The position numbers were made by a program, and so were the translations under genes. A model generated the notes under the pieces. It had not been told where the DNA came from. It worked only from the letters and a program-made list of their open reading frames with translations, and made no database searches. A stretch of 64,000 bases of DNA, from assembly GCF_003473485.1 (NCBI RefSeq), contig NC_053046.1:42431832-42495831 (forward strand), in the 5' to 3' direction. The DNA is from Medicago truncatula (lineage: Eukaryota > Streptophyta > Magnoliopsida > Fabales > Fabaceae). Below are positions 1 through 64,000 of the stretch, piece by piece (within the stretch, counting starts at the first letter, position 1; each line of letters begins with the position of its first letter).

Positions 1-1140
1 AGACGTTTATCCAAATTTTAAAAATATGAACAACTCATCACCATTATGGTCATTTATATTTCCATCTATTGGCTGGCCTCCAAACATATAGTCCTATGTT
101 GCTCAATTTGCATTAAAACCTTTGACTTTCCCTGATTTCTTTGACTTCAAATTAAATGACAAATAAAACCTTTTTCACACACATTGCTTCAAAATCTCAT
201 TTTCGTAATTGAGGGTGACAATGACAGAAATAAATCATATAACAAATACTCTTTGGATTTCCAAATACATTCCTTGTGATTTTATCTTTCAGGACAAATT
301 TAAAACCTTTGTTTGGTTTGGTAAAATTTAAGAAAAAGGTTTTGCTTTTATGAAATTAAAAAGAAATAATCATTATACACATGGATAAAATCATTATAGT
401 GGTGTTCTCATAAATTTAACTCACTTGATAAGGGATAAATATAATGCATATTATATGCAAGGGGTCGAAGTTCGAACCTACTTATTCAATGAATTTCTCT
501 AGTCACTAGACTATTTGACAACAAAAAAAAAATCATCATTATAACGGCGTATCCTTTAAATTATTTCAGAAGTTGAGAACCATTTAGTTCTAAATTAAGT
601 AGTGGCTGTGACTTTTCAAAGGTGAAAATCAAGTTTTTCCTTCCTTTATAAGATTATTACATTTAAGAGACATTAGTACATTATGTTTTTCAAATTTTGG
701 CACCTATCAAATAATTTCTTGATTACTGATTTTGTTTGATATGTAATTTACAAACATTTATTACATAACCACCGACTTCACAAGTGGTTGGTTGGTTTGA
801 TGCAAGCATCTCAACCTTTCCTAACTCGGTTCAAAATGAAGCATTGTGAAGTATCAGGATAAGAACATTTAATATGGAATCATCATTCAATAATATATGC
901 TTCACATTTCACAACTGTTGAAGAAAATCTCCTATGTACAAAATGACAACATCCCCAATTAAGCCCTCTCCAATATTCAGCCATATCCAAAGGGGAAAAA
1001 AAATCAAAACAAAGCATACCATATAGCCCTGCCCCAAATTGCAAATTTACATATAATCTAAAAGTTAATAAACCAAACTAAAGAAACTAAGACATTAAAA
1101 TATTAAATTTATCACATAAAGGACTGTTTAGTTCTTTAGT
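1..1140. other. Intergenic, 3' side of WNK gene
   Basis: AT-rich non-coding DNA downstream of the minus-strand kinase gene. Apart from the SINE at 399-534 I see no gene, RNA or structured repeat here. Confidence 0.6.
399..534 (+). mobile_element. tRNA-derived SINE with target duplication
   Basis: A 136-bp retroposon with a pol III B-box-like GAAGTTCGAACC near 467-478 and a poly(A) tail at about 523-532. Flanking direct repeats ATCATTATA (390-398 and 535-543) mark the insertion. The body (ACTCACTTGATAAGGGATAAA... ending in a 'CACTAGACTATTTGACAAC'-like tail) resembles a SINE type common in galegoid legumes. No coding capacity; the copy has decayed from any tRNA ancestor. Confidence 0.7.
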
Positions 1141-2719
1141 TTAGTATGAATTAACATAATCATTTTCGTCGTCTTCATCTTCATCATCACCAACAAGTTC
1201 ATCAAAGAAAGGATCTTTAAGAAGCTCCGCAGCAGAAGGTCTAGCCCTTGGCTGAGCAAGACACCTCTCAATGAATTCCTTTACCTCTGAATCTTTGACC
1301 TTGTTCATTGCAGCAGGTCTTATACCAGAAGAAACTTTCTTGTATATTTTGGCAACATTGTCACACTCACTATAAGGAATTTCCAATGTCACCATTTCTA
1401 ATACACACATACCAAATGAGTATATGTCCACCAATTCTGTGTAGTCTTCGTCGTATAATTCTGGAGCCATAAACTCTGGTGTGCCGAGAATTGTGTGTGC
1501 AATATGATTCTTCCCCACAATTGCTGCTAAACCCAAGTCACCAATCTTAACCTGTTAGCCATGGAATGAAACAAAAATTGTTACTAATGCCTTTATGGTT
1601 ATTTCAAATTCATTACACGTATGTGGAAAGCATAACTTATACACGATGACTGAATCACAAGCACAAACACGTAGAAGACACACAATGGTAATGTCTAAAA
1701 TGTAGGACATCATCTATAGAAGACAAAATTGAAAATCAGGATTCATATATTCTTATCTAGAACCGAAAAGCTGAAAATAATCTAATCAATTTGCGGCATG
1801 TCCCTTTTTATACCTAGCCGATTGGAAGTCTCGGTTATGTGTCCATGCTGTGATTGCAACACGTTGGCTAAGGGAAAACAATTTTTTATATTTCATTCAA
1901 AATTTGAATAGAATGTGCGTGTGTAGTAGAGATTTCGGACACTCAAACACGCATTCAACCTAAAGTGTTGGTATCAAATAGATCATTGATGTTGAAAATT
2001 GGTAGAGTAATACAACAGACAAATAAAAAAAACATACAGTTATCAAGTTTTTTATTCCATAAACAATAATATTAATCTATTAATCTGGTTATTTTACCTA
2101 GCTTAGATCTCACATAAACAAAAACTATAAGGAGTTTAAAATAAATATCAATTTTCAACTTATAAATCAAACAAAATATGACTGAAAGAAAAACAGAATT
2201 GGAATGGAAAATTACCTGGCCAACATTCCCATTAACAAACACATTACTGCAATTGAGATCTCTATGAATGATGCAAGGCTCATGAGTGTGCAAATAATTC
2301 AACCCTTTCAGAATCTGCCTTGACCATTTCTTCAATGCCTTCATAGAAACATGTCTATGTTTCTTCCTATACTCTCTCAAATTCCCACTTGTACAAACCT
2401 CGGTGATGAAATTAAGCGTGTTGTTTCGATCATCGCTCCAAACACTATAAAGTTCAATGATGTTTTTGTTTGTCAAGCTTCTCAATAACCTCACTTCAGA
2501 ATAAAGCCTCTCTACCATAGCAGGTTCATCACAGAAGTTTCTTAGCTTCACTTGGTTCCATGCTACCTCTATTCCTTCTTCTTGATCGAATGCACGATAC
2601 ACTTTCTTCACAGCACCGCATCCTAATAGTTCGGGATATCTACCATACCGACCGGTTGGATCGGTTTCTGCAAATGCCTCGGAGTCTTTGTCGGATGAAC
2701 CGGAGTTAACACTCGGCAT
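1141..2719 (-). CDS. WNK11: WNK11-type with-no-lysine protein kinase
   Basis: Serine/threonine kinase of the plant WNK family, of the short WNK11 type. Exons are 2719-2216 and 1551-1141, split by one phase-0 intron with a clean GT donor (2215-2214) and AG acceptor (1553-1552). The product is 304 aa. Residues 33-40 (GCGAVKKV) form the nucleotide loop; its lysine replaces the usual subdomain II lysine, where VAWNQV (52-57) has asparagine, the hallmark of WNKs. The catalytic loop is HRDLNCSN (152-159) and the metal motif is DLG (173-175). GTPEFMAPE is the activation/P+1 region. The C-terminus is a short acidic tail (DEDEDDEND), without the long regulatory extension of other WNKs. Plant WNKs are tied to clock, flowering and stress signalling; the specific role of this one cannot be read from sequence. 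A leader exon may add one in-frame ATG (see 3266-3350). Confidence 0.93.
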
Positions 2720-3265
2720 CTATTTACCACAATAATCATATAAAGTTAGTTATGAACATCCTAACATATTAGTTCTTATAAACACACTAAGCTGGTCTGA
2801 ATGTAGAAATCATAAAAAAAATAAAAAAATTAAACAACAAAATCAAATCAAATCATTGTGAAAAAACTAGTTATAGAGATTTTGCATTTATGAGAAAACA
2901 AATTCAGCATGTTACTCAATTTTGTGGGAGGGAAAGGAATCAAAAAACAAGGAAACACAAGTAAATATTACATACATAATATTTTCCTCTTAGATGGAAA
3001 ATTAATGAATGAAGATTTGAACAAAAAAAAAAAAAAAAAACTTGATGCATGTGATGTACTAGTAACACCTAAAAGCATGGAGTAACTTATGATCTAATTA
3101 AAATTCAGAAGCAAAGATTATGAAACTGAATAATTAAGTTATTAAGCAATTAAGTAACACCTAAAAGCAAAAAGACTTATAAATTTAATGGAATTATGTG
3201 AATATTAGAAACAATAAACAAAACGATTATGATAGAACATAATGGAGCTAGATGAAGATGCTTAC

Positions 3266-3350
3266 CATGAAGAAAAGCAGAAGATGAAAGTCTGGAACTT
3301 TCGGCGGTAAAGAGAAGAAGAGAAAGCTCTTTAGAGAGAAAGAAAGAGAA
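3266..3350 (-). other. 5' leader exon of the WNK gene
   Basis: On the minus strand the sequence ends CTTCATG followed by GTAAGC, a consensus donor at 3265-3264. An acceptor AG at 2721-2720 lies directly against the annotated ATG at 2719. Splicing the two gives ATGATGCC, so the first ATG (3268-3266) would be the last codon of this exon, in frame, adding one methionine. The upstream edge is a guess, about 25-30 bp below the TATA box. Inference from splice consensus only. Confidence 0.55.
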
Positions 3351-3373
3351 ATTTGTTGGTGAATGTATGTTAG

Positions 3374-3381
3374 TATTTATA
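3374..3381 (-). promoter_or_regulatory. TATA box of the WNK gene
   Basis: The minus strand reads TATAAATA here, about 110 bp above the leader-exon donor and inside otherwise non-coding sequence. Position and match to the plant TATA consensus fit a core promoter. Confidence 0.5.
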
Positions 3382-5036
3382 ATGAAATCAAGGAGCCAAG
3401 GTTGAAACAATTTAATATTTACGATAATATCTCATCTCAACGGTTTTCTTATCTTTATTTTTCATCATTTTATGGAACTTCCTTTTATTTATTCTTTTTT
3501 TTTTTATGAATAATTTTTTGAATAAAGTAAATAGATAAATTTATACACTAATTAATTTGGTTTGACCAATCTAATAAAAAAAAAAGTTTGACCGAAGATA
3601 TAGGAAATTTTTTTGAAGGGATATAGGAATTGTTTGTTATACACTTGAAAATATTATTTGTCACGTTGTAGGAGTTCAATTCATTTTGATAGACTCAACC
3701 TCTCTTGGGTCAGGATTTGGTGGTTTCTATATGGTTTTCTTTTGTACAATGTATTGTTTGATAATTATAAAGAGATTTGTTCTTTTTTCTAAAATAGATT
3801 AAAAAATATTGCTACTCCTAGTATTTTTAAATAAAAACAAATTGCCAAATTGGGTTGGTAAGTACTGTATTTGGGAATTTGATTTGAACCACGCGTAGTT
3901 GAATTTTGGTTGTTGTAACTTGTTAGTGATTGAATTTGATGCATACACGTTTAGTCATAATTTTGAATTATTTTTACTTTCTTGGAATGGGTATAAATAA
4001 AGCAAAGTCAAATACTACAAAAACAAAACAAAAATTAAAGCTATTCTATTTTCCTTTGGAGGTTTTAGTGGGTCAACGTGTGTGCAGCCATTGGTGACAG
4101 CGCGTGTAGGACACATACCCTTAAAGTGGAGGAAAGGACAAAATTTGATGAAGCTTCAACCTTTTTAAAAATGAAAGAGATGCTTCAACCTTTATTCCAG
4201 CTAGTAGGGAAGAAAGTGCATGCTTCCTGGGACCAGGCAACAACTGGTTTGTGAATTGTGCTGCTTGCCATCTAAAGAAAAGAGAAAAATATTGGAAAGA
4301 AAAAAAAGGTGGCGAACCAATTTGATTTTGTTGCTCAAGAATCGCTACTTTTTTGTTGTTGTGACATGATCGAATCAAATGGTTACTTTTATTTTTTAAA
4401 GGAAATGTTATTAAAGTGTCTTTTGAAAGTCCAAAGACAAAATAAACGGTATATTCAACGCATTAAAACTTTAAAATATAATTGTTTTTATATAAATTTT
4501 ATAAATTATTTTCTTTTTTGAAACTTCAAAACATTTGTTAACAAGACGTTTTTTTTAATCAAAAGTATCATTCTTTTCTTTTTTTTTTGAATGACAAATG
4601 TCAATGTATTAGTCGTTGTGTTAATATTTTTTTTATTTGTTGTGAACTTTTAACTTCTTTAATCTCGTAGCTCAATCAAGTGAGTTATGCATCCCTATCA
4701 AAAATATCATTCATAAGTAACTCTACAAATTAATCTTATTGAGATAGATAAAATTTAAAGATTGACATCTTTCAATAAATATTTTTCGATATACATCAAC
4801 CTTAAGCCAAATGCTTAAGGGTTAAGCATCTATCTAGAAGTGATTACCTTTTTTTGGTATGTTATGTTTGAAGTTTAAAGAAATAGATTTAAAAATAAAA
4901 AATAAAGAAAGAGATTAAAAGATATTTAAGAGGCGATATTTTCATTTTTGAAGGGCACACACGATGTATTTGAAATTATGAAAAAAGATATGCATGAATT
5001 TTAATCTATATAATGGGGATATAATCGAGCAATTGT

Positions 5037-5200
5037 GTTTAAGTGGTTAATGAGTTCCACTAAAGATGAATTGTTCATGAGAACATGAGTTCGATTCATC
5101 GACAAAATAATTTTTTATCAAACTTTACTTACCTCTGAGTCGAACTTTGGATTATCAGGGGCTCTTTCCCTTGAGAACCAGAATGCTAACACACACAAAA
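5037..5200 (+). repeat. Decayed SINE-like repeat
   Basis: The sequence runs TTAAGTGGTTAATGAGTTCC... GAACATGAGTTCGATTC... CCAGAATGCTAACACACAC. The GAGTTCGATTC word resembles a pol III B box, and the tail phrases match a dispersed legume repeat type. A more decayed relative lies near 8800-8960 (GAACATGTGTTTGAATC ... GATTATCAAAG). No clear target duplications. Confidence 0.4.
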
Positions 5201-6084
5201 AATATAATGGGGACAAGAATTTAGGAGAAAGAATGTGATAAACAGAGGTTTACGAATCCGGAACACTTTAAACAAACGGATTGCAAATATAAAAGAAAAG
5301 TTATGATGGGATTAGACTTAAGTAAATATTCATTAAATAGTTCATGTTGATTAATTGTATACTTTTTAAGATTCATACATAATATCACTTATCACTCATC
5401 TTATGTTGACATGTATGTCTAACGACACAAAATATGTTGTATCAATTAACTTTCGATACTGAGCAAAATAACTAATTTATTCAATGACATATGATCATAT
5501 ATAGTTGAATATGAATGTATATTTAACCCTATGTCTACACATTATCATCTATACATGGCTTAAATTAGATCTCTTGGATAACAAAGCGAGGTTTGACACT
5601 TGCTAAATCAAATAATCATTTTTGGAGTTCAAGTCAAAAAAAGCATCATAGACTTAAACCAAAGCTTATATTGAATAATATTGTATACAACCGGTCATGT
5701 CAATAGTAACACATCAAATTTCTAGCTACCTATATCAAATTTCGGTTGATGTATTATTATATACCATGAGTGAAGTAACTAGCAAAGAAGAGAAGAATAA
5801 TGAAGGACGATCATCAACGGGCTTCAATCCAATCTCCCATGGTCCCCAACGGTGAAAAACTATGTCTTGCTCTTTTTCTCTCTCTAAAATGAGACTAGGG
5901 ATTAAAAACTATATGTAAAAAATCTGATTACAGCTCTATTCATACCAGTATAAAAAGTGCAGGTTCGTTAGGTAAAATCATGCATGCCTGCGAATCGAGG
6001 TTTCTTCAAATGAAGGGAAAAGGTAATTGGTCTTCAAATAGTCACTAAACCATTTTACTTCGTTGGATGAGGTGTTGCTCACCC

Positions 6085-6693
6085 CAGGCACGGATCTAAT
6101 GTGGGGACAATGGGGTCAAGTGACCCCACTTGCCTCCACATGTGTATTGTATTTTTAACCCAAAATTTTATATATATTTAATTTGATCTCTCTTTATATA
6201 GTATTATGTCTTCACATAGTCTATTTATTACATTAAAAAAAATTACAAAATTAAGAAGATTCTAATGAGTATTCTAAGAGCACTAGTTAATAAATCAAAA
6301 GAAATAGTTTTTATTTTATTTTATAAAAAGTTGTTATAATTATTATATCGATACAAATAATTCTTACTTTTAAGATAAAATTTTCTTTTAAGAAATCTTT
6401 AACCAATTATATCAGAGCATATTGTTGGCAAGACCATACAACTACTATTATAATATAAACTATTCTTATATTTGTTGAAAAAGTTGTGACTGACGCTATG
6501 TTAGTGGTGAAAAAATAATTAATTATGGTTATATTTTTTATACTCTGCTAGAAATGGATAAATATTTTTTTTAAAAATCAACAATTTAAGACAATTATAA
6601 ATATAACTTGTATAATTTTTGCATGTTTATGCATTTATAAATTTTTATGATATAACTTAATTCCACTTGTTAAAATTTCTGGATCCGTCACTG
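6085..6693. mobile_element. Non-autonomous hAT-type transposon
   Basis: A 609-bp element with imperfect terminal inverted repeats: left CAGGCACGGATCTA, right end complementary to CAGTGACGGATCCA. Flanks GCTCACCC (6077-6084) and ACTCACCT (6694-6701) agree at 6 of 8 positions, as expected of a decayed 8-bp hAT duplication. The left end has the phrase GGGGACAATGGGGTCAAGTG seen at hAT-like ends in legumes. The interior is AT-rich and non-coding. Confidence 0.65.
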
Positions 6694-9600
6694 ACTCACC
6701 TAATAAGTCGTTATAGTCTTTCTCCGTGAAACTCTCTAGAATTGCTTGCATTCACCTTGCCTTGGCTCGCCTAACAAAAGTTATTATGTCAAGATTCTTT
6801 GTTTTGTGATAATCATGTCTCAAACCTACAAAATTGAGTAGAAAATAGATCGTAGTAGCATTACGGCATATAACTACAATAATTTTTATATTTACAATAA
6901 ATTGAGGGTTTTAAAGTAAATCACTTTCAAAATAAATCAATAATTACAAGGAAAATTACATGCTTTTGGAACTATAGAAGGAGGGAAAGGAGAAGGAGAG
7001 AATCCAATTTTTTTATTTTTTTTGGGAACCAACTTGATATAATGGAGGTAATTTCTATAAACCAACGGCGTACAACATTTAAATTTAAAAGGAGGGAAAT
7101 CAGGTTTATTTTATTTCTTAGTCTTGCCTTGATATAATAAAGAGAAATAATAAAAACAAGAAGAAGAAGAAGAAAAAAAAAAGATCATCGATTGTCTTAA
7201 TACATGTAAAAAGTCAAAACTTTTTTAATTTTAATTATTACTCGGTTGGCAATTTTACCACGCTTATCTGGTAATTATTCACATGATCGACAATAGATTC
7301 TATAGCATCCCCCATGATCGACGTTAAATTTTATCACATTTTGGAGTTTTTATGTATATATATATATATAAAACACCATTTTCATTTTCTTGAAGATTCA
7401 TTAGTATTCGTCCTTGGTTTTAAGTCAGTTAATCACCACCCGATAATGATTTTTTTTTGAATCGGCAAATATTATTAAACATCATCCTCGCAAAACGCAA
7501 ACAAGATATAAATGGTGCCGCATATAGACGGTACACCATAACCACGTAAATATTATTAATTTATTTGTTTTCATTATAAAAAAAGAAAAATCAAAATTTT
7601 GGTTTGGAGACTCTTGTGATTATGGTCTTATCTTTTGGTTTGCATGGATTTATGCAAACACGAAGGAACATGTGATAAGAACAAGTTGGCTTTAATTTGC
7701 AGCTATACTAAGGATAATACTTTGTTTTTGACGATAAGCATAATATTTTGTTATGATACTATACTAGAGTCATGTGAAAATCATTGCTGGCTCTATACAT
7801 TTTTCCTTTTATACGCATTTTATAGTTAGATCGAATATCTTGAAAAGAAAACACATTAATTATTAGTTGCTAGCTTTACAACTATATTTCCTATAAAGTT
7901 TTATAACTTTTTTTTGTTCTTGTTTGATGAAGTGAAATATGTATCTTACCAGAAATTGTGTGTGCTTCTTGTGAAGATAGGATAGATCACATGTATATGG
8001 ACATATTAATAATATTAAAATACTTTTCTGTTCCATTCCATATGGGCCTCATGGTTTCTCACGTAAGAATAATGTGATTTTCCTTTTAAAAATGCCATAT
8101 TTTAAAGGGAAATACTATTTTTAGTTTTTTGACAAAATTTAGTTTGAGTTATTATTGGGTCATATATGACCGCCCACGCTTTTGTGAGTTGTAATATATG
8201 CAAAGAGAGGAAGAGAAAACTATCTTATGATATAAGTTTAGATTTTAATAATTATGCATTAACAATGTACATCTTTTTACAAACATATAATGTATGGTGA
8301 ATCATTTCAAAATGAAGAGTCCATGAATTACGTAGGTACCAAGGAGAAGAAAAGTGTACGATCACTTTCAATTCAAGACTCTATTTCAAAGCAGGCATAT
8401 GTTAGGTTAAGGGAAATGTATTTAGATTTTTTAAGCATGTAATATGAGATTAATATTGAATTTTATTAAAGGATATAAGTATGGTTTGGTAGCTGAAGTG
8501 AGAGAATTAAACATTGACCATTTTTTCGAATAAAAAACTTGAATTTTATTAATATATAAAAAAATATAAACCAATATAACTTCATTTTGAACTACTTCGT
8601 TTTTTTATGAAAGCATTATCTCCTACTTTGTTGTTCAATAAACAAATTATATTAGTATCCCTGAATTGTATGATTGGTGTTATTAATTAGTCCTTGACTC
8701 GTTAACGATTTGAATGCTAACATGGACAGGTATAGCAAAATATTTTATGTTATTATCATTTACTTATAAGATAAAGTAAGTAGGTCAGAAATCAGTGATT
8801 GAGCTCAATTAACTTAATAATTAGTTTCAATTAAGGACGAATTATTTTAGAGAACATGTGTTTGAATCTTAATTAAAACGATTTTTAGTTAAATTTATTT
8901 ATCTCTTGATTGATATGTGGATTATCAAAGTATATTTTCCTTGTAACTAGATGTTTGAAAATAAAAAAAGTAAGATAACATACGAGAAATAGTGCAAAGT
9001 TCGTGGATAATCAAGTTAACTAAATTTTTATAGGATAACCACTTATTATATAAGTGCTTCAGTATAAGTTATTTAGACGATAAAAACTAGAATTTAGTCA
9101 AATTGTTTTTATTCAATACATGAGTTGTTTTTCATAAATCATCATTTAGAATGTTTTAAAATACTCTTAAAACAACTTCTAATTTCTAAACACGTTATAA
9201 GATTTTTCCATATAAACAAATCGTTTCGAAGTGAGAATTTTGAATTCATCTTTTGAATAATTTAACTTTTTACTTGTTTATTATCAAAACATATATTTAT
9301 TTAACCAAGTATTTGAGAATAATTGATTAATGAGTTATATCAAAAGACAAATTTTTACACGAAAAGACAAATCTTTAGGGAGAATTTAAGTTTGATTCTT
9401 TGGTGGAGTGATTTTGACAGATTTTATTTACATTTCGATCGAAATCCAAGTGATTAGGGTTCTCTTCTTGTAAGAATGGGAGAGAGTTAACATGAAAAAA
9501 ATAAAATTAATTTATAGCTTAAAAATACTTTTTAATCTATTTTATAATAATACATTTGAGTTGTGTAATTTGAACAAACCACATTCTTCTTAGTAATGTT

Positions 9601-9779
9601 GGAGGTGAAAATAGAAACTATAGCACAATTTTTCATGTAAATAGAAGGAACATTGGTATAGTCCATATATAGCTAGGTAGGCCCATTCTAATGAGGTTTA
9701 TGAAACTATAGCACTATTACTTTTTCTACCCTACTCATTTCTCGCGCGCCCTATTTTTTTTCTTCAGAAAATGCTCTTG

Positions 9780-10500
9780 AGATTTTTGGATTTTAGAATC
9801 AGAACTGAGTTTTTTTTTTCCTTTCTTATAGGGTGAAAAATTGAGTTTTTTCACCAATTCGAATTTTATAATCTGAAACCCTAAAAAAATAGGGCGCTTT
9901 CCTCACTTTTTCCGGATTATAGAATCCAAACACCCCCTAAACACCATTTTTAAGGAAAAAATAATTCGGATTATATAATTCGAACTGTACCAGCACCAAT
10001 TATGAACTTGTTTGTAACATGAATAACGAATTTAAGTACCATATTAATCTTCCTAACTATCATCCTCCTGTTTTAGGTCATTGTTAGTTGTTCCTAATAA
10101 AAAATCCAAATTCCGGGCCACTTGATCAGATTGCTCCGAAACTTTCACAAAATACGAGAAGAAGGAAAAAATCAAGGATCAAGACTCCCTTAGAAGAGAC
10201 TTCTTTAGAGACTCCGACCTTCAAAATCTAAAATTTCATCGTTTAGACCCATTTTTCATATACTCAGAAAAAATCCAAAATTTTTTACATTAGTTTTATT
10301 TGATTTTTAGAATATTTTTTTTGGTGGTATTGATTTTATTTGACAGATTTTTATCATTTTTTACTTTGTTTTTAAAAGCAAAATTCAAAACTATTGAAAT
10401 GAGAGAGATTATGATTGTTCATTATACATAAATATATTTCAGATTATAAAGTCTGAACTCAATTTGGATGTTTTTTGGATTTTATAATCCGAAAACCCAA
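9780..10500. repeat. Scattered AT-rich palindromic words
   Basis: Six imperfect palindromes built on GGATTnTAnAATCC recur: near 9787, 9857, 9912 (CCGGATTATAGAATCC), 9965 (TTCGGATTATATAATTCGAA), 10438 (CAGATTATAAAGTCTG) and 10475 (GGATTTTATAATCC). Spacing is irregular. No coding sequence is evident; the host element, if any, is not identified. Confidence 0.45.
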
Positions 10501-10728
10501 GGGTACTTTTAGAAATTTTATAAGGCGAGTGAAAATATCATATGGTGGGAAAAGTAATATTCTTGGATTGAGGAAATTCCACCAAACCTTGATTTCTTGA
10601 GGATTATACTCCCTTTTATTTGAGGACCCATTTACTAAATTTGATTTTCAATTTATGTTATCCTAATGTAATTATCTCCTTTTGTGAACAATATTTAGTA
10701 TTATTCTACACTTTTATCATTTTATATT

Positions 10729-11051
10729 GGGTTAATAGTGCTTTACTCCTTGTAATGTAAGTCATTTTTAGTTTTCCTCCTGTAAAATATATTTTTTTGG
10801 ATTCCATCCTTGTAATTTGAAGATTTTTTGGTTTTAGACCTTCACGAAAAATTTTGCCCCCTATAATTTGAGGAAATTTCGGTTTACCCCCCCCCCCCCC
10901 CCCCCCCCCGCAATTTGAGAAAATTTTGGTTTACCCCCTGTTAATTTGAAAAAATTTCGGTTTATTCCCCTGCCATATCATTGATTTTGTGAAAATTTTA
11001 CAGGGGGAAAATCGGAGATGACCTACATTACAGGGGGTAAAACACAAACCC
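10729..11051. mobile_element. MULE-derived MITE with poly(C) tract
   Basis: A 323-bp element flanked by perfect 9-bp direct repeats TTTTATATT (10720-10728 and 11052-11060), the duplication length of Mutator-like elements. Imperfect inverted ends of about 60 bp start GGGTTAATAGTGCTTTACTCC on the left and GGGTTTGTGTTTTACCCCC on the right (complement). The interior has three variants of an AATTTGAGGAAATTTCGGTTTACCCC-like motif and an uninterrupted run of 23 C at 10887-10909. No coding capacity. Confidence 0.8.
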
Positions 11052-12167
11052 TTTTATATTTACAATTTTTTTTTTTAAAGGAACACTTACACAAATCTTA
11101 GAAATTAGATAATGAGACACATGCATGCCTCATTCAAATGTACAAATTTTGTACTAGTAATTCAGAAGAAGAAAAATTTAGGGTGATGAGATAGTATCTC
11201 AGGAATAATGAAATACCTCACTGATTCTTTCCACAAAATCTTGACTTCTTTGTATTTTCTAACTATCCTTTCTTTTCTATTTTTCGTATAAAATAATTAG
11301 GGTGATGAGATGATATCTTCTTAGTATAACACATAAAATACTTACAACTCATAGAACAAGTATATTCAAACCTATCCAAAAGAATTAGTGAGGGCAAAAT
11401 TTAGAACCTCCCGAGTCCAATACACGTCTTTTTACCATTAAATCAATCAATAGTAATATCTTTTAATTTAGAAAGAAAAAAAACAATTTCAATTGATAAT
11501 GAAATAGAAAATGCAATCTTTAATATATTTTAATTCATGATCATATCATGGTTCTTGCTCAATAGTCCCTTCAAATTGCTCAACCAATCAATCAGATCGC
11601 AACTCCCAATCAACATTTTCTTTGAATAAACCCTAATCGGATCACAATTTTCATTGAACATTTTTCTGTAAATGTGTGCAATTTGAGGAGTGTGTTGAGC
11701 AATCATCTTGTATCATTCACGGCAGGCAAGCCCAAAGTATAATGAGACATACTAACACACTACCTACAGCCCAACCAATTATTATCGGAGAATTGCTTTC
11801 TCTCATCTGTTTTTGCTCATTTCCGTTCAACGTGATTTAATTTGCGCTGAAAAATACATTAGTTAATTCACGTTAAAATACATATATTTATGTGAGTTAA
11901 TTGAGGCTCGACTGTTTTGACGGAACGAGCAAAAACATAGCAATCTTTTTTTTTTCAACCGAGAAATACCTTTCTTATTGTTTGTACTTTTGTTGTTTGT
12001 TGTTATTGTTCGTTTCCTCACTCTTCTTCTTCCATCAACCTAATCACACACTATTTTGCAAAAACTTGCCACTGAATCACTAGTTACTACTATAATTCAT
12101 TCAATTTCATGTTCGTAATCAAAATCAAACCCCTTTTGACAAATCTTTCAAACAAGAACAACAAAGA

Positions 12168-15100
12168 ATGACAACAACTTCAAAAACAATCTCAGCAGCA
12201 CTAAAACTCATCGACAACAAGAAAGAAAACCTCAAAAAAGCATACGATGATCTTCAATCACACTCTTCTCATCTCTCTTCCTTCCCTCTTTCATGGCCTG
12301 ACATTGATTCTCACTTCACCACTCTCCACAACACTCTCTCTCAACGTTTCCTTCACCTTCAATCCCTAGAATCACAATTCCAACAAAATCACAACGACCC
12401 ATCAATCTCTTCTTCAAAATTATCCACCACAAAACCCAAAAATCAAAACTTTTCATCAATCAATAATGACCCATCTTCGAATTCTAACCCTACAATTCAA
12501 AACGGTGCAGTTTCAGGGTCTATAACTCATTTGGAAGGGTTGAGTGCATTGTGCAAGAAGAATGATGGAAAAGGGTTAAGGGATTTCATTCGTGTGAATT
12601 TTAAGGATAAGGTAACAATCAAGGATGAACTTCAGATTGCTTTTAAATGTGCATCAAATCCTGCAGATATGGTTCTTGATGCACTTGATGGTGTTTTTGG
12701 TGCAAATGCAGTGGTTGATGGAAAGGAATTACCTCGTTTGAATAAGAGAAGTTGTAATTTTTTGTTTCAGCAGTTGAGGGTTTTTTCTCCTTATGTTAGT
12801 TTTGATGTTAGGAAGAAAGCTAAGAGATTGTTTAGTCTGTGGAAGGTTAACTTGGTGAATGATGTTCATGAATCATGTTGGACCATGGCTTTTTTGCAAT
12901 TTGTTGCTGTGTATGATTTTTTGCCTGAATTGAATGTTGGTGAGCTTGCTGCTTATTCTGCTACTGCTGCTACTAATGATGAACTGCCTGACCTGTATCA
13001 GATTATTGCTTTGTCAGATAGAGTTCAAGGTAACAATCACTTAATTCAATTTGATTTGATTAGGGTTTTATTAGTAAGGTTTTAAGATTAGGAGCCGGTA
13101 TCGTGCAATTTTTGTCTGTGTATGATTTTTTGTCTGAATTGAATGTTGGTGAGCTTGCTGCTTATTCTGCTACTGCTGCTACTAATGATGAACTGCTTGA
13201 CCTGTATCAGATTATTGCTTTGTCAGATAGAGTTCAAGGTAACAATCACTTAATTCAATTTGATTTGATTAGGGTTTTATTAGTAAGGTTTTAAGATTAG
13301 GAGCCGGTATCGTGCAATTTTATTTGTTGCATGTTAATAGTTGATGTGACACAGTCACAATCCTGAATTGAATTTGATTTGATATAAGGTTTCATTTTTT
13401 AGCTTTTCAGATTAGGAGCTGGTATCATGCAGCTGTGTTTGTAGCATGTTAGTAGTTGTTGTGACACAACACAATCCTAATTGAATTTGATTTAGGGTTT
13501 CATTTTTTGAGGTGTTAAGACTACGAGCTGTTGTGTTTGTAGCATGTTAGAAGTTGTTGTGACAGAACACAATCCTTTATCGAATTTGATTTGGTTTGAT
13601 TTAAGGTTTCATTTTTTGAGCTATTAAGATTATGAGCTGTATCCTGCAATTGTGTTTGTAGCATGCTACTAGTTGTTGTGAGTTGTGACTTGTGACACAA
13701 CACAATCCTTAATTGAATTTGATTTGATTTGATTTAAGGTTTCATTTTTTGAGCTGTTAAAATTAGGAGCCGGTATTGTGCAATTGTATTTGTAGCATGT
13801 TGATAGTTGCCGTGATAATACTGTTTTTGTTACATTGTTCTTGGAGTTCGTTGGAATTTTGGTTTTGAAATCTTTTAATGGTATGGAGCAGTGTTCTCAT
13901 GTCAAGTAGCGGCTATAGTGTATTGGAATTTTAACAAACCGCTATTATTCCGTGATATGTGTTTAGTATAAATTGTTGTCAAATAGCGGCTATAGTAGCG
14001 GTATAAGTTATAACATTGCAATGTAGTATAATTTGAACAAACCGTTACTTTCAACGATATGCAATTGACAACGCTAGTATGAGGTTGTAATTTAAAATGC
14101 TGACAGTTGACACTGCTGTTAGTTTTTTCTAGTGTCACCCTTTTAACAGGCATGACAACAAAAGGCTTTTAGGTTGTAAAGACTGATTTTTGTTTATCTT
14201 GCAGATGTTATTCAGAAACTTATTGAAAGGGGCAAACAAATTTTGGCTGTCAAGTTTATTTTTCACTTCAAACTTACTGAGAAGACCCCACCCGTTCCTG
14301 TTTTGAAAGCTTATGTGAATGATGCGGAGAAACTTGCTAAAAGACTCGCCTCCGAGGGAAAGTCGCTGGTAAGTATGGAGCCCCGGTTTATTTCCTGGTG
14401 CATGATGTGACTGCCTATACTATATTTATTTAGTTCTTTTCTTTCTTTTTTTGCAGAATGAGATAAAATCTAGAGAAATTCATGCACTGAAATCAGTCAT
14501 TAAGGTTATTGAGAGTTACAACCTTGATTCTGAGTTTCCGCGTGCAAGCATTGAACGGCGTATAGAAGAATTGAGCAAGCAGCGCAAGGTTGGTGGAAAA
14601 CCCGTTGCGCCAGCTTTTGCTGCAATGCCTCTTCAGCATCCACAACAACAACTAAGTGGGATCAAGCGTCCTCTAACATCTGCTCCATTCGGTCCAGCAC
14701 CTGTCCTTAATAATGCCGGTGGCACCCCTTCAACCATACACCAATACCAACAACCTCATTTCCAGTCAACAAGTTTGTTGCCGGAACATCCAAATCCATA
14801 CATGAGTATGCCGCCAACCACGCCATTTGGCATGAAGGCGGCAACTCCAACAGTTTCTTCCTATACAGGTCCTTCAACTGGGCCTTATGGTCTTGATGGT
14901 GTCCCAATGGGTCCTATTGGCAACCTCAATCAAGGTGGTTCTCATCTGAATTCATCACAGCCACAGGTTATGCCTGGTTATTATGTGCCGATGGGTCCTA
15001 ATGGCAACCTCAGTCAAGGTGGTTCTCATCCGAATTCGTCAGAGCCACGAGTTATGCCTGGTTATTATGCCACAATGGGTCCCAGTGGCAACCTCGATCA

Positions 15101-15218
15101 AGGTGGTTCTCATCCAAATCCGTCTGAGCCACAAGTTATGCCGGGTTATTACGATAGTATGTCTGCCTCCGGTGGTTATGGTCTGCAACATTATTACGGA
15201 ACATCTTATCCTCAATAG
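12168..15218 (+). CDS. FRIGIDA-like protein
   Basis: Plant nuclear protein of the FRIGIDA family, whose founder promotes FLC transcription in Arabidopsis; other FRL members have varied or unknown roles. Three exons: 12168-13029, 14205-14368 and 14457-15218, with consensus splice sites and matching phases, giving 595 aa. The N-terminal ~90 residues are helical with a predicted coiled coil (LKLIDNKKENLKKAYDDLQ). The FRIGIDA domain runs from about residue 120 (LEGLSALCKKNDGKGLRDF) to about 390, including DVIQKLIERGKQILAVKF at the exon 1/2 junction. The C-terminus is low complexity, rich in Pro, Gly, Gln and Tyr, and carries three 28-residue repeats. ATG 12168 is chosen as the first ATG after an A-rich leader. 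Intron 1 has an exon-fragment duplication and a minisatellite, listed separately. Which FRL member it is cannot be told. Confidence 0.9.
12896..13313 (+). repeat. 209-bp tandem duplication over exon 1 end
   Basis: The last 134 bp of exon 1, its splice donor and 75 bp of intron (about 12896-13104) are repeated directly at 13105-13313 with few changes (for example TGCCTGAA against TGTCTGAA). Period 209 bp, fixed by equivalent points such as GTATGATTTTTTG at 12911 and 13120. Copy 2 therefore carries an intact exon-like reading frame and a second identical donor after 13238, but no acceptor of its own is obvious. Reading from copy 1 into copy 2 meets a stop at 13083-13085. Confidence 0.85.
13297..13815 (+). 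repeat. Intronic minisatellite, ~110-130 bp period
   Basis: Five diverged copies of a unit containing GATTAGGAGC(C/T)GGTAT..GTGCAATTGT..TTTGTAGCATGTTA..AGTTGTTGTGACACAACACAATCC..AATTTGATTT..GGTTTCATTTTTTGAGC. Equivalent GATTAGGAGC points fall near 13297, 13411, 13521, 13631 and 13762. It lies inside intron 1 of the FRIGIDA-like gene and overlaps the 3' end of the 209-bp duplication. Confidence 0.75.
13895..14080. repeat. Decayed MITE-like sequence in FRL intron 1
   Basis: AAGTAGCGGCTATAGT and AAATAGCGGCTATAGTAGCGG occur 70-80 bp apart, with AACAAACCGCTATT and AACAAACCGTTACT, in partly inverted arrangement. This resembles dispersed legume MITE ends; I cannot define termini or a target duplication. 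Confidence 0.35.
14907..15158 (+). repeat. Three 84-bp in-frame repeats in FRL exon 3
   Basis: ATGGGTCC starts at 14907, 14991 and 15075, exactly 84 bp apart. Each unit encodes 28 residues of the form MGP.GNL.QGGSH.N.S.P.VMPGYY. The repeats lie in the disordered C-terminal tail and keep the reading frame, so they lengthen the protein without breaking it. Confidence 0.85.
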
Positions 15219-16883
15219 GTTAAGCAATTGCTTTATTTTTTAATACTGAATTCCTAGGTTGATATTATAGTTTCTTGCACTTTTGGCTTTCGGTTATAGA
15301 AGCAGAACTTGTTTTAGTGTTCACTAAGATTATATGAAAGGAATTAGATTAAACATTTAAGAATCACAAGGATTGTTCGTCATGATCATCTTTGAACTTT
15401 GTTCTCTCTCTTCCTAACTGCGTAGCCTCCATTATTTTCGCAGGCAATGAAGCTTAAACCAGATTTGGAAAATAATACTCACCAGAATAGAAATTTTCTA
15501 CATTTATATTAGGCATAATTTTGCTCTAAAATTATTAAACAAGCAGATTCATAATTATTTTTATTTTTTTTATCTATCTCTTGTCTTAGTAGTTAAAATT
15601 GCTTATCAACAACCGAGAAGTATTTTATTTCTTGATTTTCAGTCAAGTATTTTTCTTTCAAATGTCCTTCCAAATAAATTGCTACTATTATATTTATTTA
15701 CACAATGAAAACATTTCTGACAGCAACAAATTGAATTGGATCAAATGAAATTAGATTTGTCAAATGACAAATATTATAAGTTAATACATTAACATTAACA
15801 TTATAAGTTAAAACACAAACATTATTGAAGAACCTACACATTGCTTTTGATATGTAATGCAAGAATCGACACATTGATATCAACAGTACAACCCATTTCA
15901 TAAATATGTTGAAGATCAAAGAAAATGCCCAACTATTAGCAAAAAAAAAAAATGCCCAACTCAGTTAAACTATTTACTAGCAAAAAAACAAAACCAAAAC
16001 CTGCACACAATATTTGAAAGAAAAAAAAAAATCCATTGTAGACAATTAGGAGTTAGGAAAAACCGTGCATGGGAATTGGAAATTGCTGAAATTGCGAAAG
16101 ATGGATCGCTAAAGTTTGCGGAATTTATTTTTTACGGTTTGATTCATTCAAAATATTAATTTCACACCATTAATTTCTATCTATCATATCTCACAAGAGA
16201 AGGCATTCCACCAACAAAAAAGAGGGCCATAGGTACTTCCACAACTCATTGTCATTGATATATCTGCATGTATTTTGTGTTTGATCTTGTCAAATGGAGC
16301 CCTTCATAAACATTTTAGTGTAATTTTCATTTCATTATCATCTTATTCTCTTTCCAATCAAAAAATGTTTTGGAATTGGAAAATTCAAGTTTTGAAGACA
16401 TAGTAGATGATCTTATTTATAAATCACACACTGTTACCACTTTGAATCATTGTAAAAAATAATTATATTGTTAACAATTTTTTTTTGTAACAATATTAGG
16501 GTCAAAGCTACGACAGCTCAAAACAAATTAAAGAATCAAAGTTTATTGTAGATATTTTATGCTACATGTAGACTTAGAGTGAGTTTATTAAGAATCCAAA
16601 TTGAATTCTACAATTGGAGATTTATTTAGTAGCAAGTCCATATAACACTTATTGTGATATGTCTTAGTGGCTATTTGGTTGTTCTAGCCACAACTTTTTT
16701 TTTTTTTTATGTAAAAATTTGAGCTGAGGTTTCAAGAAAAGTGTCATGTCATCAACAAAGAATTTTAGTTTTGGAAATCATAAAGATAATTGTAATAAAT
16801 ATGATAAATATTTATTTTTAATGGATTTTATATAGGTTGAATTGAAATAGTTTGAAGATTGAGATTTGAGGCATAGAGGTAAA
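15219..16883. other. Intergenic between FRL gene and pseudogene
   Basis: AT-rich 3' flank of the FRIGIDA-like gene. No gene, RNA or defined transposon recognised; several A and T homopolymers. Confidence 0.5.
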
Positions 16884-19505
16884 ATGGATTTTGCTTATGG
16901 ACCTGAAAGAAACCATTTATTTGTTCCCGGGTCTACCAACATCCCTGAACATGTTATACGTGCAATGAACAGAAACAAAACAATGAGAATCATCGTACTC
17001 TAGCAATAACAACATTGACAAAAACTTTACTTGATGATGTCAAGAAAATTTTCAAGACTGTTTATGGAATTTCATTTCTCATCCCCACAACTGGTATTGT
17101 ATAATTGGTCTTGTCAAATTGTTCACTAATCTATTTATATATTAATTCAGTTTAGATGATGTTAGTCTAATATATTTCCTTAGTCATTACAATGTTTTCT
17201 AGTTGACTAGATCTTTTACTTTTTTACATTGAGGACTTAAACACGTCCTACTAAGATTGAAATTGAAAAATCTTGATCACATTGACACGTTTCGGACAAT
17301 TTCTATTGACCGACTCAAAGTCAATGCTATTATGATTGAAAACTTTCAATTTCATGAATTATATTGAAATTTCGTTAATTTTCTCGACAAGTTATCCGAC
17401 ACTTATAATTTAAGTTTTGATCGTTCATTTTTTTCCAGGTACTGGTGCATAGGAGAGTGCACTGACAAATACAATGTCTCCTGGGTATCGTACTATATCT
17501 TTTCTAATTGGCCAATTCAGTTTGCTTTGGATTGAACAACAAAAACGCCTCAACTTTAAGGTTGATGTTGTAGAAAGTGAATGGGGACAGGGTGCCAATC
17601 TTGAAGCTCTAGAATTAAACTTGCTTCGGATAAAACACATATCATACCATAAAGGCAATTTGTATTGTTCACAATGAGACAACAACAGGGGTCACAAATA
17701 ACTTGACTAAAGTGAGAAAAATCCTTGGTGAGAATCCCTCATGACTTTTATTAAATTATTATGTAGTATTTTAGTCATGATCATAACTTTGCATGTTTAT
17801 GTATTGAGAGATATTTGAATTTGTTGGAACATTGTCTTACTTGTAAGTTTTAAATCCTGCTTCTTTGATTATTGCCATTGGTGAAACTTCCAAATTTTCC
17901 TTGTATTTGTGATACCTTGTCGATCATATGCGTTTGTGATACCTTGTGGATTGTGTGCACATGAAGTGTCTACGTATAGTCATATTTTGCATTGCAATAA
18001 GGTGTGATATAATTGATTTCAAATGCTATATTTCGGGTCTCATTACATTTGGTTGACTTGACTATGATTTCATGATTCAACTCGAAATAAGTCTAAAATA
18101 TGCACGACATAATGTGTTTTCTTAGGACAATTTTTTTGGTCTAAAACTATGTATCATTCTTTTCCAATCAATAGTTTTCAAGCATGTAGTTTTAATTATT
18201 ATTGTATATTTTTCACTTGTTAATATATCTTACACAAAGTGATTATCCCCACGTTATGTTTTTGACTCGGACAAGTACCAGCACCCAGCACTCATTATTG
18301 GAGATGCTGTGTTTTCGATCGGTGCTCTTGATTTTCGCATGGATGAATGGGGTGTAGACGTGGTAGTGACTAGCTCTCAGAAAGCTCTTTCTCTCCCTAC
18401 AGGAATGGGAATTGTATGTGCAGGACCTAAAGCCATCGAAGCTTCGAAATCTGCTTGATCACTTAGATCTTTCTTTGATTAGAATGGTTACTTGAAATGC
18501 TACAACTTGGGAACTTATTGGCCATACACTCCTTCCATTCCATTGCTCTATGGTCTAAGGGCAGCCCTTGACTTGATTTTTGAGGAAGGATTTGAAAATG
18601 TGATTTTAAGGCACAAGCGTTTAACCAAAGCAACCAGGTAATTCATAATTTGGTTTATTTGTGTCGGATATTTGTCCATACTTAGATGTCCAGTTATGAT
18701 CAAGAGAGATATGTTGAAATTGCACATCGACTAGAGATTTGGTCAAAGTAATTTTTATGCGGCTCATAAATTTCTAATTTTTACTGCTTAAATTTATTGT
18801 GTTTCCTATGTCTTATATGCTATATGTAGGCTTGCAGTAGAGGCATGGGGATTGAAGAATTGTTGCCAACAGGAGGAGGAGTGGTATAGTGCCAGTGTGA
18901 CTGCTATTATTGTTCCTCCTAACATTGACAACGGTGAAATAGTTAGTAGGGCATGGAAGAGATACAATTTAAGCTTAGGAGGTGGATTGAACAAAGTTGC
19001 TGGGAAAGTTTTTAGAATAGGACATGTTGGCAATCTAAATGAGGTAAACTATTTATTTTCTCATACATATATCATCGTCACATATTGCACGGATATTAGT
19101 CAAGAAAAAACATTTTTTTGGCTTTTATTTAGATAGAGACATTAATTTATTCAATTATCTAATAGCAAAGGCTAGCGTTTATTTAATCATAGTATCATAA
19201 CAAAAAGTAACTATTGTTGATGTTGTTATCTATACTATTACATGAATTTAACAAATAAAAGTACAAATAGAAAAAAAAATCATTAGACAATGTTAAAAAT
19301 TTATAATATACAAAATTGTCATTTATAAAAATAAAATAAAATTATTTCATGTGTTATATATTTGCAGTTGCAACTTTTGGGTTGTCTTGCTGGTGTGGAG
19401 ATGATACTCAAAGAAGTGGGTTACCTGCTCAAGCTTGGAAGTGGAGTTGCTGCTGCAAGTGCTTATTTACTGAACAATGTTCCTCTAATCCCTTCAAGAA
19501 TCTGA
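16884..19505 (+). pseudogene. AGT1: Serine-glyoxylate aminotransferase pseudogene
   Basis: Remnant of the peroxisomal photorespiratory enzyme that transfers the amino group of serine to glyoxylate. Exons are about 16884-17093, 17439-17727, 18276-18637, 18830-19043 and 19368-19505, mostly with good splice sites. Recognisable blocks are HLFVPGSTNIPEHVIRAMNR, FLIGQFSLLWIEQQKRLNF, ALDFRMDEWGVDVVV, the PLP-lysine block SSQKALSLPTGMG, GTYWPYTPSIPLLYGLRAAL and KVAGKVFRIGH. The C-terminus is PSRI, a peroxisomal PTS1-like end. Lesions: a frameshift near 16975-16985, nonsense TAG at 17450-17452 where tryptophan is usual, a frameshift near 17655, TGA at 18456-18458 and TAG at 18480-18482. The exon-intron form shows a DNA-level duplicate rather than a retrocopy. 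The first-exon ATG and the PTS1 are still present, so inactivation may be fairly recent. It is also conceivable that some lesions are assembly errors. Confidence 0.9.
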
Positions 19506-19539
19506 GTCACATGAATTATTTGTACGATTGTTTCTTTTA

Positions 19540-19797
19540 CTCCCTCCGTCTCTTAATAAGTGACACAATTGACCCAATTACGCATACCAATGCGTAAATT
19601 TGAGTTTAAATATCTTGAATAATATATTGGAAAAAATTATGAAAATTTGATATTTTGAAAATACTCATCGAGACGAATCTAACGACATCTTATATGATAT
19701 TATTTATCTTTGTATATTAGTAGAAAAATATGGTCAAAGTAAGTTAGGTCAAAATTGCACATTTTTAAACATATCATTTATTGAGGGACGGAGGGAG
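19540..19797. mobile_element. Stowaway-type MITE
   Basis: A 258-bp element bounded by TA (19538-19539 and 19798-19799) with inverted ends CTCCCTCCGTC / GACGGAGGGAG, the Tc1/mariner Stowaway signature. It sits 34 bp beyond the aminotransferase pseudogene stop. AT-rich, non-coding. Confidence 0.85.
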
Positions 19798-19928
19798 TAT
19801 GTTCTTTCATGTCTTTTATTGTATCTGTGCAATGGATTGGGAATAATGTGAATGGATTGGAAATAATTGAGAGTTGGCGGAGGGACATTTTCCTTAGTCT
19901 TTCTACCCAAAAAAAAAAGTTTCCTTAA

Positions 19929-20829
19929 GACCATCCCCAATGGTTCAACACATTCAACACCATTCAACATCCACTTTTTCAATTCCCAACGCTCCACATC
20001 ATTTTCTCTCTCTTATTCAACATTCATTCAACTTTTACCCTCTCCAATGGTTTTTCATTCAACACTATACCCCACCACTTTTTATTTCTTATTCTTATTT
20101 AATTTTTGTTTTTATAATTACATAAAATTATCGATTATAATTAAATTAAAATAATACAATTAACTATTTATTTTTTAGTATTTTTGGAAGAAAAAAAATT
20201 TGTAAAATAATTTATTTTTATTTTCTTAATTTAAAATGCAAGTACAACAAACTAAGCACGCGACACACAAATAACTTAAAATGCAATTCCAAACTTTGGG
20301 TGTTGAAATGGTTATTATTGGGATCCATTTAACTAAAAATAAGATTAAAACTTCACTTAGTTTGCTAATAGAAAGATAATAATAAGAAGAAGATAGTGAA
20401 AAACTTAGTTATTTTTTCTGTGTTCAAATCAAATGAAACAAGTCTCTATTTATAGAGAAAAAAAATCATGAATTTTGGTATTTTTTTTATTTTTTTTAAA
20501 ATTAATTTACAACGAAATAATTGAGGTCCAATTATTAAAATTATAAGAATCCGGACAACCAATTAAAACGCGCCACGTGTCCCTATATATCCAAAAGTCG
20601 TTTCTCTCTCCGCGTCTCTGACCACTCACGCGCCCTGTCGGCGCGTGTGCTGCACGCGCCATTTTTCAGCCAATTGCAGCGCGCCGCGTGGCATTCCGTA
20701 CTGCATTCAACACAATTGAATCCATTCATCTTCTCTCTCCTCTTTCTTCCAATTCAACACTCATTAAACATGCCATTGGAGAGAAAAATGCTCTTGAATG
20801 GCATATTAAACACACCATTGAACATGGTC
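19929..20829. mobile_element. PIF/Harbinger-type MITE
   Basis: A 901-bp element flanked by TAA (19926-19928 and 20830-20832) with inverted ends GACCATCCCCAATGG and, on the complement, GACCATGTTCAATGG. The 3-bp TWA duplication fits the PIF/Harbinger superfamily. The first and last ~150 bp are rich in repeated CATTCAACA-type words; the centre has GC-rich stretches with CACGTG. Non-coding. Confidence 0.7.
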
Positions 20830-22461
20830 TAAGTTGTACACGTCATTTTGCTATTTCTACGCTACTTTTAGAAATGGTCATAAAATGCTTTGTTGTTAGT
20901 TTTTTTTTTCTACATTGCCCCTTGATGAATTGGGTGTAATTTATTCCCATAAAAAATAAAAAACTCATTTTTTCATCTTTATTATGATAATGAGTTGTCA
21001 TTTTCATCTCAAGAACATTAAACTTTTTCATATTGTTCATTCAACATGTGATCTTCATCTCTTTCGTTATCATAATCGAATCATAATTGTTATTAGAGGT
21101 AAATTAACCTTAATTCATCAATGGGCAAGATGAATTTTTTCTACAATCAGTTACAATTTTCATATCAAGAACATCAAATTTCTTCATCTCTTTCATTTAA
21201 CTTGAGATTTCCATATTTTTTGTTCTAAAATCGAATCATATTTATCATTAGAGGTAAATCACCTTGTTGTTGTGATTGTTTTGAAATCTATTTCAATCCA
21301 AAGAGAGATATTTGTACCAAATAAAAAGTTACAAAATATTGTACCAAAATAAATAAAAATAAATAAAGAAGTGATGCTTAGAAAGGAGGTGGAAGAGGGA
21401 ACGTGTCTATTGCTATCATGCATAACGATTTGGTGATCACTATTGTATATGACTTAATCCTCTATTGGGGCTATGCCCACGATTGAGAGGGGATGAGAAC
21501 TGTATGCAAAGCTGTGGGATTTTTTTAAGGCTGCAAAACCAGTATTGAAGTTGCTTCAGTAAACATCTCACACACTTCTTGAGGATTTCTTCGACACTTA
21601 TTTACCAATACTTTTTGCAATATCTCCAAAACAAATACTCGTGTTTGAAAAGCTTACATATGCAAGATAGTTGTAGATAAATTATAAAACGAACGACGTG
21701 ATCGACATCATTCATTTATTTATTACTATTATTTTATTTCCCATACCAAGTTCGTTAATGTTGGATATTTGAGTATCGACTTCATTGTTTCTCCTGTATA
21801 TATGTTTTGCAGCTTTTATATTTTTTTTTAAGTCTTCTCTCAGTAGGGTAAGTTATTGGCTTTGTTAATTATTCATCTCAAATTCCAGCCACTAAACAAA
21901 CTTCTTGAAAGAAAAAAATATTAGTCACAAACTCTAGTTTTACCTTAGAATTTAAATAGTATAGTACTTAAAAAAAGATAAATGTATGAGAGGAAATTGA
22001 AACTATTTTACCTATGAATTGATTTATTACCTATGAAAAGATGTGTCAAGTATAGACTGTTTATCTCACCTTTGCTAATCTTGGTTATATGTTGATGGTT
22101 TGATAATGTAACGTGTAAGAGACCTCGTTTTCTGTATGTTTGGAAATGTTTATATTCAATGATGGTTGAGATGTGTTCTCATGTGTGTTCCATGATAATC
22201 GGTCGTATATATATGACTTCCCAGCTTTACTTGATTGATACTACCATATTCCATCATATTACGTAAATATTAAATTATTTTTTAATATTATTTCATTACA
22301 TAATACGACAAAATGCTATAATTTGATTTAGTTCAAGTTTACACTAAAATCATCTTCCGTGACATTTCCATATAGCGGGTGTCATTAGACTTACGAAACA
22401 GTGTTTCTCGTCCTTAAAAATTGCTTAAAATTCAATAATTTGAGCCAGATATATATACAAA

Positions 22462-22725
22462 TTGTTTGAATATGATGTTGTTAAGAGTCACAAATTAAAT
22501 AAGTATGTATTCATGAATGATAATCGGTCATTTAAAAATGATATTCCAACTTCTCTAAAATTTATTGAGCCCTCCACTATTAGACCACGTGGTGTTGTGG
22601 GTTTTATAAGGAAGTTAGACGCAACTCAAATTCCTATCCAAGTTCTAAGTGATGTATCATGCTACTGCCACTTGACACTACATGCAATTGAACCCAAATT
22701 GAGTTCATTAAAACTTTGTCATTGA
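22462..22725 (+). CDS. Unrecognised small open frame (doubtful)
   Basis: An 87-codon frame from ATG to TGA with mixed composition (for example STIRPRGVVGFIRKLDATQ). I do not recognise a family. It has no visible promoter or splice partners and lies in repeat-rich intergenic DNA, so it could be a fragment of a decayed gene or chance. Listed only because its composition is less biased than surrounding random frames. Confidence 0.15.
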   Translation: MFEYDVVKSHKLNKYVFMNDNRSFKNDIPTSLKFIEPSTIRPRGVVGFIRKLDATQIPIQVLSDVSCYCHLTLHAIEPKLSSLKLCH

Positions 22726-22980
22726 AGATGCTTTCACTATTAAAGTTATTAAACGGTTTTTTTAGTGGTGGTCGACGTTTGAACGAATCCCTAACCTTAT
22801 ATATATTATGTATTATCGTTGTTGATCAAGCACAAGTTTATCGTAAAAGAAGTAATAAAAAGTGAGCTGTTATTTAGGATTTAATTTCACTTTAGAATTT
22901 AGAGGAACCGCATCTTTTGGTAGGAAGATGTAGGCATAGGCTAAATTTTTAATACCCTCGTTCCTTCTATGAACTGTTAC

Positions 22981-23070
22981 TTGAGGTCCTTGTGAGTTTA
23001 GCTCAATTGATAAGGACAAAACATAATATATGTAAGGTTCGGGGTTCACACCCCGACCACCACAAAAAAA
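22981..23070 (+). mobile_element. Short tRNA-derived SINE
   Basis: A 90-bp body with A-box-like GTTTAGCTCAATTGATAAGG and B-box-like GGGGTTCACACCCC, ending in a short poly(A). Direct repeats AACTGTTAC (22972-22980 and 23071-23079) mark retroposition. It is related in layout to the SINE at 399-534 but lacks that copy's 3' half. Confidence 0.7.
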
Positions 23071-24833
23071 AACTGTTACACATTGAGAGAGTGTTAGAGA
23101 GTATTGGAAAGAGGGTTGCAAACGCTCCTTTTATTATATGAGAAGTGTTAGCAACACTTAAATTTTTATTGGATAAAATTTATGTGAGTTCCGCCACTTT
23201 ATCGATCTCATTTAAAAATGTAAACTCACGTTGATTTCACCAAATAAGAAATTGAGTATTAAAGATAATATTATAAAGAGAGTATTGTTATCGCCACTCT
23301 TTATCGTATATATATTATCGTTACTTTTTTCTCCAACTAAGGGATCAAGTTTTTTTGTTTTTGTTTTAGAGAAGTAAGTAATCAAGTTGAAGCCTCTAAA
23401 AAAAAGTAATCAAGTTGAAGTAACAAAAAGGTAAACACTAGCTAGTAGTTTGCGTAAAAAAGAGAGGTAAGTAACGATAAATTAGCAAGACGATTTTTAT
23501 GAATCTATTCAGGATTAAATTTAATCCATCTCCACACTATGCTGCTTAATTCACATATCACTTGATTTAATTCACTTATCACTTGATTTTGCATCACATT
23601 ATTGGTTTTGCAAGTGGATCAACAATCACTTATCACTTGTTTTGTTTACTACACACATATCCCACATGCATTTGCCGACAGTATATGTGTTCCTTGATTT
23701 GAATCAATGATCAAAGTTCAAATAATATAGCCAACAAACTACACATCATTTGCTTGATCTTGACTCTCCTATCCAAACGATTAAATTATTTGAATCTAAC
23801 CCTTTAGGGAACAAATTTTGGTTTAGCTTTAGTTTTCAATTTTAATTTAACATGTGGAAAGGGATTTGCAGTTTTTTACCCATCACTCATGTTGATTTTG
23901 TATGGTGAAGAGTAACATTGAGTTGGTACTTGTTACACCACTTTTCACTTTCAAATCTTACCTAGCTTAAAAATAGATAGCAAAGTTATCATAATAATTC
24001 TTTTAATCAACAAACAAATATTAGAATAATCATTTTGTTACGAAATCTTTGTCCAATAGTGAATAATTCAGTGACAAAATCATCAACCTCACACTCACAA
24101 CTTTAAAAAGTCTAAAAGTTCAATTTGCAACCAATTTTCTTCTCTCTCCGTCCCATCTCGTTCATCCCTAACTTTTAATTTTGTTTTGTGCAATAATTTA
24201 ATTTGATGATAATAAACTTTAACCATCTACCACATATTATCTATTAATCTATTATCTCTTACTATAATCTATAAAATCTAAGTGCGTTTTCTATCATCAC
24301 CACTCCAATCTTGCATTGTGGCTATGAGTGTTTATAGAAATTTTCTCTTTATTTGTGTTTTTGTAAATATTTTTAAAATTATTATTATCATTAAATAGTA
24401 TTACACTAAAAAAGTTATAGAAAATTTAACATCTATTGTGGCTATAAGTTTCATTGTGGCTATAAGTTTTATAGTAAAGAATATTTTGTATACTTCCTAC
24501 TTCCTAAAGTAATTGACTTAGTTGACTTTTAACACATGTTAATTTATAATTTTGATTTTTAATATCTTTAATTATATATTAGCAAAATTTATAAAAAATT
24601 GATATTTTAAAAAAATATTTATCGAAACAAATTCAACATTGTTTTAAATTTTTTGAAATAATAACCTAGTGGTTAGAAATTCAACCCTAACGATGAATAA
24701 ATAGAAAATAGAGAGTTTGAACCCTATCCCTGCATAGTGCAACTAAACACTATTCATGGAACAATCCTACGACATTTTAGCTACAATTTGTAATTATATA
24801 ATGGTAATAAAATATTGCAATTAAAATATGTTA

Positions 24834-24930
24834 CTCCCTCCGTCCTAAATTAACCAAATCATTTGCAAAAAAAAATTATCACAAAATAATTGATCAATTT
24901 CATTTTTCAATGCAATATTAATTGAAGTAA
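24834..24930. mobile_element. One-ended Stowaway-like remnant
   Basis: CTCCCTCCGTCCTAAATTAACC at 24834 matches a Stowaway left end preceded by TA, but no complementary right end (GGAGGGAG) follows within several hundred bp. Probably truncated; the right limit is arbitrary. Confidence 0.45.
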
Positions 24931-25534
24931 TTTTTTTTCCAATTATAACTATAATTAATATTACTTTCATCACTCCAAATTCAATATATCATAATTTGCA
25001 TATATGATAATGGACAATACACAAATACTTAACAAGACACTTAAAATTATTTTTCTTTCTTTTCACTCAATACATTTTTTTCTTAATATATGTCAAATGA
25101 ATAAAATGTTCATCGAAAGATAAACGTATATGAATAACGTACATGATGAAACATGTTATGTTGTTGAAAATGATGGAAGAGGTCAATTATTTTGGGTAGG
25201 GGGGGTAGTAAATTATTTTGATTAGTAGTAAACAAAATCAAAATTTCAATTATTACACTTTGATGATTATTTTTCCCAATTTGGGAGAGTTAATGAGAAG
25301 CAACAAAAAAGGGTAAGAACAAAATGGTTTAAATTGACAAAGCAATGACCATAACTTAACATTGAGTCACACACATTAAGTAAATAAATCTAATGAGAGA
25401 GAGAGAGAGATTCATACAATGTTTCAAGTCAACCAAGTCCCACTCTCTCACCATCTCTGACAAACAAAACAACATGAAAAAATGACCATTATACCCCTAT
25501 CTCTATTCTAACTTTCGATAACACCGCCGTCACA

Positions 25535-28500
25535 ATGGAAGTAACCACCACTAACTCCGGCGAAGGAACACCCACTGATCCGAATCGAAATGGGTCGGTT
25601 CAAAATTCGATGGCAAGATACAAGTTGATGTCGCCGGCGAAGCTTCCGATCTCAAGGTCGCCGTGCATCACAATACCTGCCGGGTATAGTCCTACGTCGT
25701 TGTTGGAGTCTCCGGTTCTTCTTTCAAACATGAAGGTCAGTTTTCGAAGTGTTTGGTGAGGGTGAAACAGTAAAAAATATGTACTTTGGATGAAAAAAAT
25801 TGAAAATGAAAAATGGGTTAGTGAGTGAATTGTGATTCCATTAGTTGTTTTTTGTTGTTTATTTTAGTCAAAATTTGTGTTTTACTTGACCCATTAGAGT
25901 TAATAATCACTTTTTGTAAATGGCATGTTACAAATTTGTTCTTTTTCACTGTTTTTTTTTTACTTACAATATGGGGTGGTGTGAGTGGTCTCAAATCTTA
26001 GCTTTTGGGTGGAATATTTAATGACTTAAGATTACTTGATTTGAATGCCTGTCATAAAAAGTTTGTACTTTGAGGGAGAATTTTCAAAGGGTGTTGTGTT
26101 ATCTTAGGAAAAAAGTAGAAAATAAAAAATGGGTTTGTGAATCCATTAGTAGAATGTTGTTGTTTTTTGTTGCTAATTTTGGTCAAAATTGGTTCTTTTA
26201 CTTAACCTATTAGAGTTAATAATCACTTTTTATAATTGGCATATTAAAAATTTGTTCTTTTCACTGTTTTTTTACTTGCAAATTCTCATCAGCTAAAATT
26301 GTATATATGGGGTGGTGTGAGTGGCCTCAAATGTTATCTTTTGGAAGGAATATTTCATGACATAAGATTGCTTGATTTGAATGCTGATGAGCTGAAAATG
26401 CCAAAAACTATAAAGTTATAAATTCTTGTATGCTTCCTGTTTAGTCTCGTGTCGAATTGTTTCATTTTTTAGAGATATCCTTTTCTTTGTTTGATCCTTT
26501 ATGTATGAATGGTTAGGTTATGATGCTTATGCTTTAGAATTTTGTATTGGCTGCTTTATGCTTAAACACTGTATTATGTTGGAATATGACATTCTTCTTT
26601 TATTATTTTAGTGTCAGTGTTGTTTTTTCACATAACGAATCTTCCTTTTGATTGGTTTCTGGCTTCTTGTACTATTTGTTTGATTTTGTTTTTAACGGTG
26701 TAGCTGAGTGCTAAGTGTGATCGTTTTGTACTGCACTAAGTGGAACAAACGAATCAATGCTTTGCCAATGATTAGTGGATTGATTTTTGTTGTATGTGCT
26801 GAGAGAATATAGTATAAGGAATGTCATAAAGATATGTGAAAAGGACATGATTTTCTAGAAGAATCCAGATGTTAATGGCTTGAATAACGGTCTTAATCTG
26901 TTTAGAATTCTGTGCTATATTCAAATTCAAATTGGAACAGCTTTTCTAAGATTTTTTTGGTTACAAGCTTTTTTAAGATTTGATTGATTATATAAGTAAC
27001 TTCAACGTATTATAGTGTACCATGCTATCTTTGTCATACCGACTTCAAATAAAAAAGGAAATATTTTCAGAAGAAATAAAGAACTTTGTTTACGTTCAAT
27101 TGTAGGGAGCTGCTTGCATCGCTTGCTGATAAAACTGCTAGGTTGTTTTTGGTTTTCTCAGATGATTTTGAATATGCTCTGTTTCCATAGTCATTACTGA
27201 TTTCGAAGGTCAATCGATTGCTGTTTGTTTGGGGGTTTAGGGTGTATTTGAATTTATAATTTTTCGTTTGATTCAGTCATTGTTGTACGTTGTTACGCCG
27301 AGCATTGTAGTTTAGCATTATTTGTTTCACTGCTTTGCAGGTTGAGCCTTCACCGACTACAGGGTCCCTTCTTCAAGCTTTAAACTGTTCTATGGCTTCT
27401 GCTACATTTCCTGTAACTTCTGCATGCTTCAATACCAGCACTGTTAATGGCAGAAAATCAAGTTTCTTTGAGTTTAAACCACAAGATAGAAATATGGTAA
27501 TTGATGTTAGTAACACTTTGATGAAAATAAATTGGTAGTTATGTTTTAATTAATATTATTTTAAAGATTACTAACTGCTTAGCACTTATCCAATGCTATT
27601 CACTCATTTTAAGGTTCCTGCAGACTTCAACAACCATGTAAGCGAAAAATCTACTCAAATGGAAGGTTCAGGAAACGGTCAATCATTTCGATCCTCTCCA
27701 TTAAATGAAAATGAGATAGAAGATCAATCTAATGAATTAAGCCTATCATCATCACCTGTGCATATGGTTAGTTCCGGCGCTAGCGCTCCCGTCAATGTCA
27801 ATTCGGATGAACCTAACCACAAAGGCAGCACTGCTAATGGGCCTCAATCATCAAATGATGGATACAATTGGCGAAAGTATGGGCAAAAACATGTTAAAGG
27901 GAGTGAGTTTCCGCGCAGCTATTACAAATGTACGCATCCTAACTGTGAAGTGAAAAAACTTTTTGAACGCTCTCATGATGGTCAAATCACTGAGATAATA
28001 TATAAGGGAACACATGATCATCCTAAACCTCAGCCAAGCAACCGATACTCTGCTGGTTCTGTTATGTCTACACAAGGAGAGAGATCCGATAATAGGGCAT
28101 CTTCTTTGGCTGTCCGAGATGGTAATACCGGCTAGATGTTTCTCGTTGCCTCCATTTTAATATTACTTATTTCAAAGAAAATAATTTGGCTTTCTTTTTC
28201 TTCTGATTTTTGAATTGTAGACAAAGCATCCAATAGTCCAGAGCAATCAGTTGTGGCAACAAATGATCTTAGTCCAGAGGGTGCTGGATTTGTGTCGACC
28301 AGGACAAACGATGGGGTTGATGATGATGATCCCTTCTCAAAGCAAAGGTATGATAATTAAGGCCAAATGTCTAGGTTTTCTTCGGCATGTGTGCTTGCTT
28401 TCTGACAATGTTTTTTTTTATTGAGCAGAAAAATGGAACTCGGAAATGCTGACATCATTCCTGTAGTTAAGCCTATCCGAGAGCCACGGGTTGTGGTACA

Positions 28501-29497
28501 GACTATGAGCGAAATTGATATATTGGATGATGGATACCGCTGGCGTAAATATGGGCAGAAGGTTGTGAGGGGAAATCCTAACCCAAGGTATATTCTCACA
28601 TGAAATTAGGAAATAGAAGTCAAAGTAATAAATTCCAATTTAACATATGTCCTTTGTCCTTCTTAAAAAAAAATTTCCTTTGTCAAAGAATTTATTTTTC
28701 TTAATCTGCAGTGTTTGTTGGAACTCACACAATCACTTCTCAATCAATTTGCATTACAATCTCTTGCTTTTATTTTATTGTGACGTTGATGGACATGACA
28801 TGATATATGTGAATGATATGTGTTTATGATTTTAATTTCCTGCTGCTGACTAAGTGCATGTTTGAAACTGCACTCTGAAGCTTCAACAAAATCGCTGTGC
28901 CACCTTAATTTCGTCAAACCCATCAATGATTATAAACATACACTAACACATGGTACTTAGCTACATATTTCTTGTTTATCATGGATCTTATTATCATTCT
29001 TATTTTGCAGGAGTTATTACAAATGTACAAATGCTGGTTGCCCTGTTAGGAAACACGTGGAAAGAGCATCACATGATCCGAAAGCTGTAATCACAACATA
29101 TGAAGGCAAACACAATCATGATGTACCTGCCGCAAGGAGTAGTAGCCATGACATGGCAGGACATGCAACTTCATTTCGACAGACAAGGATAAAATTGGAA
29201 GAAAATGATACTATTAGTCTTGACCTTGGGATGGGAATCAGTTCTACGGCTGGAAATAGATCAAATGGGCAAGGGAAAATACTGCTATCCGAATTTGGGA
29301 ATAGCAGTCATACTCACACGAGCAATTCCAATTTCAAGTTTGTTCATAATACTACCTCAGCTCCTGTATACTACGGTGTTCTAAATAACGGTTCAAATCC
29401 GTTTGGCTCTAGAGAAAATAGAAATGATGGTTCGTCTTTAAACCATTCCGCTAATCCTTGCTCACAGACCATGGGAAGAATACTAATGGGGCCATGA
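25535..29497 (+). CDS. WRKY20: Group I WRKY factor, WRKY20-like
   Basis: DNA-binding transcription factor with two WRKY domains, which bind W-box (TTGAC) elements. Six exons: 25535-25735, 27341-27496, 27614-28121, 28221-28347, 28429-28587 and 29011-29497. Phases agree and give 545 aa. The N-terminus holds [16 protein letters not shown] and a Pro/Ser block ([23 protein letters not shown]), a likely MAP-kinase target region in group I members. The N-terminal domain has WRKYGQK at 205-211 with Cys-X4-Cys and HDH zinc ligands. The C-terminal domain has WRKYGQK at 369-375 with Cys-X4-Cys and HNH ligands. An intron splits the C-terminal domain after NPNPR, the conserved position for this class. [11 protein letters not shown] between the domains is a possible nuclear signal. 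Intron 1 is long (1.6 kb). The naming rests on resemblance of both termini ([14 protein letters not shown]...GP end) to Arabidopsis WRKY20. Confidence 0.93.
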
Positions 29498-32409
29498 AAT
29501 TTATTATTACAGTACTAAATAAAAGTAAAAATTATGAGTAGTATTATGTTGTTTTTTGGCGGGTATATAGCTTCAAAGGTAAAAAAAATCTCATTTTCTG
29601 TAAGGAAATGTAGATAGTTCTTGTATGTTTATATCACTATCACTATTTGAGAGCTGCTGTATAGTAGTAGTATTGATAGTGGCTCCAGGTTGACTTTCAA
29701 TCTAATTGTTGTTTGTAATTGTATAATTATAAGTATCATCATCATCATTATTATTATATCCAAATTCTTCTGTATAAATTATGAAGCTGATATCAAAGCT
29801 ACTACTACAGAAATCTTGTGAAAGTGGATGAATGAAACTATTGTTTGTTCACAATTTCACCTTTGGTTAATTATTTCAGTTCTCAGTCCCCACTGCATTG
29901 ATTTCACCAGTGATTGATGGCTTGTTTTTGGCTATAGTGAAATTGGATAGAATGCATGTGACATACCATCAACTTTTGCCTGTTGGATTTTCTCAACTAT
30001 ATTTGTCTCTTACACTAGGTGTTGATGTAAAACTTTTGTATAGTGTCATTTTCCAATGCTTGGTCATTACACTATACACATATTCTGATATCTGATTACC
30101 TTTTCTGTACAATTCAAGGCTAAAAGGAGTGTGAAATTTCTCAGGAACAAAGTAAGAAATGAAATATACCAATGTTTTTTAACGTCAGTTTTTTCTGAAA
30201 AATGTATTTATTGTTATGAAAATATGTCTGTAAATAGTTGGATGTCATGTGTACACTTCTTTCTTATCCTCATTTCCACAATTGACAACTGAAATCTCTA
30301 CAGGAGGTGCAGCAAAATAGATAGACACTGGACCGCTGCCTTGGAAATTGACAAATTGTGTACTGTGTTTGCTGTTTCTAAAAGACAAAACAGAGAACGG
30401 AGATTTTTTGGACATTCCTAGTACATTTACATTAACATTATTACCACTAATTATTAATCTTAATTACAACACTTAGATACCTTTCATTAATCCATGACCA
30501 ATTGGAATTTACATATTGTGTACTACTGTGCTGTACTTGGAAAAATTGATGGGTTGCATGGTTGAACTGTCCGTTGGCTTTATCTTTTTGAAGTGTTCTG
30601 ACATTTTCACGTTGGTCTTTAATTGCATTGCAAGTAAAGAACAACTTTTTTTAATTGATATTTTTGTCTTTGCTATCAAAAAAGACAGGACTGAAGAACA
30701 ATGCAGCCACGTCGTCATGCCATATTTACTCACATGAGAACAATGTGACACCCCTTCATCCTTTCCAAGCCTCATAAGCCACCAATATGACATTGTTATT
30801 AATCGTGAACACAGTCAATTCTTTGAGAAAATAACATAATTAAATATAATTCTATGTGTCAGTATTCTCATGTCGGAATCAAACATGCATTCCATCAAAG
30901 ATCTTGATGCTCCTGAGAATTCAATATCTTTTTATCAAAGAAGAAAATACCTTATTTGATTTATTTTTTGATCAAGTATCTTAGTTATTAAAAATTCACT
31001 CTTAAAGTGATTAAGTGTAAAATCTAAGATTTGAACCCGAACTCTTACATATCGCAATATTTATGTCATTGACGGGGACTCTTATTTGATTTATTTACTA
31101 CGTGAATGTTGATAAAGTCTATGTCGAAATGGTAATCATCAAATGACTCTTCAAATTATCAAATCTACTGCAAAATACTAATTGTAAATGTGAAGAACCT
31201 TATTTTATCTATCTATGAACTACAAGTTACTACTAATCAAAATGAACAAACGTGACTAAATTTAAATCACAGAAAATAGGGTCCCAAATGGACAAAGAAA
31301 TATAAATGAATACAGACAGCCCTTGCTTTCTCAAGCATTCCCGAAGGGAGATAGAAAAAACAGAGATATGCCATAAAAAAGAAAAAGAGATAACATACAT
31401 TTTGTCCCTTTATTAATTATTACCTTTGTGCAAAGTTAGGCCAACTCTCTTGCGTACAATTTCTTATTTTCTTCATGTGCTTTTGCTTTGCAAATAATAA
31501 GTCACTTTGAATATTTTACTATGCAAATAAATAAATTTATTTAGTTTTATATAGAAAAAATAAATTATGAGTTACTTTATAAAAGTATTCTTCTCAGCAT
31601 GAGAAATTAATAGCCTAGAGAAACGAATAGAAAGAAAAATATATATAGGGGCAGTTCGGTGTACAAAACTTTCACATACACAGGATGTGGAAAGAGGTTC
31701 CACCATAGATAGAAAAATATTTGATTTAAAAATTAATGTTTGATTAGTATTGTAAAACGATTTATGTTTGGGACAATTGTTTTTGCAAATTGATTTACAA
31801 TGTGAGACGGAATGAGTAATACTTTATAAAGTAGTAGCATGAATATTATTATGAGGTGTTGGGTCATGAGGAGGTCGAGATTTCACATTGACTTTTGAGT
31901 AACTTAGAATTGAACACGATATCTTCACCGATTTAAAAAAAATTAGGTGTAAGAATTGCTTATCTTCATTTTTTATAGAATTAAATTTAGGGTGTGGGGA
32001 TGGTGTCCCGGTCCAAAGTAAGGAAAACCTTTTGGTTCAAAGAACACTTACAAAAATATTTATATTTATCTCCTCCAAAGACACTAACAGCCTCGAACCC
32101 AAGACTTCTTGGATTCAAAAGCGAGATTGTGGTTAAGGATCACTTATCTTATATGTTGTTAACATCTACTTTTTCATCCAAAGCGAGATTTTACTCACAC
32201 TTATATACCTATAAGAGGTAAATTTAGGAAGAGGCTAATGTTACACTTCACTGTTTGTACACCTCATTTTTTGTCATTGAGAAAATCTTGCACCATACTG
32301 GACTAAGACAGCAAATCATTTCATACAAGAAGACACCCTTTTGTCTGCTTTAAATGTTTCATTCCACATGAGCACATACACATACAAACACACAAATTAA
32401 GAGGAAGAG
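29498..32409. other. Intergenic, WRKY 3' flank
   Basis: The first 200-300 bp should be the WRKY 3' UTR (AT-rich, ATC trinucleotide runs near 29735-29755). No gene, RNA or delimited mobile element is recognised in the rest. Confidence 0.5.
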
Positions 32410-33780
32410 ATGCAAGCCTTATGGTTGTCCTTGAAAGACAATGTCAAATGTGGAAACAAGCTCACTGATGTAATAAGGCAGCCACCAAAATTTGGCAAAG
32501 GGAGTAGCTATGTTCTACAAAAGGAGAATAAAATGAACAAAGAAGATGAAGAAGATAATACCCCTCTCATGGAAACTCCAGCCAGACTAGTTTTTTCCAA
32601 GCCAAACAAGTCACAGGCTCGGCTTTTCGGTAAAGTGATTGTTGCTTCTTTCAGATTACATTTTTACTAATTAAAGCGATATTAATGACCATTTAAAACC
32701 GTGTCCGAGAAGATTTAAACCGTGTCTGAGAAGTTACATAGTCAAGTTCTTACTACTGATCTCCTTTGGAAAGAGTTTGTTGTTTTGATCCTATATGCAT
32801 GAACACAACATAACATATACTGATATGTTTCAAGATTGAAATGTAACAAGAATTATGGTTTATAACAAGTCCACATAATGTAGCAAACTATTTCAGAAGA
32901 TATTTAGTTAGAGCAGTTCATGTGCAGTGTCAAACTTGTTTCCATGGATTTAACAAAGTGTCTGCTGCCGCAGATGTCAAGTTTTTGATGTCGCTGCAGC
33001 CACATTGAATTAGACCGCGAATTTTTTTCTCTTTCGTCACTATTTATAAGCACTTTTCACATTTATTACATATATCGAGAAAAAAACTTGTAGTATAATT
33101 AATGTGTGCATTTAGTGTATTTACTATTTATTTTATGTAGGAAGTAACTACTAATTATAGTTCCTCCACATTGTTAAATTTTGGCAGAGCTTGGTATCGG
33201 AGACCCATCAAGAAAAATTGTTGAGATGATATTTCAGAAAGCATGGATGAACACCTCAAAGCCACTGAGGAAAGTTAGAACAGTTCTAAGGGTGAGATAC
33301 TCAGAAGAAGTTCTTGAAAGATTTGAGAAGTATAGAGAAAAAGTGAAGGAACAGTATCCAAGGCATCCAAGAAGCACAGTAGATGGAAATGAATTGTTGA
33401 GATTCTATGTCACTACAATGAGATGTTTCCAAGGGAAACCTATGAAGAAAGTTCATGATCTTTGTAAAGATCCATCGTGTCGATTTTGTCAAGTAATTCA
33501 ATTCAATTTTGACGCGGAACACGCGGAGATTCTGTTGAATACATGTGAGAAAGATTTGAGTAACAGAAAAAGTGTCAATGCAAGAGTGAAGAATGTGAAA
33601 AGAGTTTTAATAGTTTGCAGGATAATTGCTGGAACTGCAGTGAATGAAGTTGATGGTAACTATGAAGAATGTTCTGAGTGTGACTCAACTAGGCTAGGAG
33701 AAATGCAATTTAGCTTAGAAAGATTTGTAGTGAAAAATCCTAGTTCTATTCTCCCTTGTTTTGTCATAATTTTCAACTGA
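32410..33780 (+). CDS. Uncharacterised plant protein, zinc-finger-like
   Basis: Two exons, 32410-32629 and 33188-33780, joined in phase 1 (donor GTAAAG, acceptor GGCAG), give 270 aa. The N-terminal 70 residues are basic and polar (DVIRQPPKFGKGSSYVLQ) with an acidic patch (NKEDEEDN). The second exon holds the conserved part: SRKIVEMIFQKAW, VLRVRYSEEVLERFEKYRE, DGNELLRFYVTTMRCF, a short cysteine cluster CKDPSCRFCQ, RVLIVCRIIAGTA and the C-terminal SILPCFVIIF. This order matches a plant family usually labelled C2H2-like or zinc-finger-related (some members are said to have a PARP-like fold). I infer membership from motif order. No NAD-binding or catalytic residues can be assigned, and no function is known to me. 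ATG 32410 follows an A-rich leader. Confidence 0.75.
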
Positions 33781-33881
33781 CATGTTTTGTAGGTAAATTT
33801 TGTCACTATTCGTTTTTATCTTTGGTGAAGTGCATCCATATTTAAGAATGTACAATCCTCCTTGAATTTTTTTAACATAAA

Positions 33882-34133
33882 GGGCCTGTTTGGATTTATT
33901 TATTTGAACTTATGTACTACCATAAATACTTGTGAGACTGTTTAGGAGAGCTTGTGACAAATAATATAAGTTGTTTTCACCTTATATCTTTAAGGATTCC
34001 AAGATAGCTTATGAAAACAACTTTTAACTTATATGAAAACAGTTTGACTTTATTTTATCTTTGATTACAAAAAAAAGCTTTTACATAAGCACTTATGCTA
34101 TAAGCATTTAATTAATCTGTTTTTCCAAACAAC
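33882..34133. mobile_element. Probable hAT-like MITE
   Basis: The left end GGGCCTGTTTGGATT and right end ATTAATCTGTTTTTCCAAACA are inversely related (TGTTTGGA on both strands), and the interior repeats CTTATG..AACTTAT and GCTTATGAAAACAACTT words typical of a MITE abundant near plant genes. No clean target duplication found. It lies between two convergent genes. Confidence 0.5.
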
Positions 34134-34284
34134 ACACAATTCTAGTATGCTTTCTATCAAATTATGAAATTATTCTACCATGTTAAGCATACATCTACTA
34201 GAAGAAATTATTCTAGGAAAGAAGTTAAGGATAATACATATATAGAGTCTTACATTACAAAATGAACCAGTTGTCATTTGAGTA

Positions 34285-35883
34285 TCACCTCCAAGCACTA
34301 GAGGTAATAAGAGGTTGATTCATCCAACCAAGATAAAGAGCACCATCTTTCTCTTGTAGAGTATAATGTCCTTGGTAATTTTCTAGAAGATTTTGTATTG
34401 AATAATTAATATAAGAGCTTAATGGATATGGTGTGAATCCAGCCATTGTGAAACATGATCTCCACTTCTTCAGAACCTCGTGACGTTCAACTCTTTCTGC
34501 GCCTTCACACGCTACTAAATTGACCACTTCACGAGCCAAGCAATGCTGTTCCACATTAATCCTTTCTCTGTGCTCCCGTGGCAAAGCAACATCAATTGAT
34601 TCAAAAACTGCGAAGTAGTAGTTCATTGTCTCGACGAAACGTGCAAAGAATGGAAGTTCGTTGGTATTTGATTCTTGCTCAACAAGAGTCACTACCTTAG
34701 GAGACAAACATTTTGCCAATCTCACCAATCTATCACGATGATTCTTACCACCATGTACATCTTCATCCGGTACATGATGCAGCATCATGGCAAAATTCAC
34801 CGCAATAGCTTCTCCACGACGAAGTTCAAGGTCTTCAAGTCTCACCTCAGAAGGACTAACCCCTATAGCATGAAACTCAAATGCTACATTATATGACTCT
34901 GCAAGTTTTGATAACCTTTCTCCAACAATACCAAGTCCTCCTCCCCTAGCATAAGCGGACGTTGAGTCATCAAAACCGGTTATTCTGATCTTCGGCGGTC
35001 CTCCGGGTTTTCCGGCAAGTGCTTGGATTAGACTCATCCACTGAATTCCCTGATTAATCTGAAAATCAATTATATGAATTTCACTTTCATCTTTCAAGGC
35101 TTCAGCAATTACACCATTTGCTGACATGTATCCAAATTTGAGGTAAGGACAAATTTCATAAAGCACATGCATGTGTGAGAGTAGTTCTTTACTAGTAGCA
35201 GTTATAGGCTCTTTGCATTTCAAGGATTTGTATATTATGCTTCCTGAAGAAGCTATTCTTGCAACAAGAGCTTCCAACATGTATGCTCCTAACCTTTGGA
35301 TTGGATTTCCCGAAACTGAAACCATTTTCGACAACTCTGACATTAACCATTCAGCTGTTTCCATATCATTTTCTGATATTGCTTTTGCACATGTAAACAG
35401 AATTTCTTTCAAATCCCCTCTAGATATCATCTCAATCATTTTGTTCCACTTCTCTGCCTCTAACAAAAGTGGATCAGATTCTTGTTGAATTATTACAGTA
35501 TCATTATATATGTCTAGCATATCTGCAGCATCTTGTCCTAGCATAGCATTTTCAAGCTCTCTTATCTTGTGCCACAAGTCATCTTGGTTATGTGTCAAGC
35601 AAGATTCATTCTCTAAAGAATCATTGATGATTTCAAGAGAGTTTTGCGACGTGAATGTGTAAGATTTTGACTGTAGCTTTGAGACCGGACTATTGTTAGA
35701 AGATTCAAGGTTTTGTTCTAAAGCTTGAAATGAAGGGTAGGTTGAATGGCTACCGTTATCAGAAGATGAGTAGTTTTCGAGATTCTCATTTTGCAGGAAG
35801 CAGTATGAGTCTAGATTTCGTATAGGCTCGATGTTGAACATGCTAGAATCATATGACATTTTGTGATTAAGAGATGTTTGCAT
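34285..35883 (-). CDS. GRAS transcriptional regulator, PAT1 subfamily
   Basis: Intronless 532-aa frame. GRAS proteins are plant nuclear regulators; PAT1-type members act in phytochrome, chitin or gibberellin and symbiotic responses. The N-terminal 150 residues are polar and disordered, with IRELENAMLGQD (107-118), a motif of the PAT1 group. The GRAS domain follows: leucine repeat I from LKEILFTCAKAIS (158), VHIID core as IHIIDFQINQG (269-279), leucine repeat II around AVNFAMMLHHVPDE (361-374), PFYRE region around FVETMNYYFAVFESID (416-431) and a SAW end finishing TSSAWR. All five parts are present, so the gene looks functional. ATG 35883 is the most upstream; M9 (MSYDS) is an alternative. A donor-like AAG/GTGAGAG at 37078-37072 and an acceptor CTGCAG near 36031 suggest a ~1-kb 5' UTR intron, as many PAT1 genes have. 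Closest named type is SCL21/SCL13-like, not resolved. Confidence 0.92.
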   Translation of the reverse strand: MQTSLNHKMSYDSSMFNIEPIRNLDSYCFLQNENLENYSSSDNGSHSTYPSFQALEQNLESSNNSPVSKLQSKSYTFTSQNSLEIINDSLENESCLTHNQDDLWHKIRELENAMLGQDAADMLDIYNDTVIIQQESDPLLLEAEKWNKMIEMISRGDLKEILFTCAKAISENDMETAEWLMSELSKMVSVSGNPIQRLGAYMLEALVARIASSGSIIYKSLKCKEPITATSKELLSHMHVLYEICPYLKFGYMSANGVIAEALKDESEIHIIDFQINQGIQWMSLIQALAGKPGGPPKIRITGFDDSTSAYARGGGLGIVGERLSKLAESYNVAFEFHAIGVSPSEVRLEDLELRRGEAIAVNFAMMLHHVPDEDVHGGKNHRDRLVRLAKCLSPKVVTLVEQESNTNELPFFARFVETMNYYFAVFESIDVALPREHRERINVEQHCLAREVVNLVACEGAERVERHEVLKKWRSCFTMAGFTPYPLSSYINYSIQNLLENYQGHYTLQEKDGALYLGWMNQPLITSSAWR

Positions 35884-38208
35884 TGAAAAGTATCTGTTTC
35901 TTTGAATGCCGTGTTTTTCTGATATTAAAAACCTCTAAACTTTTCTGATTGCTCTATTTGTTCCGGAAATAAATGTGGTAACTTCTACTTTTTAAACTCT
36001 GCGATCATCTTAATCCAATTCCAGAAAATTCTGCAGAAGGGGTAGCACAGAAATTAAAACAATAAAGATAGATAACTAAACCGAAAATTCACCATAGCTA
36101 TAGTCGTATAACAAAAATACTGTCTCAGTTCTTATAGGAAGCTTGTAGCTATGAAGTACTAAACACGCACGGACACGAGACTGACACTGACACATCGAGA
36201 CTAGTAATAATTTGAGAAAATAAAATAACTGAATATAACAACAAGAGTCAGTTTCATGTCGAACACTGACACGTGTGTCGGGGTGCTACATAGGCTTGTA
36301 GTGTGAAAACGTTGACTAAAATTGGTATCAGGTGAATAGTTAAGGTTTATGGGATTAATATATTACTCAATTAATTAAAAGATGTGAACATGAAGAAGAT
36401 TATATTGAAGTGTAATCAGCCATTTTGAAACAAGAAAAGCAATCATCCACCATTCACAATCTGTAATTTTCAGATTTATTATAGGTTCATCCAACTAGCC
36501 AACACCAAAGTTTAAGTGTCCAATTTTCATAATCTACATGTGCATAATATTAGTTCTTTGAACATAACAGAAACTTTACTTTTAATCGGTAATAATCACT
36601 CTGCTTTAGTTTTTAACTTTCTTCCACATGTTATTGTTTGTGCTTTTTAATCTGATCTAATGAAAAAAATGTAAATTGGTTGATACAAATCAAACCAAAT
36701 AACAAATTTTGCAACACCAACTACTACTTAAAGCAAAACCTTTTCTCTTTGCTGTTTTGCTTTAATTTTTCTTCATGAAAAAGGTAAAAAAAAGATAGAG
36801 TTGTTCATAAATGAAAAGCAAAAGCTCTAGTGATCCACTGAATTTATTCCCCTCAGAAAATTAAAAACAAATTCAACTGATTAAAACCAGAAGTAGGGGT
36901 TTAAAGTTGAAACCTGGAAAACATTTAAAAGCTTCAATAATTGGCTTAAAAAATAGTTTTTTTTTTTTTTTTTTTCTTTCTTCCAGATCAAGATATAACA
37001 AGCATAAACACCAAATAAAATCACTTGCTTTCACACCAAGTAAACAAGATCAGTTCAATAATTTGAGAGACTCTCACCTTAAATAAAATGGAAACTAGAT
37101 TATGATTTGAACTGTAGCACTGACCAAGCTTCCTTGCAACCAAAAAATTAATTAGAACTTTGCATTCATATGCAGCTAGGCTAGCTACTACATAGAAGTT
37201 TTGTTTATATGATACTATTCAAAGTTGTAGGATAAGTCCAAATAAAAAGTGGTTGTGTGCTACTTTTTTAATAGTAAATTTAGCTAAGCAATATGAACAC
37301 ATCCGTTTGTTTTTTTTAATAGATAATAATATTTCCTCACATGTTCATTTTTAATATAAATGATATAATTTTCAGAATGCATGATGCCAAGTGCATGACG
37401 ACATAGCATTAATTAAGAGGTTAAAAAAGCAAGCACTTATCCTAATTATGATTCTTAATGATTAAACATTTGTTAGCATTTTCTAATTAAATTTATTAAT
37501 GGAGATTTGATTTTAGTTTGGTCAAAAGTCCGTATAAATGCGGTGTTTGAAAAAGAATAATAAAGGCAAAAAGGATTTCGTCGGCAAAACGGTTGTCGTT
37601 TTAACACTGCCTCACGCGGTTGTCTCTTTTCCAAAACACGACAAAAATATTTAGATACATTTTAATACACTTATTTAATTTCACTGGGTCCTACTAAATT
37701 AAAGAGCATAGGATAGGAGTATCTACCACCATGGTAGAACTTAGTTTGGTTCTTAACTTTGTTACTTGTATCTCAATTTAACTCAACTAATGCAACAAAT
37801 AAACACAAATCACATATCACCGATCTCGACTATTGATTTAAGATCAAAATGTCCAAATCACGAACAAAAACGATCTCACTTGTCAATCTAAATCGGACAG
37901 TTGAGAGAACACAATTACAACAAGGTATCAAATTCCTAATATAAAATTTAATTGTGAAAATTTTATGCAAGATTTACCAACAAATGAGTTGGAAAAATTA
38001 CAGAACAATAGTCTAAACATGACCGCGTTGTAAAGTGAGAAAATTAAGCAACAAAGTTTCAATGCATAGAACATTTCAAGTCTAAAAATTGTGGATGCAT
38101 AAAAGCAACAAGGAATAATGATATATTTCAGAGTAGGAAACGTTCATCATACTATTTACGACATTATCAAGTAGTGGTATTAGCTGTTGATTAGTAAAGT
38201 AAAGTCTT
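35884..38208. other. GRAS gene leader and upstream intergenic DNA
   Basis: Contains the presumed 5' UTR intron of the GRAS gene (about 36031-37077) and its promoter farther right. A T-run of about 20 lies at 36955-36975. No TATA box is distinctive enough to call. No other gene seen. Confidence 0.4.
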
Positions 38209-38765
38209 ATCTTACCCAAGACCGTCTTAAACAATTCGTTGGCCCAATTTTAATCTTATAAATTGACCCCTAATAAAAATAGATTTTTTTTTAAAGTAAA
38301 TTATAATAACATCGAAAACATGTAAATAATGTCAATAACATCAAAAAAGAGATTTTATGTTCAAATCACTAACATCAAAATACAAATTTGTTGTGACAGA
38401 TAATTCATAGATTCAAAAAGGCTTTTCTTTTTTAATTAAGCAAAAGGATTTGGTTTGGGCAAAAAAGTGATTAAAATTAGGCTTAAATAAGTAAAAGGTC
38501 CCTGTAAGTTGATGTGTTTTTTGTTTTAGTTATGGTAAATTTTTTTCTTGCGAAACAACCCTTGTAATTACCAAACGTTTTGGAACTCGTCCCTGCCGTC
38601 AGGTTCCGTGAAAAAAATGGTTTGTTGGCTAACGGACGCCTACGTGGCACATGCTGATATGGCAACCGGTGCCAACTGGGTTAAGTACAGGGACTAAAAC
38701 CAAAAACGTATTTTTACACAGGGATGTAATTAAAAAAACTTAAACATCAATTTTTGAATTTTAAA

Positions 38766-39182
38766 GGTCAAATGCATCTAAACGTCCTTTAAGTTTTTTG
38801 TTTTTCCCAAAGTCGTCCTTTAAGTTTCAAAAGTCCCAAACAAGTCCTTTAAGTTTCAAAAGTCCCAAACAAGTCCTTTTAGTTTTTGAATCGTTTCAAA
38901 CAAGTCCTTTTAGAGGATAATGGTGATGATTTAGATGATAGCAACAAAGAGCATTATCCACCATTTATCATGCCTAAAAAGATGACTAATTTTAAGTGAG
39001 TGTTAGGAGCCAGATTTGGTACCAAAGATGAGTTCAAGGAAGCAATTACCAACTATGCTATCTACAATAGGACTTGTTTGAAATGATTTAAAAACTAAAA
39101 TGACTTGTTTGAGACTTTTGAAACTTAAAGGACGACTTTGGGAAAAATGAAAAACTTAAAGGACCTTTAGATGCATTTGACC
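38766..39182. mobile_element. Nested MULE deletion derivative
   Basis: A 417-bp element inserted in the left arm of the larger MULE, with perfect 9-bp duplication AATTTTAAA (38757-38765 and 39183-39191). Inverted ends of about 70 bp start GGTCAAATGCATCTAAA and include CCCAAAGTCGTCCTTTAAG. The centre (about 38905-39075) encodes a MuDR-type transposase N-terminal scrap, with words such as KKMTNFK, a stop, then VLGARFGTKDEFKEAITNYA. It is therefore an internal-deletion product of an autonomous MULE. Confidence 0.85.
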
Positions 39183-39890
39183 AATTTTAAAAACCACTTT
39201 TCCTTCTTCTTCCTCTCTCTGATCTTTCATTCTTCTTCAATCCTTCCATATCCAACTTTCAATTTCCTGCGCCCTAAATCCCATTTCCTTCAACAATGTC
39301 TTCTCATTCCATTTCTCAATCATCATATTAGGCAACTCATCAATGCCCTAAAACCCTAAAACGCACCAAACTTACAGGGACATTTTCCTTATTTAAACCA
39401 AATTCAAATTATCAATGTTGAAAAAGTCACTACACAACCCAGCTGGTCAAATATTTGATAAATAAAGCAACGCTATAAGCACCACAACTAAGCTCTCAAT
39501 AAACTTGTGGACAGCTGAAATGCTTAACAAGCAATCATCTAAAGAACCTCAAATTCTTCAACATGCCACACATTTGAAAGGAAAACAATGCCTTGTGCCC
39601 ATATCAGATACATTAGGAATAAATATAATGCTAAAAGGGAAACATCACACAACAATGAGGAAGATGATGAACAGACTTATGCTGCAAACTAATTTGGCAT
39701 TATACAGAGACCTATGAGAAATCATGAACAAAACACAGAGTACACTAGCCACACTTAAATAGAAAACCAACTATATTTAATTTTCATAATATAACCAGAT
39801 GAACAATTCCAAAAAGTGGAAATCACATCTTGATGTGTGAGTTGCTAAAAGACACATTCATGGATGACTTCTAGCAAAACCCATATATAT

Positions 39891-40367
39891 AGATATATAA
39901 GGTTTTAAAAAACGGTCCGTTACTAAGAAAAAGGTCGTGACAAAAAAGTATAGGTAGCGGACGTTACCGTTTTTCACCGTTTTTACAGAGTGAACAAAAA
40001 TCACGTCGAAAAGCCGTTACAACCACAACGAAACATCGTTACGGCCGCAAAAAATTGTCGCTCATGACAATAGACATAAAATCCAGATATTTTTTTTCTT
40101 CAATTGAGATAGATGAAAATCCCATTTTTAGTACAAATCTGATCATAAATTAATAAGTTATCTCCTTATCTAGTTTAGAACTTCAAATCTTTCTCTAGTT
40201 TAAGTTATTTATGTTACTATCTTTATTCAAAAGTTGTGCAATGTTGTGATTAATTCACACCACGACAACCATACTCCGTATCACAACACCCAAAATGGCC
40301 GAAATCACGAAATCCTATAAGCGACCGCGACCTTGACCACGACCGTTATTTAAAACCTTATATATCT
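39891..40367. mobile_element. Inverted-repeat element inside the MULE
   Basis: Ends AGATATATAAGGTTTTAAA (39891) and its exact complement ending at 40367, followed inward by AACGGTCCG / AACGGTCGTGG. GC-rich CCGTTAC and CGACCGCGACC words occur near both ends. About 477 bp, non-coding. Superfamily not assignable; no clear duplication. Confidence 0.6.
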
Positions 40368-40475
40368 TTTTATATGTACCAAAACAACACCAGATAGAAT
40401 AATTATCCTACAAACTCCAAACCTTATCAAACACCAGCCACAAAGGACTCAATAATCTCGGTAATGCACGTCTCC

Positions 40476-40673
40476 TTAATCATCTCTCGCAGAAGCAACA
40501 TCGCTCTCAACCATATCCGCAAGCTTACACTCTTCATACCTCATCCCTTCTTCCAGAGCAAGTCCGCCCAACGCCCTAGCAACAGCACCAACATCTAGTC
40601 CAACTGTTATAAGAGTAATTGGTGTAGTAATTGTAAGGTGAAGGTGGTGGAGAAGGTGTAGAATAGTTATCAA
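40476..40673 (-). pseudogene. Captured host-gene fragment in MULE
   Basis: On the minus strand a frame ends with GAVARALGGLALEEG...ADMVESDVASARDD then stop, a composition typical of a real soluble plant protein rather than a transposase. Just upstream (about 40630-40690) another frame reads STPSPPPSPYNYYTNYSYN, and the join TTATAACAG/TTGG resembles a former splice acceptor. I do not recognise the donor gene. Its location between MULE arms fits gene-fragment capture. Confidence 0.45.
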
Positions 40674-40939
40674 ATGAGTTGCCTATACGATGATTGAGAA
40701 ATGGAATGAGAAGAGATTGTTGAAGGAAATGGGTTTTAGGGCGCAGGCAATTGAAGTTTGAACATGGAAGGATTGAAGAAGAAGAAGAATGAAAGATAAT
40801 AGAGAGGAAGAAGAAAGAAAGAGTGGTTTTTAAAATTCAAAAATTGATGTTTATGTTTTTTTAATTACATCCTGTGTAAAAATAAGTGTGTAGTGACCTT
40901 TTACTTATTTAAGCCTTAAAATTAAAGGAAAATAAATGT

Positions 40940-41012
40940 AAAGAAGAGACCTAGACTTGAACCCCAAGCCATGCAATCATATACTTAATGCTCTACCACT
41001 GAAGTATTCTTA
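40940..41012 (-). repeat. tRNA-like segment in hAT arm
   Basis: The minus strand reads TTCAGTGGTAGAGC (A-box-like) followed about 25 nt later by GGGGTTCAAGTCT (B-box-like). The anticodon arm does not pair convincingly and the acceptor ends match only partly, so it is not a functional tRNA gene; it looks like a tRNA-derived relic carried by the transposon. Confidence 0.45.
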
Positions 41013-41156
41013 ACCATTTGTTAACTGCTCGCTTTTACCTCTATATAACACTTACTATAGGACCTTACATATAAAAAAAAATATGGGCCCCCAAAAATTT
41101 GAGGCCCGATGTCATCGCCCAGCCCCGACGGGCTATGGGCCGGCCCTGATCTTACC

Positions 41157-42331
41157 ACAAGATCCACGTAGATAAACAAATATGTATATACTCTACAAAG
41201 TCAAAAGCATATAAAGTTTATGGAAAATGCTCCTTATAGCGAGGTTTTACGAGCGAGTGTTTATTCAATATTTTTTCCTAATCTATAGCAACTACCTCCC
41301 ATGTTATTGGTTAATTGCTTTTCGCAAACCCTTCAGAACAATTTTCATCGGGATAAATAGCACGGCTGAAAGTTTATGGAATTAATGTTTGAAGATAAGT
41401 TGATAATATGATTTTTATAGTTTTCTATTGGAGAGATAGTTCAACCTCATCTTTATGAGAGAATATGCAAGGGTGAAGGGAAAACAACATTGTTAAAAAT
41501 TCTCTGTTTTCATGCATGCACCCAAATAAATGAGATTGCTCTTTAAGTATCTAGTGATTGCTCACAAACACCTACCAATCAGCAATTAACTACAGTTTGA
41601 TACTTTTTAAAAAATGGGTCTCATTATATTCAATATATTAACAAGTTTTAACTTAACCAACAAAAATGTCAAAATTGCTAAGTCAAACGTCGAGACCAAA
41701 GTTCAATCGAAATGTCATTCTTAAACAAACACCCTGGCTACGTGTTGAGAGTGGTTAGTGAAATAATGGAAAGAAAAGAAAGTATTCTTGACATGGCAGA
41801 AAAAAAAAAAAAAACAAAATTCTCAATGTTATTTATTATATCTTGTCTATAAATTCTTTGTCTATAAATTGGTAAAAAAAAAAAACCTAAACTATTAGTG
41901 TGGGATGTCCTGATTGAAATTTAACCCTTAACTCTTTCATTTATATAAATTACCGATAATGAGTCTTTGGCATATATACCTTCATCTAGACATTCTTGTT
42001 TTGTTCCTTTTGCTAAAAAATTCTAATTTTTTTAGGAGAAATTTTCACAATATTACCAAAAAATTATTTAACCCTTTTTACTATTATTATTTGTATCACT
42101 ATCATCATATGTAATTATAGTTTCATAACGTATATTTGTCAAAATGAAAAAACTTACACTTAAATCTGCTTATTTAACCTGGTATTATTACAATATACAA
42201 TGAATTCATTGTATATTCTAATAGGTATACGATGTTATCCACTGAGAATAAATCAAAATTGCCACTATCTTTTGTCCACCCATTCTCAAAAGATGTATCC
42301 TGTACCGGTTTCTGAATATATATGCATCTAG
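41157..42331. other. Intergenic upstream of P450 pseudogene
   Basis: AT-rich DNA without recognised gene or element. The last few hundred bp occupy the place of the P450 promoter and N-terminal anchor, neither of which I can identify. Confidence 0.45.
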
Positions 42332-44065
42332 TTGGTGAACAGAAATGCTAAGCTTCAACAAAGCTATAACAGTTCCACTATCAATTTACCACCTGGACCA
42401 TGGACACTGCCCCTCATAGGAAATATACATCATATTATTAGTAGCTCACTGCCCCATCATTGCTTCAAAATTTTGGAAGAGAAATATGGACCTCTGATGC
42501 ACTTAAAACTAGGAGAGGTGCCTTACATAATAGTTAGTTCACCAGAAATGGCCAAAGAGATTATGAAAACACATGACATCACATTTTGTGATAGGCCAAA
42601 CCTTCTTTTGCCCACAATACTTACTTACAATAATACAGATATTGCATTCTCTATTATACATGGAGAACACTGGAGACAACTGCGAAAGCTATGTGTTATA
42701 GAGCTATTAAGTGCAAAGCGTGTTCAATCATTTAGTTCTATAAGAAGCAAGTGAAGGATCAGTTGTTAATCTCACTCAGAAGATTTTGTCAACAACCTAT
42801 GGGATAACGGCGCGTGCAACTTTTGGGAAAAAGAACATACACCAAGAAGCATTCAAATTAGCAATGGAGGAAGCATTGAGCCTGATGGGAGGATTTTGCA
42901 TTGTTGATTTGTATCCTTCTATTAAATTTCTACGATGGGTGAGCAGGGCAAATTAAAGACCAAACTTGCCAGACATCATTGATGATCATAAAAGAAGTCA
43001 CATGGAAGAAAGCAAAGATGAAGATCTAATTGATGTTCTTCTCAAGATTCAACAGGAAAGTGAGCACTCATAACATCCCTTGACTGATGATAATTTAAAA
43101 GCAGTCATCCAGGTTAGTCTACAACTAACCATGTTAATAATTTTAGGGTTAATTATGCTTTTGATCCCCTAAATATACATACTATTGATTTTAGTCCTCC
43201 TAAAATTCTCCATCTATGGAATTGGTCCCTGCTGTTAACTCCTCTTTAACGGTGTTGATGTGGCAACGCCACATGTGCATACCAAATGACGTGGCACTGC
43301 CACATGGATTTTTACTTTGCTGACGTGGATTTTTTTAAAGATTTCCTGAAGAAGATCAAAAATAATATTATCTTAACTAATCATTGTATTTGGAGAGAAT
43401 ATAAAAATTATAACTTATTTTTTAGCTGTGATGTGTGGAAGGGTGTGGGTTAGATGATAAATTATGTTAATCCATTTACAGGACTTGTTCACTGCTGGTG
43501 GCGAAACATCGTCAGGGGCTGTGTTATGAGGGATGTCTGAGATGGTAAAGAATCCAAAGGTGATGGAAAAGCACAAGCTGAGGTAAGAAGAGTGTTTGAT
43601 AGAAAGGGGTATGTGGTTGAGACAGAGTTGCACCAATTGATATACTTGAAGTCTGTTATCAAAGAAACAATGAGGTTGCATCCTGCTATACCATTGTTGA
43701 TTCCAAGAGAAAGTATGAAGCCATGCCAAATTAATGGATATGATATCCCGGCCAAGACTAGGGTTCTTGTCAATGCTTGGGCAATTGGAAGAGATCCAAG
43801 ATATTGGGTCGAAGCTGAGAATTTCAAACCCGAGAGGTTTGTTAATAGTCCAATTGATTTCAATGGCACAGACTTCGAATACATACCATTTGGTGCTGGA
43901 AGGAGGATGTGCCCAGGCATTGCCTTCGGCATACCCAACGTTGAGCTTCCTCTTGCTGAATTACTTTATCACTTTGATTGGAAGCTTCTCAATGGAATGA
44001 AGTGTGAAGAACTTGATATGACTGAGTCATTTGGGATTACTGTAGGAAGAAAACATGACCTATGA
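42332..44065 (+). pseudogene. CYP71-clan cytochrome P450 pseudogene
   Basis: Remnant of an A-type plant P450 (CYP71D-like), a haem monooxygenase normally on the ER membrane. Exon 1 is 42332-43112 and exon 2 is 43482-44065 with standard donor and acceptor. Visible parts are the proline hinge LPPGPWTLPLIGN, the C-helix GEHWRQLRKLC, the I-helix FTAGGETSS, the K-helix KETMRLHP and the haem loop [10 protein letters not shown]. Lesions: no N-terminal membrane anchor or ATG in frame, TGA at 42752-42754 with frameshift, TAA at 42954-42956 and 43071-43073, TGA at 43527-43529, a frameshift near 43570 and TGA at 44063-44065 where the second copy at 62200 has cysteine. The intron contains half of a MULE-type MITE. 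The substrate cannot be inferred. Confidence 0.9.
43145..43345. mobile_element. One-ended MULE-type MITE in P450 intron
   Basis: GGGTTAATTATGCTTTTGATCCCC followed by GGTCCCTGCTGTTAACTCC and two ACGTGGCA words matches the left part of a MULE-related legume MITE (compare the ends at 10729). No complementary right end occurs before exon 2, so it is truncated; the right limit is approximate. Confidence 0.5.
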
Positions 44066-46442
44066 TTAATTCCTATTACACGTTGTCCTTACTATTTGTA
44101 TTGCCAAAGCAAACCTGTTTAGTGTTTAATTTCCATATACTACTTTCAGTAATAATGTGTATGATGTTCCGAATAATGACTGTGGTTGGTAATAATTTGT
44201 TGTAAATAATTTTACTAGATGTCGTTTACACTTGCATATGATATTTGTGACAAACATTGAATTTGTGTTTGAATGAATTTGTAAACTGTTAAGTATAGTT
44301 GTATCATATTGTATAACACATTTTAACTAGAGAGAGGAAATCTTTCCCAAAATTGAATTCACCTGAAACAGATCGCAGAAGGATTGTAGTTAATCAATTT
44401 TACATAAATGACTTACCTTAAAATATAGAGAAACAGTAAGGAAATACTAAGCAAGTTATTGTTATATTATATTAGAGTATTTATGATCATACTCATAATT
44501 TACAAAATTGCTAAATACACCATATAAAATTGTATGTAATAGTCTTCCTTTCGGTTAGTAATTCTAAAATAAGTGAGTATTTGAAACTACATACCTGTTA
44601 CATGGTTGGCCAATATCACCAACCACAATGTCACCCAAATATTATCCATAAAGTTAAATGAGACCGGCGGATGGTATTGCAATTCCATTGTTGGGATGGA
44701 TCACCAAGAAATGCTAGAATTGACCATCATATCACATTTCTCAGTTTCACAAAGGAAAAAAAAAGATCTACGATTAAAAAAAATACTCCATTTTCTTAAA
44801 CATTTTGGGATATATGTAAGCACGTGAAATATTAGTCTTGATGATGCACTTGTGATTTGCTTTGATAATAAGTATGATAGTCGCCTCTTGTATTACAATT
44901 ACATATGATTGACATAGTGAGCGACAAAACTGCTATTGCGAGTAAAATTGTGAGAAGCTATTGAGTAAAATAATGAGGAGAATTTCGTCAAAAAGGTGAA
45001 ATAGTGAGAAGAATGGTCATTACTAATTGTGTTCAGTTGAGGAGAATTGTGTAAGGGTTTAGAATGTTATAAATTGATAATTGCAAATGTTTATTAAGTC
45101 AAAGATCAAATCGAAAGTCAAAGATCAATTAGATTTAGTGTTCTTATTACATTGAAGAGAAAGGAAAAGATAGAAGAAGATTAAGCTCTAGGACTAAATC
45201 ATTACTATAGAGTACTTAAGAAAGAAAGGAGAGACTTTCATCATTTTTCTTCATACCCTTCTTGCTAATCATTACTCTCCTTTTCTAGAAAGTTAAGAGA
45301 ATATTTTCTTGTTGGAACTTGGAATTATCCCTTAGCAGTTGGATCAAGTGACATATGTTCTTTGTCTCTAATCAATTGTTAATTTCACTTTGATAACTTT
45401 GACTCTACTTATACTTGGATCATAACAAATTGATTCTAATTAGTCACTTCAAAAATTTACATTAAAAATTGATCATAGTAATCAACTTCAATGGTTTTTA
45501 GGAAAATGCTGTTTATCTTAACAAATACCCTCGTGAAATACAACGAACTAATTTTATTGGTTATTATAATCAACTGCATCCCCTGATTTCAAAAAGAAAC
45601 ACCTAGACACTTTAGCAGCGCTGAATATTATGTTTATTGTGTAAACAAATTTTAATAGTGATTTTATGAATTATTTATTTTTAAAAATTATTATAGAACC
45701 AAAAATACATATAAAAATGCAATGATAATTTTTAGTGACAATTGCAATTCTTGGTAGAGGTCTTCGAGAAATTACCTACGGTTGTCTGTAGCTAAAGGTT
45801 GAAAACATTAAATAACCAGGAGATTTACCTACACATTTGGGACTTATGGTTACAGTTTTTGCACGTCACGATAATTCAAATTTCTTGTATTGTGTATGTA
45901 AAAATATTGGGAAAAATCAGGTGTGGCTATTATCACGCTATGTCTAGAGGTGGATCTACCTCTAGGCAGATTTCTCTTTAGGAACCTCATAGATGTCTCA
46001 ACTTATCCAAAATGCAACCAAAGACAATTAACCAACGTTTAGCTTAAAAAATGATTTACGAGATTTAAAAAGTGTCGAGCGATAATTAACCATCATTTTG
46101 CAGTGTAAATGGTAGTTGATTGTCGTTCAATAGGAGCCTCTGACAAATTGCTAGGTCCTTAAAAGAGCAATCCTCCTATTTTTCTTAATTGAAATAACTT
46201 GGCCTTTTAGCTAAAAAAGATGCCCCACTTTAAATAATTGAAAGCCCAATTTTAATTAGAGAATTGCTATTTTGTATGTGTGTGTTTTCAAATGACTATT
46301 TTCATTTTGTCTATTAAAAAAAAAGTTAAATATTCAATATCATAATCACAATAATTTGTTAACATAATTCAGACAGAATTTGTTACATACAAGTTGTTTT
46401 AAGATTTTTTTATTGACCTTTTGATTATGAGATAAAAAGTAT

Positions 46443-47215
46443 CTCTTATTTCTTAAAGTTAACCGAACGTAAAATTTTGTCCTAGATTTAACCTAACTTC
46501 TTTGCTTAATTTTACTATTTTAACTATATTTAATTAACCCATTTAATTACACCTCTTATTCTTTAAAGTTAACCCGAATGCAAATTTTTGCCCTATATTT
46601 AACCTAATTTCTTTGCTTAATTTTACTATTTTAACCCTATTTAATTACATCTCTTATCTTATTATCTAATCCTAAACTACAATGTAAACAACTTTGCACA
46701 ACCTTAAACCTAATTTGTGAGCGGGAAATCTGCTTTGTTTACTCATTTAATGACATTTTCAAAATTCAAATTCGTTTTACTCTCTCTCTCTCTCTCATGG
46801 GTATGATTCACAAAAAACTTTGACCCTAGATTTAACCTATTTTTTTCGCGTGCCTTTACTATATTAACCCTAGATTTAATTTATGCAAAATGTCATCTCT
46901 TATTTTAACCTAATTTTTCCTCCACACTTTTGCATATAATGTTTATCTAAAGTAAAATAAAATTATGTTCCTAATTATAAGCTATTTTTTGGAAATCTCT
47001 TACTAATGTTAACCCGTCTCGCTATACTTAACTTAATTTTTCTATCCACACTTTTGCATTTAATGTTTATCTAAAGTAAAATAAAATTATGTTCCTAATT
47101 ATATGCTGTGTTTTTTTGGAAAGGAATAACCGTTAACCCGTCTCGCTATACTTAACCTAATATCTTACTTATAAATGTTAACTCGTCTTGTTATACTTAA
47201 CCTATTATGTTACGT
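46443..47215. repeat. Two related decayed tandem arrays
   Basis: At 46443-46660 a ~110-bp unit (CTCTTATT..TTAAAGTTAACC..TTAACCTAA..CTTTGCTTAATTTTACTATTTTAA) occurs about twice. At 46905-47215 a 124-bp unit (CCACACTTTTGCAT..AAAATTATGTTCCTAATTATA..TAACCCGTCTCGCTATACTTAA) occurs about 2.5 times. They share TTAACC and AACCTAATTT words and may be one degenerate family. A (CT)n run lies at 46780-46796 between them. Confidence 0.65.
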
Positions 47216-47628
47216 TACGATATCAAGGACGATGTTATGAAAAATTATGTTGTGGGACAGTACCAACGTCTATGCTTCTTAATATTATGAAATACTATAT
47301 GACAATCATGACATTCATCTAAACTATTTTGTTATCTATTACCTTTCATATGGACTAATTCGGCCTACATTATGTCGGTAGTGCCTTGTAAATTTAAGAC
47401 ATTTCCCATTTGCCTTGTAAAATTAAGACCATTCCTATTGAAATTCATTTATTGAATTGTCTAGTAATTTTGGTTGAGTTGGTTGAAACAACAAGTTGCA
47501 AAAGTAACCTCTGTTGCGTAGATTTGATTCAGTTTGAATTACAAAAGATGTAGTATGTAATTGTTCATGCGAGCTGTTTTAGTCGGCCAAAAGGAAGGCA
47601 CAGTTTGGCCGGATAATTACATATCTAC

Positions 47629-48165
47629 GATGGTAAATATGCGGTAATTATTATGTTTTTCCATGTGGATAATGAGGATGTCAAAAGACACTCATTATCT
47701 GACCGGACCTCTTAAAATTTTATCCATGTGGATAATGAGGATGTTAAAAAGCACCCATTATCTGACATGACTTATTACCATATTTGATCATTGCATTGAG
47801 ATTACCGTTTGCAGTTAATTCTTAGCAGTCAAAAGATTGTGTTTTAATGGTGCTTTGGTATCTTGTTTTTGGTCTTTTAATTTACAATTTGTGATGATAA
47901 ATATGTGGTAATTCTTAAAAAAAAAAAAAAAAAAATTCATGTGGGTAATGAGGATGTCAAAAGGCACCAATTATCTGACATGACTTCTTAAGTTTTTCCA
48001 TGTGGGTAATGAGGATGTCAAAAGGCACCCATTATCTGACAGGACTTATTACCAATATTTGATCATTGCACTGAGAGTACCGCTTACAATTAATTTTAGC
48101 AGTCAAAAGATTGTGTTTTAATGGTGCGCTTGGTATCTTGTTTTTGTCTTTTAATTTACAAATAA
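47629..48165. repeat. 264-bp tandem repeat with internal duplication
   Basis: Unit starts GATGGTAAATATGCGGTAATT at 47629 and GATGATAAATATGTGGTAATT at 47893 (period 264). Within each unit a ~64-bp block, CCATGTGG(A/G)TAATGAGGATGT...CCATTATCTGACA, occurs twice in tandem. Unit 2 carries a poly(A) run of about 19 at 47919-47937 where unit 1 has a T-rich stretch. Both units end with AGCAGTCAAAAGATTGTGTTTTAATGGTGC. Confidence 0.8.
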
Positions 48166-49842
48166 AGATAAATTGTGCATGTCTTATAATTAATTAATTT
48201 TGACATGTCGATTAATGTTGTGTGAGTGTAAACTCATTTAAGTATTTAAGAGTTTACATCCACACCTATGATGGTAAACATTTGACAATTATAAGAATTT
48301 ATTCTTTGTCAAAGTAAATTGTCATTGTTTGATCATTGTTATAAAATACCACTAGCAATTGATATTATTTTTAAAGACTTGATATTGATGATGCATTAGG
48401 TATTTTGGTGAGTGCTTTTGCTACTCTTGTTCTCTTTAAACTAATATAGTTTATGTATCTGCTAATCTGAGTTGAATTTTTAAACTCTTAAAAGTTCTAA
48501 CTTTTAGGAATTGAAGAATAATATTAACATTATTCTTGGATCTAGACCTTAGATAAGGGTGGTGAAACTCACATTCTCTCACATATTCAGCATCTAATTT
48601 GAGAATCAAGTTTGACAAGTGAGTATACACCAAATCTCATAGGTCATATGTGATCATAAAGTTAAAATCTCATGTGTATTAGAGGTATTGTTTAAGATGA
48701 CAATTTTTGTCATATTTTCTTTGCTTAAACTAAGGTGCTTTTAAAGCAATATAGAGAAAGACAAACTCTCATTGCAGAGAGAGTATTTCATTAAGATTGT
48801 TTGGCAAAGAAAATGTAAGAAGCACATCATGTAAATATTTAATCTTGCTAAGACACTATAATTTCGACTATCTATGACCGGTTCGAAAATTCAGTAATTT
48901 CGACAATCATATGACTTGTTCGACAATTCAGTATTTAGTATTCTCTTTGCACAATTAAGTTTATAACTATTTCAGTTAGAAATGATCATTTAAATGATCA
49001 ATTCATAAAGTGTGCAAATAAGGAAAAGTTGAAGCAAGAGAAAATAAAATAGTGCTCATTCGGAAAATACCTCAAAAGATAAGGGCAAATGAAGAATGAT
49101 AATCTTGACTGACTTATGTCCAATGACGTTGAAAGATATGTCAATTAAGAATGGACAAAGTCGATAAAGATTTCTTTATTCATTTTTAAACCAATTTTAG
49201 ATTGTCGTTACTAGCATTTTTTTTTTGTATATAAAAGACAATTTAGTAAATCATTATTTGAATTAATTTTTGTTTTAATTTCTCTTTGATGAAATCAAGA
49301 TATTTTGAGTTTTATTTTCAAACGATGATTTCAATGTGTCTTTTAAGTTCAATTATCAGAGTCAATTTAGTTATGACTTGTGACATTCTATATTGTTTAA
49401 GGTTTTGAAAACTATAAAGATTTTCATCCCACAAATTAAGGAAATTTTGAGACATAAATTGTTAAGTTTTCTTGAGGATATTGAGTTTGGGGGAGAGATA
49501 TGGTAATAGAACAAAATTGAATGAGGAAGAATTAGTTCTAAACTAATTCATATAGTTACTTTTATTATAGTATATTTGAATCCTCATGAGGACATTATTG
49601 TTCTACCTCTCAATCAAGTTAAGAAACTATTTCATCTAGATCAAACTCAACACCTTCAAGAATTAGGGATTCTAGTGTCATTAAGAATTGACTAAAAAGA
49701 GAAATTCTATTTAGTTTGATTGAAAGACTCTATTAGGACAGTCATGATACTAGTTTGCTTATTATAAATTTGGAGCTGCATAAGATGGATTTCAATATAG
49801 TGTTTCTTAATGGTGACATTAACGATACAATATGGTGCATAT

Positions 49843-51984
49843 TGTAACGCCCACTTTTGTTAATTGCTTATTTAATCGAGTTTAGGCGATTATATTATAT
49901 TTATATAATATATGCATGATTTTGATATGTTTTGATGATTTGCGATGATTTTGGTGATTTGATGGATGACGTGATAAGTTATGAGTTTTGGAAGATTTGA
50001 TAAGATTAAGGGATTTATTTTATTGTTAAATAGAATAAAGATTTGAAAATAAAATAAAATATTTAGTTGAGGGCTGTTTTGATATTTTAGATAGTTTTGG
50101 GGGAGAAAGTGAGATAAGATAAGTAATTAGGAAGAGATATAAATAGAGAAGACCTAATTGTTAGAAAAACTGATTGTACGTGAAAACTTTTGGAAAAAGG
50201 AGAAAAAGCTTAGAAGGGAGAAGAGCATTGAGAGGGCTGCGATTTCTCCATAACCAGGTAATGGTGAGACTAATAATTCAATAACGTTGGTTGATGTAAT
50301 TCTGATGATTAATTGACAAAGTTAGGGTTGATTTAGAAAAGTTTTGGAATTAGGTCAAAACCCTAAAAATTGATGATCCAACGGTAAAACTTGATTAGAT
50401 TGACGTAGAAACCGTCCTTTAACCTTAGAACATGTTTAGGATGGATTATGGAATCAGAATTAGGCTTTGAACCATGTTGTTTGATGGATTTTCGAGAAAA
50501 CCCTTAGTCTGCTCGAGCTTCTGTTCATCGCTCGCCCTGGCGAGGGATGATCCTCGCCTCGCGAGTGATGAACTTCATCGCTCGCCACGCGAGCCTTTCC
50601 CTTCGCCTCGCGAGTTGTTTGGTGCAACTCGCCACGGCGAGCAACCCTTCCTCGCCTCGCGAGCTTAGGCAGAGAGCATGTCATATTTTGTGTTTCGACC
50701 CTTTTAGTTGGACTTTGGATGCCTTAGAGTGCCTGAACATGCCTAGTATTGATTAGGAATGAATGTAGGATCAGATTGAACCCAGAACAACACTAGTTTG
50801 GGAGTTGAGTGGTACTCGCCATGGCGAGTAAGAACTCTCGCCTCGCGAGCACAACTTGAATGTAGTTGCTTGAGTGTTTGTGCGATCTGTGTCGCACGTG
50901 TTGATCAAGAGCGAACCCCTAATTGGTATTGAGACCTAATGATGACGTTTAATGCAGTCTGTAGAGTTGTTTAAGTTATGTTGATATTAATTGAACATGA
51001 ACTAATGTATTGTATATTCATGCAAGATATGAAGGTTTGATAATGATGCAATTTATAAGCTATTGATATAATGATATCATTTTGTTATGTGACTTGTTTA
51101 TGCTGCTTCCGTTATTTAACTAAGTGCATAAGTATATGATGAAGTTTAGCTCCAAATTACTGGATGCATGTTGATATGTTGATTACGATGTTTTTCCATA
51201 AGAGTCCATGCATAGCATCTCATTGAGCTTAGTCCTCACCACGATTATTAGGAGCTTTGTCCTCCGCACGTTTTATAGGAGCTTTGTCCTCCGCACGTTT
51301 AAAGTATATTAATACTTATGATGACGATTGGTACCACATGCATATAAGGAGTCTAAGAGCATTGTCACATTGTCATGATTAAGATGCCTTGTTGTTGATG
51401 ACTGAATACGTGATTACATGATAAGTGTTTATTGATTATGTTATGTTGTTCATGATAATTGGATATATGATTACGTGATAACTGTTTAGCATTTATGCAA
51501 AGTTGATGAAGGAATGATTAGGATGTTAATTTATGATTCGCAATTACATTGATTAATGTTATTTTGTTATGAAATCTCACCCCTTCTGCTTGAAAATGTT
51601 GCCCTTCGTATGGGTAACTTGCAGGTGATCGTGCTTAGTGTGCAGTTGCCGTTGTGAGTGGCCTTGCCTTCACTGTGTCGTCTAGGTCGCTCTGATACGT
51701 AACGGGATGGGGTTTAATGTTATACATGCTTCATTCTCTTACGTGATTAATATGTTATTTTTATCATGATATGGATTACGATATGAATTGTTTTGTTGGG
51801 GCCTAAGTGCCAAACTGATTTATGATTTCCGAACTAATATTCCGCTGCTATGTTAAGATATTATGCGAAAGTTAAATTGTTATTTAACTGTTTTTGGATT
51901 ACGTTTCTATGTGATATTCCGTTTATGGTTTTTACTCTGATAAATGTTTAAGAAATTTGTATATTGGGAAAACGGGGTGTTACA
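49843..51984 (+). mobile_element. Solo LTR, 2.1 kb, TSD CATAT
   Basis: Starts TGTAACGCCC, ends GGGTGTTACA, with perfect 5-bp duplication CATAT (49838-49842, 51985-51989) in the copia reverse-transcriptase sequence. TG...CA termini plus a 5-bp duplication identify an LTR left by recombination. TATAAATA at 50138-50145 is a plausible promoter, so the transcript would include the palindrome array at 50531-50849. Small duplications (for example GGAGCTTTGTCCTCCGCACG twice near 51250-51297) also occur. No polyprotein, so family (probably Gypsy) is not assignable. Confidence 0.85.
50531..50849. repeat. Array of eight paired CTCGC palindromes
   Basis: Words CTCGCCNNGGCGAG or CTCGCCNCGCGAG start at 50531, 50553, 50581, 50602, 50628, 50651, 50815 and 50837 (the fourth has TTCGCC). 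They form four pairs with start-to-start spacing 22, 21, 23 and 22 bp. In every pair the second word is (C/T)TCGCCTCGCGAG, while the first varies in its centre. Each word can form a 5-6-bp hairpin. GC-rich against AT-rich surroundings. Confidence 0.85.
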
Positions 51985-53460
51985 CATATGAATAAAACTT
52001 TTGTGTCAATTGATACAAAGTAAATGGTTTGCAAAGTCATGAAATCCACTTATAAGTTAATAAATTTGTCTCTTTAGTGTTACCAAAAAAAAAAAAAAAA
52101 AAAAACTCATAAAGTGATTGTCTTATTTGGTTTTGAGATAATATTATGGAGAATTGTGGATTTAGCAGGTTCAGTGGGAGTAATTTTATATTTCTAGTTT
52201 AATACGTCAATTTTATTTTATTCAATCAACGATGATATATGTTTGTTATGTGAAATCAAGGAAATCTCTAACAAAAGTTAGTGATGAAAGATCCTAGGGA
52301 CACCTCTTTTGTATTAGGCATTTTATTACGTAGAGATTCTTCTCAAGGTATTATTCGGATATCACAAAAGAGTTATATCAATAAAGTTGAAAATAAATTG
52401 ACATTAAAGTTAATAAGTTATGGGTGACCATAATCACCGAGAGAGACTTTTCAGTCTCAAATATTGCCCATTAGGAAATTTATGAATTCAGAAATTTAAG
52501 TATTTTCTATGCTTTGCCAATAAGATTTTTATGTATGATTTTATTATACACATTTAGAAATAACATATATAATAAGATTGTTTGGCAGATATTTGAGCAA
52601 TTCAAAGTTTGAATTGTTGAAAAGGCAACCATAAGAATTATTAAAGAGAACAAGAGAGCTTATGCTCACGGAAGAGATCTGACAATTTGGAGATCATTTA
52701 TGTGTCAGACTTTGGCTTTTGGATGTAAGTAGATAATACACATCCTAACTCAAGAAATAACTGTAAGTATTTATGTCACTTGGTTGCATATTGTTAAAGG
52801 TATTGAAAGACCGCTCAAGTTATATAGTGACATAATTCAGTCGTATAGTTGTTTAACAACAAATTTCTAAAAATTCATTACCTTATAAATTATTGTTGTT
52901 AAATGATAGAACATGCAGAGACAAACTTTATGCTAGCTGATCCACTAATCAAAGACATGACACATAAGGTCTTTCATATGGTTGTTGTCATTAAGGATGT
53001 CTTGGATTAGTGGGAGTCTCTTAGTTTATGTTCTATACTTTTAATTTTTGGAATTGATACAGACTTTATGTTATGATTTTCTGCAGAAATAAAGTTCATG
53101 AGGTTATTTTTTGTTATAACCATTTCTGTATCATTTTGTGCAAATTGAATTTGCAAACTTCAGTTCGATCTCACTAAAGTTTTAAGTTGGATCAGTTGGA
53201 AATAGACATGATTTAGAGATCACATTGCATGAAATTTCCATGCCACTCATCCATATCGATCTATGTCATCAAGTGCATTGATATGGTGGTCGTCGGGGTT
53301 CCGTCACGTTATATGTCAGTGACGACAGCCGCGGTGGTCCCATTATTAATGTACGAGGTGGACCAGATTGTAAAGTTGAAATCTAAAGATAAATAGCATT
53401 CAGACGCGCGCCTAAAGAATTATGATATAATTATTAAGATATGTAGCCCAAGTGGGAGAT

Positions 53461-54060
53461 TGTTGGAATATTTTATATTTTATTATATTACAATATCATT
53501 ATGTGGGCAAATATCGTAATAATAATTATATTAGCTATTTATCAATTGTGAGCCTTAGTTGATTAGTGATCAAATTAAGTAATAAGGCTATTAGATTTCT
53601 AATTGGATAATTAATTAAATATTTAATTAATTGATATGGACTCAATGAGTGGATGTCCGGATGACCCATTAACAGAATAATGGGAAACCCTAATGGTCAT
53701 CCAATATAAAAGAGGCTATGGTCCCCAATACACCGTACACGACAATACTCTCTCTTCTCCCCATCTGAAGAGAACTACTTGAGGCATAAAGGTACCGGTT
53801 GAGGAAGAACCAAATCAGCCGCCGCTAACTCTATTGTGTGTTTCAGATCACCTCCTCTCCTTGGTTATCGTTGTTGATGAGAGGGTTGCCTTGAAAGCCA
53901 GGTATTCCTAATACCCTAATTCTTTATATCCTTGATAAATCAAACATGTCGTAGATCCGATCATAATTATGTTCAATGTTTTGTTTGCTTCTGCTATTGA
54001 TTCATAATTGTTGAACATGTATTATGAAATCTCTTTATATTAAGACCCAAATTTCCAACA
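53461..54060 (+). mobile_element. 3' LTR of the decayed copia element
   Basis: A 600-bp LTR from TGTTGGAATA to ATTTCCAACA, with inverted termini, directly after a polypurine tract. It has a TATAAAAG-like box near 53708. It ends exactly against the gag coding sequence of the next copia element, which places the junction inside that gene. No matching 5' LTR is in the window. Confidence 0.8.
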
Positions 54061-55620
54061 TTATGGTCCCAGGTGGCTGAGATGTACATCTCAGGCAAAG
54101 ACAAACTGGGATATATTGACGGAACCTTCCCTCAACCGTCAGCAACTGATCCGACATTTTGTAAATTGCGGACTGAGAATGCCATAGTGAAAGGATGGCT
54201 GATAAACTCAATGGATCCTTCGCTGGTGGGAAATTTCATTCGCTTCCCAACAGCCAAAGGAGTTTGGGATTCCATTGCTACAACATATTTTGATGGATTT
54301 GATACTTCACAGGTTTACGACCTTCGACGTAAGGTAACTCGGATGCGGCAGAATGAAGGATCGATTGAAAAATATTATAATGATCTACAAGGGCTGTGGC
54401 GTGAGATAGACTTTCGACGACCTAACCCCATGGAGTGCCCAAAAGACATACAAAAATTCAATTCTCTATTACAGGAGGAAAGAGTTTATATTTTTTTGGA
54501 TGGGTTGAATGACCGACTAGATAACATTCGGAGTGACATCCTTCAACTGAAACCATTTCCCACAATCGAGCAGGCTTATGCACATGTTCGAAGGGAGGAC
54601 ACCCGTCAGACTGTGATGACATCTGGGGTAGAGAACATAACAAGCGGTGCTGTTATGGCCACAAAAGGTTCAAAGTTTGGCCAATTACCAACACTGGTGG
54701 CTGGAAAAAACAACTTTTTCTCAAAGTCGAAGGGTTCGTCTGATGGAGGAAAGTGAACTCATTGTGGAAATGTCAGACACACTCGTGATACATGTTTCAA
54801 GTTACATGGGTATCCAGAATGGTGGCATGAGCTGCAAGCCAAGAAGAAAAAAGACAACACAACACTTGAGGAAGGCACTGGTAAAGCTGCTGTAGTTACT
54901 GCCGAGTCTCAACTCTCACTTGTTCCCATGGCCAATCCCTCCACTTCAATAACACCAGGTAATTGTGGCCAAGCTCTCTGTAGTTCTAATTCTCTGGATG
55001 CAAATACATGGATTATCGACTCTGGGGCAACAAACCATATGACCTTTGACCCGAGCGATTTCTCTCATTCTACTCCACCACGTAGAACTTGCATTTCTAA
55101 TGCAAATGGAGTTGCATACCCAGTCACCAGCGCTGGAACTGTGTCATTATCATCATCACTCTCTTTATCTCACACCCTCCTTGTTCCTACATTGTCTAAT
55201 AAGTTAATGTCTGTGAGTCAAATAACTGATGAACTCAATCGTGTGGTATTGATGTACTCTACATTTTGTCTTCTTCAGGATGTACTCAGCAAGAAGATTA
55301 TTGGGCGTGGTACTAAGAGAGGGGGACTATACTACCTTGATGACATTAGTAAAGGAGCAGCTTATCATGTGCACCATCAGTTCAATAGCAAAGAACGAGA
55401 AATATGGTTATGGCATCACCGTTTGGGACATCCATCTTTCGGCTATTTGAGACACTTGTTTCCGAATTTATTTTTACATTTGCAGAATGTTGAATTTAAA
55501 TGTGATACTTGTATTTTGGCTAAAAGCCATAGAACCTCCTATCAAACAAGTTTAAATAAAAGCAGTGTTCCTTTTTCTCTAATACATTCTGATGTGTGGG
55601 GACCATCCCCTAATACTACT
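54061..55620 (+). pseudogene. Ty1/copia gag, protease and integrase start
   Basis: Upstream half of a retrotransposon polyprotein. Reading begins mid-gag with LWSQVAEMYISGKDK, then a gag domain (UBN2-type) to about 54600. The zinc knuckle is damaged: an in-frame TGA at 54754-54756 stands where its first cysteine is expected, before THCGNVRHTRDTC. Then follow the aspartic protease core IIDSGATNHMT, the pre-integrase block WLWHHRLGHPS..CDTCILAKSHR and the integrase start LIHSDVWGP. The frame then enters the inserted LTR at 55621. The N-terminal gag and 5' LTR are missing because of the adjoining element. Confidence 0.88.
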
Positions 55621-58600
55621 TGTTATACCCTGATTTTGGACCTAAAAATACTCGTTAAAATTTCTTTTTTACCATTGATGTTTGTCAATTCTCTGTTATT
55701 TTTCTCTGAATCTTTACTCTCTTTTTTTAAAACATATTTTACTGCCTCTGTCTGTCTTTTCTTGCATTACAAGTCATTTAAGAACTCTCTGAAGTGTCGC
55801 ATTACTTTTCTTGCATTTTATTTCAAAAAAATCATACAAAAGGGTATTTTGGTCATTTCCTGCAGTGGAACCCATTTTAGTCCATGTGTTTGCCTCTGAG
55901 TCTTTTCAACGTGTATGTACAAATCACTGTTGAGTCTTTGTTTAAAAAGTCATTTCAAAAATTGCATCTGAGTCAATTCGAGTCAGTTTAGTCCCTAGGG
56001 GCATTTTGGTCTTTTCCTGTCAAAATTTTGACAGGGAGGTATTTTGAAATACCTCATGTCAGTTTTTGGTTCGTTTTAGTCCTTTTGTTGATTTTATTTT
56101 AGGTTTCACTTTACGTTTTGTCAGGTTACCAATTTTATTCCAATTTTATTTTTTTTTATTTTTTTATTCTGCATTTTGGTCCTCCAAGAAGTCCAAAATT
56201 GCTTTTCAGTCCAGAACTTTTTTTTATTTTTTTATTTTTACATTTCAGTCCTTTTTGGTTAATTGCAGTTTAGTCCTTAAGTTTTTGTTTTTGCAGAAAG
56301 GTCCTAAATCCATTTCAAGTCCAAGGCCGTGCCATCTTCATACAAATCCAGATGTCACCGCCTCATTGGTCCAAGATCACACATGTCAGCTATAAAAGGT
56401 GTACAGTGCCACACGGATCCAGGGATCACGAGACACATCAACAAACAGAAATCCAATTCTCTCTCTCCATTCAGTTAGATCAAAAACAGAAAAATCATCA
56501 AAATTCATTGGATTTTCCATTGATTCTCAGAGGTTCCTAAGGAATCATCATCGTCGAATCATCTTCTTCGCAATTCAAGGTACGAATTCGCTGCAGAAGC
56601 AGCAAACTCCAGCACCGATCACGAAGAAGAATCAGTGAGAAGGAAGCAGAGAAAGAAGATGAAGTTTCCGGCCAAAATCACGAAGAATCAGTGAGAAAGA
56701 AGAACATCGATTTATTTTCGGTTCAAAGCAGCAAAAATCAACAGAAACACATTCGAAGTTTTCCGAAGAAATCTTCATCAAAATCTCCAATTGAAATCAC
56801 AGGTAAACACATAACTTCAACATCATTTTCAGAAAGTATCAATAAATATGGATCAGTGAAGTAAAAAGATTGAATCCAGAAACTTGAAACCATATAAAGA
56901 TTTCAAAACCGTAAAAAGCAAAATCTAGATCTATAAAGATCTAGACCTCACCTGAAAAAATCATCACCAGAAACGTGTTTAGGAGAAGAAGACGAACAAA
57001 CTGATATAAAAATCATAAGTTTCTGAAAAGTTTCATGCCGGAACCCTAGATCTTCACCGGAGAAGATGAAGTTTCCGGCGGACCTATGAAGGTTCCGGCC
57101 AGTTCTTCATCCTCTCCGGCGTGCCATGCTAGAATCAGAGAGAAGAGAGAAGAGAGAGAAGCTCTGAGTGTAGAGAGAGAAAGAAGAGTGTAAAATGAAA
57201 AAACCGGCGCTAGTTTGTTTTTATAGGCAACTGAACCGGACCGGTTCAAGACCGGTCCAATCCCTTCAATCCTGAGCGTTGGATCTAGGGTTTCCCTCCC
57301 TGGATCAATCCAACGCTCCTTGTGAATCCGGATCCTTTGGTTTTGGGCTTGGGCTTTGTTCTTTGTTTTTTTTTCTGCGTTTTTGCTTTTTCTTGCTATT
57401 TGCACCGTTTTTTCTTGCTATTTGAACCAGTACTTTGATCAAAAATTTTGATAAAATTTCTAAAGAATTCATGCTTGCTTTTTGATGTTTTCTTGATGTT
57501 TTTATGACATTTCTGCATATTGAGGTTGATAAAATCTTGTACGATTGATTCATAGCATTTTAATTCTTTTTGGATTATTTCTTATGAATTTTTCGTCATA
57601 TCTTTGTCCTTGATTTGTGGATATGTGATAAAAGCCTTTTGATGTGTTGATACGAGATAGTTATGCCTATAATCACATGTTGATCTTGCTGTTTTGGATT
57701 GATTCATGAAACCTTGTTTTTGTGAGCAATATATGTGTATTTTGGGAAATGACATGCTAAGCTTTTTTAAAAAAGGGGTTTGGTATGAAATCACGCATGA
57801 ATGCTTCCAATAATTCCATGTTATAGCTTGAGGTAAAGAAAACCATTTCAAAATTTACCATGGCATGAGAATTAGAGGCCACAAATGCTTTAAGTTTCAT
57901 ACCAAAATTTCTTAGGGTTTGTTATCATTTTATTACTATCTTTGTGTTATTTTATATACTTTTGTCTCTTGTTACTTTTTATGCTTTCTTTCACTAACAA
58001 GTCTATCTCCATATTTCATACATCTCATTAAGCATTGCATTCCTATTTCAATTTTACATAGTTTAGTCTTTTTGTATTCTTTTAGTTTCATTTGGGAAAT
58101 GTAATATTTAGGTAGGTTTTATTTCTTTTAAATTTCTTACAAAGACCATAGAATGTAATTAGGACAATGTAAAGGACTATGGACATTATAAGGGATGTAC
58201 ACCGACACAAGCACCGACACGCACACACGTTGCATGATTACCGCTTAGATGTATGCTTAGGTTTTACAACGCTTAGAAAAAAAATCATTTTTCAAAAATA
58301 TGAATAACCTCATTTGAAAACTTTTTTTCTAAAATAGGAGTCAAAACTCCTCATTTCCCTTTTGTTTTCTTAAGAAAAAATCCCAATGAATTTTAATCAT
58401 ACTTAGACTTTATTTTACAAAATAACTACTTCCACCTCACATTTTCCAAATCTCATGCCCTTGAGGCCTCTCATCTCCATTTTTCAAAATTCCTTTTTCA
58501 AACTTAAAATCAACCAACAAAAACAAAAACAATTTTCGAGAACGAACTACGATTGGTTTTGATCCCTTAAAAGGGTACGTAGGCAATGAGTCAAAACTCC

Positions 58601-58908
58601 TCCAAGCCAAATAAAAATAAGATCTCAATCATCTTCTCTCCCCCATTCTTCACTCAAATAAAACTTCTTTTCTTTCAATAAGTAGACAATAAAAATAAAG
58701 CGTAGAAATAAGCTTAGGAGAACGGTTCTTATGGAGTACCATAATCGCTCTGGGTGCCTAACACCTTCCCGTAGCGAAAACGACCCCCGAACTTAGAATC
58801 TAAGGGTTTTTTTCTCAATTTTGCCCTTCCCAAGAAAAAATAGAGAATATCAAAGATTGAAAGGTTCAAGCCTAATTAATGACTTGACACCCGAAAATCG
58901 CGATAACA
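55621..58908 (+). mobile_element. Solo LTR, 3.3 kb, TSD CTACT
   Basis: Starts TGTTATACCC and ends GCGATAACA, with perfect 5-bp duplication CTACT (55616-55620, 58909-58913). Removing it with one duplication lets the copia integrase reading continue in frame. TATAAAAG at 56391-56398, preceded by an inverted CCAAT (56365), is a good core promoter. The length and terminal sequence resemble legume Ogre/Tat Gypsy LTRs; that family call is inference. No coding domain inside. Confidence 0.85.
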
Positions 58909-58913
58909 CTACT

Positions 58914-61628
58914 GTATCCGGTTATCGTTGGTTTGTAATATTTATCGATGATTGCACTCGAATGACATGGCTTTACCCAATGAAAACTAAAGACGAAGTG
59001 TTTCAAATATTTCAGAATTTTCGTGCCATGGTTCAAAACCAATTTTCTGCCAAGATTCATGTTCTTCGATCAGACAATGGAGGGGAGTTCGTTAATCATC
59101 GTTTCAAAGCATACTTCCAACAACATGGTCTTTTTCATGAGACCTCATGCTCTCAAACCCCACAGCAGAACGGGGTTTCCGAACGGAAAAATCGTAGTAT
59201 CTTAGAGATAGCACGTGCTCTTCTTCTAGGAACCAATGTTCCAACTCGCCATTGGGATGACGCTGTGACTACAACTGTGTACCTTCTCAACCGCATGCCC
59301 TCAAAGATCTTGCATTTTAAAACTCCTCTAGAAATGTTATCTTCTCATGTAGAGTTACCCACTATATTGATGCTTGATCCTCGGATTTTTGGGTGTGTGG
59401 TTTTTGTTCATCTTCACAAAAACCAACGCACCAAACTTGACCCATGTGCTGTTAAGTGTTTGTTTCTTGGCTATGGAGTACATAAAAAGGGCTACAAATG
59501 CTTTGACCCCACCACCAATAAAACTTATATCACAATGGATGTAACTTTTCTAGAGTCTGAACCTTTTTTTTCTCCTAGAGTATCCCATTCAGCCCTTAAG
59601 GGGGAGTCCATAAATAAAGAGCTGAATTGGTACATGGCAGCTCCACCAACTGTCGAAAAGGAACAAAGTGGAGAGCATGAATCTATAGGTGAAGGAGTAA
59701 TACATGGTGAACTTTCAGAAATGCTAAATTTAAGCATAACTGATGTTGAGAATGAAAAGGATCATTCTAGTGAAAAAGCTTCTACTAGCGAAGTGGTTCC
59801 CGTTAATGAAGAGTATATCGATCAAGGAACTCAAGAGTCCCCATTCTCCACAATACCCGACCCTCTCACCGAGAATAATCATGAGGTAAGCTCTCCTATT
59901 ATCTCATTATCTACTAATGCTCCTATGAGATATGAGTTGCCTTCAAGGAACAATCGAGGAAAGCCACCCAATAGATACTCCCCTGATGTAGAAGAAAGGC
60001 GGTCAAAATACCCCATCACAAATTATGTTGCTACTCAACATTTATCACAACCTATTCAGTCCTTCACAAAGACATTGTTCTCCAGTCATATTCCAAATAA
60101 TGTGGAGGAAGCCTTGGATGATCCTAAGTGGGCACAAGCGATACAAGAGGAAATGGAGGCTCTACAAAAAAATAATACATGGAGGCTAATACCACTTCCT
60201 GAAGGGAAGAAGACAGTGGGGTGCAAATGGGTGTTCTCGATTAAATACAAGGTTGACGGGTCCATTGATCGGTACAAAGCAAGGCTAGTGGCCAAAGGGT
60301 TCACACAAACATATGGTATAGATTATACCGAGACTTTTTCACCTGTTGCCAAACTAAATACTGTTAGAGTTTTATTATCTCTCGCAGCAAATTTAGATTG
60401 GCCACTACTACAGCTTGACGTGAAAAATGTGTTTCTTCATGGCGATCTTGAAGAAGATGTTTATATGAATATCCCACCGGGATATATGTATCCTTCTGGT
60501 ACCGGGGTAGTATGCAAGTTAGAGCGAGCATTGTATGGACTGAAACAATCACCTCGGGCATGGTTTGGAAGATTTAGTACAGCTATGAGAAGGTATGGAT
60601 ATATCCAAAGCAATGCAGATCATACTCTATTCTTAAAGCATAAACATGGAATGGTGACGGCTCTAATTGTTTACGTATATGACATGATTATTACAGGAGA
60701 TGACAGTGAAGAAATCTCAATACTACAAGAAAAATTAGCAGCTGAATTTGAGATGAAGAATTTGGGTGGACTGAAGTATTTTTTGGGAATAGAAGTTGCA
60801 AGGTCAAAAAGGGGAATTTTCTTGTCTCAAAGAAAGTATGTGTTGGATCTATTGTCTGAAGTGGGGATGTTGGATTGTAAACCAGTAGATACTCCCATAG
60901 CCCAAAATCACAAACTCACTGAATACACAGACCAAGTGCCCGCAGATAAAATAAGGTATAAAAAATTGGTGGGGAAGCTTATTTATCTGTCACATACTCG
61001 CCCCGATATTGCCTATGCCGTAAGTGTGGTGAGTCAGTTTATGCATAATCCAAGTGATGAACATATGGGTGCAGTAAACCGAATACTTTGCTATTTAAAA
61101 TCCTCACCGGGAAAAGGGTTGATGTTTTCTAAGAATAATCACTTGAATGTTGAAGGGTACACCGACTCAGATTGGGCAGGGAATGTTCTAGATAGAAAAT
61201 CAACATCAGGCTATTTCACATTTGTGGGAGGGAATCTAGTTACTTGGAGAAGTAAGAAGCAAAAGGTAGTGGCGTTGTCTAGCGCTGAAGCTGAGTTCAG
61301 GGGCATGGCAAAAGGACTTTGTGAACTACTATGGCTCAGAAGGTTACTCATAGAGATTGGCTTTGGTCCTAGCACTGAGATGAACTTGTTTTGTGACAAC
61401 AAAGCAGCAATTGATATCTCACAAAATCCTATCCAGCATGATCGAACGAAACATATGGAGATAGATCGGCATTTCATCAAGCAGAATCTTGAAGAGAAGA
61501 TTATTCGGTTTCCTTTTGTCAAGTCGGAAGACCAGTTGGCGGATATTCTTACAAAAGCAGTTTTTGGTAAGAACTTCCATGACTCCCTTGACAAGTTGGG
61601 AATTGAAGATATTTACGCACCAACTTGA
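58914..61628 (+). pseudogene. Ty1/copia integrase, RT and RNase H
   Basis: Downstream half of the same polyprotein, one open frame to TGA 61626-61628. The integrase has RSDNGGEF and NGVSERKN, supplying the later acidic residues of the catalytic triad. The reverse transcriptase starts near WAQAIQEEMEAL and includes KWVFSIKYKVDGSIDRYKAR, LQLDVKNVFLHGDL and YGLKQSPRAWF. The catalytic box reads YVYDMI (60674-60691), with tyrosine in place of the first aspartate, so the enzyme should be inactive. RNase H has YTDSDWAG, ALSSAEAEF and FCDNKAAI, then the DRTKHMEIDRHF and QLADILTKA blocks. Otherwise free of stops, unlike the older-looking copia to the left. Confidence 0.9.
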
Positions 61629-61635
61629 GGGAGAG

Positions 61636-61840
61636 TGTTGGCGTGAGTCACTAGAATCACCAATATTAAATGTAATTATTAGCTGAGTCATTAGAATCAC
61701 TAGTATTTATTATAATTAGTTGTATAATCCCTGATTTCTAGTTGTATAGGTTGACACGTCCTGAAATTCCTCCTGTAATATCTATATACTCGGCAAGTTA
61801 CACAGAGAAAAATAATGAATGAAAAACCTTCTGTTTGACA
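61636..61840 (+). mobile_element. 3' LTR of the better-preserved copia
   Basis: A short LTR of about 205 bp. It begins TGTTGGCGTGAGTC right after the polypurine stretch TTGAGGGAGAG and ends near TTTGACA, where P450 coding sequence resumes. It contains near-direct repeats GAGTCA(C/T)TAGAATCAC. The right limit is set by the P450 reading and may be off by a few bases. Confidence 0.75.
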
Positions 61841-61842
61841 TG

Positions 61843-62238
61843 TTACTCCCAAGAGAAAGTAGGGAGAGTTGCCAAATCAATGAGTATGATATTCCAGCTA
61901 AGACTAGGGTTATTGTCAATGCTTGGGCGATTGGAAGAGATCCAAAGTATTGGGTTGAAGCTGAGAGTTTTAAACCCGAGAGGTTTGTTAATAGCTCAAT
62001 TGATTTCAAAGGCACAGACTTTGAATACATACCATTTGGTGCTGGAAGGAGGATGTGTCCGGGCATTGCATTTGCCTTATCAAATGTTGAACTTCCTCTT
62101 GCTGAATTACTTTATAACTTTGATTGGAAGCTTCCCAACGGAATGAGCCATCAAGAACTTGATATGACCGAGTCATTTGGGCTTAGTGTAGGAAGAAAAC
62201 ACGACCTATGTTTGATTCCTATTAATCATCATCCGTAA
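61843..62238 (+). pseudogene. P450 C-terminal fragment beside copia LTR
   Basis: The last ~131 codons of a CYP71-clan P450, closely similar to exon 2 of the pseudogene at 42332-44065. It begins at LLPRES and continues [19 protein letters not shown], the PERF motif (KPERF), the haem loop [10 protein letters not shown] and the end [15 protein letters not shown], with stop TAA 62236-62238. This part is free of lesions. The upstream sequence is replaced by the copia LTR, so the retrotransposon appears to have inserted into this exon; the 5' half of the gene is not in the window. It cannot make a P450. Confidence 0.88.
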
Positions 62239-62900
62239 TATTTGTATTATATAAGCCAACAATTTCACAAAGTGTGTAATTTTCTTATGCTACTTTCAGC
62301 AAGGCGCATGAGATGTCGTTTACATGAATAATGTACCTTAAAAATAGAGAAACTGTCAAGATATACAAAATCAACATATGCTAAAGCCTTTGGATCATTT
62401 TGCAGGCTTACTTCAGTAGTTCTAATTTGCAGGATTAAGATATATTTTTCTCTATTGGTTTTCTATGTAAGATTAGGTAAAGATGCAAGTTAGATGTATT
62501 TTAAATTCTCACTATAAGTTTACAATTGGTGTATACTCTAAATTTATTCTGAATTTATTTACATGGCTGTGTACTTAAACTTACATTTTTGCAACTGTGT
62601 ATAGTTTACACATTGTTTTTTTTAGGGGTCAAATTAAAGGATTAGAAAACTAGGTGGATGAACTTTGATTTGAATGAGCTCATTTGTTCGCTCGATCGAT
62701 TGACTTGTGTGTGCATGGCTAACTTGGTTCTTAGCATATGTAATATAGTTTGGGAAATAAAGTAGGTGAATACTCTTATATCCATGTAGTTTGATTCGGT
62801 ATGTACTCTCATTCATTCATTCAATATTATGTCATCTTTTTATATTAAGTTATTTTAAAATAAATTTAAATTTTAAATGAATTTCGCCTACATGCTACTG
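62239..62900. other. 3' flank of P450 fragment
   Basis: AT-rich sequence, the first ~150 bp resembling the 3' region of the P450 copy at 44066. No other feature seen. Confidence 0.45.
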
Positions 62901-62901
62901 A

Positions 62902-64000
62902 TAGATTTTTTAGCAAGTGCACTAAATACTATCGAAGTAGTAAAAATATCGTTCCCACGAGGACTGTGTTAATCTCAATTTAGCAATAAGGTAAATATTT
63001 AGGATGTGAAAATTTCTTTTAGTGCGTGAGGCAGTAGGTTGGTTTGCATAAAATTAAATAAACAGAAAATAAAGATAATTTTGGAAAAGATAAAGAGAGA
63101 GATAAGATCGGGTCTTTCGAATCATCTATGTTCCCCTAATTGGTATACTGCACCTATTTTTATGAATGATTTTCTAGTTCCACGATAGTTAACAAAATAG
63201 TCCTAATCAATCCCTTGAGTTAGGACCCTCTTTTCAAACTACAGCCCCTAATTCCTTAGGTGGTCTAATAATCTTTGAAGGTTTAAGCATGTTAACCTAA
63301 TATCACTAACAAACGATTATCCATACCTAGACTAACCCTGTTTATTAGAACAATTCAATTCTGTCTAAGTAGAAAGCTATGGTCAGTAGTCATTCATTCT
63401 TATTAAATCATGTTTATATTTGATCAGGATATAAAAAGCATTAAGAACAATTGAATTGAATAAAAATTAGATTGTCATTCACAATAAATAGAGTTTCACA
63501 GCAACATGGTTCAATTAGGGTTACAAAGAATCATCTCAGACCTAATCTCTAAGAGATTTAGCTACTCATAATTGAGTTTACAAATAGCATAATCAATAGT
63601 GGAATCAAAACATACATGAACTGATAGAAGGTTGAAGAAATCGCCCTCCTAGTCATCTTTAGGTCTCAAAATCGCACTTTGCTCTCTCCAAATCGTAACC
63701 CTTGTCTTTGGAATAGACTTCAGCTTAAATAGGCACATAATTCCGCCTAAAATCGTGCCACGATTTAAGTAAATCGTGGCACGATTCTCCTTGAATCGCA
63801 AATCACTGAATTAGGGTTTCCTCAGATCGTGCCACGATTATGCCATCGTGACACGATTTCTTCAATGTCGAAGCTTGATTTTGGTCTTCTAAAATCGTGT
63901 CACGTTTTTACCAAATCGTGACACGATTCTCTTCTTTGTATTTTCTTTAGTTTTCTACTCTTTTGCTGCATAAGTTGCCTTGTGAGCTCCAATTTGTGAT
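62902..64000. repeat. LTR-like dispersed repeat, cut by window end
   Basis: From about TGATAGATTTTTTAGCAAGTGCACT the sequence continues through ATCGTTCCCACGAGGACTGTG and non-coding DNA to the window end. The opening resembles the start of a plant LTR, but no second LTR, polyprotein or duplication is visible, so its class is unsettled. It contains the ATCGTGNCACGAT array. Confidence 0.4.
63752..63927. repeat. Array of six paired ATCGTG palindromes
   Basis: Words ATCGTGNCACGAT start at 63752, 63773, 63826, 63845, 63894 (last bases GTT) and 63915. They form three pairs with start-to-start spacing 21, 19 and 21 bp; pair-to-pair spacing is about 70 bp. Each is a 6-bp-arm palindrome with a one-base centre, usually extended by flanking A/T. 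A different repeat family from the array at 50531. Confidence 0.85.

Follow-up and report, generated by a model that had tools for sequence, protein, structure and literature searches.

Palindromic arrays in the LTRs of retrotransposons are already a known kind of feature. The closest described system is that of the repeated motifs (RM boxes) of Sireviruses, which form such arrays in Ty1/copia LTRs, the cluster making up the CpG island there (Bousios et al. 2010, PMC2829016). A second point of comparison is provided by the VANDAL (Mutator-like) transposons, in which arrays of VANC targets are read by a sequence-specific protein (PMC5735166, PMC10398659). In Silene, a 73-bp imperfect palindrome is common to otherwise different satellites (PMC3212565).

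The array described here is located in a solo LTR of Medicago truncatula, within a window of 64,000 nucleotides (64 kb) that was analyzed as a whole. The initial annotation had stated that no known feature type explains it, which was too strong in view of the Sirevirus RM arrays (PMC2829016). Like the RM boxes, the array consists of short, dyad-symmetric LTR palindromes in high copy (at least eight copies; eight words in the window LTR), forms a GC- and CpG-rich stretch that is strongly conserved beside diverging flanks, and has a palindrome that differs between elements (PMC2829016). The RM boxes are positioned upstream of the TATA box, as are the arrays of one LTR type described below (type III), whereas the array of the window LTR is found downstream. 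New with respect to the RM boxes are this place below the TATA box, the core (CTCGC..GCGAG here, CGG..CCG there), the Ty3/gypsy host (the window LTR has Ty3/gypsy relatives, whereas Sireviruses are Ty1/copia elements) and a fixed pairing of the words at 21-23 bp, which was not found in the available part of the RM description (PMC2829016). With the VANC targets the array shares the organization as a co-evolving noncoding array of one motif, but VANDAL elements are DNA transposons with the motif YAGTATTAY (VANC21) and an element-coded factor (PMC5735166, PMC10398659). No VANC-type gene was seen in the pieces of two elements read here.

The soybean Rps1-k tandem repeat GCTCGCCTGGGCGAGCTGA harbors the same half-sites, CTCGC and GCGAG, with a gap of 4, in a 19-bp unit of which only 1.9 copies are listed (PMC2330051, Table 4). 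This recurrence, a single table line, favours a conserved legume factor. When the printed words were searched in the literature outside subscription journals, the soybean repeat was the only plant repeat found; neither the array itself nor a second palindrome of the window, AATCGTGNCACGATT, was found there.

Structure and setting of the array

The array (50531-50849) comprises eight CTCGC-N3/4-GCGAG palindromes arranged in four pairs (Table 1). The word starts are separated by 22, 21, 23 and 22 bp within pairs, in agreement with the 21-23 bp initially reported, and by 28, 26 and 164 bp otherwise. Two kinds of word recur, namely A (CTCGCCNNGGCGAG, gap 4) and B (CTCGCCTCGCGAG, gap 3). The second words of the pairs had been described as nearly invariant and the first as varying in their centre. 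In pair 2, however, the first word, CTCGCCACGCGAG, has a three-base centre like the 'second' words. The general form CTCGC...GCGAG applies to all words except word 4, which begins with TTCGC and has an asymmetric outer pair. Outside the array, the 64-kb window contains no further word, either by a loose word pattern or with up to two mismatches. In a comparison with 1000 dinucleotide shuffles of the 319-bp array, the eight palindromes (arm 5, loop 0-4) exceeded both the mean (1.19) and the maximum (5) of the shuffles, and a chance origin was rejected on this basis. By composition alone, positions 50524-50670 (GC 0.63, CpG o/e 1.33) stand out against the remaining LTR (GC 0.31-0.35, CpG o/e 0.96), and 22 of the 69 CpG of the LTR are contained in the words.

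The LTR is 2142 bp long and has the CATAT duplication on both sides. Its identification as a solo LTR was confirmed by a repeat search with 20-base seeds and a length of at least 60 bases, in which no second copy was present in the window. The first palindrome word starts 393 bp after the predicted TATA box (50138), matching the distance of about 400 bp given before. The left flank of the LTR contains MDFNIVFLNGD in one frame (49774-49842; right flank 51985-52010), which we take to be a decayed copia reverse transcriptase; on this assumption the insertion is nested. Other repeats of the window are nested inverted repeats at 38766-40783 (87-99 nt, 86-92% complementary), a tandemly duplicated 209-nt unit at 12895-13312 (98% identical) and a 63-nt unit present four times, as two tandem pairs, at 47656-48055.

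Table 1. Coordinates of the arrays, their LTRs and associated features (positions in the window unless a locus is named).
Feature	Position	Strand	Basis or remark
Target-site duplication CATAT, left	49838..49842		Flanks LTR directly
Solo LTR with ends TGTAACGCCC...GGGTGTTACA	49843..51984	+	2142 bp; ends and length
Predicted promoter TATA box TATAAATA	50138..50145	+	Consensus match only
Pair 1, word A: CTCGC-CCTG-GCGAG	50531..50544		Sequence
Pair 1, word B: CTCGC-CTC-GCGAG	50553..50565	+	Sequence
Pair 2, first word CTCGCCACGCGAG: CTCGC-CAC-GCGAG	50581..50593	+	Sequence
Pair 2, word B variant: TTCGC-CTC-GCGAG	50602..50614	+	Sequence
Pair 3, word A: CTCGC-CACG-GCGAG	50628..50641		Sequence
Pair 3, word B	50651..50663	+	Sequence; some relatives with N4 word here
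Pair 4, word A: CTCGC-CATG-GCGAG	50815..50828		Sequence
Pair 4, word B	50837..50849	+	Sequence
Tandem array, period 27, 2.9 copies, with GGAGCTTTGTCCTCC, in window LTR	51225..51302		Repeat finding
Target-site duplication CATAT, right	51985..51989		Flanks LTR directly
Solo LTR carrying second array, TGATAGATTT...TGTCATCA, target-site duplication GCTAC	62899..64000	-	Read by eye
Second array: six AATCGTGNCACGATT-like words at 63751, 63772, 63825, 63844, 63893, 63914	63751..63928		Scan and sequence
Altered-palindrome relatives of type III LTR	L025:9204-9440; L009:3980-4500 (minus); L047:3890-4520 (minus); L049:3640-4320		

Occurrence in the host genome

A search of the host genome for the CTCGC/GCGAG word, which had been proposed as a check, was carried out on 429,922,655 bases in 42 contigs of a single genome. 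The pattern CTCGC-N(0-14)-GCGAG occurs at 30,664 places, compared with 311 for the reversed pattern, a control that is also a palindrome and has equal composition. A gap of 3 or 4 was present at 46 of the 50 first-listed places, and the other four have gaps of 10, 10, 13 and 14. The 12-mer TCGCCTCGCGAG has 6,770 + 6,876 occurrences, whereas its reversed control has none. Pairs of an A word followed by a B word, with start spacings of 18-25 allowed, were found 2,298 + 2,396 = 4,694 times, compared with 0 for the control, and the spacing was 22 or 23 in all of the pairs listed (about 100 of the 4,694). As words and A-B pairs occur genome-wide in thousands, a local oddity of one window was rejected. 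The A-B pair pattern gave no matches in viral contigs.

Word order in three LTR types

Relatives of the array were sampled by the exact B word. The first 100 listed places of TCGCCTCGCGAG form 36 clusters in the first 12.3 Mb of contig C1, for which 38 loci were fetched; in the widest clusters some outlying words lie outside the fetched stretches. One locus (L030) was dropped by the script rule, as it has fewer than two words, and together with the window and two double-array loci the sample amounts to 40 arrays with 264 words. Its 180 spacings below 45 bp comprise 116 at 20-23 bp, 63 at 26-31 bp and one at 39 bp, counts that are not independent events because the copies are related by descent. 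Between pairs, spacings of 26-31, 47-49, 53, 63 and 73-76 bp occur in these arrays and those of the second palindrome described below, and not all of them are whole helical turns.

The arrays fall into three main layouts. Type I is the layout of the window LTR, and its pairs recur at 50 and 47 bp. The word order of type II is B A B A ... A A b, where b is B reversed; the asymmetric B word is present in both orientations within this one LTR type. At window positions 51564-51639, a short LTR piece can be aligned between the two types at 80-92%, and the remainder of both LTRs aligns poorly. Type III is a different LTR of about 1350 bp, which starts with TGATAAGTGC on its presumed sense strand and is flanked by the target-site duplications CTTAG in L025 and ACCTC in L013 and by an imperfect one in L019. 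When the type III LTR of L019 was compared with 23 long loci, it matched itself and its relatives; with type I and type II LTRs it shares only a 46-bp match, located over the words, in L022 and L023. A further group is formed by L028 and L034 (2 of the 40 arrays).

At one and the same position, gap 3 in some copies is exchanged for gap 4 in others, as in word 6 of type I and in word 2 of L009. Altered palindromes are found in relatives of type III, including a gap-5 form, CTCGCTNNNAGCGAG, in L025 as well as CTGGCTTAAGCCAG, CTTGCCATGGCAAG and CTCGCAATGGCGAG. Both arms are changed in CTGGC..GCCAG of L009 and in CTTGC..GCAAG of L047. The CTGGC..GCCAG form CTGGCTTAAGCCAG has four exact places in the genome, and it was therefore rejected as a major compensated family. 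L047 also harbors a 1231-nt inverted repeat (4898-8044, 89% identical).

An intact frame between type II arrays in L027 contains reverse transcriptase, RNase H, integrase zinc-binding and Tf2-1-like SH3 domains. For type I, L064 represents the stretch between two same-strand array sets about 6.6 kb apart; its array strand contains gag, zinc knuckle, aspartyl protease, reverse transcriptase, RNase H and integrase zinc-binding domains. By the predicted domain order of both loci, the type I and type II relatives are assigned to Ty3/gypsy. TATA boxes were identified as consensus matches. In type I a box is predicted about 390 bp before the array, and the LTR copies L020 and L015 have comparable boxes, at 277 and 286 bp of their own sequence, respectively. 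In type II LTRs no TATA box could be named by consensus matching. In type III a predicted box (TCTATAAATAGC in L019), from which the sense strand of this type was deduced, is located 19-20 bp after the last word in 5 of 7 arrays. The module thus has no fixed side relative to the promoter, lying below the TATA box in type I and above it in type III, and therefore behaves like a DNA element.

Conservation of arms and spacers

The rate alignment included nine type I and 13 type II copies, which represent 22 of the 31 arrays of the group; it excluded L009, the first array of L017, L021, L024, L035, L037, L039, L041 and L044, whose layouts are shorter, mixed or partial. In these word-chosen copies, the mean pairwise identity of the arms is 0.926 in type I and 0.991 in type II, compared with 0.682 and 0.801 for short spacers, 0.709 and 0.820 for long spacers and 0.63-0.76 for flanks. 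Because the copies had been selected by the exact B word, the A words, which were not used for the choice, were measured separately and gave identities of 0.937 (type I) and 0.992 (type II).

A sample independent of the words was obtained by using as query the 668 bases of the LTR that precede the array. Forty places were scored out of 3,228 candidates, and 20 of the 39 other places (L065-L084) were fetched, one per LTR pair and picked before their arrays were seen. All eight words are present in 18 of these 20 copies and six words in the other two. The pairing at 21-23 bp, whose persistence in other copies had been named as a check, is kept in 78 of 78 within-pair spacings, with one at 21, 56 at 22 and 21 at 23 bp. 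The TTCGC of word 4 is retained in all 20 copies. Identity amounts to 0.977 in arms, 0.935 in cores, 0.894 in short spacers, 0.925 in the long spacer and 0.892 in the flank, and the arm-spacer difference was reached by 1 of 10,000 permutations. The contrast is smaller than in the word-chosen sample, because over the query these copies share 91-95% identity with that of the window, but it is still clear. The arms thus change more slowly than the neighbouring spacers, as the initial annotation had claimed from a single LTR. Nearly all arm departures in L065-L084 are sense-strand changes from G to A, a strand bias in which some of the changes are shared by descent.

A second array in the window

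The window and the 23 long loci were scanned for clusters in which four or more palindromes share one arm. The scan returned CTCGC, its shifted reading TCGCC and one other arm, ATCGT..ACGAT, at window positions 63752-63927; the mirror-repeat control gave nine rows, which consist of low-complexity repeats and a few short clusters. The six AATCGTGNCACGATT-like words of this second array form three pairs, with 21, 19 and 21 bp. The right end of the LTR that carries them is located beyond the window, in L050. Its sense strand is presumably the minus strand, on which a CTATTTAA box is positioned 18 bp from the array. TATA patterns match beside the window copy and at that place in none of the 13 other loci. 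No match to this LTR was found among the other loci compared with it.

In the host genome, AATCGTGNCACGATT occurs at 2,036 exact places and its reversed control at none. Fourteen arrays of this second type (the window and 13 loci; 78 words with up to three mismatches) were compared. All of their 36 spacings below 45 bp are 19-21 bp; the 13 loci had been picked for at least two exact words close together, and of these L058 and L062 already showed a 21- or 19-bp pair. An unrelated word therefore follows nearly the same pair rule. Compensated changes account for 2 of 546 pairs in these arrays, with 16 A-C, 14 G-T and 37 other cells.

Proposed paired DNA sites and alternative functions

In our interpretation, to which we give slightly better than an even chance, the array is a cis-regulatory module of the retrotransposon that would offer paired sites of dyad symmetry to a dimeric factor of the host. 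Each word would represent a dyad-symmetric DNA site in which 3-4 bases (5 in one relative) separate the inverted half-sites CTCGC and GCGAG. With two such sites at a distance of 21-23 bp, about two helix turns, two protein dimers would come to lie on one DNA face, where they could bind together, and the presence of several pairs per LTR would provide higher avidity. The bound protein might activate the element or protect it from silencing. The reader is most likely a sequence-specific factor of the host, as suggested by LTR families without other detected DNA similarity that share the half-site, and likewise by the soybean repeat. Paired protein sites on one DNA face had already been suggested for the window LTR, a suggestion that is supported here. 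The sites themselves, their pairing, their excess over chance and their slow change beside the spacers are observed directly, whereas protein binding, dimer formation, cooperativity and a regulatory role, whether positive or negative, are inferred. The presence of the B word in both orientations within one LTR type is as expected of duplex sites. A rigid dimer is difficult to reconcile with the interchange of gap 3 and gap 4, which a hairpin could accommodate. The between-pair spacings that depart from whole helical turns, and the second array, whose adjacent TATA match is confined to the window copy, also count against this reading.

RNA hairpins in the transcribed leader, with 5-bp stems and loops of 3-4, had been suggested as the other possibility. 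They could help to package or dimerise the genomic RNA, or they could be a by-product on which small-RNA silencing feeds, as has been proposed for maize Sireviruses; we regard them as unlikely. The position of the type I array below the TATA box agrees with such a role. The region 50500-50870 folds strongly as single-stranded RNA (z = -5.7, with none of 100 shuffles folding as well; a second z value was -6.0), and gaps of 3, 4 and 5, all of which are present, would be tolerable as loops. Small RNAs are in excess at the palindrome clusters of maize Sireviruses (PMC10760457, citing Bousios et al. 2016), and two-sided arm changes occur between type III relatives. Those of L009 and L047 can be explained equally well by a constraint on symmetry and by a new factor.

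If pairing were kept, however, two-sided changes should be common and G-U should exceed A-C. Compensated arm changes were found in 0 of 780 pairs in the word-independent copies and in 1 of 1080 in the word-chosen type I and type II copies. Pair-breaking changes are not avoided either. The word-independent copies contain 22 G-U and 17 A-C cells, but 20 of the 22 G-U cells are the TTCGC word common to the 20 copies, which leaves 2 G-U compared with 17 A-C; in the word-chosen copies 21 G-U cells, the shared word included, compare with 13 A-C. There is thus no sign of selection for RNA pairing. Since the arm changes are uncompensated, it is the arm sequence and not base pairing that is conserved, and the earlier claim that the inverted symmetry itself is conserved was not upheld. 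Two findings in other copies had been expected to speak against an ordered, symmetric array: random spacing did not occur, but uncompensated arm mutations did. Many of the arm changes probably represent decay after insertion, and with some of them shared by descent each carries little information. Hairpins are further opposed by the B words in both orientations within one LTR type, by the type III array upstream of the best TATA box, a position that would be outside the leader, and by the 21-bp spacing, which they would not need. We therefore favour paired DNA sites over RNA hairpins.

A platform for silencing or anti-silencing, in which the words are density-dependent targets of a sequence-specific chromatin factor and coevolve with it within each family, like the VANC targets of VANDAL transposons, appears quite improbable. 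One short motif is indeed arrayed in noncoding DNA, and the words of one array tend to change jointly between families, as do VANC targets (PMC5735166, PMC10398659). CpG is retained in 215 of 218 word cells compared with 50 of 65 flank cells in type II, and in 171 of 186 compared with 42 of 51 in type I. However, spacer CpG is also retained in type II (52 of 52 cells), where retention is accordingly not special to the words. The searched frames contain gag, protease, reverse transcriptase, RNase H and integrase, and no element-coded factor was seen among them; the remaining long frames in the pieces of two elements are only two opposite-strand frames of 128 and 294 aa, outside the domain search. 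Moreover, LTR families in which no other shared sequence was detected use the same word.

Spread of the words by tandem duplication as a neutral by-product, with an apparent conservation that stems from youth or from word-based choice, is very improbable and largely refuted by the word-independent sample, for although type I pairs recur as after duplication and the first sample was chosen by the exact B word, within copies that were picked by sequence outside the array the arms differ less than the spacers, the A words alone give the same contrast, the spacers between words are unlike one another (Tandem Repeats Finder reports 1.9 copies of a 21-bp unit, and a pure tandem-repeat by-product was rejected), and LTRs with no further detected similarity contain the same words in a different order.

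Pairs about two helical turns apart may even constitute a control syntax that is general among plant LTR retrotransposons, in which unrelated LTR families use different words and these are bound by related host proteins that act as pairs of dimers; we put this forward tentatively, as possible rather than probable. Its words would be CTCGC..GCGAG in two LTR groups and ATCGTG.CACGAT in a third. If true, an LTR would acquire a different reader by switching its words, and sites of this kind would number tens of thousands in the host. The arrays described here extend palindromic LTR arrays from the Ty1/copia Sireviruses to Ty3/gypsy and add a spacing rule. If the interpretation as a cis-regulatory module is true, one word, mostly in strictly spaced pairs and present at about 30,000 places in a 430-Mb genome, would form a module common to unrelated retrotransposons, and the question of which host proteins switch on LTR retrotransposons or keep them open would become directly testable.
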